A stretch of 48,626 nt of DNA. Source: Candidatus Sericytochromatia bacterium (GTDB lineage Bacteria > Cyanobacteriota > Sericytochromatia > UBA7694). Below are positions 1 through 48,626 of the stretch, one piece after another. Within the stretch, counting starts at the first letter, position 1; every line of letters begins with the position of its first letter. The position numbers and the translations under genes were made by a program. The stretch lies in the NCBI GenBank assembly GCA_015272195.1, contig JACYMC010000171.1, positions 1 to 48,626 of the forward strand, given 5' to 3'. Under the pieces are notes generated by a model. The model was given only the letters and a program-made list of their open reading frames with translations, had not been told where the DNA came from and did not search any database.

Positions 1-48
1 ATTGGGGTAAGCGTAGCTTGAGAATCCCCTTCCTTTAGGGAGGGGAGT

Positions 49-1212
49 ATGTCAATGAGCCTGTCCCATACCGATTACACCCTGCCACCGGAATACCTGC
101 CAGTGGATGGCATTCTGATGTCAGAACACCTGGCCAGCTTTCCCAATGGCCGGCAGCTGCTGCAAGCCGTACTGCAGCACAATACCGAAGTCTGGATGCT
201 GACCACCGATGTCAGCCATCTGCAGCGCACCCGTGGCAGACTGGCCCAGCGCTTTGGCGTCAGTGGTACAGATATGGCCCGACTGAAGCCGGTGCCTGTG
301 GCCACCGAAACGGTCTGGGCCCGCGACTGGGCCCCGATTTTTTCTTATGCCGCCCAGGATCCAGGACGCATTGGCCTCCTGGACCTGCAGTATTATCCTG
401 AGCGCCAGATTGACGATGCCGCCCCGGCCGCCCTGACCACTTTTTTAAATCAGACCGCACCCGCGCTGGGGCTGGACCTTTTTCCCCGCCTGCATTATGA
501 GCGCCTGGCGGTGGATGTCGAAATGGAGGGGGGCAACCTGATGTGTACCGACAGCGATTGTTTTATGACCGAAGAGGTCCTGCTGCGGGCGCGCCAGCGC
601 GATCCTGAGGTGCAGCCCCAAAGCCTGACGGCAGCGCTTGAAGCCCGTCTTACCCAGCGTTTCTGGATGGTGCCGCGCATGCCCCACGAAAGCACGGGCC
701 ATATTGATATCTGGGCCAAGTTTTTAAATGCTGAAACGGTGGTGGTGGGCCAGATTTCAGACAGCAGTCTGGTGCAGGTGCCGCCAGAGCAGCAGGCCGT
801 CTACAGCGATTTGCAGGCTTTTCTGGAAATACAGGCCACGGGGCTGGATGCCAGTGGTCAGCCCGTGCCCAACAGTCTGGCCCGGATTTTACAGGAGCAG
901 GCACCAGACGTGAAGATTGTGCGTTTGCCCATGCCCACGCCGGGGGTTTACCGGGGGGTGGATACCTTTCGCACCTACACCAACTCGCTCTTGCTGAACG
1001 ATGTGGCCATTGTGCCCCGTTACCGGCGGGGCACGTCAGGACCGCCCCGCTGGGGTGAGCGCCTGCAGAATGAGCTGGACGAAGCGGAAGTGGAGCGGAT
1101 TTATGCTGAGGCAGGTTATGCGGTGACCTGGATCGTGGCCGATAACCTGATCCGTGACGGTGGGGCCTGGCACTGTGTGGCGATGCAGATTCCCCGGCTG
1201 GCGGGCCCTTAA
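49..1212 (+). CDS. Agmatine deiminase / peptidylarginine deiminase-like protein
   Basis: 387 aa guanidino-group-modifying enzyme fold. Seen: WARDWAPIF (residues 90-98), EGGN (160-163), GHID (217-220) and a C-terminal GGAWHC with Cys376. This is the substrate-Asp, Asp/His and nucleophilic Cys set of the agmatine deiminase/PAD_porph family, whose members hydrolyse agmatine to N-carbamoylputrescine or citrullinate arginine. There is no signal peptide, so it is probably cytoplasmic. The C-terminal motif GGAWHC differs from the GGGNIHC typical of true agmatine deiminases, so the exact substrate is uncertain. A strong Shine-Dalgarno (38-43) lies 5 nt before this ATG; a second in-frame ATG at 55 is 11 nt away. 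It is a single gene facing a small convergent gene. Family call firm, substrate inferred. Confidence 0.85.
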   Translation: MSMSLSHTDYTLPPEYLPVDGILMSEHLASFPNGRQLLQAVLQHNTEVWMLTTDVSHLQRTRGRLAQRFGVSGTDMARLKPVPVATETVWARDWAPIFSYAAQDPGRIGLLDLQYYPERQIDDAAPAALTTFLNQTAPALGLDLFPRLHYERLAVDVEMEGGNLMCTDSDCFMTEEVLLRARQRDPEVQPQSLTAALEARLTQRFWMVPRMPHESTGHIDIWAKFLNAETVVVGQISDSSLVQVPPEQQAVYSDLQAFLEIQATGLDASGQPVPNSLARILQEQAPDVKIVRLPMPTPGVYRGVDTFRTYTNSLLLNDVAIVPRYRRGTSGPPRWGERLQNELDEAEVERIYAEAGYAVTWIVADNLIRDGGAWHCVAMQIPRLAGP

Positions 1213-1231
1213 CACCCGTCTGCATGCAGCA

Positions 1232-1253
1232 GCCCCGGTCGACAGACCGGGGC
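1232..1253. terminator. GC-rich hairpin between convergent genes
   Basis: Perfect 9-bp inverted repeat (GCCCCGGTC / GACCGGGGC) with a 4-nt loop, 20 nt after the stop of the deiminase gene and 22 nt before the stop of the convergent small gene. There is no T-run on either side, so it is a terminator-like or bidirectional transcription-stop hairpin, not a textbook intrinsic terminator. Confidence 0.5.
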
Positions 1254-1274
1254 CGGTAAAGAGAAATCAGGCGG

Positions 1275-1454
1275 TCAGCGGCGGTTTTTGCGGCGGCGGG
1301 GCTGATTTTTCTTGTGGGCAGGAAAATTGCGATCCTGCTTAAATTTGGGGTCTTTGCGGTGTTTTTGGGGGTTATTCAGCACGGAAATGCCCATGCGTCT
1401 GACGTAGACCATCTCATCGCTGTCGTCCTCAAAATCGATCTCTGGCATTAACAT
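1275..1454 (-). CDS. Small charge-segregated hypothetical protein (59 aa)
   Basis: Not recognised. The start chosen is the ATG at 1454 because AGGAG (complement of 1462-1466) sits 7 nt upstream; a longer reading frame from 1493 has no such site. The N-terminal 15 residues are strongly acidic (EIDFEDDSDEM). The second half is strongly basic, rich in Lys, Arg, His and Asn and ending in RRRKNRR. A basic tail of this kind suggests RNA, ribosome or DNA contact, but that is inference only. It stands alone behind a 270-bp AT-rich stretch. Confidence 0.65.
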   Translation of the reverse strand: MLMPEIDFEDDSDEMVYVRRMGISVLNNPQKHRKDPKFKQDRNFPAHKKNQPRRRKNRR

Positions 1455-1726
1455 GCCGTCACTCCTTTCTGAATGCGCCCAGTTTTTAGTCACTGCATCG
1501 CAGAATGCACTGTTTCAGCGTCAGGTCAGCGATAGCATAGCTATGGCTGAACATCTTCTTTAATATAAACAATTTATGACAAAATAACAACACTCAAAAA
1601 GGCGGCAAAAGCGTTCTTTTTTGCTTGAAAGGTTTTTATTTCTAATTTTTTATGCTTTAAACGCTGTTTGGCGATCTAAATTGGATTTCAGCTGCGTTTG
1701 ATTCAATGTTAAAACATAAAAAATCG
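1455..1726. other. AT-rich intergenic stretch
   Basis: About 270 bp without a convincing gene. Base composition drops sharply towards A+T after 1550, unlike the GC-rich flanks. It holds the leader of the 59-aa gene on the minus strand, including a 10-bp palindrome CATAGCTATG near 1536-1550, and the 3' side of the 142-aa gene. I see no tRNA, no riboswitch-like structure and no strong intrinsic terminator. Confidence 0.5.
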
Positions 1727-2155
1727 TTAAATCAGCTGTTTTTTTGCTTGAATATCCCATTGCTCAAAATCCTGGCCCAGCCGCTCCAGCAGGCGTTCAC
1801 TGAGCACAAAGTCAGCGGCTTCTTTGTCGTTTGTGTGACGGATGAAGTGCACCCGCTGCAGCTCACTCCAGCCGGAGACAGACAGCAGCAGCTCATAATA
1901 CAGCAGGCCTTCCGGGGTGTTTTGTGGACTTTCACTGCGCAGCATCACGGCTTCGCGGGCCGCGTCTTTTTCGACCAGGCGCAGGGGGTCTTCGAGGTAG
2001 CTGAGGCGCTGGCAAAGGGTTTCGGCTTTGCGCTCAAGGGCGTCCATGTTTTCCAGTGGCTGGCCTTTGTGGCGCAGCTTCTGAATGCGGGCACTCAGTT
2101 TATCGCTTTCAAGAATCTCAAGTTCCAGTCCATAATAGTCGCGGGCTTGGCTCAC
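1727..2155 (-). CDS. Hypothetical protein (142 aa), charged, helical
   Basis: Not recognised. It starts at a GTG (2153-2155) preceded by AAGGAG (complement of about 2164-2169) at good spacing. It is rich in Glu, Leu, Arg and Lys with heptad-like stretches (residues 15-70), suggesting a mostly alpha-helical soluble protein; no membrane segment or signal peptide. It lies 46 nt downstream of the TraB-family gene but has its own promoter, with perfect -35 and -10 hexamers though long spacing, overlapping the end of that gene. Confidence 0.7.
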   Translation of the reverse strand: MSQARDYYGLELEILESDKLSARIQKLRHKGQPLENMDALERKAETLCQRLSYLEDPLRLVEKDAAREAVMLRSESPQNTPEGLLYYELLLSVSGWSELQRVHFIRHTNDKEAADFVLSERLLERLGQDFEQWDIQAKKQLI

Positions 2156-2189
2156 GTGCGGATCTCCTTTGATATACAGGCTTGTGCTT

Positions 2190-2221
2190 ATTATAGCCGC
2201 TTCAGCGCATTAAGTTGTCAA
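2190..2221 (-). promoter_or_regulatory. Promoter of the 142-aa gene
   Basis: On the minus strand, TTGACA (complement of 2216-2221) and TATAAT (complement of 2190-2195) are both perfect sigma70 hexamers, separated by 20 nt, which is longer than the usual 17. The -10 is preceded by CGGC. The -35 lies inside the 3' end of the TraB-family gene. A transcript would begin near 2183, giving a leader of about 28 nt before the GTG. Confidence 0.55.
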
Positions 2222-3410
2222 TCAGCCAGCCATAGCCCACAAAGGTGCCGATCATGCTGCCAATGCTGGTCAGAAAAAACACCAGTAAAATGCGGGTCAC
2301 TTTGTTGTGCCACCAGCCTTTGAGGCTCATGATGGCTTCAGACAGCTCCTCAAAGTCACGCACGCGGGGCTTGCGCAGCCAGGCTTCGACCAGCCCGGCC
2401 ACATAGCCCACCCCGATCAGGGGGTTGAGTGAGGTCAGGGGCGCGGCCACAATCGCCACCAGCGTGGTCAGAGGGTGCGCTCCGGCAATGATACCACCCA
2501 GACCGCTGAGGGCGCCGTTGACCACAAACCAGCCCACCAGACCCCGCAGGCCTTTTTCGACGGCCTCGGCCGGATCGGCCTGCAAAAACCCGGCGCCAAT
2601 CAGCGCAATGATCACCAGCGGAATCAGCCATTTCAGCAGGGTGCTCCAGATCGATACCGGCGGCAGGCTATCGAGCTCAGTCAGCGAAATATCTGGTTTT
2701 TCCCAGTTTTTGAGCATGCCGGGCACATGGCCTGCCCCCACGACGGCCAGCAGCTTCTGGCCGGGGGCTTCGCGGATTTTTTGCACCATATACAGATCCC
2801 GCTCGTCAATCAGGCGCTGTTTGACGCCGGGCAGGTGGGTGCCCATTTCATCCAGCAGCATTTCAAGGGCCCCTTTTTCTTTGAGGGCTTCAATCTGCTC
2901 TTCTGAGACGCTCTCGCTGTCGTTGTCAAAAATGGAGATCAGGAGCTGATTCATCAGCTTCATTTTGGTCCACCAGCCCATTAAACGCCAGACTCGCTGC
3001 AAGGTGGTTCGCACCTCGCGGTCAATGGTGGCCACTTCGGCCTGTTGAGCCTCTGCGCGCTCAATCGCCACGCGCATTTCAAGGCCAGGCTGCACGTTCA
3101 TCTCGCGGGCCATGCGGCGCTGTATCGATGAGAGAATCAGGTTCAGCATCAGCACAAAGGTGCGTTTCTGGCGGATGACTTCGACAATATCGGTGTTCTT
3201 CCAGGCATCTGGCTCAATCAGGGTTTTGTAGCGGGTGGGGCAGAGCTCAACGCAGACCGTATCGGGCTGTTCGCGTTCAATCATCTCGGCCACAAGATCG
3301 GCACTGGCCTGGGAGATATGGGCCGTGCCGATCAGAATGACTTCACGCCCTTTGTGCTGTAAGCGGTAAACGGGTTCTTTGCTGTGGAGGGTTTCAGGAG
3401 GGGTATTCAT
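2202..3410 (-). CDS. TraB/PrgY/GumN-family membrane protein
   Basis: 402 aa from the ATG at 3410. A frame-linked ATG three codons upstream overlaps the -10 box, so it is not favoured. In numbering from that upstream Met, the TraB-type catalytic-fold motifs are GTAHIS (31-36), VELCPTRY (57-64) and VVGAGHVPGM (226-235). The C-terminal 140 residues carry hydrophobic segments at about 262-280, 295-345 and 375-400, matching the bacterial/archaeal TraB form with an N-terminal soluble domain and a membrane-bound tail. TraB shuts down pheromone activity in Enterococcus, and the wider fold includes TIKI-type metalloproteases; the role here is unknown. Family call good, function inferred only. Confidence 0.85.
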   Translation of the reverse strand: MNTPPETLHSKEPVYRLQHKGREVILIGTAHISQASADLVAEMIEREQPDTVCVELCPTRYKTLIEPDAWKNTDIVEVIRQKRTFVLMLNLILSSIQRRMAREMNVQPGLEMRVAIERAEAQQAEVATIDREVRTTLQRVWRLMGWWTKMKLMNQLLISIFDNDSESVSEEQIEALKEKGALEMLLDEMGTHLPGVKQRLIDERDLYMVQKIREAPGQKLLAVVGAGHVPGMLKNWEKPDISLTELDSLPPVSIWSTLLKWLIPLVIIALIGAGFLQADPAEAVEKGLRGLVGWFVVNGALSGLGGIIAGAHPLTTLVAIVAAPLTSLNPLIGVGYVAGLVEAWLRKPRVRDFEELSEAIMSLKGWWHNKVTRILLVFFLTSIGSMIGTFVGYGWLIDNLMR

Positions 3411-3417
3411 GCACAGC

Positions 3418-3426
3418 ATTGTAACA
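3418..3426 (-). promoter_or_regulatory. Extended -10 of a probably leaderless TraB-family gene
   Basis: Minus-strand TGTTACAAT (complement of 3418-3426) is an extended -10 (TGn plus TACAAT) whose last base is 7 nt from the ATG at 3410. Transcription would start at or next to the start codon. No Shine-Dalgarno is visible. Confidence 0.45.
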
Positions 3427-3460
3427 CTTCTGCTGTCGGGCGCAGCATCTTTGGCCTGCG

Positions 3461-3499
3461 AAAAACACGGGCCCGCATCGCTTGCTGTGATGCGGGCCC
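3461..3499 (-). terminator. Intrinsic terminator of the 72-aa gene
   Basis: Perfect 11-bp GC-rich stem (3469-3479 with 3489-3499) and a 9-nt loop. On the minus strand it is followed by GTGTTTTT, a classic Rho-independent terminator, 17 nt after the stop codon of the small gene. Confidence 0.85.
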
Positions 3500-3516
3500 T
3501 GATTCAAAAAAGGGGT

Positions 3517-3735
3517 TTAATAGAAATCTGAAATATCGCGGCGGCGCGAACGGCTTTGCTTGCGCGCGACCCGCTGGCCATAAGACTCCTCGTACATCAT
3601 TTCTTCATAAGCGTCGAGCAAATCGGATTCGCTGGCATCTTGCATGTTGAGGGCCAGATGCTGCAACTGTTTTTTGCTGCGCACTTTATGGGATGCCGCT
3701 TTGGCAACGTATGTTTCAGACATGGTGTTAAACAC
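3517..3735 (-). CDS. Small hypothetical protein (72 aa)
   Basis: Not recognised. GTG start at 3735 with GGAG (complement of 3740-3743) 4 nt upstream; an in-frame ATG at 3723 is 16 nt from that site. The basic N-terminal third (KVRSKKQ) is followed by an acidic centre (about residues 33-52, rich in Asp, Glu and Met) and a basic tail (RVARKQSRSRRRD). It has its own intrinsic terminator, which supports a real, independently expressed gene. The basic-acidic-basic layout is compatible with nucleic-acid or ribosome binding, but this is not shown. Confidence 0.65.
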   Translation of the reverse strand: MFNTMSETYVAKAASHKVRSKKQLQHLALNMQDASESDLLDAYEEMMYEESYGQRVARKQSRSRRRDISDFY

Positions 3736-3813
3736 AATTCTCCGAAAAAAATTTATTCAGAATGAACACCTTTATTCTAGCCGAAACGGCGCTGAAAGCG
3801 TGTATTGAGATGG

Positions 3814-5064
3814 CTAATTTTCGGTTAAATTTAGCAGGCTGCCAGCCATGATAATCTGCCCCTGCAGGGTCTGGCCCTGACGCCGCAGGTTGATAATCTC
3901 AAAGGGCAGGCTGGCGCTCTGTTGTGGCCTTGCGTCAGCAGCGCGCGCCAGCGTTTTTGTGCCTGTAACAGAGGGTGCCGCATCCCGTTGCTCAGCGGCC
4001 AGGTTCTGCATGGCCAGGTGCAGTTCCTGGTGCAGGCTGCTGCCAGAGGGGGCGGGGTTTTCCATGCGGGCCAGCTCCAGCAGCTCGTGAGGGTCAAAGT
4101 CGGCTGCTGCGGGCAGTGCCTGCAGCTGCAGTTTTACGGGAATGCGCTGCTGGTCGGAGCCGGTTTGCAGGCTGACCTGCAGCTGATACACGCCGGCCTG
4201 CTGCAGGCGGCTCTGACTTTGCGCCAGCTCCTGGCTCTGAACCTGCAGCAGCGGGGCATTTTCAGCTGAGGCCAGCATCAATTGTGCGTAGTCGCGCGTC
4301 AGGTCAAGCACGCCCTGCAGCAGCTGCTGGCTTTCGGCGGGCTTTAAGCCGCCGTAGATTTGCAGGGCAAACAGTGTTTGAGAGGGTGCGGCCGCAGCGG
4401 GCTGGTTTTGTGGGGTGACCGCTGTGGCGCGCTCTGCCGGTGACTGGTCGCTGCTTGCGGCGCTGGCTGCCAGGGCCAGCCGGGCGTCGCGTTCAGGTGC
4501 GCTGGGTCTGGCCGGTGCTGGGCGGACAGGGGCCGGTTCCAGCGCGGGGCTGGGACTGGTCTGGACGTGCCGGCTCTGGCGGGTTGCTGGCGCTGTAGGT
4601 ACTGACAGGGGCAGCGGGGCAGCCGCGCGCCGGTCTGGCCAGCTGGTGGGGGATGCTGGCGGCGCCGCTGTCTTGGCAGTGGCTGTCTGAGGCCGGCTGA
4701 CAGTCTCGGGTGCCTGTGCTGCCGTCTGCACCGGGGCTGTTGGGGTGGCGGCGCTTGTCTGGCTGGCGCTGTCGGGCGCGGGCTGGCCGGCCAGCTGCAC
4801 GGGCACAGCCAGGGGCCGGGCCTGCTCAGGTGGGTACAGCATGGCTTCGCGGGCCTGGGGTGAAAGCAGCAGCCAGCTGCCCAGCAGGCCCAGAGACAGG
4901 GACATACTCAGCAGAATGGTTAAAAAGGTGCTGGTATGTTTGGGGCGCAGCGTAAACACAGACAGCTTACGCTTGCCCAGTTTGCGTCCCCAGTTGTTGC
5001 CAATATAGGCGCTGAGGCCGCTGGCCAGTACAAACAAAACGGTTAACCAGAAAACAGGAGGCAC
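3814..5064 (-). CDS. DUF3084-type membrane protein with Ala/Pro-rich linker
   Basis: 416 aa from a GTG start. The N-terminus has two membrane helices (about 4-22 and 44-67) bracketing a basic loop with GNNWGRKLGKRKLSVFTLRP, which closely resembles the start of DUF3084 proteins of cyanobacteria and Deinococcus. Residues about 75-225 are a low-complexity Ala/Pro/Gln/Thr linker, and the rest is a compact domain rich in Gln and Leu, ending in INLRRQGQTLQGQIIMAG. Known DUF3084 proteins have a coiled coil in this place, so this is a diverged version. Function unknown. It is divergent from the NlpC/P60 lipoprotein gene. Inference: an inner-membrane-anchored envelope protein. Confidence 0.7.
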   Translation of the reverse strand: MPPVFWLTVLFVLASGLSAYIGNNWGRKLGKRKLSVFTLRPKHTSTFLTILLSMSLSLGLLGSWLLLSPQAREAMLYPPEQARPLAVPVQLAGQPAPDSASQTSAATPTAPVQTAAQAPETVSRPQTATAKTAAPPASPTSWPDRRAAAPLPLSVPTAPATRQSRHVQTSPSPALEPAPVRPAPARPSAPERDARLALAASAASSDQSPAERATAVTPQNQPAAAAPSQTLFALQIYGGLKPAESQQLLQGVLDLTRDYAQLMLASAENAPLLQVQSQELAQSQSRLQQAGVYQLQVSLQTGSDQQRIPVKLQLQALPAAADFDPHELLELARMENPAPSGSSLHQELHLAMQNLAAEQRDAAPSVTGTKTLARAADARPQQSASLPFEIINLRRQGQTLQGQIIMAGSLLNLTEN

Positions 5065-5138
5065 AGCAGGCTCTTTTCTTTTGGATCTTACTGCTAGTAG
5101 ATTAGCATATTTTTATCACAGTTTTGGATCGGATTTTA

Positions 5139-5147
5139 TGGCATAAT
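5139..5147 (+). promoter_or_regulatory. Extended -10 of a probably leaderless lipoprotein gene
   Basis: TGGCATAAT is an extended -10 (TGn then CATAAT) ending 6 nt before the ATG at 5154. The start codon would be at or next to the transcription start. I find no Shine-Dalgarno and no clear -35. Confidence 0.45.
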
Positions 5148-5153
5148 CAGCTT

Positions 5154-5789
5154 ATGCGTATATGGATGATTCTGACACTGAATATCTGCCTGACGGCTTG
5201 TGCTGTGCAGTTAAAGCAGGCCAGCCAGCCCTGGGATAAAACAGCCTCACAGCCCGGTGTGCCCGCCGGTACTTATGGTAAACGCTGGGGGCCCGCTGGA
5301 GCGCCCGAACCTGCGGGGCCAGCGCTGCGTCGTTCAGATCAGCCCGCGTCTTCGCCGTCTGTTCCGGGCTGGAAAGTTCCGCTGCCAGAGCCGGGCCGCC
5401 CGGCCCAGGGCGCGCAGCAAACGGATGCCGGTGTGCTTGAAGTGGCCCGGCAGTATCTGGGGGTGCCCTATCGCTTTGGCGGCAGCACGCCTGAAGAAGG
5501 TTTTGACTGCTCTGGTTTTGTGCAGTATGTGTTTGCCCAGCGTGGTCTGCGCCTGCAGCGCCAGGCCAATCATCAGTTTCTTGAAGGGCAGCAGGTGTCA
5601 CGCGAGCAGCTGGCGCCCGGAGATCTGGTGTTTTTCTCGGTTTCGGGCGGTATCGTTGATCATGTCGGCATTTATGCCGGCGAAGAGCTGTTTATCCATG
5701 CGCCCCGAACCGGGCGCACGGTGTCGTATGACAGCCTCGACGCCCCCTACTTCAAAACGCGTTTTCAGGGGGCGCGGCGGCTGCTTTAG
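5154..5789 (+). CDS. NlpC/P60 family lipoprotein, peptidoglycan endopeptidase
   Basis: 211 aa. The start at 5154 gives a short lipoprotein signal peptide with lipobox LTAC and Cys16; a longer TTG-initiated frame would ruin the signal. A Pro/Gly-rich linker (20-90) leads to an NlpC/P60 domain (about 92-211) with catalytic Cys119 in FDCSGF, His170 in DHVGIY and His182 in FIHAPR. Such enzymes cut D-Glu/diaminopimelate bonds in peptidoglycan stem peptides, here probably from a membrane anchor facing the periplasm. The stop codon overlaps that of the convergent lipoprotein gene by 4 nt (TTAG). Family and residues are clear; substrate is inferred. Confidence 0.92.
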   Translation: MRIWMILTLNICLTACAVQLKQASQPWDKTASQPGVPAGTYGKRWGPAGAPEPAGPALRRSDQPASSPSVPGWKVPLPEPGRPAQGAQQTDAGVLEVARQYLGVPYRFGGSTPEEGFDCSGFVQYVFAQRGLRLQRQANHQFLEGQQVSREQLAPGDLVFFSVSGGIVDHVGIYAGEELFIHAPRTGRTVSYDSLDAPYFKTRFQGARRLL

Positions 5790-6382
5790 TTGCTGCTGGT
5801 GGCAGGGGTAGCGGAGGCTTCTGGCGCCGGGGCCACGGCATTGGTTGCGGTGTCGGCATTAAAGCGGAAATCAAAGTCTTTAAAACCGTCCAGACCAGAG
5901 ATGACCGTATTGCCGTCAGCATCTTTGGCGCCCTGGTAACCCACCACGGGCAGCCAGGTAATATTGGCTTCAGCGGATTTCAGTTCGCCTTCGTCGTACA
6001 GGTTATTGCCATTGGCATCGTTGAACACAAACAGACGCAGATTGGCCGCATTGGCTTTCTGGGGTGCTTTGGGCAGGGCAAAGCGATAGGCGCCGTCGGT
6101 CACAGGAGCCGTGGCCAGGGTGGTGTCTTCATCAATGGTTTTGTTGCTGGCATCAATGCGGTTGCCAGAGGTAGCGTTCATAAAGGCGCCATAGAGGGCC
6201 ATTTTGGTGTTGCTGCCCACGCCGGTGCCGTCGACGCTGCCTTCAATGGTTTTGCTGTCGGCTTCCAGGTTTTCGCCGGCGCTGTTTTGCAGCTGGGGGG
6301 CGTTGGGGCCACAGGCACTCAGGCTCAGGGCCAGCAGGCTGGCAAACAGAGGGGCAAGCAGGGTTTTACTGGGGGTTTTCAT
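5786..6382 (-). CDS. Putative lipoprotein (198 aa)
   Basis: Signal peptide with lipobox LSAC and Cys24, followed by a beta-rich domain without a family I recognise. It contains a calcium-loop-like or surface-protein-like segment, NDANGNNLYDEGE, as often seen in bacterial surface domains such as SdrD_B-like or transthyretin-like folds, and an Ala/Pro/Thr-rich tail. Start: GAGGAA sits 6-7 nt before the ATG. It would be anchored to a membrane facing the periplasm or the outside. Tail-to-tail 4-nt overlap with the NlpC/P60 gene. Function unknown. Confidence 0.85.
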   Translation of the reverse strand: MKTPSKTLLAPLFASLLALSLSACGPNAPQLQNSAGENLEADSKTIEGSVDGTGVGSNTKMALYGAFMNATSGNRIDASNKTIDEDTTLATAPVTDGAYRFALPKAPQKANAANLRLFVFNDANGNNLYDEGELKSAEANITWLPVVGYQGAKDADGNTVISGLDGFKDFDFRFNADTATNAVAPAPEASATPATSSN

Positions 6383-6418
6383 GGGATGTTCCTCGCTGTG
6401 AAGATAGCTATCAAATCA

Positions 6419-6445
6419 GGCCGTGTACAGCGATTGCACACGGCC
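6419..6445. repeat. Inverted repeat, possible terminator or attenuator
   Basis: Perfect 8-bp stem GGCCGTGT / ACACGGCC with an 11-nt loop, between two leftward genes (stop of the 94-aa gene at 6497, start of the lipoprotein at 6382). No T-run follows on the minus strand. It could end the serS-pilT transcript or fold in the lipoprotein leader. Confidence 0.4.
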
Positions 6446-6496
6446 GTTTGGGTTTAAGACGCAGGGGGGCTTAAAAAAGTTTCAATTTGAGTGGGG

Positions 6497-6781
6497 TCAG
6501 CTCGCAAAAGCAAAAGCGGGGTGTGAGCTTTCGAGGGCTGGCAGGCCCCGGTGGCGGGCAATTTCGAGAATCAGTTTGTCGGAGAGGATGGCCAGATGCT
6601 GCTCAACCCAGAGGTCCCAGTCGGGACTGTCGCCCTGCACAAAGTGCACGTCAATGCGATGGGGCTGGGCGTCAACGGTCCAGAGCAGCAGGCCCTGGTG
6701 ATCTTCGCTGCGGTAAGTCAGCGTGCCGCAGAGCTGTTTGTTGTCGTGATCGCGTTCAATGTCGAGGGCGAGGATTTGCAT
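6497..6781 (-). CDS. Hypothetical protein (94 aa)
   Basis: Not recognised. The ATG at 6781 is chosen because AAGGTG lies 7 nt upstream; the longer open frame to 6907 has no site and an unlikely Ser/Ala/Arg-rich N-terminus. It begins MQILALDIERD and looks like a small alpha/beta protein (strands LCGTLTYR and GLLLWTVDA, helix DWDLWVEQHLAILSDKLILEIA). It lies 100 nt downstream of pilT and may be the last gene of that operon. No membrane segment. Confidence 0.7.
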   Translation of the reverse strand: MQILALDIERDHDNKQLCGTLTYRSEDHQGLLLWTVDAQPHRIDVHFVQGDSPDWDLWVEQHLAILSDKLILEIARHRGLPALESSHPAFAFAS

Positions 6782-6881
6782 GGAGTTCACCTTTATTGTG
6801 TTGTGTTGGGTGGCTGCTATCATTATGCCTCTGCCGGTGCGCTGGGGGCTGTGACTGCACTCACCGCACCGGCTGGCTTTC

Positions 6882-7958
6882 TCAGCGGCCGGAGCCGTGG
6901 AAGGCACCGCGCTTCCACTGCATCAGCTCGTTGTGGTTGTCTGAGAGGCGCAGAGCCTCTTCAAAAGTGATCACGTCCTGTTCGTAATAGCCAAACAGGG
7001 CCTGGTTCATGGTCTGCATGCCGTCCTGCTCGCCCTTGGCGATCAACTGGTAAATGGCATCCAGCTCGTGTTTGTAGATGTGGTCGCGCACGGTGGGGGT
7101 GACCACCAGAATTTCGTTGATGGGCACACGGCCCACCCCGTCTTTTTTGACCGCCAGGCGCTGGGCAATGGTACCACGCAGCACGGCGGCCAGCTGTTTG
7201 AGTACGGTCTGCTGCTCATGGGGCGGGAAGGCGTTGATGACGCGGTTGATGGTCTGTACGGCGTCGTTGGTGTGCAGGGTGCTTAAGACCAGGTGGCCGG
7301 TTTCAGCGGCCTTGAGGGCCGACTCAATCGTGTCGCGGTCACGCATCTCACCGACCAGGATGATGTCGGGATCCTGACGCAGGGCGTATTTGATGGCGTT
7401 GGGGAAGTTGGAGGTATCGTTGATCAGCTCGCGCTGGGTGATCACACTGCGCTTGTTGCGGTACACAAATTCGATCGGGTCCTCAATCGTGATAATGTGT
7501 ACGTCTTTGTTGGCGTTGATAAAATCGATCATGCCCGCCAGGGTGGTGGTTTTACCGGAGCCGGTGGGGCCTGTCACCAGAATCAGGCCGGTGCGTTCTT
7601 CGGTGAACTTTTTGATTTGCTCTGGCAGACCCAGGTTTTCGACGTTGGGAATATTGATCGGAATGACGCGCAGCACCGCGCCCACGTGCCCCTGCTCCAG
7701 AAAGATGTTGACACGGAAGCGGGCCAGGCCGCTGATCATAAACGAGACGTCCATTTCCTGGTTGCGCTCAAAGGCCTCACGCTGGGCGTTGGAGAGCATG
7801 GAGTACAGGGTACGCTTGGTGTCCGCCGGGGTCATCGGGCGCATTTCGGTCGGTACAATGCGGCCGTCAATGCGCAGCATGGGCGGCGCGCCGACGCGAA
7901 TGTGGATATCTGAGGCGCGCTTTTTAACGGCGACCCGCAAAAATTCATCAATATTCAT
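6882..7958 (-). CDS. pilT: Type IV pilus twitching motility ATPase PilT
   Basis: 358 aa, a normal length for PilT. Seen: N-terminal PAS-like part with KKRASDIHIRVG, Walker A GPTGSGKT (130-137), Asp box IEDPIEF (158-164), Walker B-like DPDIILVGEMRD (196-207) and His box STLHTNDA (226-233). PilT is the hexameric motor that depolymerises type IV pili during retraction. Its Walker motifs, lack of an N-terminal GspE/MshEN domain, and SDIHIR start favour PilT over PilB. AGGGAGA lies 6 nt before the ATG. It follows the 176-aa gene by 12 nt in the serS operon, an unusual neighbour for a pilus gene. Confidence 0.93.
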   Translation of the reverse strand: MNIDEFLRVAVKKRASDIHIRVGAPPMLRIDGRIVPTEMRPMTPADTKRTLYSMLSNAQREAFERNQEMDVSFMISGLARFRVNIFLEQGHVGAVLRVIPINIPNVENLGLPEQIKKFTEERTGLILVTGPTGSGKTTTLAGMIDFINANKDVHIITIEDPIEFVYRNKRSVITQRELINDTSNFPNAIKYALRQDPDIILVGEMRDRDTIESALKAAETGHLVLSTLHTNDAVQTINRVINAFPPHEQQTVLKQLAAVLRGTIAQRLAVKKDGVGRVPINEILVVTPTVRDHIYKHELDAIYQLIAKGEQDGMQTMNQALFGYYEQDVITFEEALRLSDNHNELMQWKRGAFHGSGR

Positions 7959-7970
7959 GCTTGCTCTCCC

Positions 7971-8501
7971 TTAGCCTTTGAATGCGGCCAGCGGTTTGCC
8001 GACCAGCCCGCTCAGCATCTGCAGCTGCTGAAACAGGGTTTTAATGTCTTCGGTGCGCGTGGCGTCCTGGGTCCAGGTAAAAACTTCCTGGCCGTGCTCG
8101 TCTTCAAAGCGCAGCACCAGTTCCAGCTCCAGCGGGAAGTAGTTGCGCTCTTCAGCGGAGGCAGCTTCGCCTTCGCCCTCATAGCCGGTGGCAAAGCGGT
8201 TGATCATCGACAGGTGTGAAACCTTGTGCACGCTCTTGGCGTCCACGTGATGGTAGGTGGGGTAAAAGCCGAGCGACAAAAAGCGGCTGGTGGTCAGCAG
8301 CTTGATATCCAGGCTGCCAAAAGGTGAGCGCTGCTCTTCGCTGGTGCTTTCGCTGACCTGCAGCTGATGAAAGCTCAGCAGGACTTTTTCGCCGGGTTGC
8401 AGCACGCGCTGCAGCGAACCAGACACCACTTTGCCAATCGCGCCGAGGGCGTTCAGCTTCTCGAGGACCTCATTCAGGGAATCGGGCAGTTCAATACTCA
8501 T
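7971..8501 (-). CDS. Hypothetical protein (176 aa) between serS and pilT
   Basis: Not recognised. GGAGG lies 7 nt before an ATG that overlaps the serS stop as ATGA, so translation is probably coupled. The centre reads like a beta-rich PH-like domain ([48 protein letters not shown]) followed by a C-terminal helix ([13 protein letters not shown]). The N-terminal helix is amphipathic. No membrane segment or signal peptide. The position suggests co-expression with PilT; a pilus or surface-sensing role is speculation. Confidence 0.8.
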
Positions 8502-9769
8502 GCGATAACCTCCGCACCACCAAGATATTGTTGTAAAGCTTTGGGCACCTTCAGGCTGCCGTCGGCCTGCTGGTAATTTTCGATCAGGGCAGCCAGGGTC
8601 CGGCCAATGGGAAGGCCTGAACCGTTGAGGGTATGCGGAAAGACCGTGCTGGCACCGGCTTCGGGCCGGTAGCGCAGCATGCCGCGCCGGGCCTGAAAGT
8701 CGGTGCAGTTGCTGCAGGAAGAAATTTCACGGTACTTGCCCTGGCTGGGAAACCAGACCTCGATATCGTAGGTTTTGGCCGCGTTAAAGCCCGTATCACC
8801 CGAGCAGAGCAGCATGACCCGGTAGGGCAGCTCCAGCAGCTGCAGCAGGTGCTCAGCGTCGGCCACCATTTTTTCGAGTTCCTCAAAAGAGTGTTCGGGC
8901 TCGACAATTTTGACCAGCTCCACTTTGGAGAACTGGTGCTGGCGAATGATGCCCCGTGTGTCGCGGCCAGCGGCCCCGGCTTCTGCGCGGAAGCAGGGCG
9001 TGTAGGCGGTCATGTACATCGGCAGCTGCTCTTTGTCGAGAATTTCGCCGCGGTAGAGGTTGGTCAGGGGCACTTCCGCCGTGGGGATCAGAAAATAGTC
9101 TTTGAAGTTGACACCAAAGAGGTCTTCCTCAAACTTGGGCAGGTTGCCGTTGGCGGTCATCGTTTCACGGTTGACCATATACGGGGGCAGGACTTCGGTA
9201 TAGCCGCGTGCGGTATTCTGGTCCAGAAAAAAGTTGGCCAGGGCCCGCTCCAGTTTGGCGCCCCAGTTTTTGAGCACCACAAAGCGTGAGCCCGTCAGGC
9301 GGGCCGCGCGCTCAAAGTCCAGCAGGCCCAGGCTGACGCCGATCTCGTCATGGGCTTTGGGCTCAAAGTCCATGGGCGGTACCGGGCCGGAGTCGCGCAC
9401 CAGCTGGTTTGTTTCTTCGTCGGCGCCATCGGGTACAGAGGCGTCCAGAATATTGGGCAGGGTCATCAGCAGGGCTTCGCGCTCGCTCTGGCAGTCCTGC
9501 ATGCGGTTTTCGGCTGCTTTGAGCTCGTCACCGAGCTTGCGCACGGCCTCCATCTGGGCTGAGGCGTCTTCGCCGGCCTGTTTGCGGGCCCCAATGGCTT
9601 TGGAGGCTTCGTTGCGCTGCTGGCGCAGGCTGTCAATTTGCAGCTGGCAGTTGCGGTGTTCCTGGTCGAGGGCCATCAGGGTGGCCACAGCGTCCACGTC
9701 GCCCCGGCGGCGGCGCTGTGAAGTAATCAGGCGGTCAGGGTCGTGGCGCAGGCTTCTGAGATCATGCAT
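8498..9769 (-). CDS. serS: Seryl-tRNA synthetase
   Basis: 423 aa, the normal bacterial length (about 425). The N-terminal tRNA-binding coiled-coil arm is at about 25-110. The class II catalytic core shows TAEVPLTN (230-237), motif 2 FRAEAG (260-265) followed by [12 protein letters not shown], and motif 3 [16 protein letters not shown] (about 385-400). It charges tRNA-Ser and, as a first step, tRNA-Sec where present. The start MHDLRSLR matches the usual MLDLKxLR start. The Shine-Dalgarno (AAGGA) is distant at 11 nt. First gene of a leftward operon with the 176-aa gene and pilT. Confidence 0.97.
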
Positions 9770-9834
9770 ACATCAATGGGTCCTTGATTGGGGTAAGTAT
9801 TCAGCGTCTGGATACACACGGTTTGGCAGACGCT

Positions 9835-9891
9835 TTCAGTGTACCTGATTTTCGCGTTGACGTGCTACGGATGTATCTGGGTTACACTGAA
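9835..9891. promoter_or_regulatory. Divergent promoter region of serS and dUTPase gene
   Basis: The 9-bp inverted repeat TTCAGTGTA (9835-9843) and TACACTGAA (9883-9891) places a TACACT -10-like box for each direction, facing outward. For the rightward gene, TTGACG at 9857-9862 is a good -35, but 20 nt from the -10. Weak by consensus; the symmetry is the main argument. Confidence 0.35.
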
Positions 9892-9915
9892 GCAAAAAGG
9901 GAAAGAGAACCGCTC

Positions 9916-10371
9916 ATGAAACTGATGTATCAAAAACTGCGCCCTGATGCCTGTGATCCCGTACAGGGCTATCCCGGTGATCTGGGGGTGGATGTCTGTA
10001 CGCCCGAAGCTTTTGAGATAGCGCCCGGTGGATCGTATCAGGTCGATACGGGGCTGCGCATCCGCCTGCCGGAGCTGCCGGCGGCCTGGGCGGACGATTT
10101 TCAGCTGGGCTGCTTTGTCTGGGCCAAATCCGGGCTCTCGGTGCGCAGCAATATTGAAACCGGGGCCGGGGTGGTGGACCCCAACTATACGGGCAGCCTG
10201 CGTATTCAGCTCTACAATCACAGCGATTGTCCGGTGGCTTTTGAAGCCGGCCAGAAAATCGCCCAGCTGGTGCTGACGGTCTGTCCGCGTCTGACGGGTA
10301 TAATCGAAAGCGATCTCAGTGACTGGGCCACCGCGCGGGGCGCGCAGGGTTTTGGCAGCTCAGGGGCTTAG
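9916..10371 (+). CDS. dut: dUTP diphosphatase (dUTPase family)
   Basis: 151 aa from the ATG at 9916 (GGGAAAGAGAA upstream). The five trimeric dUTPase motifs are in order: GDLGVDV (21-27), KSGLSVR (71-77), GAGVVDPNYTGSLRI (83-97), AGQKIAQLV (111-119) and C-terminal RGAQGFGSSG (141-150), the flexible lid over the active site. The enzyme hydrolyses dUTP to dUMP and pyrophosphate, keeping uracil out of DNA and feeding dTMP synthesis. dCTP deaminase shares the fold, but the motif 3 Asp-Tyr pair and the GFGS lid favour dUTPase. Tail-to-tail overlap (TTAG) with the DHH gene. Confidence 0.92.
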   Translation: MKLMYQKLRPDACDPVQGYPGDLGVDVCTPEAFEIAPGGSYQVDTGLRIRLPELPAAWADDFQLGCFVWAKSGLSVRSNIETGAGVVDPNYTGSLRIQLYNHSDCPVAFEAGQKIAQLVLTVCPRLTGIIESDLSDWATARGAQGFGSSGA

Positions 10372-11366
10372 TGCGCCGCGTAGTAGGCTTCCATGGCTTC
10401 CTGGGTGGCGCTGATCACGCGCTTGACGGCCTGCTTCAGCGGCAGGGCCAGGCGGGCGCCGCAGGCGTAATGGTGGCCGCCGCCGCCAAACTGGCGGGCA
10501 ATGCGGTTGACGTCCACATGGCATTTGGAGCGCCAGCTGACTTTGACATGGCCTGAGCTGACTTCTTTAAACATCAGGATCACCTCAGCTGAGGCAATGG
10601 TCAGCAGGTCTGAGATCAGATAATCGACCTCGTTTTCGTCGACACCGTGTTTTTCCTGCAGGGCTTTGGGCACCACACCCCAGATCAGGGTGTCGTTGAG
10701 GCTGGCGTTGAGATCGGCAAAGACCTCCCCCATCAGACGCATCAGGTTGAGGGGTTTTTGCTGGTTCAGCATCTGGTTAACATAAGTGGGCTCTGCGCCG
10801 GCAGCCACCAGCTCTGCCGCCTGACGCAGGGTTTCGGCCGTGGTGGCTGGCGTGGTCAGATTGCGGGTGTCAAAGACCAGCGCGGAGTAAAGACAGGTGG
10901 CAATGGTGGGGTCCAGCGGCAGTTCCATCAGCTGCAGAATGCGCAGAATGATTTCAGAGGTGGCCGGTGAGGTCTGATCAATATACGCGTAGCGCGTAAA
11001 GCTGACCGGACCCATATGGTGGTCGATATCCAGCCAGGGATGAATCAGTTTGACCGAGGGGTGCAGCTGTTTGGGCGTGCCCAGATCCACAAAGATCATC
11101 TTCCACTGCATGTCGAGCGGCTGCTCCAGCTGCACGTCGGCGTACTGCAGCAGGTAATCCATATAGGGTGGGGTTTCTTCGGGCAGAAAAATTTTAACGG
11201 TTTTGCCCAGCTTGCGCAGGGCCAGGTGCAGGCCCACGGCTGAGCCCAGCGAGTCCGGGTCGGGGTTGATATGGGGGCAAATCAGATAGTGGTCGTTTTC
11301 CTGCAACAGCCGGGCAACGCTGGCGGGATCAGACAGCAGACTGAATTGGCTCGGTTCACTGAACAT
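10368..11366 (-). CDS. DHH/DHHA1 phosphoesterase, NrnA-like
   Basis: 332 aa from the ATG at 11366, with AGGAAA 8 nt upstream; a longer frame to 11411 has no such site. DHH-domain motifs: HINPDPDSLGS (32-42), VDLGT with Asp94, and LDIDHHMG (112-119). The C-terminal DHHA1 domain ends with GGGGHHYACGA. These bind two Mn2+ ions. The family includes NrnA nano-RNases/pAp phosphatases and RecJ-like enzymes; the length and the order of the two domains fit NrnA, which degrades 2-5-nt RNA and pAp. It could instead act on cyclic dinucleotide products such as pApA or pGpG. Convergent with the dUTPase gene. Confidence 0.88.
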   Translation of the reverse strand: MFSEPSQFSLLSDPASVARLLQENDHYLICPHINPDPDSLGSAVGLHLALRKLGKTVKIFLPEETPPYMDYLLQYADVQLEQPLDMQWKMIFVDLGTPKQLHPSVKLIHPWLDIDHHMGPVSFTRYAYIDQTSPATSEIILRILQLMELPLDPTIATCLYSALVFDTRNLTTPATTAETLRQAAELVAAGAEPTYVNQMLNQQKPLNLMRLMGEVFADLNASLNDTLIWGVVPKALQEKHGVDENEVDYLISDLLTIASAEVILMFKEVSSGHVKVSWRSKCHVDVNRIARQFGGGGHHYACGARLALPLKQAVKRVISATQEAMEAYYAAH

Positions 11367-11425
11367 ATTGGGTTTCCTGTTGGCATTACATCTTAAAGCA
11401 CATGATAACACAGGCCCGAACAGGG

Positions 11426-11431
11426 TATACT
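11426..11431 (+). promoter_or_regulatory. -10 of a probably leaderless gene
   Basis: TATACT (5 of 6 matches to TATAAT) ends 7 nt before the ATG at 11439. A TGATAA at 11403-11408 is 17 nt upstream as a weak -35. There is no Shine-Dalgarno at a workable distance. Confidence 0.45.
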
Positions 11432-11438
11432 GGGCTGC

Positions 11439-12068
11439 ATGCAGATACGATCGCTTTCATACCTGATGGTTTTTTTCTTGCTCTGGGGCTGGACCCCTTC
11501 GCTCTGGGCCGAACCCATCGCAGCTGAGCCGGTGATTCAGGTGGCCCTGCCGCCGCCGCTGCCGGCTGCCGGTCTGCCTCCCGCTGAGAGCTGGCTCAAC
11601 ACCACCCACGCCCTGGGCGGAGCCGCTGCCGGCAACGGCCTGGCCATTCTGACGGTGGTGCTGCTGGATCTTATGCCCGTGGCTCTGGCGGCAGAAGGTG
11701 AAGTGCCCGGCAGCTGGGTTGAGGGGGCTGACCCCCTGCTGGCCCTGCTCTTGCTGATCCCGGTGATCTCCACCCCGCTGATGATGCATCTGTTTTCACC
11801 GGCGGCTGACTGGGAGCTGGCAGGCTGGAGTCTGGCTGGCGCAGCTGCCAGTGTTTTGCTGCACGCGCTGCTGATGCTGCCGCTGGTGCTGTTTTTTGGC
11901 CAGGAGAGCCTGAGCCAGACGATTTATGTGCTGGCTCCGGCGGCCTTTGGCTCGGCGGTGATTCTGGAGGCCCTGGGCACGGCCTGGGGGCACCATCTCG
12001 GCGGCCAGTGGCAGCTGAGCAGCGCGCCGGGTGGGGGCCTGATGCTCAGCCACCAGCTGCGCTTTTAA
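11439..12068 (+). CDS. Putative membrane protein with signal peptide (209 aa)
   Basis: Not recognised. A signal peptide at 1-24 (ends SLWA) is followed by a Pro/Ala-rich stretch and hydrophobic segments at about 62-85, 97-115, 127-150 and 158-180, so it is probably an integral membrane protein. The last residues are Leu/Gly/Ser rich and end HQLRF; a terminal Phe also occurs in outer-membrane barrels, but the helical segments argue against a barrel. Its stop overlaps that of the leftward 456-aa gene by 4 nt (TTAA). Confidence 0.75.
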   Translation: MQIRSLSYLMVFFLLWGWTPSLWAEPIAAEPVIQVALPPPLPAAGLPPAESWLNTTHALGGAAAGNGLAILTVVLLDLMPVALAAEGEVPGSWVEGADPLLALLLLIPVISTPLMMHLFSPAADWELAGWSLAGAAASVLLHALLMLPLVLFFGQESLSQTIYVLAPAAFGSAVILEALGTAWGHHLGGQWQLSSAPGGGLMLSHQLRF

Positions 12069-13435
12069 AGCGCGGGCAGCATGGCCAGTACCTCGGCGTA
12101 AGCGTTCAGCAGCGTTTGCTGCAGCTGGCGGCGCGCGACAGGATCTTCACATTGCAGATAGCGGCTTTCAAGGGCCTTGATCTCCGTCTCCTGAAGCACC
12201 CAGTCCTGCTGGGCCTGGGCCAGTGAGTTCAGCAGCGTCTGCTGTTCAGCCTTACGGCGCTTCTGGGCCCAGTGCTGACAGGCCTGCTGCAGCGTCTGCA
12301 TCAGGGTGTCAAATTGCTGCAGCCAGTCCGTCAGGGCCTGGGCCAGTTCTGGCGCGAGGCCTTCACGGGCTGCCGCCCAGCCGTCGCGCTGCCGGGCCTG
12401 CTCCTGGGCAATCCACTGGTGTCCCCCGGGCAGATCCAGGCGGGCCAGCTGTTGCTGGGCCGATTCCAGCAGGCTGACGCCTGCGGGACAGGCCGGTGGC
12501 TGGCCGAGTAAACGGCTGAGGTTTTGCAGGCTTTTTAAGCGCAGGGGGCGCCACTGGCTGAAGTGCTCCGCACGGGCCTGCGCCAGCTTTGAGCAGTCGC
12601 CCGCCAGTTCCTGGCTTTGCCGGGCCAGGGCCTGCAGCTGGCGCATGGCAAAAAAAGCCACCTGTTGCGCCTGCAGCGCTTCGAGCTGGGCCTGCAGAGC
12701 CTGTTTTTCGGCGGGAGAATGGGTGCGCTGGATTTTGGCCCGCAGCTGCAGCATGAGACGGCTGGCCTGAATCGGGTCAAAGCTTGCTACCGGCGCGCTG
12801 CTTACTGCCGGCGGTGTTGCCGGGGTTTCGCCTGTGGACTCAGCGGCGGTACTGGTGCACAGCTGTTGATTCAGCGCCAGAATCAGCTGCAGCAGGGTGG
12901 CGCGCTCCAGCGGAGCGAGGCTGCTGCCCTGCAGTGAACGCAGCTTTTTGAGATAACCCGCTTCGGCTTCGGGCACCTGTGCAGCACCGCCGGCTTTCAG
13001 GGCATCCCATTTACAGGCCTGGCACTGTAGCAGGGGGTGCAGCACCGACATCGTGGCCAGATCGCGGGGGGCGTCGGCGCCGGCATAACAGCTTTTGAGA
13101 CTGGCAATCACGCGCATCAGGCCCTCATGTAGCCCCTCGGGCTCAGCTGGCAGGGCTTTGAGTCTGACCAGCATGGATTTCAGGCGCTCGGCCCGACCCT
13201 CAGAAGCGCTAAGCTGCAGATTTTGTTTGAGACGCGCAGCCACGGCCTGGTTTTCGGCTGAAGGCGCTTCTTGTTTGCGGGCTTCTTCGCGCTGTACCTG
13301 CTGGCTGAGTCGCTGTACTGCCGGTGGCGGCTCGGGAATATCGCAGAGCGCGGGGCCCTGGCTGTCGACCAGACCGGCCGGCATTTTAAAGCTGGCGGGG
13401 TCAAAATCGGCGGTATCGGCAAAGATGGCCTTCAT
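12065..13435 (-). CDS. Hypothetical coiled-coil-rich protein (456 aa), partner of DUF5939 protein
   Basis: Not recognised. Start: the ATG at 13435, with GGAG 8 nt upstream; the ATG overlaps the TGA of the upstream gene (TGATG), so translation is probably coupled. It is rich in Gln, Ala, Leu and Arg with long amphipathic, probably coiled-coil helices (about 35-110 and 215-450), plus a Cys-containing segment around 115-140 (CYAGADAPRD and LQCQACKW). A Thr/Pro/Ala linker sits near 200. No signal peptide or membrane segment. It is always read with the DUF5939 protein upstream, which suggests a shared complex or pathway (inference). Confidence 0.8.
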   Translation of the reverse strand: MKAIFADTADFDPASFKMPAGLVDSQGPALCDIPEPPPAVQRLSQQVQREEARKQEAPSAENQAVAARLKQNLQLSASEGRAERLKSMLVRLKALPAEPEGLHEGLMRVIASLKSCYAGADAPRDLATMSVLHPLLQCQACKWDALKAGGAAQVPEAEAGYLKKLRSLQGSSLAPLERATLLQLILALNQQLCTSTAAESTGETPATPPAVSSAPVASFDPIQASRLMLQLRAKIQRTHSPAEKQALQAQLEALQAQQVAFFAMRQLQALARQSQELAGDCSKLAQARAEHFSQWRPLRLKSLQNLSRLLGQPPACPAGVSLLESAQQQLARLDLPGGHQWIAQEQARQRDGWAAAREGLAPELAQALTDWLQQFDTLMQTLQQACQHWAQKRRKAEQQTLLNSLAQAQQDWVLQETEIKALESRYLQCEDPVARRQLQQTLLNAYAEVLAMLPAL

Positions 13436-15348
13436 CACAGGAACTCCGTCAGCAGGTTGTCAAACTGAAACGCGATCCAGTCTGCACCGCAGTCTGATGT
13501 GTCCGTTAGGCGCTCCCATGTGGCCAGCGGATCTTCCAGAAACAGACGCATTTCAGGGCTTTGCAGCAGATCTGTGCCGACCACCAGACGCTGGCCGTCG
13601 GCATGGGCCAGGGCTTCACGGCTCTGCTCCAGGGCCAGCCCCCGGTATGCCAGTTGCTGCCCCTGGGCAAAGACTTCACAGGGCCCCTGCACCACGGCCA
13701 GGGCCAGCTGTGGCGCTGCGTTATAGAGCAGCCCAAGAAGGGGCAGTTCCTGGCTGATGCTCCAGGCTGCTGACAGGGCTTCAAAGGGGCTGGCAAAGAG
13801 GCCCAGCAGGCTGTTTTCTGTCAGGGGGCAGGCCGCCCCTTCATGGGCCTGAAAGTGTTGCTTTAACCAGTCAAGCAGCTCTTGCTGCACGGCCGGCAGG
13901 CTGTCGGGCGCTTCGGGCTCCTGCAGCTGTTCAGGGTTCAGGATTTCTGCCCGGACAAAGATCTGATTCTGCAGCGGCAGGGCTTCGTGGGGGGCCAGCA
14001 CTTCCTGCGGAAAAAGATCCTGAAAAGCCTGCAGTGATTGTGCCCTTGCGGCGGTGACCGCCTGGGACTGCCAGGCGGGATTTTCGAGCATCAGGCTGAG
14101 TTCATGGCTGCGGCCATTATGGACCTGCAGCTGCCCGCCCTGTAACAGATTCAGGGTTTCGGCTTCTGGCTGATCGTTGAGCACAAAGTCAGCTGCAATC
14201 GCCAGCCGGGTCTGTGCGGAAGCGTCAGCAGTCTGTATCTGCAGCAGGATTTCGCGGCTGCAGGCCAGGCTGCGCAGAATATAAGGGCCTGGCGGCAGAT
14301 CAATCACAAAGTTACGCGTTTCACCGGGCAGCAGGTTTTGCTGCCAGCTGATGTGCGGCGTGTTGCACGGACTGCCGGCACAGAAAAAACGCTCCTGCGT
14401 TGGCCGCAGGCGCGCACTGGGCTGGAAGCTCAGCTCCAGGTTCTGATCAAAGGCCAGACCGTAGCTGACGGCACAGGTTTCGCAGTAGGCCACGGCTTTG
14501 ATGTTTTGCAGGTTTTTAACGCTTTCTTTGGGCCCTTTGCAGCCCGGGCAGCGACAGTCCCAGAGCAGGTGCAGATCGCCCTCGCGGCTGAGCAGCAGGC
14601 AGTCTTTGAGGACCTCCAGCGGATCCAGGGCGTAGGCTTCGGCCAGTTCAAAGGGGCGCAGGCGATAAGCCAGCCGCTCCGGGGCCCGATAGATATAATC
14701 GGCCAGGGCGCTGGCAATGTCTGCGCTGGGCAGCAGTGTCTGCCAGCGCTGGCTGAGGGCATGGAGGGCGGCCTGCTGCGCGGGACGCGCGTCAAAAAAG
14801 GCTTTCAGTACGGGCGTGCCGGCGGCCAGCCGATCGGCCAGCTGTCTGAAGGTTTTGATAAAACGCTGGATTTCTTTGCGGATCAGCAGGCGGGCCACGG
14901 CGGCCGGCAGGTGGGCTACAAAGTCAATGGTGCAGGTGACGTCGCTTTCCTGCGGGCCGGCGCTGCTCAGCTGAACGCCGAAGGCCAGGTATTTTAAAGG
15001 ACCCTTGCTGTGAATGCGCTCAACCTTGTAGTAATGGGGGGCCAGCCATTCATAGGGCATTTCTTCATAGGCCACCGGCAGGCCGCCGTTTTTGGTGCTG
15101 CAATGCATCCAGGTACTGCCGTAGGGCCGGGCCAGGTAGGCGTTGCGGGTGCTCTGCATGCCCACGGCCTGGTTCAGAAAGTCGTTGGCGGCCAGCACCT
15201 GCCAGAGCAGCTCCGGCTGCCCTGGTAGCCGCACGCTTGCGCTGACCGGCTGGGCCTGCTGACGCAGCTGCTGCAGATTGTCGGCGCTGCGCAAAGCTGC
15301 AGCACGTGTTTCAGGCAGCGGATAGACAGGATTTTCTGCGTCTGGCAT
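13435..15348 (-). CDS. SRPBCC-DUF5939 protein with degenerate nucleotide-cyclase domain
   Basis: 637 aa from the ATG at 15348, with AAGGAG 7 nt upstream; a TTG-initiated longer frame would swallow that site. Three parts: an SRPBCC/START-like ligand-binding domain (about 35-200; begins SVRLPGQPELLWQVL), a DUF5939 domain (about 200-390) with putative zinc ligands DCRCPGCKG and YCETC, then FCAGSPCNTPHISWQQ, and a C-terminal region resembling a class III adenylate/guanylate cyclase fold. In the last part the metal-binding Asp positions look substituted (IFVRAEIL and LTENSLLGLF), so catalysis is unlikely. Known DUF5939 proteins are annotated as cyclases; this one is more likely a sensor or scaffold. 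The following gene overlaps. Confidence 0.75.
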   Translation of the reverse strand: MPDAENPVYPLPETRAAALRSADNLQQLRQQAQPVSASVRLPGQPELLWQVLAANDFLNQAVGMQSTRNAYLARPYGSTWMHCSTKNGGLPVAYEEMPYEWLAPHYYKVERIHSKGPLKYLAFGVQLSSAGPQESDVTCTIDFVAHLPAAVARLLIRKEIQRFIKTFRQLADRLAAGTPVLKAFFDARPAQQAALHALSQRWQTLLPSADIASALADYIYRAPERLAYRLRPFELAEAYALDPLEVLKDCLLLSREGDLHLLWDCRCPGCKGPKESVKNLQNIKAVAYCETCAVSYGLAFDQNLELSFQPSARLRPTQERFFCAGSPCNTPHISWQQNLLPGETRNFVIDLPPGPYILRSLACSREILLQIQTADASAQTRLAIAADFVLNDQPEAETLNLLQGGQLQVHNGRSHELSLMLENPAWQSQAVTAARAQSLQAFQDLFPQEVLAPHEALPLQNQIFVRAEILNPEQLQEPEAPDSLPAVQQELLDWLKQHFQAHEGAACPLTENSLLGLFASPFEALSAAWSISQELPLLGLLYNAAPQLALAVVQGPCEVFAQGQQLAYRGLALEQSREALAHADGQRLVVGTDLLQSPEMRLFLEDPLATWERLTDTSDCGADWIAFQFDNLLTEFL

Positions 15349-15377
15349 GCACATCTCCTTCAAGGGGTCTGGCGTAT

Positions 15378-15406
15378 TTTACATCAATCTGCAGAGCGAC
15401 TATAAT
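15378..15406 (+). promoter_or_regulatory. Near-consensus sigma70 promoter
   Basis: TTTACA (15378-15383), 17-nt spacer, TATAAT (15401-15406). This is the best promoter in the window. A transcript would begin near 15413, 56 nt before the ATG of the giant helical protein. Confidence 0.75.
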
Positions 15407-15468
15407 CAAGAGATGTTCTTCAGCCTGTGGGCTAGGTCTCTATTGCTGTGTATCGGGAGTTTCAGGGT

Positions 15469-15861
15469 ATGTCAAGTGTAACACGTCAGCTTTCGCCGTT
15501 TCAGTTTAATCGTCAGGCGGCAGCGCCGCCGCCAGTCTCAGCGTCTGTGGCGGGCCCTGACCGGCAGGAGCCGGTCAGCCTTTCAGATCTTGAAAGCCGG
15601 GTCAATGACAGCCTGCAGCTGGGCCAGATGCCTGCTGAGCTGCAGCAGAGCAACCAGGCGCTCAGCCAGGCTCTGCAGCAGCTGCGACAGCTTTCCGGCA
15701 GCGGGCTCAGGCCACGCCGCTCAGTATGCTGCAGCGCTTTCAGACTGAGACCCTGCCCCAGAACCTGGGCCAGCTTGAAAACAGCTTGCAAACCCTGGAG
15801 GATCAGCTGGCGACCCTGCCGCCTGACAGCCCGGAGCGCGCGGCGCTGGCGCTGGACCTGA
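15469..15861 (+). CDS. 5' fragment of the giant helical protein (frameshifted)
   Basis: Starts at the ATG at 15469, with GGGAG 10 nt upstream. The first 80 residues are soluble: a Ser/Pro/Gln/Ala-rich leader then a helical segment (LSDLESRVNDSLQLGQMPAE, QALSQALQQLRQL). After about 15,703 this frame turns into Arg/Cys-rich nonsense, while the next frame continues with normal helical protein. So I regard it as the N-terminus of the 15,726-19,193 protein, separated by a -1 shift or a missing base. If the GGG at 15703-15705 were GGGG, the two parts would join cleanly and encode about 1,241 aa. Confidence 0.6.
   Translation: MSSVTRQLSPFQFNRQAAAPPPVSASVAGPDRQEPVSLSDLESRVNDSLQLGQMPAELQQSNQALSQALQQLRQLSGSGLRPRRSVCCSAFRLRPCPRTWASLKTACKPWRISWRPCRLTARSARRWRWT
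15639..15726 (+). other. Frameshift window in the giant gene
   Basis: The upper frame is coding-like until about 15702, and the lower frame is open from 15639, so the shift lies within this span, most likely at GGG 15703-15705. No slippery heptamer of the X XXY YYZ type is visible, so an assembly indel or a true mutation is likelier than programmed frameshifting. Confidence 0.6.
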
Positions 15862-18800
15862 CGCTGACCCAGAATACCCTGGCGCTTTACAGCGCAGCAG
15901 AAAGCCTGTTGGCAGCTTCACCTTTGCTGGCGCAGGGACAAACATCTGCCGCTAAAGCCCCTGCTGCTGAAGGAGCAGCCCCGCCCGCTGAAGCCCCAGC
16001 ACCTGCGGCAGACGATCTTGCACCCATCCCGACCCTTGCCGACAGTCTGAGCCCTGACTTGCTCAGCGCTGCTGCGGGTCAGTTCGGCATCTCGGTGACC
16101 GATCTTGAAAACCTGCTCGACACCTTTGACGGTGAAATTGATGCCATCAATCTGCTGGCCAATCGCATGAAGCCAGTTGAAGGCCAGTTTAACCGTGCTG
16201 AAGCGGGTTTTCTGCGTTCTTCGTCTTCGCTCAAAACCCTCTCGCGGGCCTTGCTGGGCGTGATTCAGCCCACCGAAGGCACTGATAACAGGCCCATGAC
16301 CGGTTCGGCGGCAGCCATCCGGCGGACCCAGGCTCTGCTGACCTTTTTGATGGAGTCGCGCCGTTTGGAGCAGAGCAACCCACAGCTGGCCGGTCGGCTG
16401 GGGCTGAGCCGACTGAACCAGGCCGTGGCCGGGAGCATCTCACGCTTGCCCAGCCCGAGTCTGCAGAATATTCTCAACCGTTATATTGGCAACAATAACC
16501 GTGCAGATACCGCAGACGCCAAACAGCGCCTGGCAGACCTCAGCAAGGTCCTCAGTTATTTCAGCGGTGAGAGCGACCTCAACCTCGATACCGGCCGGGC
16601 CCTGTTTGAGCTGGTGCTCGATAATGGTGTGGATACCGTCAGGGGGCTGGGTGAACTCCTGCCGGCGGGTCCAGCGCGTGAACGCTATGAGCAGATGCTC
16701 AACCGGATCGAAAACAGAATCCAGAGTACGGTACAGCGTCTCGGCAGTGAGGCGCCCAGCTTTCTCAGGGGGCTTGTGAACAGCTCACCGGAAGCTTCAC
16801 GTTATGTGCTGCGCTTTCTGACAGAAGATGGGGTAGGGCGCTATGCAGCAGCGGTGGATTTGGTTGGCACCTTTGCCGAGTCTGAAATTGCCCAGCGCTT
16901 TTTGGGGGCTGGTGGCCAGCGCAACCTGCAGGCGCTCACGGAATTTTTATCGCTTGACAATATTGGCCGGGACTATCTGCGCAAAATTCTGGATAGCAAT
17001 GCACCGGCTGGCAGCCGTTTTAACGCCTTGAATAATTTAGTCAGAGATATTGTCAAAGACAAACTGCCCGGGCTGTCTGCTCTGCAGGTCCAGAGTTTTG
17101 AGAGTCTGACGGGCCGCGCTCTGGACCGTTTTGCCGGCCTGCTGGGCCTGGGCAATGCCGCTGACGCCGCACGGGCTGCCGATGACGTGCTGCCTGCGGC
17201 TGCGCGGGCAGCTTCGGATGCCTTGCCGGATGCTGCCGGGCTGATTGCCCGCCAGAGTGATGAATTGATTCAGGGGGCTTCTCTGACACGGCCTGCACGG
17301 GCAGGCCTTGAAAGGCTGCTGGGCGCCAGCCCGGCCCGGGCTCAGGAGGTGCTGGATGTTTTAAAGACCATGGACCCCAGACAACTGGATACGGTCTTGC
17401 AGATTGCTGCTGAAATGGAGCCCGCCCGTGCGCTGAATATGGTGGTCGGTGAGGGCATGGGGGCCCGCTTTCTGCGCGGCGTGGCTGAGATGGTGCCTTA
17501 TCTCAGAAGCTATGGCCTGCGCGTGGCTGATATTGTGCCCAAGCTCGGTCGGGCACTGGGCAAGGCTGTTCCTGCGATAGGGGCCGCGCTGTCGGGTTAC
17601 GATACGGTGCGCATGGGCAGGATTGCCCTGACCGGCAGTTATAATGGCCGTCAGTATTCAGATCCTGATGTGCGCATGCTGGCCCTGGCGGGTGCGGCGA
17701 CCAATGGCCTTGATACTGTACTGGGTGCGCTGGAGGCTTTTGGGGTGGGCAATGTGGCTTTTCCGCTGCAGCTGGGCCTGGCGGGCGCTTCGCTGGCCCT
17801 GGATCTGATGGTGGAATATTATAACGACAATCCCCAGGCCATGCCCCCGGCCATGCGTCAGGCCATTCAGTACAGCGCGGCCACTGTGGCTGTAACCGCT
17901 CCTTTTGTGGTGCCCGGTGCGGGGATCGCTGCCAGTGAAGCGATTGTCAGCATTTATGGCCGTGAACGAACGGCTGAGATCTTTGGCGAGCTGGTTTCTG
18001 AAGTGGGCGATCGGGCCCTGGATGCCCTCAGTGATCTGGGGCAGGCAGGTCTGGCAAAGCTTCAGGCTCTGGCCACGGCCGGCGGCGAGCTGGGGCTGGC
18101 GGCCGTCAGACAGCTGGCCAGTATGGGTGAGCAGGGCATTGCCGTGCTGAAAGATCTCGTGCTGCAGGGGGGCCAGATGGCTGACGCTGCCTTGAATGCC
18201 ATCGTTCGTGCAGCCCGAAACCAGGGCGCGGCAGCCCGCGAGGCGCTGCTCTCGTTGGCCCGTCAGGCTGGTGCCATCGGCAGCCGGGCCATTGAGCAGC
18301 TGGGCAGCCTGCGGGATTGGGGGGCTGAACAGCTCAAAAATCTCGTCGCTGCCGGCATTCCACTGGCCCAGGAAGCCATCAGCCGCCTCAGCAGCATGGG
18401 ACAGGCAGGTTTTGAAGCCCTCGAAAGCCTGGTTAAAAGCGGGGGGCAGTTTGCCCAGCAGGCCTTTAACGCCTTGCTGGCCCAGGGCAATGCGGCCATT
18501 GACCAGCTCAAAGACATCGCCCTGAGCGGGGCCCGCCTGGGCCGTCAGGCCTTTGATGCCCTGATAAACAAAGGCCGGGCGGCTATTGACGCCCTGCAGG
18601 AAATCGGGACCCGCGTATCGGCTTATGCCGGGGAGGTGATTACAAAGCTCAGCAATCTTGGCGAAGCGGCTGAAGCGGCCATCACGGCCATTGGGACTCG
18701 CTTCAGCCAGTATGCCGATGAAGCCATCAGCGGCCTGCGGCGCATCGGTGCCCGGGCAGTTGACAGCATTCAGGCCCTGGCCAGAAGGTATCCAGCCCTG

Positions 18801-19193
18801 CGCAGTAACGCCATCCGGGCTTTTGCTGCCATTGGTCCGGCGGCCAGCCGGGCCCTGAACACCCTGATTGATCAGATGTGGGCCGCCGTACAGACCAGCG
18901 TGAACCAGCTGATGGGCCTGGCCAATGAACTGGGTGCTGTCTCCAGCCGGGTGCTGCGCAATATCAGCACCACGCTTTCGCGGGGCTGGCAGCGCTCGAC
19001 GATTGATCTGATTCCCTTTAATGGCCGCGAAACCAATCTGCGGCCTTTGATCGATGCCTTTTCGGGGTTGCTGCGCAAAGCCGGGGCTGCCGGCTCGCAG
19101 GCTTACCGGCAAATGCGCCAGCTGGCCATGAACGCCCTGCGCGATCTGGGGGTGCCGTTGCTGGCGATCCGAGCCCTGCAGCGGGTGGTCTGA
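15726..19193 (+). CDS. Giant alpha-helical protein with tandem short-helix solenoid
   Basis: 1,155 aa in this frame; the frame is open back to 15639 and probably belongs to one gene starting at 15469. No family recognised. Almost all helical: an N-terminal helical part, an Ala/Pro-rich linker (about 70-95), and a large region (100-550) with many predicted helices. A hydrophobic stretch follows (about 610-745: KAVPAIGAALSGYDTVRM, AFPLQLGLAGASLALDLM, TAPFVVPGAGIAASEAIV) that could be membrane-inserting or buried. Then come about 20 units of 14-15 residues (positions 18006-18887) ending in a basic tail. No signal peptide. The next gene starts 1 nt after the stop. An intracellular scaffold or an exported factor are both possible; no evidence decides. 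Confidence 0.75.
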   Translation: MLQRFQTETLPQNLGQLENSLQTLEDQLATLPPDSPERAALALDLTLTQNTLALYSAAESLLAASPLLAQGQTSAAKAPAAEGAAPPAEAPAPAADDLAPIPTLADSLSPDLLSAAAGQFGISVTDLENLLDTFDGEIDAINLLANRMKPVEGQFNRAEAGFLRSSSSLKTLSRALLGVIQPTEGTDNRPMTGSAAAIRRTQALLTFLMESRRLEQSNPQLAGRLGLSRLNQAVAGSISRLPSPSLQNILNRYIGNNNRADTADAKQRLADLSKVLSYFSGESDLNLDTGRALFELVLDNGVDTVRGLGELLPAGPARERYEQMLNRIENRIQSTVQRLGSEAPSFLRGLVNSSPEASRYVLRFLTEDGVGRYAAAVDLVGTFAESEIAQRFLGAGGQRNLQALTEFLSLDNIGRDYLRKILDSNAPAGSRFNALNNLVRDIVKDKLPGLSALQVQSFESLTGRALDRFAGLLGLGNAADAARAADDVLPAAARAASDALPDAAGLIARQSDELIQGASLTRPARAGLERLLGASPARAQEVLDVLKTMDPRQLDTVLQIAAEMEPARALNMVVGEGMGARFLRGVAEMVPYLRSYGLRVADIVPKLGRALGKAVPAIGAALSGYDTVRMGRIALTGSYNGRQYSDPDVRMLALAGAATNGLDTVLGALEAFGVGNVAFPLQLGLAGASLALDLMVEYYNDNPQAMPPAMRQAIQYSAATVAVTAPFVVPGAGIAASEAIVSIYGRERTAEIFGELVSEVGDRALDALSDLGQAGLAKLQALATAGGELGLAAVRQLASMGEQGIAVLKDLVLQGGQMADAALNAIVRAARNQGAAAREALLSLARQAGAIGSRAIEQLGSLRDWGAEQLKNLVAAGIPLAQEAISRLSSMGQAGFEALESLVKSGGQFAQQAFNALLAQGNAAIDQLKDIALSGARLGRQAFDALINKGRAAIDALQEIGTRVSAYAGEVITKLSNLGEAAEAAITAIGTRFSQYADEAISGLRRIGARAVDSIQALARRYPALRSNAIRAFAAIGPAASRALNTLIDQMWAAVQTSVNQLMGLANELGAVSSRVLRNISTTLSRGWQRSTIDLIPFNGRETNLRPLIDAFSGLLRKAGAAGSQAYRQMRQLAMNALRDLGVPLLAIRALQRVV
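18006..18887 (+). repeat. Tandem 14/15-residue helical repeats in the giant protein
   Basis: About 20 protein-level units alternate 14 and 15 residues (one is 18), so the underlying unit is about 29 residues. The consensus is a helix of the form A-x-x-A-(I/L)-x-x-L-x-x-x-G, e.g. GLAAVRQLASMGEQ and AQEAISRLSSMGQA. The DNA is not repeated exactly, so the repeats are old. Confidence 0.7.
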
Positions 19194-19194
19194 G

Positions 19195-19791
19195 ATGAGC
19201 GAAACCTTCGATTTTAAACAACTCTGGCAGGTGGCGCTTGAGATGGAGTCCGAAAATGCCCAGGGCTTGTGCCAGCAGGCCCAGCAGGCCAGCACCTGGC
19301 CAGACCGGATGCAGGCGCTGCGCAACGGACTGGCCCATTCTCCGGCGGACGCAGCCCTGCTGCAGACACTCCAGGCGGCCTGTACACAACCGGCAGCGCT
19401 TCGCACCGGTCTGCTGCAAAGTGAGCTGACGGGTCTTGAAACCCTCGTGCTGGCCCTCAAAGCCCTGCCAAAGCCCTCGGCAGAGGCGGACGGGCAGCTG
19501 CTGCAGACCTGGATTGATTTGCTGGAGGCTCACTTCTATGCCAGCGTGCCAGAGCGCGCGCCGGGAGTACAACAGACGGCCCTGGCGCAGCTGCTGCAGA
19601 CCCCTCTGCCGGACGCCTGGCCGGTCAGCGCGGCAGATTTACCGCACTGGGTCCGTGAGCAGCCCCTGGAAGCATTGCAGGATCTGAAGCTGCGCTGCAT
19701 GCAGCTGCTGTCAGAGGGCGGCGGCACTGACGCTCTGCAGCAGATGCTGCAGTATCTCAATGCCAGTCTGATGTTGCGCCAGCTGACCTGA
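19195..19791 (+). CDS. Hypothetical helical protein (198 aa), partner of the giant protein
   Basis: Not recognised. The ATG follows the giant gene's TGA by 1 nt, with GGTGG 7 nt upstream, so the two are almost certainly co-translated. It is all helical, rich in Leu, Gln and Ala, with pairs of amphipathic helices (for example residues 5-35 and 60-90), acidic overall, and has no signal peptide or membrane segment. A chaperone or adaptor for the large protein is the natural guess from size, charge and position; unproven. Confidence 0.8.
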   Translation: MSETFDFKQLWQVALEMESENAQGLCQQAQQASTWPDRMQALRNGLAHSPADAALLQTLQAACTQPAALRTGLLQSELTGLETLVLALKALPKPSAEADGQLLQTWIDLLEAHFYASVPERAPGVQQTALAQLLQTPLPDAWPVSAADLPHWVREQPLEALQDLKLRCMQLLSEGGGTDALQQMLQYLNASLMLRQLT

Positions 19792-19835
19792 CATCCTGCT
19801 GCGTATGGATTCAATCCGGTGGCTGTGCTGCCGGG

Positions 19836-21332
19836 TCAGGTCTCTGACGGCCTGGGGGTACACAACTGCAGATCCACTTCAAAAAAGCGCTTCCAGGGAA
19901 AGCTCAGATGTTTGACCTGCAGGCCCTGCAACGCGGGGGGCAACTGGGCGCGCCAGCCTTCAAAATGCTGATTAAACCAGTGAATGGCTGAGAGGCAGCT
20001 CTGCAGGGTGACCGGCTCACTGTAATGGCCGCAGAGCTGCTGGCGCAGATGCCCCTGGTACCAGCCGTCATCAGCCAGGCGCTCCAGCAAAAAGCGTTGA
20101 TGGCTCAGCGGCAGGGGCTGATCTGTACTGAGCAGGGGCCCCAGAAACTTCAGCCAGGCCAGTAGCATGCCGAGGCTGTTGCCGTTGGTGTTCCAGGCGG
20201 CGTAGGCCCGCAGTTTCAGCAGCAGCTGCTGATCTTCGAGGTGCTGCAGCAGTTCGGCATCGCCGCCGTTGGCGTAGCACAGGTCGGCCAAAGCCACCGG
20301 TTTTCCTGCTCTCAGAGCAGCCGTTAGCTTACTGACTGCGTCTGTGTTCAGGGGCACGCGCTGCTGCCGATCCAGAAACTGGTCAATCTGGGGGCCGTGC
20401 GGCGGGTTGTGCAGCCAGAGCACTACGGCTTCTTCGGCTGCATTCTGGCGCAGCGCAACCCCCACGGCGCGGGCCTGAATGGCCAGGGTCTGGCTCAGGG
20501 GTCGGCCTTCATACAATGTGCAGAGATCCTGGGCCTCAGGGTGACTCCAGGCCAAATTCAGGGTTGGGCCTTCAGGAGCCAGAACACGGGCCAGCAGCAC
20601 GCTGGCCAGTTCGTCGGCCCCTGGATAGATCAGGCAGCGATCGCTGAGATTCAGCTGCGCAACTTCGGTCTCCAGCAGCTGGCGCTCCTGCACGCCCCAG
20701 CCGTATTCCCCGCTGTCATCACAGCCGATCAGCAGCTGATCCATGACGCCTTCGGCCTGCAGGGCCAGCAGGTTTTGCAGCACGGCCAGGTTGCGCTGGC
20801 GCAGATGCCGGTAATCATTCAGGACATCGGCGGGAATCTGACGTTGCAAGCGCTGGTACTCTGCTTGCAAGGTTTCATCCACTGCTTCGCTGAGCCGGTG
20901 TTCCAGCCACGACAGACGGTAAATGGCCTGGCCGTGCTGAGCCCAGTAGGGCCGCTCTTCGGTGGCGTCATTGCTGTTGGAAATGCGCAGCAGCGTGGCA
21001 AAACCGTGGATTCTGAGGTCCGGGAAGCGCTCACGCCACTGGCGCAGCTGGTTCAGGCGCTGCAGCAGCTGATCCAGCGGGGCTGGATTGCGGCGCGAGG
21101 CCACCAGATTGCCATACAGCCAGGTGTCAAAGCTCAGAAAGAGCTGGCTGGCTTCGGGCAGTTGAGCAGCCAGCCAGGCATCCAGCTCCGTCAGCCGGGC
21201 AGGTTCTCGGGCGTTGCCCAGCACTTTGCTCTCCGGGGCCAATACGCTATGCCCGCCCAGGGCGGCCAGTTGCACCGGAAAGCGGGCATTGCAGGGCCGC
21301 CCGTCGAGGGGCAGCAAAAGGTTTTGTGGCAT
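19836..21332 (-). CDS. DUF4127 family protein
   Basis: 498 aa, close to the usual length of DUF4127 proteins. Recognised from the N-terminal LPLDGRPCNARFP, the KVLGNAREP...LDAWL segment, DDSGEYGWGVQE in the middle, and YAAWNTNGNSLGMLL near residue 375. The family is of unknown function, with metal-ligand-like Asp/His/Glu clusters (here Asp9, the DDSGEYG pair, and ADLCYANGGDAEL). It is the last gene of a leftward operon and starts right after the previous stop (TAAATG, no gap, no Shine-Dalgarno), so it depends on coupling. No signal peptide, so cytoplasmic. Confidence 0.85.
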   Translation of the reverse strand: MPQNLLLPLDGRPCNARFPVQLAALGGHSVLAPESKVLGNAREPARLTELDAWLAAQLPEASQLFLSFDTWLYGNLVASRRNPAPLDQLLQRLNQLRQWRERFPDLRIHGFATLLRISNSNDATEERPYWAQHGQAIYRLSWLEHRLSEAVDETLQAEYQRLQRQIPADVLNDYRHLRQRNLAVLQNLLALQAEGVMDQLLIGCDDSGEYGWGVQERQLLETEVAQLNLSDRCLIYPGADELASVLLARVLAPEGPTLNLAWSHPEAQDLCTLYEGRPLSQTLAIQARAVGVALRQNAAEEAVVLWLHNPPHGPQIDQFLDRQQRVPLNTDAVSKLTAALRAGKPVALADLCYANGGDAELLQHLEDQQLLLKLRAYAAWNTNGNSLGMLLAWLKFLGPLLSTDQPLPLSHQRFLLERLADDGWYQGHLRQQLCGHYSEPVTLQSCLSAIHWFNQHFEGWRAQLPPALQGLQVKHLSFPWKRFFEVDLQLCTPRPSET

Positions 21333-21926
21333 TTATTTGCGGGCGCTGAAGAGATCCAGCACCGACTTTTTGACGCTAGAGCCAAACTGAATAAAGATCA
21401 GGCGCGTCAGAATGCCGATGTAATTGGGCCAGGAGATATAGCCGTCGGGGGTTTCGCCCTCATTGGAGAAGGCTGAATCCCGCTCAATTTCTTCGTCCAG
21501 AATCTGCTCACCGGCCACGTTCAGCCCGGCCAGCTCGTAAAAGTCGAGGTTGAGCAGGGTGGGGTACATGTCTCTGGGATTGAGCTTGATCTTCAGAAAC
21601 TGGTCAATTGTATCGCAGCCGTAATACATCTCCTCAATCTGGTTCATGATCTCTTTTTTGAGGTTCATGGAGACTTCGACCAGGCGGTTGAGGGGCAGCT
21701 TCTGAATAAACCACTCCACCATTTCTTCTGAGACTTCAGAAGTGCGCTTCAGCATGCTGTTGAGGTAGGGCATCAGATCGCGCAGGCGAAACTCCACGCA
21801 GACGCCGACCCCCACCAGGCGGTCTTCGGTGCCCGTCAGGATGATTTTGGCAGACTTGGGTTCAATGGGCTTTTCGTCCAGCGAGAGGATGTAGGCCCCG
21901 ATATCGATCATCTGGTGGTACAGCAT
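21333..21926 (-). CDS. Hypothetical protein (197 aa) in GAF/DUF4127 operon
   Basis: Not recognised. ATG with GGGAG 6 nt upstream. It is mixed alpha/beta with an N-terminal strand pair (IDIGAYILSL, AKIILTG) and a helical middle (EVSEEMVEWFIQKLPL). Acidic in the C-terminal half, ending FGSSVKKSVLDLF. No membrane segment or signal peptide. It lies 15 nt after the GAF gene and directly before DUF4127, so it probably works with them. Confidence 0.8.
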   Translation of the reverse strand: MLYHQMIDIGAYILSLDEKPIEPKSAKIILTGTEDRLVGVGVCVEFRLRDLMPYLNSMLKRTSEVSEEMVEWFIQKLPLNRLVEVSMNLKKEIMNQIEEMYYGCDTIDQFLKIKLNPRDMYPTLLNLDFYELAGLNVAGEQILDEEIERDSAFSNEGETPDGYISWPNYIGILTRLIFIQFGSSVKKSVLDLFSARK

Positions 21927-21941
21927 AGTGGCTCCCGTGCG

Positions 21942-23813
21942 TTAATCTTCGTCTTCTTCATCTTCGTCTTCTTCATCCCAGTCTTCATCATTTTCATTGG
22001 TGCTGGCACTGGCGCGGACCATCCGGCCCACCAGCACGGCGCGCTGTTTGGCGGCTTTCTGGGCTTTTTTCTTGAGTTTGTCGGCAATCAGGTGGCCCCA
22101 GAGGGTGGGGTGCTCCGTGCGCAGGGTCGGCACAAGATTGGCCATTACGCGGTAGTGAATGTACATCTTGACCTCTTCGAGGCGATCGCGCTGCCAGTCT
22201 TCGGGCATTTCCAGAAACGCTTCCACTTCGTAGAGGTGTTTTTCGGCAATGTTCTGGGCCACGGTCAGCGAGATTTCGCGCATGCCCTGGTGGGCCAGCT
22301 CGGCCAGCAGGGCTTCGGGGTCAATGTCTTCGTGCAGCTCCGGCAGGGCTGCCCGGATATGGTGCTTAAAGTCCTGGGCGGCAGTCACCGACACAAAGTT
22401 GACCAGCATCTCTGACTGTTCGATATCGTTGATCAGGGTTGCACGTTTGCCTTCTGAAAAGAGCAGCAGGCCGCGAACGGCTTTGGTGACTTCTTTTTCG
22501 ATCTCTTCGAGTACGTCTTTGTAGAGGTCCTCAGCGGCTCCTTCGTCGGTGTCCATGGAGATCACCTCAGAGCCAACGATCAGGTGCTCCTGTTTTTTGG
22601 CTTCTTTTTCACCGACAAAGGGCTGGAGCAAATCCGGGCGCTTGATGCGCCGGTCCATAAACTCTTTAAAGGCCGTCAGACCACGGGGTTTGTTGAGCTT
22701 TTTGCTTTCGGCGTACTCAATGGCCTGATCGGCCAGCTCTGACATGCCGATATTAAACAGGTAAGAGAGTTTGGGGTCGTCTTTGAATTCCAGAAACTTG
22801 CCGATCTGGTACCAGACCTTGCGCAGTTTGTTGGGGGTATTGGCCTGCTCGGCCTGCAGGGCAATCAGTTCTTCAGACTCGTACTCTTCGAGTTCACCGA
22901 GCATAAAGTCAAAGATATCGTCAAAATAATCGCTGTAGTATTCAATCTGCTTGGCTACGTTCTCGCCGGTGGTCATGGGTCTGATCACCGTGTCTTTGAG
23001 CTTTTCGGGCAGGACCGGCGGAGCCGTTTCAATCGAGCGGGCCAGCAGTTCCATGGTGCGCTGTACAAACTGCATTTCGTTGGGGGTGTAGCCCTGGGGG
23101 TTGCTGACGGTCATGATCACCAGAATCGCTTCGACCGTATCGTTGACAATCGACGGCAGCAGCAGCATGGATTTGATACCCCAGGGCTGGGTAAACTGCA
23201 CCACGGCCTGATCGGAGAACTTGCTGCAGTCAGGGATCATCAGGGGTTGCCGGCTCTGGCGGATCTGGTTGATAATCGGCAGGTTATGCATGAAGACCCG
23301 ATCCATATCGGGCAGCTGGCCTGCTTTGAGGGGCTCTTTGGGCGGCATGCCGGGTATGGGCAAATTGGAGCCCGGTTCGTCTTCTTCTTTGCTTTTGTCG
23401 GGTTTTTCGATGGTTTCGATGACATCTCCGTTGACCAGCACGCGTTTGATTTTGGGCTTGTTTTCTTCCTTTTTTTCGGGGGGCTTGGGGGGCAGATTGC
23501 TTTGCTGGCGCACCAGACAGATTTCACCCAGCTGTTCGTAGCTTTCAAACATGGCGGCCACGGCGTGATCGGCCTTGAGCATCAGCTTGAGGCGGTTGCA
23601 GGCCAGCTTGTACATCATCGGGGGGTCAATGACCGAGGTTTCCAGCTCGCTCTGAAAGTTGTTGAGCAGCTTTTGCAGCTCCATGGCGCGCATGCGCTCC
23701 TGCTCCATGCGCTTTTTCTGTTCGGCCAGGGCCCGCTTCTGTTCGCGGGTCAGTTTCTGGGGGGGCTGCTGCCCGACCGGCTGGGCGCCGGGTGGAAGAT
23801 TGGGGTTCTGCAT
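21942..23813 (-). CDS. GAF-domain-containing cytoplasmic protein (623 aa)
   Basis: The N-terminal 1-55 is Pro/Gln then highly charged (REQKRALAEQKKRMEQERMRAM), coiled-coil-like. Residues about 60-265 look like a GAF domain interrupted by a Lys/Glu/Pro-rich insert (about 105-165): SVIDPPMMYKLACNRL, FMHNLPIINQIRQSRQ, WGIKSMLLLPSIVNDTVEAI, NEMQFVQRTMELLARSIE. The remaining 350 residues are helical with an unusual acidic tail of Asp/Glu/Trp (last 20 residues). GAF domains bind cyclic nucleotides, bilins or other small ligands. No output domain is recognisable, so it is probably a sensor that acts on a partner. Operon with the 180-aa, 197-aa and DUF4127 genes. Confidence 0.75.
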   Translation of the reverse strand: MQNPNLPPGAQPVGQQPPQKLTREQKRALAEQKKRMEQERMRAMELQKLLNNFQSELETSVIDPPMMYKLACNRLKLMLKADHAVAAMFESYEQLGEICLVRQQSNLPPKPPEKKEENKPKIKRVLVNGDVIETIEKPDKSKEEDEPGSNLPIPGMPPKEPLKAGQLPDMDRVFMHNLPIINQIRQSRQPLMIPDCSKFSDQAVVQFTQPWGIKSMLLLPSIVNDTVEAILVIMTVSNPQGYTPNEMQFVQRTMELLARSIETAPPVLPEKLKDTVIRPMTTGENVAKQIEYYSDYFDDIFDFMLGELEEYESEELIALQAEQANTPNKLRKVWYQIGKFLEFKDDPKLSYLFNIGMSELADQAIEYAESKKLNKPRGLTAFKEFMDRRIKRPDLLQPFVGEKEAKKQEHLIVGSEVISMDTDEGAAEDLYKDVLEEIEKEVTKAVRGLLLFSEGKRATLINDIEQSEMLVNFVSVTAAQDFKHHIRAALPELHEDIDPEALLAELAHQGMREISLTVAQNIAEKHLYEVEAFLEMPEDWQRDRLEEVKMYIHYRVMANLVPTLRTEHPTLWGHLIADKLKKKAQKAAKQRAVLVGRMVRASASTNENDEDWDEEDEDEEDED

Positions 23814-23846
23814 AACAAAGACCTTTCCCGGTGGGTGTGCTGTGTT

Positions 23847-24389
23847 TTAGAGAGATTCTTCGATATCGTCTTCTTCGTCAAAATCGTCTTCAGGATTATA
23901 TTTGATGCCTTTTTTGAGCGGCGTACTGATGGTGATATTAAAGGATTTGCCGCCGACTTTAAACGACATGTAACTGCTTTCGCGGTCCGATTCGATTTCG
24001 AAGTCGCGCCCTGAGAACACTTTGCCCAGAGCGGCTGCTGCGGCCCGCATGGGGGCCGGGGGGATGCTTTGACCGGCACCGAGTAATGAGCGGGGTGGCA
24101 CATCAGCCTGAATCTGCTTGTGCGCATTGGACATATTGTTCACAAAGCGGTTCATCTGCTCGTCCTGGGCCAGCTTCAGGATTTGCTGCTGATCCTGGCC
24201 GGGCAGCTGGGTCAGGGCGTTGACGCTGGTGGTCGGCAATTTAACCTGATTCTGCATCTGGTTATACTGCTTGCCGTCGAGCTTTTGAGGGGCCTGGGTG
24301 GGCCGGGCCTGGGCAGGGGCCTGGGTAGACTGTGGGGTTTGAACTTGTGGGGTCTGGGGACTGACCCGGTTGACGCCGCCAAGTGACAT
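23847..24389 (-). CDS. Pro/Gln-rich hypothetical protein (180 aa)
   Basis: Start: the second ATG (24389), 7 nt from AAGGAG; the first ATG (24395) is only 1 nt away. Residues 1-40 are disordered (Pro, Gln, Thr, Val repeats of the type PQVQTPQSTQ). The middle helix is Asn/Gln/Met rich (QYNQMQNQVKL, LKLAQDEQMNRFVNNMSN), then comes a compact beta region (SSYMSFKVGGKSFNITIST) and an acidic tail (FDEEDDIEESL). No family recognised. First gene of a four-gene operon. The N-terminus resembles that of two other non-related proteins in the window (see findings). Confidence 0.75.
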   Translation of the reverse strand: MSLGGVNRVSPQTPQVQTPQSTQAPAQARPTQAPQKLDGKQYNQMQNQVKLPTTSVNALTQLPGQDQQQILKLAQDEQMNRFVNNMSNAHKQIQADVPPRSLLGAGQSIPPAPMRAAAAALGKVFSGRDFEIESDRESSYMSFKVGGKSFNITISTPLKKGIKYNPEDDFDEEDDIEESL

Positions 24390-24555
24390 GGGCATGCTCC
24401 TTATGCTTTTTTTTTATTTTACACCATGTTTTCTATCTCTCAAGAGCCCCTGCGCATTGTCTGCGTTTATCAAGACTTAATTCAGTCTAAACAAATGGCT
24501 AACAACAAGTGTTAAAATGGGTATCTTCAGATTTTTTGAGAGAAGGTAAGCCTCC
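24390..24555. other. Divergent intergenic region
   Basis: 166 bp between the leftward GAF operon and the rightward M16 operon. It contains a TAAAAT -10-like box at 24513-24518 (no good -35 found) for the rightward operon and T-runs near 24410. No RNA gene or terminator is visible. Confidence 0.4.
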
Positions 24556-27258
24556 ATGCTCGATATGTTGAAATCCTTGCCGCTGGCTCTGCTGGCTTCT
24601 GTTGCCCTGGTGGGCCCGCTGACCACCCTGCCGGCGCTGGCCACGCCGGCTGCCCCTGTGCAGGTCCGCAGCCAGGACGGCATTTATGAATACAAGCTGG
24701 CCAATGGTCTGAAGGTGCTGCTGGTACCCAACCATGCGGCCCCAGTGGTCTCGGTCATGCTGGTCTACCGCGTGGGCTCACGCAATGAGGCCGTGGGCTA
24801 TACGGGCTCCACCCACTTTCTGGAGCACATGCTTTTTAAGGGCACCCCCACCTTTAACAAAGAAAAAGGCACCCAGATTGCCAAGCTGCTGCTGGCCCAG
24901 GGGGCGCGCTTTAATGCCACCACCTGGCTCGATCGCACCAATTATTTTGAAACCCTGCCCGCCGATCAGCTCAATCTGGCGCTGCAGATTGAATCGGATC
25001 GCATGCGCAACGCCCTGATTTCAGACGCTGACCGCCAGTCGGAAATGACCGTGGTGCGCAACGAGCTGGAGCGTGGCGAAAACAATCCGGATCGCGTGAT
25101 GTGGCTCAATCTCTTTGCCAATGCCTTTATGGCGCATCCTTACCATCATCCCACCATTGGCTGGCGCGCCGATGTTGAAGGGGTGCCCACGGAGCGGCTC
25201 AAAAAATTCTACGAAGATTTTTATTACCCCAATAACGCCACCCTGATTGTGGTGGGTGATATGAACCCGGTCAAAACCCTGGCCAAAATCAACGGCTATT
25301 TTGGTCCGATTGCGGCTTCCAAAGAGCCGATTCCTGAGGTTTACACCCAGGAACCCCCCCAGCAGGGTGAGCGCCGCTTTGTGATTCGCCGCCCCGGCCA
25401 GCTGGGCATTGTCAACATGGGCTTTCGTGTACCGCCTTTGGAGCATACCGACAGTGCGGCCCTGGATCTGCTGAGCGGCGTGCTCTCCCAGGGCGTCAGC
25501 AGCCGCCTGCAGCAGGCCCTGGTTGACAGTGGCCAGGCCGTCAGCGTCAGCGCCTGGAGTGCGCAGTTGCGCGATCCGGGCCTGTTTACCCTCTCAGCCA
25601 AACTGGCCTCTGGTCAAAAACATGAGGTGGTGGAGCAGAATCTGCTCAAAGTGCTGGAAGATCTTAAAAACAAGCCCGTCCCGGCAGCCGAGCTGGAGCG
25701 GGTCAAAAATCAGTTGCTGGCCCAGTTTCACTTTCAGCGCCACGGCACGCTGGAGCTGGCCAATCAGCTGGGCGAGTACGAGGCCTCAGCCGACTGGCGC
25801 TATATGCTGACTTACCCTGAGCGTCTTCAGGCCGTAAGCGCTGCCGATATTCAGCGCGTGGCCCGGACCTATTTTGTGGATCATAACCGCACGGTGGGCC
25901 ACTTTGTGCCTGACCGCATTGCCGAAGTGCAGACCCAGGAACGCAATCTGAGCTACCCCGCAGGCCAGCAAAACAGCCCGCTGAAAGCAGGGCAAACCGC
26001 TGAAACAACGGCTGCGCCGCAGTATTTTGAGTTGGGCAAAGCCCGCCTGATTGTGCAAGAGAACCCGATTGACCAGACTGTGGCTCTGCGTCTGAACCTG
26101 CGTGCGGGCAGCATCTACGATCCGCCGGGCAAAGCGGGGCTGGCCGAGCTGACCGCCGGCATGCTGGAGCGCGGCACGCGCCAGCGCGAACGTCTGGCTC
26201 TGGCCCAGGCACTCGAAAACATGGGTTCCACCCTGCAGTTCAGCGCCGATCTGGAGCGCGCCACGGTGGTAGGCCGGGCCTTAAGCCCCCAGCTCAACAA
26301 AACCCTCGATCTGCTGTTTGAAATGCTGGAGCAGCCGCGCTTTGATGCCGCTGAATTCGACAAGCTCAAAAAGCAAAAAGCCGATCAGCTGCGCCAGCGC
26401 CTCGACAATACCGATCAGCTGGCCCGTGAAGGCCTGTATGCGGCCCTTTATCCGGCCGGGCACCCCTATGCCCTGGATACTGCCAGCAAACTCCAGCAGC
26501 TGGAGGCCCTCAGTCTGGCGGATGTTAAAGCCTTTTACCAGCAGCACTATGGCAGTCAGCAGCTGATCATGACCCTGGTGGGCGATGTTAAAGCCCAGAC
26601 GCTGAAGCCGCGTATTCAGAAGGCGCTGGCCCGTCTGAAGGCCGATAACCCGGTGGAAATCACGATCCCTGATCTGCCCACCCAGCTGAGCGGTGAGACC
26701 CAGATCAAAACCCTGCGTGACAAAGCCAATGTCTCGATTGCCATGGGCCTGCAGACCGATATCAAGCTGGGGCATCCCGATTATTTTGCCGCCGTGATTG
26801 CCAACCACGCCCTGGGACAGTCTTCGCTGACGTCACGTCTGGGCCTGCGCGTGCGCGATGAGCTGGGCCTGACCTATGGCATCTATTCTTACTTCCCTGA
26901 GGCGGGTCTGGGCAGCAGTCCCTGGCTGGTGGGCGTGACCACCAACCCCGAAAAGGTCAAAGAGACCATTGGCGCCACCCAGGAAGTGATTGCCAAATAC
27001 CGCGCGGAGGGCATTTCTGCCGAAGAATTTGCCCTCGCCAAATCCTCGCTGATTGGTTCCTATCTGGTCAGTCTCTCAACCAATCCCCAGATTGCTGAGC
27101 GCCTGACCGATGCGACCTTCTATGGCCTGGGTGATAATTATGTGCGCCAGCGGGCTGAGCAGATTCAGGCCGTCAGCCGGGAGCAGGTCAACGCCATGAT
27201 TCAGAAATACTTTGATCCCGCGCGCCTGAGCGTGATGGTGGTGGGCAATTATGAGTAA
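24556..27258 (+). CDS. Exported M16 family zinc peptidase (two-domain)
   Basis: 900 aa with signal peptide (1-29, cleavage after ALA; TPAAP follows). M16 inverted zinc motif H87-F-L-E90-H91 in STHFLEHML with Glu170 (VVRNELE) as third ligand. The C-terminal half is a second, catalytically inactive M16 domain with the typical Arg/Tyr pair in LRVRDELGLTYGIYS. Together they form the clamshell chamber that degrades peptides. Exported M16 enzymes process signal peptides or cell-wall peptides in the periplasm. The last 8 nt overlap the next gene, a paralogue. Confidence 0.93.
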   Translation: MLDMLKSLPLALLASVALVGPLTTLPALATPAAPVQVRSQDGIYEYKLANGLKVLLVPNHAAPVVSVMLVYRVGSRNEAVGYTGSTHFLEHMLFKGTPTFNKEKGTQIAKLLLAQGARFNATTWLDRTNYFETLPADQLNLALQIESDRMRNALISDADRQSEMTVVRNELERGENNPDRVMWLNLFANAFMAHPYHHPTIGWRADVEGVPTERLKKFYEDFYYPNNATLIVVGDMNPVKTLAKINGYFGPIAASKEPIPEVYTQEPPQQGERRFVIRRPGQLGIVNMGFRVPPLEHTDSAALDLLSGVLSQGVSSRLQQALVDSGQAVSVSAWSAQLRDPGLFTLSAKLASGQKHEVVEQNLLKVLEDLKNKPVPAAELERVKNQLLAQFHFQRHGTLELANQLGEYEASADWRYMLTYPERLQAVSAADIQRVARTYFVDHNRTVGHFVPDRIAEVQTQERNLSYPAGQQNSPLKAGQTAETTAAPQYFELGKARLIVQENPIDQTVALRLNLRAGSIYDPPGKAGLAELTAGMLERGTRQRERLALAQALENMGSTLQFSADLERATVVGRALSPQLNKTLDLLFEMLEQPRFDAAEFDKLKKQKADQLRQRLDNTDQLAREGLYAALYPAGHPYALDTASKLQQLEALSLADVKAFYQQHYGSQQLIMTLVGDVKAQTLKPRIQKALARLKADNPVEITIPDLPTQLSGETQIKTLRDKANVSIAMGLQTDIKLGHPDYFAAVIANHALGQSSLTSRLGLRVRDELGLTYGIYSYFPEAGLGSSPWLVGVTTNPEKVKETIGATQEVIAKYRAEGISAEEFALAKSSLIGSYLVSLSTNPQIAERLTDATFYGLGDNYVRQRAEQIQAVSREQVNAMIQKYFDPARLSVMVVGNYE

Positions 27259-29878
27259 AGCGGCCGCACCGGCTTTTGTACAGGAAGAGGCCGGTATTCA
27301 GGAGTATCGCCTCAGCAACGGCCTGAAGCTCCTGCTGGTGCACAATCCGGCGGCGCCGGTGGTGACCGTGCAGGTGGTGTATCATGTGGGCTCACGCAAT
27401 GAGGCCGTGGGTCACACCGGCGCGACCCACTTTCTGGAGCATATGCTTTTTAAAGGCACGCCCAGCTTCAACAAGGCCAAAGGCAGTCAGATTCCGCAGG
27501 TGCTCAACCGCATTGGCGCCAATTTTAATGCCACCACCTGGCTGGACCGCACCACCTACTACGAAACCGTGCCCGCCGATCAGCTGGAGCTGGCCTTGCA
27601 GCTGGAGGCCGAGCGCATGCAGCATGCCTTTATCCGTGATCGCGATCGCCAGATGGAAATGACCGTCGTGCGCAATGAAATGGAGCGCGACGAAAACGAC
27701 CCCGACAGCCAGATGTTCAAACATCTGTTTGCCCAGGCCTATCTGGCCCATCCCTACCACCACCCCACCATTGGCTGGCACAGTGATGTGGAGGGCATGC
27801 CCACGGCCCGCCTGCGTCAGTTTTACAAAGACTTTTACCACCCCAACAACGCCACTTTGCTGCTGGTGGGTGATTTTGAACGCAAAAGTGCGCTGGAACT
27901 GGTGACGCGCCATTTTGGTCCCATTCCCGCTTCAGCCAAACCGATTCCGGTGATGTATACCCATGAGCAGGTTCAGCAGGGTGAGCGCCGCTTTGTGCTG
28001 CGCCGCCCCGGCCAGCTGGGTTCTGTACAGATGGCCTGGCACGTGCCGCCGATGCAGCATGCTGACAGCCATGCCCTCGACGTGCTGCAGGATATTCTCT
28101 CCGAAGGGGTCAACAGCCGCCTGTACCAGGCGGTGGTGGAGACCCAGCTGGGCCTCTACGCTGGCGCCTACAACCTGCAGCTGCGCGATCCAGGGCTTTT
28201 TATTGCTTTTGCCAAACTCAGCTCAGGGGTCAGCCATGCTGAGGTGGAAACGGCTATTCTGGCCTGTATCAGCGATTTGCAGCAGCAGCCCCCCGCTGAG
28301 CGAGAGCTGCAGCGCGTCAAAAATCAGGTGCGGGCGGCCTTTTCATACCAGCGCCACGGCGCCCATCAGCTGGCCAGCATGCTGGCCGAGTTTGAGGCTG
28401 CGGCCTCCTGGCAGTATATGGTGCATTATCTCGAGCGCCTCGACGCCGTGACGGCGGCGGACGTGCAGCGCGTGGCCCAGACCTATCTTAAGCCCGACAA
28501 CCGCACGGTCGGCCATTTTGTGCCTGAAGCTTCTGACAGCATTGCCCTCACCCAGACGGAGGCCACAGCGCCTGTACCGCGTCCGGCAGCCAAAGCCGCC
28601 GCCGGGCAGCAGCGGCGGGCCGGCAAAAGCAAAATTCAGCGCCAGACTTTTGGTAATGGGGTGCTGCTGACGCAGGAAAACCATCTCGACAACACGGTGG
28701 CCCTGCACGGGCAGCTGCGGGCCGGGGTGGCGTATAACCCCGACAGCGTCTCGCCCCTGGCTCAGCTGGCAGTGGGCATGCTCAAAAAAGGCACGCAAAA
28801 TTACGACAAGCTGGTCCTGGCCGATCAGCTGGCCCAGCTCGGCACCAGCATTGATTTCCGGCTGGGGGCCGATACGGTCAGCTTCAGCGTGCGCTGTCTG
28901 AGTGAGCATTTTGAGCGCAGCCTGGCGCTGTTGCATGAGATTTTGCTGCAGCCACGCTTTGAGGCCGATGAATTTGACAAGCTCAGGCGCCAGCGCATTG
29001 ATCGGCTCAAACAGCGCCGTGACAACACCGACGCCATGGCCTATGATCTGCTCTACCGCCAGCTCTACCCTGCGGGCCATTATCACCATCAGCCCGAGAT
29101 TGAGGCCCTGATTGCCGCGACCGAAGCCGCTACTCTGGACGACGTGATGGCCTTTTACCATCAGCATTACCGCAGTGGCGGCATGGTGCTGGCGGGTGTC
29201 GGTGACTTTGACAGCCAGAGCCTGTACGACTTTGCCCAGAACCGCTTTGCCGACTGGCAGCCTGAGATTCTGCCCTGGCCGGTGATCCCCGATCAGCCGC
29301 TGCAGGCGGCGGGCCAGACCCTGGTTTGTCCGATGCCCGATAAGGCCAATGTTTCGATTGTGATGGGGCATCAGAGCCAGCTCAAGCGCACGGACCCGGA
29401 TTATTTTGCCGCCATGCTGGGCAATCATGTGTTGGGGCAGTCTTCGCTCTCGTCGCGCCTGGGCCTGCGCATCCGCGATCAGCTGGGCCTGACCTATGGC
29501 ATTTACAGCCACTTCCCCGATCTCAGCCGCAGCGCCGGTCCCTGGGTGGTGGCGGTGACCACCCATCCCGATAATGTGCAGGCCGTGCTTGCCGAAACCC
29601 GCAAGGTGATTCGGCAGGTGCTCAGCAAAGGGCTGACGCCAACCGAGCTGAGCGAAGCCCGCTCTTCGCTGACGGGATCGTATCTGGTCAATCTGACCAC
29701 CCATCCAGAGATTGCCGCCCGCCTGCTGCAGCTGGAGCATTACCAGCTCGGGCTGAACTACTTTCAGCGCCGGGGCAAGCTGATTGCTGCTGTCAGTGAT
29801 GAGGCTGTACAACAGGCTTTGCGGCAGCATCTGCACCCGGATCGGCTGAGCGTGGCGATTGCCGGTAAATATGAATAA
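27251..29878 (+). CDS. Second M16 family zinc peptidase, no signal peptide
   Basis: 875 aa, paralogue of the preceding gene, with matching motifs: H60-F-L-E63-H64 in GATHFLEHMLF, Glu in VVRNEMERDE, and an inactive second domain with LRIRDQLGLTYGIYS. The 8-nt overlap makes ATGAGTAAA the junction. Unlike the first, it has no signal peptide (begins MSKAAAPAFVQEE), so it is either cytoplasmic or uses another route. A low-complexity linker near residues 430-460 is Ala/Lys/Arg rich. Tandem duplication with opposite localisation; whether they form a heterodimer, as in mitochondrial processing peptidase, is not shown. Confidence 0.92.
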   Translation: MSKAAAPAFVQEEAGIQEYRLSNGLKLLLVHNPAAPVVTVQVVYHVGSRNEAVGHTGATHFLEHMLFKGTPSFNKAKGSQIPQVLNRIGANFNATTWLDRTTYYETVPADQLELALQLEAERMQHAFIRDRDRQMEMTVVRNEMERDENDPDSQMFKHLFAQAYLAHPYHHPTIGWHSDVEGMPTARLRQFYKDFYHPNNATLLLVGDFERKSALELVTRHFGPIPASAKPIPVMYTHEQVQQGERRFVLRRPGQLGSVQMAWHVPPMQHADSHALDVLQDILSEGVNSRLYQAVVETQLGLYAGAYNLQLRDPGLFIAFAKLSSGVSHAEVETAILACISDLQQQPPAERELQRVKNQVRAAFSYQRHGAHQLASMLAEFEAAASWQYMVHYLERLDAVTAADVQRVAQTYLKPDNRTVGHFVPEASDSIALTQTEATAPVPRPAAKAAAGQQRRAGKSKIQRQTFGNGVLLTQENHLDNTVALHGQLRAGVAYNPDSVSPLAQLAVGMLKKGTQNYDKLVLADQLAQLGTSIDFRLGADTVSFSVRCLSEHFERSLALLHEILLQPRFEADEFDKLRRQRIDRLKQRRDNTDAMAYDLLYRQLYPAGHYHHQPEIEALIAATEAATLDDVMAFYHQHYRSGGMVLAGVGDFDSQSLYDFAQNRFADWQPEILPWPVIPDQPLQAAGQTLVCPMPDKANVSIVMGHQSQLKRTDPDYFAAMLGNHVLGQSSLSSRLGLRIRDQLGLTYGIYSHFPDLSRSAGPWVVAVTTHPDNVQAVLAETRKVIRQVLSKGLTPTELSEARSSLTGSYLVNLTTHPEIAARLLQLEHYQLGLNYFQRRGKLIAAVSDEAVQQALRQHLHPDRLSVAIAGKYE

Positions 29879-29894
29879 CACAGGAGACACGCAC

Positions 29895-31157
29895 ATGCGT
29901 CAACGATATCTGAAATTTGGCGAATGGCTGCAGCGGCTGGAGCTGCTTTCGGCAGCTGATCTGGCGGCGGCCCTGCAGACCCAGGCCGACCCGGCCCAGC
30001 CTGCGCGCTATATTGGCGAGATTCTGCTGGCTGAGGGGCTGATCTCTGAGGCTGTGCGCGATGGGGTGCTGGCCCTGCAAAAGCTGCTGGGTGACTCCAC
30101 CCGTCTGGCTGAAATGCCGATTGCGCCAGAAGTGCTGCGTAAAATTCCGCCGCGCTTTGCGCGGGACAATGCCGTGCTGCCGCTGACTCAGATTGCCGAT
30201 CATCTGGTGGTGGCCCTGGCCCAGACCGACAGTGAGCCCCTGCTGGCCGAACTGACTGAGCTGACGGGCTGCCGCATTTACCCCTTGCCTTACCGGGCGG
30301 CAGATATTCTGGCGGCGGCCCAGGTGGTCTATGACCCCCGCCGGGCCAGTCAGGCCGGCATGGAGTGGATCCATGAGGCACTGCCTATGGACGGCCCGCT
30401 GATCACCTTTGTGGGCTCAGGCGATGCCGTCAGCACCGGGGCGCGCAACCAGACCTGTATTCACGTGCGCAGCGAAGAATGCACCTTTCTGATTGACTGT
30501 GGCCCCGCTTCGCTGAGTGCCATGAAGCAGTTGGGCCTGCCACCGCAGCAGCTGCAGGGCATCCTGCTGACCCATGCCCACGGCGACCACTTTGGCGGCG
30601 TGCCTTATGTTTTGCTGGAGCAGGTGCTGGCCGGCCGCAGCGCCCCTTTCTGGGTCATGGGCCCGGCCCCCGTGCTGGAGCGCGTGCAGCAGTGGAACGA
30701 ACTGGCTTTTCCGAAGCTCTTTGATCAGCCCCCCTTTGAATTGCTCTGGCTGGAGATCGAGCAGGAGCCCCGCGCGCTGCCTGGCACGGGCGCGATGGTT
30801 TACCCTTTTGCCATGCATCATCAGCGCAGCTTGCCCTGTCTGGGCTACCAGATTCATCTGGCCGAAGAAAAGATCATTGCCTATACCGGCGATACGGCCT
30901 GGTGTGACAACCTCGTGCTGCTGGCCCGCGACACCGATCTGCTGATTTGTGAGTGCTCGGCCTATGAACCCCTGCCTGAGGCCGTGCGCCATCTCTCGTA
31001 TCAGGAGCTGCTGGCCCACCAGGCTGAACTCAAAACCCGTCAGCTGATGTTAACCCATCTGGGGCAGGAGATGCTGACGCGTGCCGCCCAGGGTGAGATC
31101 GCTTTTGAATGTGCCTTTGACGGCCTGACCCTGGATCTGTCGAGCCGGCTCGACTGA
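29895..31157 (+). CDS. GspE-N/MshEN domain fused to metallo-beta-lactamase-fold hydrolase
   Basis: 420 aa from the ATG at 29895 (AGGAGA about 8 nt upstream). Residues 1-65 are MshEN-like helical motifs; residues 80-150 match the GspE/PilB N-terminal domain (IPPRFARDNAVLPL, ADHLVVALAQ, VYDP). Residues 165-420 form a metallo-beta-lactamase/RNase-Z-type hydrolase with HAHGDH (227-232), MHH, GDT and LTHLGQ metal-ligand motifs. MshEN domains can bind c-di-GMP, so regulation of the hydrolase is plausible. The motif-1 residues deviate (KFG...LEL for RLG...xxG), so binding is uncertain. The substrate (cyclic nucleotide, tRNA or other) is unknown. Next gene overlaps by 1 nt. Confidence 0.85.
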   Translation: MRQRYLKFGEWLQRLELLSAADLAAALQTQADPAQPARYIGEILLAEGLISEAVRDGVLALQKLLGDSTRLAEMPIAPEVLRKIPPRFARDNAVLPLTQIADHLVVALAQTDSEPLLAELTELTGCRIYPLPYRAADILAAAQVVYDPRRASQAGMEWIHEALPMDGPLITFVGSGDAVSTGARNQTCIHVRSEECTFLIDCGPASLSAMKQLGLPPQQLQGILLTHAHGDHFGGVPYVLLEQVLAGRSAPFWVMGPAPVLERVQQWNELAFPKLFDQPPFELLWLEIEQEPRALPGTGAMVYPFAMHHQRSLPCLGYQIHLAEEKIIAYTGDTAWCDNLVLLARDTDLLICECSAYEPLPEAVRHLSYQELLAHQAELKTRQLMLTHLGQEMLTRAAQGEIAFECAFDGLTLDLSSRLD

Positions 31158-32287
31158 TGCGGCTGGTGCTGGACCTGCGCTGGGTCAAAAGCCCGGTGCT
31201 GGACGGCATTGCCCGCGTCAGCCTGAGTCTGACCGCCGCCCTGATGCGCCAGCAGCCCGACTGGTTCTTTGTGCTGTTGTTTGGCTCTGACAAGCTGCGC
31301 CGCTTTGGCCTGGAGTGGCTGAATGCTGCCAGCGACACCCCCATTCAGGCCGACTATGTCAGCCTGGTGATTCCTTTTGGACCCGCCTCGCCGCTCAATC
31401 AGCTGCGCCTCGGCGGTCTGCTGCGCAAACACCGGCCCGAGCAGTACTTCAGCTTTTATTACGCCTTTCAGCGCCTGAATATTCCCCAGACCATCATGGT
31501 GCACGACCTGATTCCGCTGCTGTTTCCTGACAGCTTTAAGCAGGCCAGCCTGGGCTTTCGCCTCAGCATGACCCGCAGCGATGCGCTCAGGCTGCTGCTG
31601 CGCAACGCCCGCCGGGTGATGACCGTCTCCCACAGTACGCGTCAGGATCTGGAGCAGCAGCTGCAGCTACCCAAAAGCCGGATTGCGGTTTGCTACCCCG
31701 GTGTCAGCCCGCCCCAGCCGGTCAAAGGGCCGTATCCGGGTCTGGCGCCGGGCTATGTGCTGGCCCTGGGCCGACCTGATCCGCACAAAAACCTGGCGGG
31801 TCTGATCAGTGCCTATGCTGCTTTGCCCGAAGCCTTGCGCCAGCAGCACCCGCTGGTGCTGGCCGGGCCCGAAGACAGCCGCTATACACCGGCTTTGCGC
31901 CAGCAGATCCAGGATCTGGGCCTGGATGAAACCGCTCGCATCCTGGGGCCGGTGGCCCCGGGGAACCTGCCCGCGCTTTACAGCGGGGCCCGCCTGCTGG
32001 CGATGGTCTCACATTACGAAGGCTTTGGCCTGCCGGTGATTGAGGCCATGAGCTATGGCGTGCCCGTGCTGGCCGCCTGGCGCGGTTCGCTGCCAGAAGT
32101 GGCTGGCGAAGCCGCCCTGCTGGTTAACCCGGAGCGCCCGCCCGAAATCACCTGGGGCCTTCACCGCTTGCTGACCAAAGTCTGGCTGCGCAAAAATCTG
32201 ATCAAGCGCGGGCGTGAGCAGGCCGCCCGCTTCAGCTGGGAGGCTTCTGCCCGCCGGCTGGCAGAGATTCTGCAGCAGCCGGACTGA
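31157..32287 (+). CDS. GT4 family glycosyltransferase
   Basis: 376 aa, GT-B fold. The N-terminal half carries the acceptor-binding part. The C-terminal half has the donor-binding loop ALGRPDPHKNL (about 196-206), then SHYEGFGLPVIEAMSYGVPVL with the EX7E motif typical of GT4 retaining enzymes. It transfers a sugar from a nucleotide sugar to a lipid, sugar or protein acceptor, probably for a surface glycan. The start ATG overlaps the TGA of the previous gene (TGATG). It is the last gene of the M16/MBL operon, and no polysaccharide cluster surrounds it. Confidence 0.9.
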   Translation: MRLVLDLRWVKSPVLDGIARVSLSLTAALMRQQPDWFFVLLFGSDKLRRFGLEWLNAASDTPIQADYVSLVIPFGPASPLNQLRLGGLLRKHRPEQYFSFYYAFQRLNIPQTIMVHDLIPLLFPDSFKQASLGFRLSMTRSDALRLLLRNARRVMTVSHSTRQDLEQQLQLPKSRIAVCYPGVSPPQPVKGPYPGLAPGYVLALGRPDPHKNLAGLISAYAALPEALRQQHPLVLAGPEDSRYTPALRQQIQDLGLDETARILGPVAPGNLPALYSGARLLAMVSHYEGFGLPVIEAMSYGVPVLAAWRGSLPEVAGEAALLVNPERPPEITWGLHRLLTKVWLRKNLIKRGREQAARFSWEASARRLAEILQQPD

Positions 32288-32296
32288 GGGCTTTCT

Positions 32297-32965
32297 TTAC
32301 CAGGGCAGGGCTTCGCCGTTGACGTGCCAGAAGCTGCCGCTGGTCTCGGCATTGAGCTGATCGAGGCGGGAAATGATGCCGCTGGCCGATTCTGCCGGCT
32401 CGATATGGCCGCTGAAGCCGGTCATGCCCGTGCGCACATAGCCCGGATGCACCAGCCCCACGGCAATGCCGGCAGACTTCAGATCATGCGCCAGTGAGAT
32501 GCTGGCCATGTTTAAGGCCGCTTTGGACATGCGGTAGCCGTAAGCCCCGCCGCTGGTATTGTCGGCAATCGAGCCCATGCGGCTGGTGACCATCAGTACC
32601 TTGCTGCCCGGCTGCAGGCTGCTGCGGCAGGCTTCGACCACCCGCAGGGGGCCGAGGGTGTTGACCTCAAACTGGCGGCGGCAGGCAGCATAATCAAAGC
32701 CGCTGGCGTCAAAGGGCGTGCTTTCGAGCAGGCCAGCGTTGTTGATCACCGCATCCAGCTGTACACCCTCCAGCGCGGCTTTGAGCGCGGCCACGGCATT
32801 GTCCTGGGCCAGATCGAGGCCTTCAATACAGCGCAGGTCAAGCGCTTTGAGTTCGGCTGAGGCCTGGCGGCAGACGGCGATCACCGTCTCACCCCGCTGC
32901 CGCAGCTGGCGGGCAATTTCAAGACCAATGCCCCGGTTGGCGCCGGTCACAAGAATGCTAGACAT
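32297..32965 (-). CDS. Short-chain dehydrogenase/reductase (SDR)
   Basis: 222 aa. Rossmann motif TGANRGIG (7-14), NNAG (75-78), catalytic Ser128, and Tyr144/Lys148 (YGYRMSK). NAD(P)H-dependent oxidoreductase; substrate not recognisable. AAGGAG about 9 nt before the ATG. Convergent with the GT4 gene, 9 nt between stops. It may belong to a leftward group with the S9 peptidase, but the 57-nt gap to that gene and the opposite order make this unsure. Confidence 0.92.
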   Translation of the reverse strand: MSSILVTGANRGIGLEIARQLRQRGETVIAVCRQASAELKALDLRCIEGLDLAQDNAVAALKAALEGVQLDAVINNAGLLESTPFDASGFDYAACRRQFEVNTLGPLRVVEACRSSLQPGSKVLMVTSRMGSIADNTSGGAYGYRMSKAALNMASISLAHDLKSAGIAVGLVHPGYVRTGMTGFSGHIEPAESASGIISRLDQLNAETSGSFWHVNGEALPW

Positions 32966-33022
32966 AGACAGTACTCCTTGGTTTTTTGATAGCCTAACAG
33001 CTGTTGTAAGCGGCCTGCCATC

Positions 33023-34894
33023 TCAATCCAGCAAAAAGCGCTCCAAAAAAAGCGACATGGCGCTGTAATAGTAGTGCAGATTGGGCTGCTTATGAAAACC
33101 GTGGCCTTCGTCTTCGGCCAGCAGGTACCAGACCTCCTGCCCGTTGTCGCGCACCGTGCGCACAATCTGCTCGGCCTCGCTGGTGGGCACGCGGGGATCG
33201 TTAAGACCCTGGGCCACCAGCAGAGGCCGCTGGATGCGGTGGGCGTTGGTGGTGGGTGAAACACTCTCCAGAAAGGCACGCATCTCCGGGTCGCGCTCGT
33301 CGCCATACTCCACCCGGCGCAGATCGCGCCGGTAGGCCTTGGTGTTCTGCAGAAAGGTCACAAAATTGCTGATGCCCACAATTTCCATGCCGCAGCGCAG
33401 GCGGGCGCTGTAGTGAAACAGGGAGGCCAGCACCATATAGCCGCCATACGAGCCGCCGTAGACGCAGACCCGGTTTTGATCCAGCTCCGGCTGGGCCGCA
33501 ATCCAGTCCAGCAGGGCGCCGATATCTTTGACCGAGTCTTCGCGCAGGTAGCCGTTGTCGAGCTGAATATATTCTTTGCCGTAGCCGGTCGACCCGCGCA
33601 CGTTGGGTGCAATCACCGCAATATCCAGCTCGTTCAGCCAGTACTGAAACAGGGCCGAATAAGCCGGTCGGTACTGGCTTTCGGGGCCGCCGTGAATCGA
33701 GATGATCACCGGATAGGGTCGATCGGTGCTCTGGCCGGGCTTGTAATAAAAGGCTGGAATCTCGCGGCCATCAAAGCTGGGGTAGCGGATCAGCCCCGGT
33801 ACCGGAAAGTGTGTGGTGTTGAGGCCGCCGACCTCGCTTTCGGTCCAGCGCCGGCGCTCGCCCGTGGCCAGCACGATGCTGTAAACGTCCGCCGGGTGGT
33901 TGGGCCGGTGCCAGCTGAAGGCAATTTCGCTGTCGTCGGGGCTGAAGCAGGGATGGCCAATCAGCCCCGTATCCACGGGCAGCGCCTGGTATTCATGGGT
34001 ATCGGTGGCCATCAGATACAATCGGCTGAGGCCGTCTTCGTTGGTGGCAAAGAGCAGCTGGCGGCCGTCGTGGGAGAGATCCAGGCTGGTAACGTTCCAT
34101 TCAATGCCGCCGCTGAGGGTGTGCACCGCCTGCAGGTCCTGCAGGTCGAGGTAGTGCAGCTGCATAAACTCGGAGCCAATATCCGCCACAAAATAAATGC
34201 CGCGCCCGTCGCGGGCCCAGACCGCGCTGCCGTAGGCCGTGTTGCGCGGCAGGTTCTCAGACAGGGGCCGCACCTGGCCGCTGACCAGATCCAGCAGGTG
34301 GTAATAGGTTTCGGTGGCTGAGATATAGTCCAGCAGGAGCAGCTGCTGCTGATCCGGCGACCAGCAGATCGGCACCCACAGGCCCTGCACCTTGCAGAGC
34401 AGCTGATCGGCCTCAGGATGCTCAATATCGCTGAGATAGATATCGTGGTCGCGGCCGTTGCGGCGGGTGCTGGCGTAGGCAAATCGGGTGCCGTCAGGAC
34501 TCCAGAGCGGGCTGCCGTTGCGCGATTCACCGTCGCTGAGGCAGTGGCGGCGGCCGGTGTGCAGGTCCATATAGTAGATCTGGTAGTTTTCGGTCCCGCC
34601 GGCATCAAGACTGTACAAAAAGCCATCGGTCTGGGGCGCCCGGCAGTAGGCCGCGCTGTAGACGGGCTCCTTAAAAAAGGTCAGCTGGCGGCGGGCCGCA
34701 CCGGGCTGGCGCAGATGGTGCAGCTGATAGGTATCGCCAAAGCGGGTAGAGATCAGCAGGCCCTCACCTTTGGGGTGCCAGTCACAGAAAAACGCCGAAC
34801 GGGCCTGCATATACTGCTCGACGCGTTCGGCGCTCTCGCGGGGGATGGCGGGCACGCCATCAGTCTGCATGTTGACGGGGGCAATCAGTGTCAT
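33023..34894 (-). CDS. S9 family peptidase (prolyl oligopeptidase/DPP-IV type)
   Basis: 623 aa from the ATG at 34894 (weak AAAGAG upstream); an alternative ATG at 34930 also lacks a Shine-Dalgarno. An N-terminal beta-propeller (WD-like blades such as GSPLWSPDGTRFAYASTRR) is followed by an alpha/beta-hydrolase domain with Ser482 in GGSYGGYM, Asp566 in NDPRVP and His598 in DEGHGF. Cleaves after Pro or other small residues in short peptides, with the propeller acting as size filter. No signal peptide seen, so cytoplasmic. Identity to DPP-IV, acylaminoacyl peptidase or S9C is open. Confidence 0.93.
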   Translation of the reverse strand: MTLIAPVNMQTDGVPAIPRESAERVEQYMQARSAFFCDWHPKGEGLLISTRFGDTYQLHHLRQPGAARRQLTFFKEPVYSAAYCRAPQTDGFLYSLDAGGTENYQIYYMDLHTGRRHCLSDGESRNGSPLWSPDGTRFAYASTRRNGRDHDIYLSDIEHPEADQLLCKVQGLWVPICWSPDQQQLLLLDYISATETYYHLLDLVSGQVRPLSENLPRNTAYGSAVWARDGRGIYFVADIGSEFMQLHYLDLQDLQAVHTLSGGIEWNVTSLDLSHDGRQLLFATNEDGLSRLYLMATDTHEYQALPVDTGLIGHPCFSPDDSEIAFSWHRPNHPADVYSIVLATGERRRWTESEVGGLNTTHFPVPGLIRYPSFDGREIPAFYYKPGQSTDRPYPVIISIHGGPESQYRPAYSALFQYWLNELDIAVIAPNVRGSTGYGKEYIQLDNGYLREDSVKDIGALLDWIAAQPELDQNRVCVYGGSYGGYMVLASLFHYSARLRCGMEIVGISNFVTFLQNTKAYRRDLRRVEYGDERDPEMRAFLESVSPTTNAHRIQRPLLVAQGLNDPRVPTSEAEQIVRTVRDNGQEVWYLLAEDEGHGFHKQPNLHYYYSAMSLFLERFLLD

Positions 34895-34954
34895 GGTCAC
34901 GGCTCTTTGCGATGGTTTGCTTTTCAGCATACCGCAAGAAGCCGCTGACTGGGT

Positions 34955-36742
34955 TCAGCTTTCGGGGCTCTTTTTGCCCGTAGTTTTGGATGAAGCGCTC
35001 GCAGGACGGGGTGTGCTGACGGCCTGGGCCGTGGTGGGCACCACCACATCTTTGACCGGACCCGCTGCCGCTGCACCGTTTTTATGCAGCAAATCCTTTA
35101 AAAACTTGTTCAGATCCAGGCCCTGGCTGTCCATCAGCTCTTTGAGCAGGGGGTAGAGCATGGTCGACTTTAAGAGGGTATCGCCCAGGCCGCCCAGCTC
35201 GGCTTTGCCGTTGCCGTTGCTGCCGCCGCCAAAGCCGCCCATATGGATCAGCTTGATATCGTTGATCTTGCTGACGGGTGAGGCCAGTTCGCGCATAATA
35301 TCGGGCAGCACCTGGATCAGCTCCTGCAGCAGCAGGTTCTGGCCAATCTGGTTGCGGGCTTCCAGCAGCAGGCGTTCGCCTTCGGCCTTGGCGCGGGCGC
35401 GGGCCAGCTCGGCTTCGGCCAGACGCTCAATCGCCTTGGCCTCCATATCGGAGGCCTCAAACTTGGCCTGGGCCTCACGTTGCAGACGCAGGGCGGCGAT
35501 TTCGATCTCGTTCTGGCGTGCCACCTTTTCTTTGCGGGCGGCGGCATCGGCTTCGATCAGATCAATTTCGGCCTGGCGGCGGGCCTGCTCCACTTCTTCG
35601 ACCGAGACCAGTTCCTGGCGGGCCTGTTCACGCTGGGCTTCAAACTCCAGCCGTTCTTTTTCTTTGATCAGGACCTGGGCCTGGGCCTGGGCCGCCACAA
35701 TATCTTTGTCTTTGTTTTGCTCAACAATTTCAATTTCGGCTTTTAAGCGAGCTTTTTCGATCGCCACTTTGGCCAGCTCCTGGGCCGTGTCTTTTTCGCG
35801 GGCCCGTTCGATCAGGTCAATTTCAGAGCTGACACGGGCATTTTTGACCGCCAGCTCCTGCTGAATGCGGGCCTCATCCACGGCCTGCTGCTGGGCGATT
35901 TTGACCTTTTCCTGGGCCGCCAGCTTTTCGGCGGTTTCAGACTCCAGCTTGCGCTGCTGTTCAATTTCCATGCGCTGGATCTCCAGCTCATTGTCCAGCT
36001 CGGCTTCTTTTTCTTCGCGCTCCAGCAATAAAATCGCCTTGCGGGTTTCCACGTTTTTGCGGGCGATATCTTCTTTGGTGCTCTGCTCGATCTCATTCTT
36101 GCGACTGGCAGCCTTTTGAATGGTCTCGGTAATATGGCTGACACCCTGGGCGTCAAAGTAGTTGTCGTCGCTGCGAAAGGTGGAGGCGTCGAGGTTGCTG
36201 ATGGTCACCGTCTCCAGCAGCAGGCCGTTTTCATCCAGCTCGTTTTTGACGATCTGGTGCACGGCATCAGCAAAGCCGTCACGCTTTTCGTGCAGCTCCA
36301 TCAGGCTTTTCTGGGCTGCCACGCTGCGCAGGGCCGAGATCAGCTTGGGGGCGATCAGGGTATCGACGTCGTCTTCGGCCACCGAGCGGTTGCCCAGGCT
36401 GCGCGAGGCGGCCAGAATCTGCTGCTCGGTGGGTTCCACACGGATGTAAAACTCGGCGGTCACGTCGGCACGCAGCTTGTCACCCGTAATCAGCGCGGCT
36501 TCATTGCTGCGGGTGACCTCAATGCGCATGGTTTCCAGCGAAACCCAGCGAATCTCGTGCAGCAAAGGAATCACCCAGGCGCCGCCGTCGAGCACCACCT
36601 TGGCCTTGCCGCTGCCGGTGCGTACAAAAGACAGACTGCTGGGGGTTTTAACATAGAGCTTGGAGGCCGCAAACAGCAGGCCCAGCAAGAGGAAGACGCC
36701 CAGGCCAATCAGGCCCAGGACGGGGATCAACAGGTCATTCAT
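34955..36742 (-). CDS. Flotillin family protein (YqiK/FloT-like)
   Basis: 595 aa. A membrane anchor at about 5-27 is followed by a PHB/SPFH domain (about 28-205) with typical ETMRIEVTRSNEAALITGDK. A long Glu/Ala/Arg-rich coiled coil (about 215-480) and a Gly/Asn-rich tail (GGFGGGSNGNGK) follow. Flotillins scaffold membrane microdomains. The start ATG overlaps the TGA of the upstream NfeD-like gene as ATGA, a fixed partner arrangement in bacteria (yqiJ-yqiK), which supports the call. AAGGAG 8-9 nt upstream. Confidence 0.93.
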   Translation of the reverse strand: MNDLLIPVLGLIGLGVFLLLGLLFAASKLYVKTPSSLSFVRTGSGKAKVVLDGGAWVIPLLHEIRWVSLETMRIEVTRSNEAALITGDKLRADVTAEFYIRVEPTEQQILAASRSLGNRSVAEDDVDTLIAPKLISALRSVAAQKSLMELHEKRDGFADAVHQIVKNELDENGLLLETVTISNLDASTFRSDDNYFDAQGVSHITETIQKAASRKNEIEQSTKEDIARKNVETRKAILLLEREEKEAELDNELEIQRMEIEQQRKLESETAEKLAAQEKVKIAQQQAVDEARIQQELAVKNARVSSEIDLIERAREKDTAQELAKVAIEKARLKAEIEIVEQNKDKDIVAAQAQAQVLIKEKERLEFEAQREQARQELVSVEEVEQARRQAEIDLIEADAAARKEKVARQNEIEIAALRLQREAQAKFEASDMEAKAIERLAEAELARARAKAEGERLLLEARNQIGQNLLLQELIQVLPDIMRELASPVSKINDIKLIHMGGFGGGSNGNGKAELGGLGDTLLKSTMLYPLLKELMDSQGLDLNKFLKDLLHKNGAAAAGPVKDVVVPTTAQAVSTPRPASASSKTTGKKSPES

Positions 36743-37458
36743 GGGGTTAACTCCTTGGATTCAAATTGATTCTGACAGGCCAGGCTTTGCTGCAGCCGGG
36801 CTTCAAAACGCTGCATCTCACCGGCGTGGCCATGCTGCCAGGCCAGGTAGTCGGGGGATTCATAGCCCAGCACCGTATACAGGCGGGTATCGGGATCATA
36901 GCCCGTAATAAAGACGGCTTCGTGCTGGCGGGGCGGCGTGCAGTCCGGGTGGGTGACACAGGCCAGTTGCAGCAGCACGCCCTGGGGGCTGTAGGCCCGG
37001 ATACGGCCAAAGCCTTCGGTGCTGGGTATGGCACTTGAAATCACCGTGCCCACACAGCCCAGCAGGTCTTCGGGGCCGCCGGCTGCACTGCTTTCCTGGA
37101 ACAGGCGCCCCAGTCCCTGGGCCGTCAGCCGGGTCAGAAGCATTGCGGGGAGCAGGCTCAGCGCCAGCACGGCAGGCAGACCCCAGCCAGGATAAGCCCC
37201 GCGCTGCTGTAGCCAGAGATTGCCGAGCAGACCGACACTGCCCCAGTAAAAACTGCCGCTCATCAGCAGCAGCGACAGCGGAATCCGGGGGGTGGTAAAT
37301 ATACCCAGCAGCGGGTCGGCTGCCGGCAGGTCCAGATCATCGGGCAGATCCAGTTCGGCGCTTTCTGGGCCAGTACCCAGCAGGTGCAGGCCCAGAAAGC
37401 CAAAGGCCAGGGCGATCAGGAGCAAAAAGGGCAAATTTAAAAGGGAGAACAATGCCAT
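36739..37458 (-). CDS. YqiJ-like membrane protein with OB-fold (NfeD family type)
   Basis: 239 aa. Hydrophobic segments at about 6-27, 60-82 and 90-112, then an OB-fold-like C-terminal domain (about 130-215: GPEDLLGCVGTVISSAIP, GFGRIRAYSPQGVLLQL, EAVFITGYDPDTRLYTV). Known YqiJ/NfeD proteins are partners of flotillins. GGAG 6-7 nt before the ATG. The ATGA overlap with the flotillin gene means coupled expression. I call it YqiJ-like from gene order and layout, not from a strong motif. Confidence 0.8.
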   Translation of the reverse strand: MALFSLLNLPFLLLIALAFGFLGLHLLGTGPESAELDLPDDLDLPAADPLLGIFTTPRIPLSLLLMSGSFYWGSVGLLGNLWLQQRGAYPGWGLPAVLALSLLPAMLLTRLTAQGLGRLFQESSAAGGPEDLLGCVGTVISSAIPSTEGFGRIRAYSPQGVLLQLACVTHPDCTPPRQHEAVFITGYDPDTRLYTVLGYESPDYLAWQHGHAGEMQRFEARLQQSLACQNQFESKELTP

Positions 37459-37512
37459 GGGTGACTCCAGCCGGTTTTTCGCTCTTCAGCATACCCCAGC
37501 TTCTGGCAAAGC

Positions 37513-37544
37513 AAAAGCCCCGGCGCGTCAGCACCGGAGCTTTT
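37513..37544 (-). terminator. Intrinsic terminator after the XRE regulator
   Basis: On the minus strand, AAAAGCTCCGG pairs with CCGGGGCTTTT (one U-G pair) around a 10-nt loop, followed by GCTTTG. Located 16 nt after the regulator's stop and upstream of the yqiJ start. Confidence 0.75.
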
Positions 37545-37559
37545 AAAATAATGCGAATC

Positions 37560-39158
37560 TTAGCCCAGCAGTTTGATCTGCTCATTCATCTGGGCCAGGG
37601 CGACCTTGACTTCGGGCAGTTCACGGAACTGGTAATGTTTGCTGGCATGCAGCAGCACCAGGTAGTAGGCCGGCTCTTCCAGGAAGCTGTAACGCAGCAG
37701 ACGGGAGCTGTTTAGACTCTTGGTCTGCTTCAGGTCCAGCACCACCTGCTGCAGCATTTTCAGCATGCCCAGCAGGCTCTGCTCAGCCTGTTTAAATTTG
37801 GCTTCAGAGAGTTTTTTGGTGCTCAGCTGGGTGGTGCCAATGTATTCCAGTCCCAGGCAGATGCCCATATTGCTGTTCCAGCGGTAATGGGTTTCGGCCA
37901 CGGTCAACTGCAGATAAAGCAGGTTCATGACGTCCTGAGACCAGGCATAATGACCCAGGCGGGCCAGCATGACCGGATACTGTAAAAAGGCAGACACAAC
38001 GGCTGTCTGGGCGGTGCTGACATCCCAGTTGGTTACTTGCTGGTGCGCTTTGAGGGTCTGCCGGAAACGCTCCAGGGTGGGCTCCCAGATTTTGGCCTGG
38101 GCTTTATTGGCTTTGTAGACCGCGTCATAAATTTTGGTAAAAACCGGTTCCGCTTTATGGGTTTTAATGGCTTTGATCCACTCAACGGCGAGCGGGGTGC
38201 TGATATCATAGGACTGCCCCAGGCTTTTGAGGCTGTCCTGCAGCATCTGCTGATCGCTGAACTGGCACTGTGACATCATCAGGTAGAGGGCTTCGCGCTC
38301 AATAAACAGACTCATCTGGCGAATGTCCTGCAGATTATAATCGGGGAAGTCTTTTTCAAGCTGTGCCACCACATCGTGCGACTGGGGCAGGCTGTAATGC
38401 GACTGTTTATCGACCACCATGTCGGCCAGAGAACCCCGGTTCAGGCGGGCCCGCAGCTCCAGATTGCAAAAGTGGGCATTTTCGTTACAGAAAGCAATAT
38501 GCAGCCGCAGCAAAGACAAAAACAGACGACCGTCTTCACTCAGCTTTTTGCCAAAGCGCTCAAAGACCAGGTCCAGCAACTGATTGGCAACTTTGGCCCG
38601 CTGGGTGGCTTCTTCAAGGGTCAGGTGCTGCCGTGACAGCATGCCCTGGGCCATCATACGGCGGCAGGAGAAGATTTCACGCAGAATCATCTCCAGTTCG
38701 CGGCTGCAGTTGCGCACGGCCTGGGGGATGTAGAAGCTTTTCTGGTAGAGGCCCTGCACAGCCTCTGTGACGCCGGTGTAGTCACGATCATAGACAAAGA
38801 GGTAGAAAAGGGTATGTAAGGCTGACAGGATGTCACCTTTCTCAGCTTTTTTCTTCAGACCCGAAATAAACTCGTACCGTTCGGGCAGCTCGTTTTCCTG
38901 GTAGCCATAATATTCCAGAATCTGGCGACGTTGTTCTGTCGAGGGGTTCAGCAGGGTCAGCAGTTTTTGCAGGCGCATCAGATCGGGTATAAAATCACGG
39001 CTTTCAATTTTGGAGATGGCGCTGGTGGCCTGAAAGCCGAGAATATTCTTGATTTCCTCCTGGGTATAGCCACTGGCTTTGCGCAGTTGTTTGATCATGC
39101 GTCCAGTGGAGTGCAGCGGACGCTTTTTGTTTTTACGGGTTCTTTGAAGTGTAGTCAT
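37560..39158 (-). CDS. XRE-type transcriptional regulator with large helical C-terminus
   Basis: 532 aa from the ATG at 39158 (AGGAAA and AGGG upstream); an upstream ATG at 39179 lacks a site. HTH_XRE domain at about 20-70 (MIKQLRKASGYTQEEIKNILGFQATSAISKIE). The 450-residue C-terminal part is helical, TPR-like in feel (repeated Tyr/Leu/Phe and Gln pairs), with no recognised ligand motif; such regulators often sense a peptide or protein. It is divergent from the MltA-like/GH35-like operon across 264 bp that hold a strong promoter and a TTGCGCAA palindrome, so control of that operon is a fair guess. Confidence 0.85.
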   Translation of the reverse strand: MTTLQRTRKNKKRPLHSTGRMIKQLRKASGYTQEEIKNILGFQATSAISKIESRDFIPDLMRLQKLLTLLNPSTEQRRQILEYYGYQENELPERYEFISGLKKKAEKGDILSALHTLFYLFVYDRDYTGVTEAVQGLYQKSFYIPQAVRNCSRELEMILREIFSCRRMMAQGMLSRQHLTLEEATQRAKVANQLLDLVFERFGKKLSEDGRLFLSLLRLHIAFCNENAHFCNLELRARLNRGSLADMVVDKQSHYSLPQSHDVVAQLEKDFPDYNLQDIRQMSLFIEREALYLMMSQCQFSDQQMLQDSLKSLGQSYDISTPLAVEWIKAIKTHKAEPVFTKIYDAVYKANKAQAKIWEPTLERFRQTLKAHQQVTNWDVSTAQTAVVSAFLQYPVMLARLGHYAWSQDVMNLLYLQLTVAETHYRWNSNMGICLGLEYIGTTQLSTKKLSEAKFKQAEQSLLGMLKMLQQVVLDLKQTKSLNSSRLLRYSFLEEPAYYLVLLHASKHYQFRELPEVKVALAQMNEQIKLLG

Positions 39159-39219
39159 TATCCCTGTTTTCCTGTTCATTGCTTTTTATCGTTACTTGCT
39201 TTACAAAAAGCACTCTGAT

Positions 39220-39248
39220 ATTTTAGCATTCAAATTAAGTGACGTAAA
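39220..39248 (-). promoter_or_regulatory. Promoter of the XRE regulator
   Basis: On the minus strand, TTTACG (complement of 39243-39248), 17-nt spacer, TGC plus TAAAAT (complement of 39220-39225): an extended -10 promoter. Start near 39213, leader of about 55 nt. Confidence 0.65.
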
Positions 39249-39294
39249 CAGCGCAAAAGTAAAACTTCAGCCTTTTTTTCGTTTTTTTTGCAAT

Positions 39295-39302
39295 TTGCGC
39301 AA
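39295..39302. promoter_or_regulatory. TTGCGCAA palindrome, possible operator
   Basis: Perfect 8-bp palindrome within a TTTGC-rich stretch, between the divergent XRE gene and the MltA-like gene. A related GCGCAA is at 39251-39256 beside the XRE promoter's -35. A candidate autoregulatory site, seen by pattern only. Confidence 0.35.
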
Positions 39303-39364
39303 CTGTTTGCTAACGCCTGGCTGGCAATGATTGGGGCTGTCTGGCAGCAGGCGGCTTTTCGGGA

Positions 39365-39370
39365 TATACT
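39365..39370 (+). promoter_or_regulatory. -10 of the MltA-like/GH35-like operon
   Basis: TATACT matches the -10 consensus at 5 of 6. No good -35 at 17 nt. Transcription would begin near 39377, giving a leader of about 46 nt with AAGGAG 7 nt before the ATG at 39423. Confidence 0.45.
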
Positions 39371-39422
39371 TGAAGTGCAGCGCCGTCAGGCTGCATGAGC
39401 ATTATTGCCAAGGAGACAGGCC

Positions 39423-40550
39423 ATGCGACAGGGATTCTTTTGGGGCTTGGGTTTAATGGGTTTATGGATTTGTGCTGCGCCGGCGGCTGAGCTGCGCAAC
39501 GAAAACCTGAAGCCCGTCCGCACCGTAAAAACCCAGGATTTTTTTAAGCCTGATGCCCTTCCGGCCTGGGGCCGGGTGGTCACAGAACCCGAAGCCCTGG
39601 CGGCAGTGGCCCGTGAAACCCTGGTCTATATGGCCCGCAACCCTGAGAACCCAGCGGTGACGCCTGGTATTTTCAGCGAGCTGGGTCTGAGTCAGGCAGA
39701 CGTGCAGCGCAGCCTGCAGCTGATTGTTGATACGGCGGAGGCCGATGCCCGTGCGGGCCGCCCTTCACGTCTGCTGAACAGCCAGTGGCTGCAGCAGCAT
39801 TTTCGGCTGATCCGCTGGCAGCCCGACCGGGCCGGTGCTGCTGCCAGCAAAGTGGCCCTGCGGCAGCCTGGTCAAATTCGGCTGACCAAATATGTGGTCT
39901 TTGAAGGCCAGGGCTCGCCGGTGCAGACGGCCAGCCATTGCTGCGCGCTTTATGCCCTGCCTGACGAAGAGGCCGGGCTGGATGCTGAGGCTGCCGAAGC
40001 CCGCAAAGCTCAGCTGCTGCGCTATCGCTACACCAAGCAGCAGGTGGTCAGCGGGGCGCTGAAGGGCAAAGCCGTCAAACCCCTGGTCTGGCTCACGCGC
40101 CAGGGTCTTGAAGACGCTTTGATGCAGGGCAGCATTCTGGTGCGCATGCCCGACGGCAGCCAGCGCATGTTCAACGTGCACCGCAACAACGGTATTGCTT
40201 ACAACAAAGCCCTCAAAGAACCCCGTAAGCAGGGGCGCTACTGGTACTTCAAAGAAGTACGCGGCATTCTGGGGTACGGCCAGGACGATAAAATCAAGGT
40301 CGAGCCGGGCGTGACCTTTGCCGGGGATGTCTATAACCTCGGGCTGGGCAAAATCATCGGCCTGCGCTATAGCCTGGGCGGCCAGCCCGTGTTTCGTCTG
40401 GGTGTGCTGGCTGATACCGGCGGGGCCTTTGTTCCCAATCTCTACCAGCTGGACTTTCTGGCCGGGGTCTTTTCCAGCCGGGCAGCCTATCTTGAGGGCG
40501 TGAAACATTTGCCGGAGCAGGCTGAAGCTTTTGTACTGATCGCCCGCTGA
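39423..40550 (+). CDS. MltA-like 3D-domain (double-psi beta-barrel) exported protein
   Basis: 375 aa from the ATG at 39423 (AAGGAG 7 nt upstream). Signal peptide at 1-21 (ends AAPAA). The middle has LTRQGLEDALMQGSILVRMPDGSQRM and NGIAYNKALK, as in MltA, and near the C-terminus VLADTGGAF (Asp331), the 3D-domain catalytic Asp of membrane-bound lytic transglycosylase A. MltA cleaves glycan strands of peptidoglycan with 1,6-anhydro ends. The identity is partial: I see the fold signature but few other MltA motifs, and no lipobox. Next gene starts directly after the stop. Confidence 0.7.
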   Translation: MRQGFFWGLGLMGLWICAAPAAELRNENLKPVRTVKTQDFFKPDALPAWGRVVTEPEALAAVARETLVYMARNPENPAVTPGIFSELGLSQADVQRSLQLIVDTAEADARAGRPSRLLNSQWLQQHFRLIRWQPDRAGAAASKVALRQPGQIRLTKYVVFEGQGSPVQTASHCCALYALPDEEAGLDAEAAEARKAQLLRYRYTKQQVVSGALKGKAVKPLVWLTRQGLEDALMQGSILVRMPDGSQRMFNVHRNNGIAYNKALKEPRKQGRYWYFKEVRGILGYGQDDKIKVEPGVTFAGDVYNLGLGKIIGLRYSLGGQPVFRLGVLADTGGAFVPNLYQLDFLAGVFSSRAAYLEGVKHLPEQAEAFVLIAR

Positions 40551-42875
40551 ATGGATATCCGTGTTTCTGAGCATTCCCTGTCTATTGCTGGCCAGGAAGG
40601 CATTCTCTATGGTGGCGAGTTTCAATATTTTCGCATTCCGGCCACGCTCTGGGAGGCCTCGCTGGCTCAGCTGGCTGCAGCGCACGTCAATTTTATTTCC
40701 TGTTATATTCCCTGGATCTGGCATATGCCTGAGCCTGGCGTGCTCGATTTTACGGGCCAGCGTGCGCCAGAACGGGATTTAAAACGCCTGATTGAGATCG
40801 TGGAGTCTCTGGACCTGGCGATGCTGGTGCGTCCGGGTCCCTATGTTTATGGGGAGTATCAGGGTTTTGGGATTCCTGACTGGCTGCGGGCGCAGCACCC
40901 GGAGGTGCTGATTCTGCTCGAAAACGGCCAGCACAGCAATGAAGTCTCGCTCAATCATCCCGTTTTTTGTGGTCAGGTTGAAGTCTGGCTGGAGGCCGTG
41001 TTTTCTTTTTTACAGCCCTGGTTTGACTCCGGGCGCATTGTGGCCTGCCAGATCGACAATGAAACCGGCCTGCCCCAGTTTGGCGGGGTGGCCCTGCCGG
41101 GCGATTTTAACCCCGATACGATGGCCCGCTGGCAGCAGCATCTGCAGCAGCGTTATCAGGTAATTGATCACCTGAACCATGTCTGGGGGGCGCACTATAC
41201 GGCTTTTGACACGATTCTGCCGCCCTCGCGCCAGCAGGGCAACAGCGTGCATCTGCGCCACTGGGCTGAGTTTATTGAAGACTATCTGGTCAGCTATCTG
41301 GACTGGCTGCAGGGGGTGTTTCGCCGCCGCCTGCCCGAGACGTTTTTGTACACCAATGATCCGTATCTGAACCAGTGGCCCAATCAGAGCCCCAAAAAAG
41401 CCCGGCTGACCACCGTCGGCTATGATATCTACAGCAAGTTCAGCATCGATCGCCAGGCCACCCATGACGTGCCTTTTGCCCTCTCGTTTGCGCCGGAGTT
41501 TTATGCTTCGCTGAACCCCGATCGCCTGCTGATGGGCGTGGAGGTCGGCACGGGCTGGTTTGACCCGCGTGTGCAAGTGCGCAAGGAAGCCACTCTGCAA
41601 AAAAGCATGATTGCCCTGCTGCGCGGCACGCGGGTGCTCGATTATTATCTGCTGCACGACTGTGTGGAGGCCGATGGCGTGCCCTGGATTTTTCAGTCGC
41701 CTTTAGACAAAGATGGCCAGGCCACGCCCCGTTACGGCGTGATTCAGACCGTGGGCGCCTTTGTGCGCGACCATGGCGCCCGGCTGGTGCGCTCAGAGCC
41801 GCTGCAGCACAGCATTGGCGTGCTCAAGTACATTCCCCAGGGTTGGGATTTTTTACGGGCCAACTATACGGTATTTACAGCCATTGATCTGATGGACAGC
41901 GCGCTGGCCCATTTTTCGGGCCTGACCGGGCTGTATGGCGGCCTGCTCGAAGCGGGCTTCAACCCGATTGTGCACGATCTCGAAAGCATTCCGCTTGAGC
42001 TTCTGCTGCGCTTAAAGGTGGTCTTTTTTGCCAGCACGCCCGTGATGCACCGCGAGGTGTATCAAAAGCTGCTTTATTATGTTGAGCAGGGCGGCACCCT
42101 GGTGGCCTTTGGCCTGCCCGTGACCCACGATATTCATGGCGTGCCCTATGCGCCCAATCCGCTCTTTCCGGCCCGGCCCGCAGGGCAGCCCCACAAAACC
42201 CAGTACGGCAATAACAGCACCTTTTCGCAGATTACCCTCGATCTGATGAATTACCAGGTTCTGCGCCTGAACCACCCGCATCGCCTCTCGCTGCACACCC
42301 TCGATATGATGCAGCCCTTTGTGGAGTTTACCAAGTATATGGGCCGCACCGGCGCCTGGCTTGAAACCGACCGTGACCAGCCTTTCTGGGCCAGCCGTTT
42401 TGTGTCCTGCTGGCAGGGCGGCGGGGTCAAACCTTTGCTGCGCACCCCCAGCCAGGAAATGGTGGGCTACACCCGGCGCATTGGCCGGGGGCGTCTCAGT
42501 TTTCTGGGCACGCTGCCCGGTCTCTTTTTTGACACCCCGGCGTATTACACCCTCGAACCCGATAAAAAGCAGTCGGTGCTGAACTTTTTAGGGGCGATGC
42601 TGCGCGAGCGCGGCCTGACCCCGCTGGTGGAGCCGATTCCCAATGTCGAGACCCTGCTGCGCCAGGGTCCCGACGGTGAGATGTGGGTAGCCCTGATCAA
42701 CCGGGGACCGGATCAGGCCATTGAACTGCATTTTAATCACCCCTTTTCGTTTCAGCAGTTGGAAGAAGTCTTTAACCCCCATCCGGGCAAAGACTATCTT
42801 GAAAAGAGCCGCTTTTTGAGCCTTAAAGGCCATCTCTCCAAAGACACGGTCTATGTTGCGGTGCTGAGCCGTTAA
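40551..42875 (+). CDS. GH35-like beta-galactosidase / glycoside hydrolase
   Basis: 774 aa, starting with an ATG directly after the previous TGA; no signal peptide, so cytoplasmic. TIM-barrel N-terminal half with YGGEFQYFRIP, FISCYIPWIWHMPEPG and VRPGPYVYGEYQGFGIP (typical of GH35). Acid/base Glu171 in CQIDNETG and nucleophile candidate Glu331 in MGVEVGTG. The C-terminal half is beta-rich. It removes beta-linked galactose or related sugars. It is unusual for an MltA-like exported protein to share its operon. Stop overlaps that of the leftward metallopeptidase (TTAA). Confidence 0.85.
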   Translation: MDIRVSEHSLSIAGQEGILYGGEFQYFRIPATLWEASLAQLAAAHVNFISCYIPWIWHMPEPGVLDFTGQRAPERDLKRLIEIVESLDLAMLVRPGPYVYGEYQGFGIPDWLRAQHPEVLILLENGQHSNEVSLNHPVFCGQVEVWLEAVFSFLQPWFDSGRIVACQIDNETGLPQFGGVALPGDFNPDTMARWQQHLQQRYQVIDHLNHVWGAHYTAFDTILPPSRQQGNSVHLRHWAEFIEDYLVSYLDWLQGVFRRRLPETFLYTNDPYLNQWPNQSPKKARLTTVGYDIYSKFSIDRQATHDVPFALSFAPEFYASLNPDRLLMGVEVGTGWFDPRVQVRKEATLQKSMIALLRGTRVLDYYLLHDCVEADGVPWIFQSPLDKDGQATPRYGVIQTVGAFVRDHGARLVRSEPLQHSIGVLKYIPQGWDFLRANYTVFTAIDLMDSALAHFSGLTGLYGGLLEAGFNPIVHDLESIPLELLLRLKVVFFASTPVMHREVYQKLLYYVEQGGTLVAFGLPVTHDIHGVPYAPNPLFPARPAGQPHKTQYGNNSTFSQITLDLMNYQVLRLNHPHRLSLHTLDMMQPFVEFTKYMGRTGAWLETDRDQPFWASRFVSCWQGGGVKPLLRTPSQEMVGYTRRIGRGRLSFLGTLPGLFFDTPAYYTLEPDKKQSVLNFLGAMLRERGLTPLVEPIPNVETLLRQGPDGEMWVALINRGPDQAIELHFNHPFSFQQLEEVFNPHPGKDYLEKSRFLSLKGHLSKDTVYVAVLSR

Positions 42876-44116
42876 GATTCTGTCTCGTTGTGTTGCTGAC
42901 AGCTGCCGCCGCCGCAGCTGATGAAGGCTGGCGCTGCCGGCAGAGCACTTGCGGGGGGCTGGCTGGACAGTTCGTCGAGCAGGGCAAAACGGGCGGGAAA
43001 CAGCTGGCGGTACTCTTCATGGGCCGGGCTGCCCAGGCTGCTGTAATAGGCCACCGTGCTTTCGGCAAAATCCTCCACACCGGGCTCAGAGGCATTGCTG
43101 CGGGCGTATTCCGAAGGGGCAATGCCGTCGGCCTGCATGGCGGCCTGCCAGCGCTGCCAGCCCGGATGCTGCATATCTGCTGACCAGTGGGCAAAGGTCT
43201 GGATATGGCCGAGCTCATGCAAAAAGGTGCTGGCCAGGTTTTCGGCGTCGCGCGGGTGGGGGTAGACGGTGATTTTGCCGTCGCTGTGGGCCGTCATATT
43301 GGCGCTGCGCATGTCACCATTGGGCATTTCAAAGCGGTAGGGCTGTGGTGTCACCACCACCTGTTTTAAATGCTGCAGCAGCTGGGGAGGCATGGCCGCC
43401 AGGGCCTGCTGGACCTCGCTGAGGGAGGGCAGGTCGGCCTGCGCGCTGGCTGGCAGCAGGACTTCAAGGCTGTGGCCCTGAATCTGCAGCTGGTGCTGCT
43501 GCATGGCCACTTCGCTGCTCTGGCGATCTTCCTGGCCGTTGTAGCGGCGGGTGATGGTGTCCAGCGAAAGGCTCAGGGCCAGACCCGGATGGCCAGGCAG
43601 CGTCAGGCTTTTGCTGCTGACCGGATTTAACAGCGGGCTGACCATGGCGGGTTCGCTCAGTGGAACCCGGCCGATGGCCTGCCCCAGGGCGTTCATGCTG
43701 CTGATCTGGGCCTGCATGCTGGCCAGTTCACGGGCGTCGAGGCCGTTGCCGTCTTGATCAAAGCGGGGTGCGTAAAGCTGAAACTTGGTGGCCAGCACGC
43801 GGGCCTGGTAGCGTGCTGAAGGACTGGCGTCGGGTCCGGGATGGGTGGGCAGATGCTCGGCCTGCAGACGGGGCTGGCCTGAGGCGGCCAGCTGTTCGCT
43901 GAGCTGACGCATAAAGCTGAGGCCCGTAAAGCGCACGCTGAAATGGTCTGCTTCACGGCTGCTGAGTCTGCGCTCGTTCATGCTGCGCGTGCTGAGGCGC
44001 AGCTGGTCCTGGTTGTTTTGCGGCGGGGCCTGTTGCTCAGCCTTGCTGGCAGGCCCTTTGCCCCTGGCTGTCGGTGGGCTGACCGGTGCGGGCCGGGGCG
44101 GAATGGAACGAATCAT
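42872..44116 (-). CDS. HELGH zinc metallopeptidase with EF-hand-like loop
   Basis: 414 aa from the ATG at 44116, with a long disordered Pro/Ser/Lys/Gln-rich N-terminus (MIRSIPPRPAPVSPP). A calcium-loop-like DQDGNGLDARE at 120-130 is one residue shorter than a canonical EF-hand. Catalytic HELGH (300-304) with downstream EDFAES (348-353) giving the third Glu ligand, as in gluzincins (ATLF/thermolysin-like group). The C-terminus has a Cys/Gly pair (ISCGGGSC). No signal peptide, so it is either cytoplasmic or exported by another route. TATAAT/GCGACA promoter at 44150-44178. Substrate unknown. Tail-to-tail with the GH35-like gene. Confidence 0.85.
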   Translation of the reverse strand: MIRSIPPRPAPVSPPTARGKGPASKAEQQAPPQNNQDQLRLSTRSMNERRLSSREADHFSVRFTGLSFMRQLSEQLAASGQPRLQAEHLPTHPGPDASPSARYQARVLATKFQLYAPRFDQDGNGLDARELASMQAQISSMNALGQAIGRVPLSEPAMVSPLLNPVSSKSLTLPGHPGLALSLSLDTITRRYNGQEDRQSSEVAMQQHQLQIQGHSLEVLLPASAQADLPSLSEVQQALAAMPPQLLQHLKQVVVTPQPYRFEMPNGDMRSANMTAHSDGKITVYPHPRDAENLASTFLHELGHIQTFAHWSADMQHPGWQRWQAAMQADGIAPSEYARSNASEPGVEDFAESTVAYYSSLGSPAHEEYRQLFPARFALLDELSSQPPASALPAAPAFISCGGGSCQQHNETES

Positions 44117-44149
44117 GCCTGTTTTTCGTCCTGACTGAAGTATGCACTG

Positions 44150-44178
44150 ATTATAGCCGATTCTGCTTGCCGTGTCGC
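44150..44178 (-). promoter_or_regulatory. Promoter of the metallopeptidase gene
   Basis: On the minus strand, GCGACA (complement of 44173-44178), 17 nt, TATAAT (complement of 44150-44155). Its -35 interlocks with that of the rightward promoter. Start near 44143. Confidence 0.6.
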
Positions 44179-44196
44179 GGTCTGCTCGGCCATAAT
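44167..44196 (+). promoter_or_regulatory. Promoter of the CHAP-like lipoprotein / rlmD operon
   Basis: TTGCCG (44167-44172), 18-nt spacer, CATAAT (44191-44196); start near 44203, GGGAG in the leader. Confidence 0.6.
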
Positions 44197-44224
44197 GCAA
44201 CAAAAATATGGGAGTCATCTGACC

Positions 44225-44725
44225 ATGCAACGTTCTCTTGCCTGGCTGGCTATGGCCAGCGCCCTGCTTTTAAGTCTCAGTGCCTGTGGTGAACTTGAAA
44301 TGCCCGGTCTGGCCCAGTGGTCTGGTGGCAGCCCGCTCAGCAGCCAGAGCCTGAGCAGCAGCAGTGCGCTGGGCCTGCAGATTGCCGCTCACGCTGAGCG
44401 CAACGCCAGCGGCGGTACAGGCTGGTGCTACCAGTACGTGGCCGAAAGCATTCACGCTTTTGTGCCGGCTTTTTTAAGCGGTGAACACGCCTACATGGCG
44501 GCCGACCAGCTGGCTGCCCATCCGCGTTTTGACGAGGTGCAGCTGCTGCCGGCCCAGCTGGCTGAGCTGCCTGCCGGGGCTGTGGTGGTCTGGTCCAAAG
44601 GCAGCTCCCCTTCGGGCCATATTTCGATTGCCGATGGCCGGGGCTATGAAATCTCCGACCACCGTGCCCGCCAGATGCAGCGCCACTACGGCGGCGGCAG
44701 CTTTCGGGTCTTTCTGCCCCGGTGA
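44225..44725 (+). CDS. CHAP-like lipoprotein, probable peptidoglycan or amide hydrolase
   Basis: 166 aa. Start at 44225 (GGGAG 10 nt upstream) gives a signal peptide with lipobox LSAC and Cys21. The domain at about 55-165 has Cys68 in GGTGWCYQYVAES and His132 in SGHISIADGRGYE, the Cys-His pair of CHAP/NlpC-like amidases and endopeptidases. The low identity leaves other papain-like fold enzymes possible. It is anchored to a membrane. The final GTGA overlaps the rlmD start. Whether it acts on peptidoglycan is inferred. Confidence 0.75.
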   Translation: MQRSLAWLAMASALLLSLSACGELEMPGLAQWSGGSPLSSQSLSSSSALGLQIAAHAERNASGGTGWCYQYVAESIHAFVPAFLSGEHAYMAADQLAAHPRFDEVQLLPAQLAELPAGAVVVWSKGSSPSGHISIADGRGYEISDHRARQMQRHYGGGSFRVFLPR

Positions 44726-46104
44726 GCCTGCAGCCCGGCCAGCACCTGACCCTGCAGATTGAAGACCTGGTGCCGGGAGGTGAAGGCCTGGCCCGTCATG
44801 AGGGCCTGACCGTCTTTGTGCCTGATGCCCTGCCGGGGGACCAGCTTGAAGTCCGGCTGATCTCGATTAAAAAAACTTACGCCCGCGCCCTGATTCACCG
44901 GGTGCTGCAGCCTGGCCCTAAACGCGTCAAACCGCCCTGCGCGCTGGCCTATCGCTGCGGCGGCTGCCAGTGGCAGCACTTTGCCTATGCCGGTCAGCTG
45001 CAGGCCAAGCAGGCTGCCCTGCTGGAGGTGATGCAGCGCATTGGGGGCTGGCCTGAAGCCCTGCTGGCGGCAAGCTGTGCCCCGGTATTGGGCATGGCTG
45101 AGCCCGTGGCCTATCGCAACAAGGCCCAGTTTCCGGTGCAGATCGTTCAGGGCCGCCCCACGCTGGGCTTTTATGCCCCCCGCTCCCACCAGCTGGTGCC
45201 AGTGGATCACTGCCTGATTCAGCCTGAGGCCATCAACACCGTGCTGGGCAGCGTGCAGCAGTGGCTGCTGCAGCATCCTGAAATCAGCGTTTATGAAGAG
45301 GCCAGTCACAGCGGGCTGCTGCGCCACCTGTTGATTCGCCACAGCAGCGGCACGGGCCAGACTCTGGTGGGCCTGGTGGTGCGTCAGCCGGCGGCTGCGC
45401 AGCTGCTGCCCCTGGCCGAAAGCCTGCGCACCCGGCATCCTGAAATTGTGGGGGTGCTGCAAAACATTCAGCCGGCGCGCGGTAACCGCATTCTGGGCTC
45501 AGAGAGCGAGGTACTGAGCGGCAGTCAGACCTACCTGGAGCAGCTCGGTCCGCTCCACTTTGAGCTGGCCCTGCCGGCCTTTTTTCAGGTCAATCCGCAG
45601 CAGACGGTGCTGCTCTACGATCAGGTGCTGGCGGCGCTGCAGCCTGTCAGCGGCCTGAAGGTGCTGGACGCTTACTCCGGGGCCGGCAGCATTTCGCTCT
45701 GGCTGGCCCGCGCCGGTGCACAGGTGCTGGGCCTTGAAATTGTGCCCGAAGCGACCCTGAATGCCCGGGCCAACGCCCGGCGCAACGGCCTGGCGCCCCA
45801 ATGCCGTTTTGAAACCGGCCGGGTTGAAGAGCTGCTGGCCGGGCATCTGGGCCGCGAGACTTTTAATGCGGTGGTGCTGGACCCGCCGCGCAAAGGCTGT
45901 GAGCCGGCGGTGCTGACCGCGCTGGCGCAGAGCAATATTCCCCAGCTGGTGTATGTCTCCTGCAATCCGGCGACCCTGGCCCGTGACAGTGCCCTGCTGC
46001 GTGCAGCGGGCTTTGATCTGCGCGCGCTGCAGCCGGTGGATATGTTTCCGCACACCCATCACCTCGAAACCGTGGCTCATTTTGTGCGTGACAGCGCGGC
46101 TTAA
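44722..46104 (+). CDS. rlmD: 23S rRNA (uracil-C5)-methyltransferase RlmD
   Basis: 460 aa, GTG start overlapping the previous TGA (GTGA). N-terminal TRAM domain (1-60; GGEGLARHEGLTVFVPDALPGD). [4Fe-4S] ligands Cys73, Cys79, Cys82 and Cys164 (CALAYRCGGC; DHCLIQ), matching the RumA spacing. SAM-binding DAYSGAGSISLWLA, DPPRKG, catalytic Cys414 in VSCNPATLARD and base Glu449 in HHLETVA. It makes m5U1939 in 23S rRNA. The Fe-S cluster favours RlmD over TrmA, which lacks it. Stop overlaps the leftward gene (TTAA). Confidence 0.95.
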   Translation: MSLQPGQHLTLQIEDLVPGGEGLARHEGLTVFVPDALPGDQLEVRLISIKKTYARALIHRVLQPGPKRVKPPCALAYRCGGCQWQHFAYAGQLQAKQAALLEVMQRIGGWPEALLAASCAPVLGMAEPVAYRNKAQFPVQIVQGRPTLGFYAPRSHQLVPVDHCLIQPEAINTVLGSVQQWLLQHPEISVYEEASHSGLLRHLLIRHSSGTGQTLVGLVVRQPAAAQLLPLAESLRTRHPEIVGVLQNIQPARGNRILGSESEVLSGSQTYLEQLGPLHFELALPAFFQVNPQQTVLLYDQVLAALQPVSGLKVLDAYSGAGSISLWLARAGAQVLGLEIVPEATLNARANARRNGLAPQCRFETGRVEELLAGHLGRETFNAVVLDPPRKGCEPAVLTALAQSNIPQLVYVSCNPATLARDSALLRAAGFDLRALQPVDMFPHTHHLETVAHFVRDSAA

Positions 46105-46877
46105 ATCCGCGGGCTTTGGGGGTGCTGGCCAGCGGCTTCGCTGATCAGCTCACCGGTCACCGGCTGACGCATGGCGGGCAGGGCCGGCTCTGGCCAGCTC
46201 TGCTCCCATTGTGTTGGGGCCTGTGCCGCCTGCCGGCGCTGGCGGCGGCGCAGCCACACAAACATCAGACCCGCACCCAGGCCGCTGCTGCCCAGAGCCA
46301 GTGCCATGATCAGCCACAGGGGCGGACCTTCAGGCCCCAGGGCCTCACGCAGGGCGGGCGGGGCCAGGCGCACGGCCTTGATACTGAGCCGGTCTCCCCG
46401 GCTTTCGTCCAGATTGGCCGCCGTGCGTACGAGGGCTTCGAGATCTTCGAGGCTGAAGGCATTGGCTTGATCTTCTTCGCATGCTGCCGGCGGCTCATAG
46501 ATAATTGCGATTGATTTTTGCTGCAGTCCGCCGGGTGCCTGCTGGCGCAGGGTTTCGGTCTGGTCAAAGGTCCAGCTTCGCTGCTGGCTGCTGCGGGTCG
46601 TGCTGTTGCCATTCTGGTTCTGATGGCTGTTTTGTGTCTGCTCGCCCAGCAGCCGGGGATTGCTGCGCTCAATACGGCGCTGCTGTAAGGCGTCGCTCTG
46701 GCTTTCGCCGCTGACGATCACGCGGGCTTTGCCGGGCCCCACCACGGCTTCCAGCTGCTGCTGCAGCTTTTGCTCCAGCAGGCGGGCTTCTTCAGCAGCG
46801 CTGCACAGTCCTGGCAGCTGTAAGCCCAGCCAGAGCATGAGCGCGATCAGAGCGGGTGTGCGGGCAGATCTGTTCAT
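46101..46877 (-). CDS. Stand-alone FliF C-terminal-domain protein with signal peptide and TM helix
   Basis: 258 aa. Signal peptide (1-27), then a region resembling the FliF (YscJ_FliF_C) periplasmic domain: EAVVGPGKARVIVSGESQS, TFDQTETLRQQAPGGLQQKSIAIIYEP, EDLEALVRTAANLDESRGDRLSIKAVRL. A transmembrane helix (about 185-205) and a short, basic cytoplasmic tail follow. FliF itself is about 550 aa with two N-terminal ring-building motifs; those are absent. No other flagellar gene is in the window. Inference: a membrane ring-like or anchoring module outside a flagellum. Start has no visible Shine-Dalgarno. Confidence 0.75.
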   Translation of the reverse strand: MNRSARTPALIALMLWLGLQLPGLCSAAEEARLLEQKLQQQLEAVVGPGKARVIVSGESQSDALQQRRIERSNPRLLGEQTQNSHQNQNGNSTTRSSQQRSWTFDQTETLRQQAPGGLQQKSIAIIYEPPAACEEDQANAFSLEDLEALVRTAANLDESRGDRLSIKAVRLAPPALREALGPEGPPLWLIMALALGSSGLGAGLMFVWLRRRQRRQAAQAPTQWEQSWPEPALPAMRQPVTGELISEAAGQHPQSPRI

Positions 46878-46993
46878 GATCTGAGCTTAACATTTTTTCA
46901 GGAAGCTTTGCCAGTCATTGTGGCCGCAGACGCTGTTCAGGCCACAGAGCTTTTGTTAAGCTGATGCATCCTCTAACGAAAGCGCCTTTTGTC

Positions 46994-48451
46994 ATGACCA
47001 CTCTTGCCCTGTTGGTGATATCATCCGCTTACAGCATGCGCGAAATGCTGGCCCGCTATCTTTCTACAGATGACTTTGTTGTTTACACGGCAGACTCAGC
47101 TGCCATGGCCCTGCCGCTGATTCCGCTGCAGCCCCAGGTGGTGATTTATGAGCTGGATCTGAACCAGGCTTCCGGACTGGACCTGATGTGCTGGCTCAAC
47201 CACCGCTACCCGGCCATGCATCAGGTGATTCTCTGCGATACCAGCGATACGGAGCTGATGCAGCTGCTCAAGAGCCAGCGCGTCAGCGTGCTTCATAAAA
47301 ATAACTTTAACCTGATGCATTTTCGCAGTCTGTTGCAGACCCTTTGCCGTCACCCGCGTGGTCTGACCTACCAGTTTTCGCAGATCAGCCTGTTTGAGCT
47401 GGTGCATCTGGCTTCGCACGCTGAGCAGGCCCGTCACGTCTACCTGACCAGTCACCAGACGGCCCAGGAAGGCCTGATTTACTTTAAGGGGGGCCGTGTC
47501 CAGCACGCGGTTTACGATACCTTTGCCGGTGAAGAGGCTTTTTATGAGATCATGCGCATGAAGCGCGGCCTGTTTCAGGAAACAGATATGGGGCAGGAAG
47601 CTTATTACACCATTTCATCTGGTCTTGATCAGCTGATGGCCCTGTCAGCCCTGAAAATCGACCAGCAGGACGGTGTCAAAATGCCGCTTAGTCACGGCAC
47701 GATTCTGGCCCCGGATATGGTGCTGGTGAACCATTTTGTGGATGCCTACCCTGACGTGGAGCTGGAGCTGTTTTATACGGCTTCGTTGGACGAAGCGCTG
47801 GAGCAGGTGGCCAGCCGGGCTGATTTTCTGATAGTTGATCTGGACCTGCCCGATCTGGATATGGCCGCTCTGCTCGAAACCCTAAGCCGTGAGCAGGCGG
47901 CGCTGAAGGTGATTCTGGTGGCCTCCCGGCCCATGCCGGCCCTGAACAGCTATCTGCAGCACAGTCAGGTGATCCGCTTTTTTCTGAAGCCTGGCCAGTT
48001 TTATGAGCTGAGTGAGTTGGTCAATCAGACCTTTTTAAGCCAGCAGTTTGGCGGTCAGCTGCAAAACCTGTCGCTGTTCAGTTTACTGCAGACTTTTGCC
48101 TACTTTCGCCAGCCGCGCCTGCTGGAGCTGACCGACTTTTTTAGCGGCCAGACCGGCCAGGTCTTTCTGGCTGAGGGTCAGGTGCAGCACGCCAGTTTTC
48201 GGGGGCAAACCGGTCGCGATGCCCTCAAAGAAATGCTGACCAGCCGCTATGGGCTCTTTCGGCAGGAAACCTACTGGGCTCCGCACAGCCATAGCCTGCA
48301 GATTCCCTTTGCCCGCCTGCTGCTGTATATGGGGCGCTTTCTGGAGCAGCAGCCCCGTGAGCTGCCGCGCGAAATTTTACTGCAAAACGGCCAGATGCTG
48401 ACCCTGCAGGCCGAAAAAATTGCCTACCTGCAGGCGACCCAGGGCAGCTGA
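46994..48451 (+). CDS. REC-PATAN-REC-PATAN protein (DUF4388)
   Basis: 485 aa from the ATG at 46994; an ATG at 46964 in the same frame is an alternative. Two receiver-like domains (about 5-118 and 240-350), each followed by a PATAN/DUF4388 domain (about 128-200 and 360-425), as in PatA-like proteins of cyanobacteria that steer type IV pili. The first receiver has Glu53 where phospho-Asp is expected (VVIYELDL) and lacks the N-terminal acidic pair; the second keeps Asp282 (LIVDLDLPDL) and Lys332 but also lacks the pair. It probably acts with the pilus motor (PilT is in the window). Unusual tandem architecture; phosphotransfer is doubtful. Confidence 0.85.
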   Translation: MTTLALLVISSAYSMREMLARYLSTDDFVVYTADSAAMALPLIPLQPQVVIYELDLNQASGLDLMCWLNHRYPAMHQVILCDTSDTELMQLLKSQRVSVLHKNNFNLMHFRSLLQTLCRHPRGLTYQFSQISLFELVHLASHAEQARHVYLTSHQTAQEGLIYFKGGRVQHAVYDTFAGEEAFYEIMRMKRGLFQETDMGQEAYYTISSGLDQLMALSALKIDQQDGVKMPLSHGTILAPDMVLVNHFVDAYPDVELELFYTASLDEALEQVASRADFLIVDLDLPDLDMAALLETLSREQAALKVILVASRPMPALNSYLQHSQVIRFFLKPGQFYELSELVNQTFLSQQFGGQLQNLSLFSLLQTFAYFRQPRLLELTDFFSGQTGQVFLAEGQVQHASFRGQTGRDALKEMLTSRYGLFRQETYWAPHSHSLQIPFARLLLYMGRFLEQQPRELPREILLQNGQMLTLQAEKIAYLQATQGS

Positions 48452-48626
48452 TAGTACGGCTTGTTTAGCCAAAACAGCTAACCCGCATTTCTCACAAAGG
48501 TGCGTTCACATAAGGTGTAGGGTATATTTCGGGAGTTTTTACTGAACTCGGTAGCCTCTGAACAGGCCGTTTCACGCTTGATTCATTGTCTTTGTTCGTT
48601 CGCTGGGTGAAAGACGACAGGCCAAA
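48452..48626. other. Window-end intergenic stretch
   Basis: 175 bp after the REC-PATAN gene. It contains a weak hairpin around 48464-48481, without a T-run, and TATATT at 48523-48528 without a good -35. No gene starts before the window ends. Confidence 0.4.

Follow-up and report, generated by a model that had tools for sequence, protein, structure and literature searches.

The gene and its 29-residue array

The locus studied here raises the question of what structure is formed by an array that repeats every 29 residues, in a large unannotated protein of an uncultured Candidatus Sericytochromatia bacterium, and what such an array might do. We analyzed the gene within its stretch of DNA (48,626 nucleotides; hereafter the window) and compared the protein with relatives from the same phylum. 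The features to which we refer are as follows.

15469..19193, + strand: whole gene, probably one reading unit, from ATG 15469 to the stop at 19193; profile A2 matches it in two frames
15726..19193, + strand: open reading frame P0001, 1155 aa, without Cys and without His
15469..16025, + strand: N-terminal domain with an xLSPxxFxR start, a Pro/Ala linker and a helical segment (alignment A2 and profile search)
17190..17960, + strand: conserved, Gly-rich hydrophobic domain, aa ~489-745 (alignments A1 and A4, profile searches, hydropathy)
17961..18950, + strand: 29-residue array, aa 746-1075 (autocorrelation, phase, charge layout, AF2)
18951..19190, + strand: C-terminal tail, aa 1076-1155, which aligns with the C-termini of orthologues

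ATG 15469 is the probable start of the gene, and the reading frame probably breaks between ~15705 and 15726, because the N-terminal profile is split over two frames. This profile (A2) was built on three relatives plus 15726-16028 of the window itself. Its hits are 15469-15789 in one frame (E 1.6e-13, model 3-111) and, in a second frame, 15705-16025 (E 2.5e-37, model 84-185); a GGGAG motif lies 9 nt 5' of the ATG. The overlapping frames (15469-15861 and 15705-16025) each fit half of the profile and a short G run adjoins them; the break at ~15705-15726 may be either a sequencing error or a mutation. The open reading frame (15726-19193) contains 0 Cys and 0 His in its 1155 residues, where about 11 and about 30 would be expected from the other genes of the window. 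A 600-aa antisense reading frame (17658-19460, - strand) was taken to mirror the amphipathic, G+C-rich pattern and not to be a gene.

The array covers aa ~746-1075 (~17961-18950), slightly more than the 18006-18887 given in an earlier note, which had described a 29-residue period with sub-periods of 14 and 15. This description held: lag 29 is the top peak of the BLOSUM62 autocorrelation (z 12.8, 0 of 1000 shuffles, aa 746-1075), followed by lags 58, 15, 87 and 14, which are also far above chance, and aa 1-745 of the reading frame show nothing of this peak (lag 29, z 1.4). Unit anchors fall at aa 772, 801, 834, 863, 892, 921, 950, 979, 1008 and 1037, and their spacing is 29 in eight of the nine intervals and 33 in the remaining one, which makes a +4 change the sole indel of the array. 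At the DNA level the copies are 60-77% identical over the whole copy, and TRF found no 87-nt array in this DNA. The regularity thus resides in the protein and not in DNA identity, as the note had claimed, and the note was also right that the array is helical and under protein-level selection.

The repeat also proved to be undescribed, in that profile searches found no named repeat family matching the array; none of the HEAT, HEAT_PBS and TPR profiles does so, and comparison with PDB sequences returned no relative of either the array or the whole protein. A profile of alignment A1 gives weak dPPR and alpha-solenoid hits, only in its first 90 positions, which lie upstream of the array. The earlier note had read the 29 residues as the two-helix unit of a solenoid with one turn per unit. 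In agreement with this reading, the spacing is almost invariant, Gly stands close to the end of every half-unit, and the one Pfam repeat model that responds is ARM-like (PF16416 GUN4_N, aa 782-813, 32 aa, E 5e-4), although its score of 20.4 bits lies under the cut-off of 24.3. HEAT, HEAT_PBS and TPR solenoids share with the array that they are alpha-helical repeats of ~30 residues.

One helix phase runs through the array

A length of 29 residues equals 8 helical turns at 3.625 residues per turn, 14.5 residues equal 4 turns, and the +4 indel is about 1 turn. Because the lengths of repeat, sub-repeat and indel are all close to whole turns, they would keep the apolar stripe on one side of a helix; the 29-residue unit would therefore be a unit of helix registration and not the structural unit of a solenoid. 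The polar/apolar spectrum peaks at 3.64 residues (8.64, versus a shuffle 99% maximum of 1.85). A fixed period of 3.63, which in the window alone is inseparable from the 8th harmonic of 29, accounts for 0.337 of the mean local hydrophobic moment of 0.36 over 321 aa (94%). The orthologues provide the separation; the two that have a full array belong to a single genus and do not count as independent. In one of them, G001_C40, the mean local moment over 411 aa is 0.38, and the same fixed period captures 0.343 of it. For this orthologue the top lags are 76, 54, 58, 87, 18, 22, 36, 47, 11 and 43; a lag of 29 is absent, and all are near whole multiples of 3.63. Its phase at T = 3.625 stays at 54-98 degrees in every 44-aa window with starts from 703 to 1088.

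This coherence is abolished when random loop-length changes (-1 to +2 residues) are put between blocks, with 0 of 2000 trials retaining it in each of nine tests (blocks of 15, 29 or 44 aa in three proteins). The moment is 0.32-0.34 at a period of 3.63, 0.025-0.066 at 3.5 and 0.05-0.10 at 3.667. The near-zero values at the last two periods rule out a heptad coiled coil, and a hendecad coiled coil or the 11/3 helix of perilipin-4, respectively. As controls, we used the longest frames of ten HEAT_2-matching loci (from the window's genome and from related genomes) and one TPR protein. The array family peaks at 3.625-3.63 with an amplitude of 0.346-0.397 (ratio 0.97-1.0), whereas the HEAT controls peak mostly at 3.78-3.86 with an amplitude of at most 0.264 and the TPR control at 3.4 with 0.18. 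The controls thus have other periods and lack the long-range helix phase of the array.

The solenoid reading is not supported by these results: a single phase extends coherently from unit to unit and is kept by orthologues whose unit length differs, the controls behave differently, and the array has no relative in the PDB. We consider it improbable. If our reading is true, long-range phase at 3.63 would offer a simple sequence test to distinguish long helices from similarly long solenoid repeats.

Charges are laid out as in class A helices

The apolar stripe consists of Leu, Ile, Val, Ala and Gly, and its side of the helix carries hardly any charge, with two or three charged residues within 60 degrees of the apolar axis in each of the three proteins (321-411 aa). 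The array as a whole is neutral (32 K+R versus 31 D+E), and its charges are sorted by angle: measured from the apolar axis, the median angle is 106-124 degrees for K/R and 145-151 degrees for D/E, a contrast found in all three proteins (p 2e-4, 6e-4 and 2e-4). In the class A helices of exchangeable apolipoproteins, K/R lie at the polar-apolar interface and D/E in the middle of the polar face (PMC8146922), and this arrangement was seen in each of the three proteins with p <= 6e-4. In the HEAT controls the two medians are 102 degrees for K/R and 108 for D/E, computed with a shorter smoothing span of 6 residues; with that span the window's array gives 82 versus 143 degrees, and the two orthologues are weaker (p 0.07 and 0.03).

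A proposed giant amphipathic helix

The periodicity, the phase coherence, the charge layout and the modular, conserved neighbours of the array are features read directly from the sequences. We propose, at about even confidence, that the array forms a single, very long amphipathic helix (or a few long ones connected at kinks) suited to a lipid surface. Continuity of the helix is well supported by the sequence and inferred in three dimensions, and lipid binding may be expected from the charge pattern. In this model the ~330 residues, ~50 nm when fully extended, would lie along the surface of a membrane or of a lipid or polyhydroxyalkanoate (PHA) inclusion, with Lys/Arg flanking the apolar face and Asp/Glu taking the centre of the polar face, as in apolipoprotein helices. 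The preceding Gly-rich hydrophobic domain (hydropathy peaks at aa 677-695 and 718-736) may act as an anchor or assembly part.

Two observations count against a single helix. Gly makes up ~10% of the array and includes Gly-Gly pairs, which is unusual in a stable helix, and these positions could mark turns; the orthologues carry NP motifs, which should at least kink a helix. The main rival to a helix on lipid is a rod or scaffold in which long amphipathic helices pack together, as hairpins or as a straight, barely supercoiled bundle that makes Ala/Gly contacts, with the apolar face serving protein-protein contact. Such a bundle would give an equal polar/apolar stripe. The 3.63 period suits straight bundles, and the composition (Ala 21.5%, Gly 10.3%, with Gly on the apolar side) is typical of close packing. 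On the other hand, a bundle has no need of a class A charge layout, and the array is neither heptad nor hendecad.

AF2 models bear on each of these readings, as supporting evidence of low confidence. For the array alone, AF2 predicts helices of 84, 54, 128 and 52 aa (pLDDT 58, low confidence); together with one orthologue, aa 489-1155 give array helices of 23-47 aa (pLDDT 46.5, low confidence). The regular solenoid that the note had expected of such a model did not appear, since the helices of the array alone are 52-128 aa long and form no short pairs. The split into several long helices would fit a bundle, whereas confident packing is absent (pTM 0.29). Overall, we regard the bundle as somewhat unlikely.

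Comparison with known lipid-surface proteins

Our best reading is that the array works like the helices of apolipoproteins and perilipins, by a likeness of mechanism and with no claim of kinship. A close parallel is perilipin-4 (Plin4), which likewise has an amphipathic helix of hundreds of residues in tandem whole-turn units. Plin4 is built from 11-/33-residue units in a 3-11 helix with 3.67 residues per turn, has weak faces rich in Thr, Val and Gly, and has no insertions or deletions between its 33-mers (PMC5889406). In contrast, the array has 29-residue units at 3.63 residues per turn, a face rich in Leu, Ile and Ala, and one +4 indel. The exchangeable apolipoproteins share its interfacial K/R and central D/E. 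In apoA-I, the 22/11-mers are interrupted by prolines. The 22/11-mer organization of apoA-I is described in the paper that also lists a mean hydrophobic moment of 0.39 for it (PMC5889406), versus 0.36 for the array on the Fauchere-Pliska scale. The array would have a 29/8 register, a straight stripe at 3.63 residues per turn, unlike perilipins, synucleins and apolipoproteins with their 11/3 register.

Phasins (TIGR01985, PF09361) resemble the array in their Ala-rich amphipathic helices and give a weak profile echo (E 0.004 and 0.05). They are short (~110-120 model positions), unlike this giant protein, and a phasin identity was rejected on the scores (TIGR01985, 17.6 bits against a cut-off of 99.7; an orthologue's phasin score, 14.3 against 24.9). 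A role as a granule coat is possible because a PHA synthase operon is present in the genome and no Phasin_2 gene was recognised in it or in any other of the five genomes searched; nothing ties the array gene to the operon. We tentatively suggest a bacterial giant amphipathic helix with a 29-residue, 8-turn register that coats a membrane or a storage inclusion, much as apolipoproteins do, in these non-photosynthetic relatives of cyanobacteria. If true, this would be an independent bacterial way of coating lipid surfaces with a single, very long helix, in a register unlike that of the animal proteins. It would also give a testable handle on a family of unannotated giant proteins in Candidatus Sericytochromatia, a group for which the sources consulted report chiefly metabolism derived from genomes.

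A modular family of giant proteins

The protein is best read as a member of a Cys-poor, modular family of giant proteins, apparently confined to one family of Candidatus Sericytochromatia. The hydrophobic domain (aa ~489-745), its most conserved part, occurs in 3 of 386 genomes sampled from the phylum (the window's own, G000, with G001 and G004), all of the window's own family. Alignment A1 is too divergent to serve a pattern scan. A whole-protein homologue search of viral and genome contigs returned no match, and a search of contigs with the conserved-core profile matched a single named contig, of Candidatus Sericytochromatia bacterium MAG_89 (G004). There, the hydrophobic domain is repeated in proteins of 1304-4352 aa. 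The N-terminal domain occurs as a single copy in each of G000, G002, G003 and G004, and the C-termini of the large proteins that carry it are otherwise unrelated.

This layout is compatible with a further explanation, which would not conflict with a helix on a lipid surface: an exported modular protein that would use its hydrophobic domain and its amphipathic helix to enter a target membrane, for delivery or pore formation. The sharing of one N-terminal domain by proteins with unrelated C-termini and the expansion of the family in G004 fit it, as does a family-wide depletion of Cys (6 in 13,819 aa, 0.043%, versus 0.92% in window genes), which agrees with export or an extracytoplasmic location without proving either. 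No signal peptide is evident by eye, though, and we recognised neither a secretion motif nor a toxin domain in the protein, nor an immunity-like or export gene among its neighbours. We judge export for delivery to be decidedly improbable.

A 2373-aa relative (L014:6321-13442, - strand) has two copies of the hydrophobic domain and its own strong 15-residue repeat at aa ~500-1070 (lags 15, 30 and 45), a helix-loop array of another kind (LGxxSxEEAxxLMxx) with polar periods of 3.71 and 3.0. A 4352-aa protein (L015:4696-17754, + strand) looks all-helical and also has two copies of the hydrophobic domain. A 1904-aa protein (L016:6784-12498, + strand) has the shared N-terminal domain, a ~260-aa C-terminal domain twice in tandem, and no Pfam match over the cut-off.

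Neighbouring genes and the PHA operon

The neighbours of the array gene encode DUF5939, DUF4127, GAF, M16 peptidase and housekeeping proteins. They bear on the idea of a tape-measure-like or contractile-system component. Phage tape-measure proteins are likewise long, helical and repetitive, one PHROG model gives a weak echo (phrog_1272, tail tape measure, E 0.008, aa 905-1097), and Baseplate_J genes occur elsewhere in G000, G001 and G002. Against this, the window genes that were scanned include no recognised tail or injection gene, the array has no match among phage records, no relative turned up on viral contigs, and G004, which has most family copies, has no Baseplate_J match. We rejected a tape-measure protein on its neighbours and the lack of phage relatives, and a contractile-system component of any kind seems highly improbable.

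The divergently transcribed neighbour (13435-15363, - strand) is the one that matches DUF5939 (E 3.6e-11). Downstream of the array gene, a helical protein of 198 aa is encoded at 19195-19791; next to the orthologues, the downstream gene encodes a conserved protein of 267-289 aa that looks unrelated to it. Because these downstream genes differ, the downstream partner is not conserved. The PHA synthase operon of the window's genome (G000:C256; L043:3829-7515, also delimited as 4226-7515) encodes a small helical protein, an SDR reductase, a 121-aa protein and, in tandem, two PhaC-like synthases of 351 and 375 aa.
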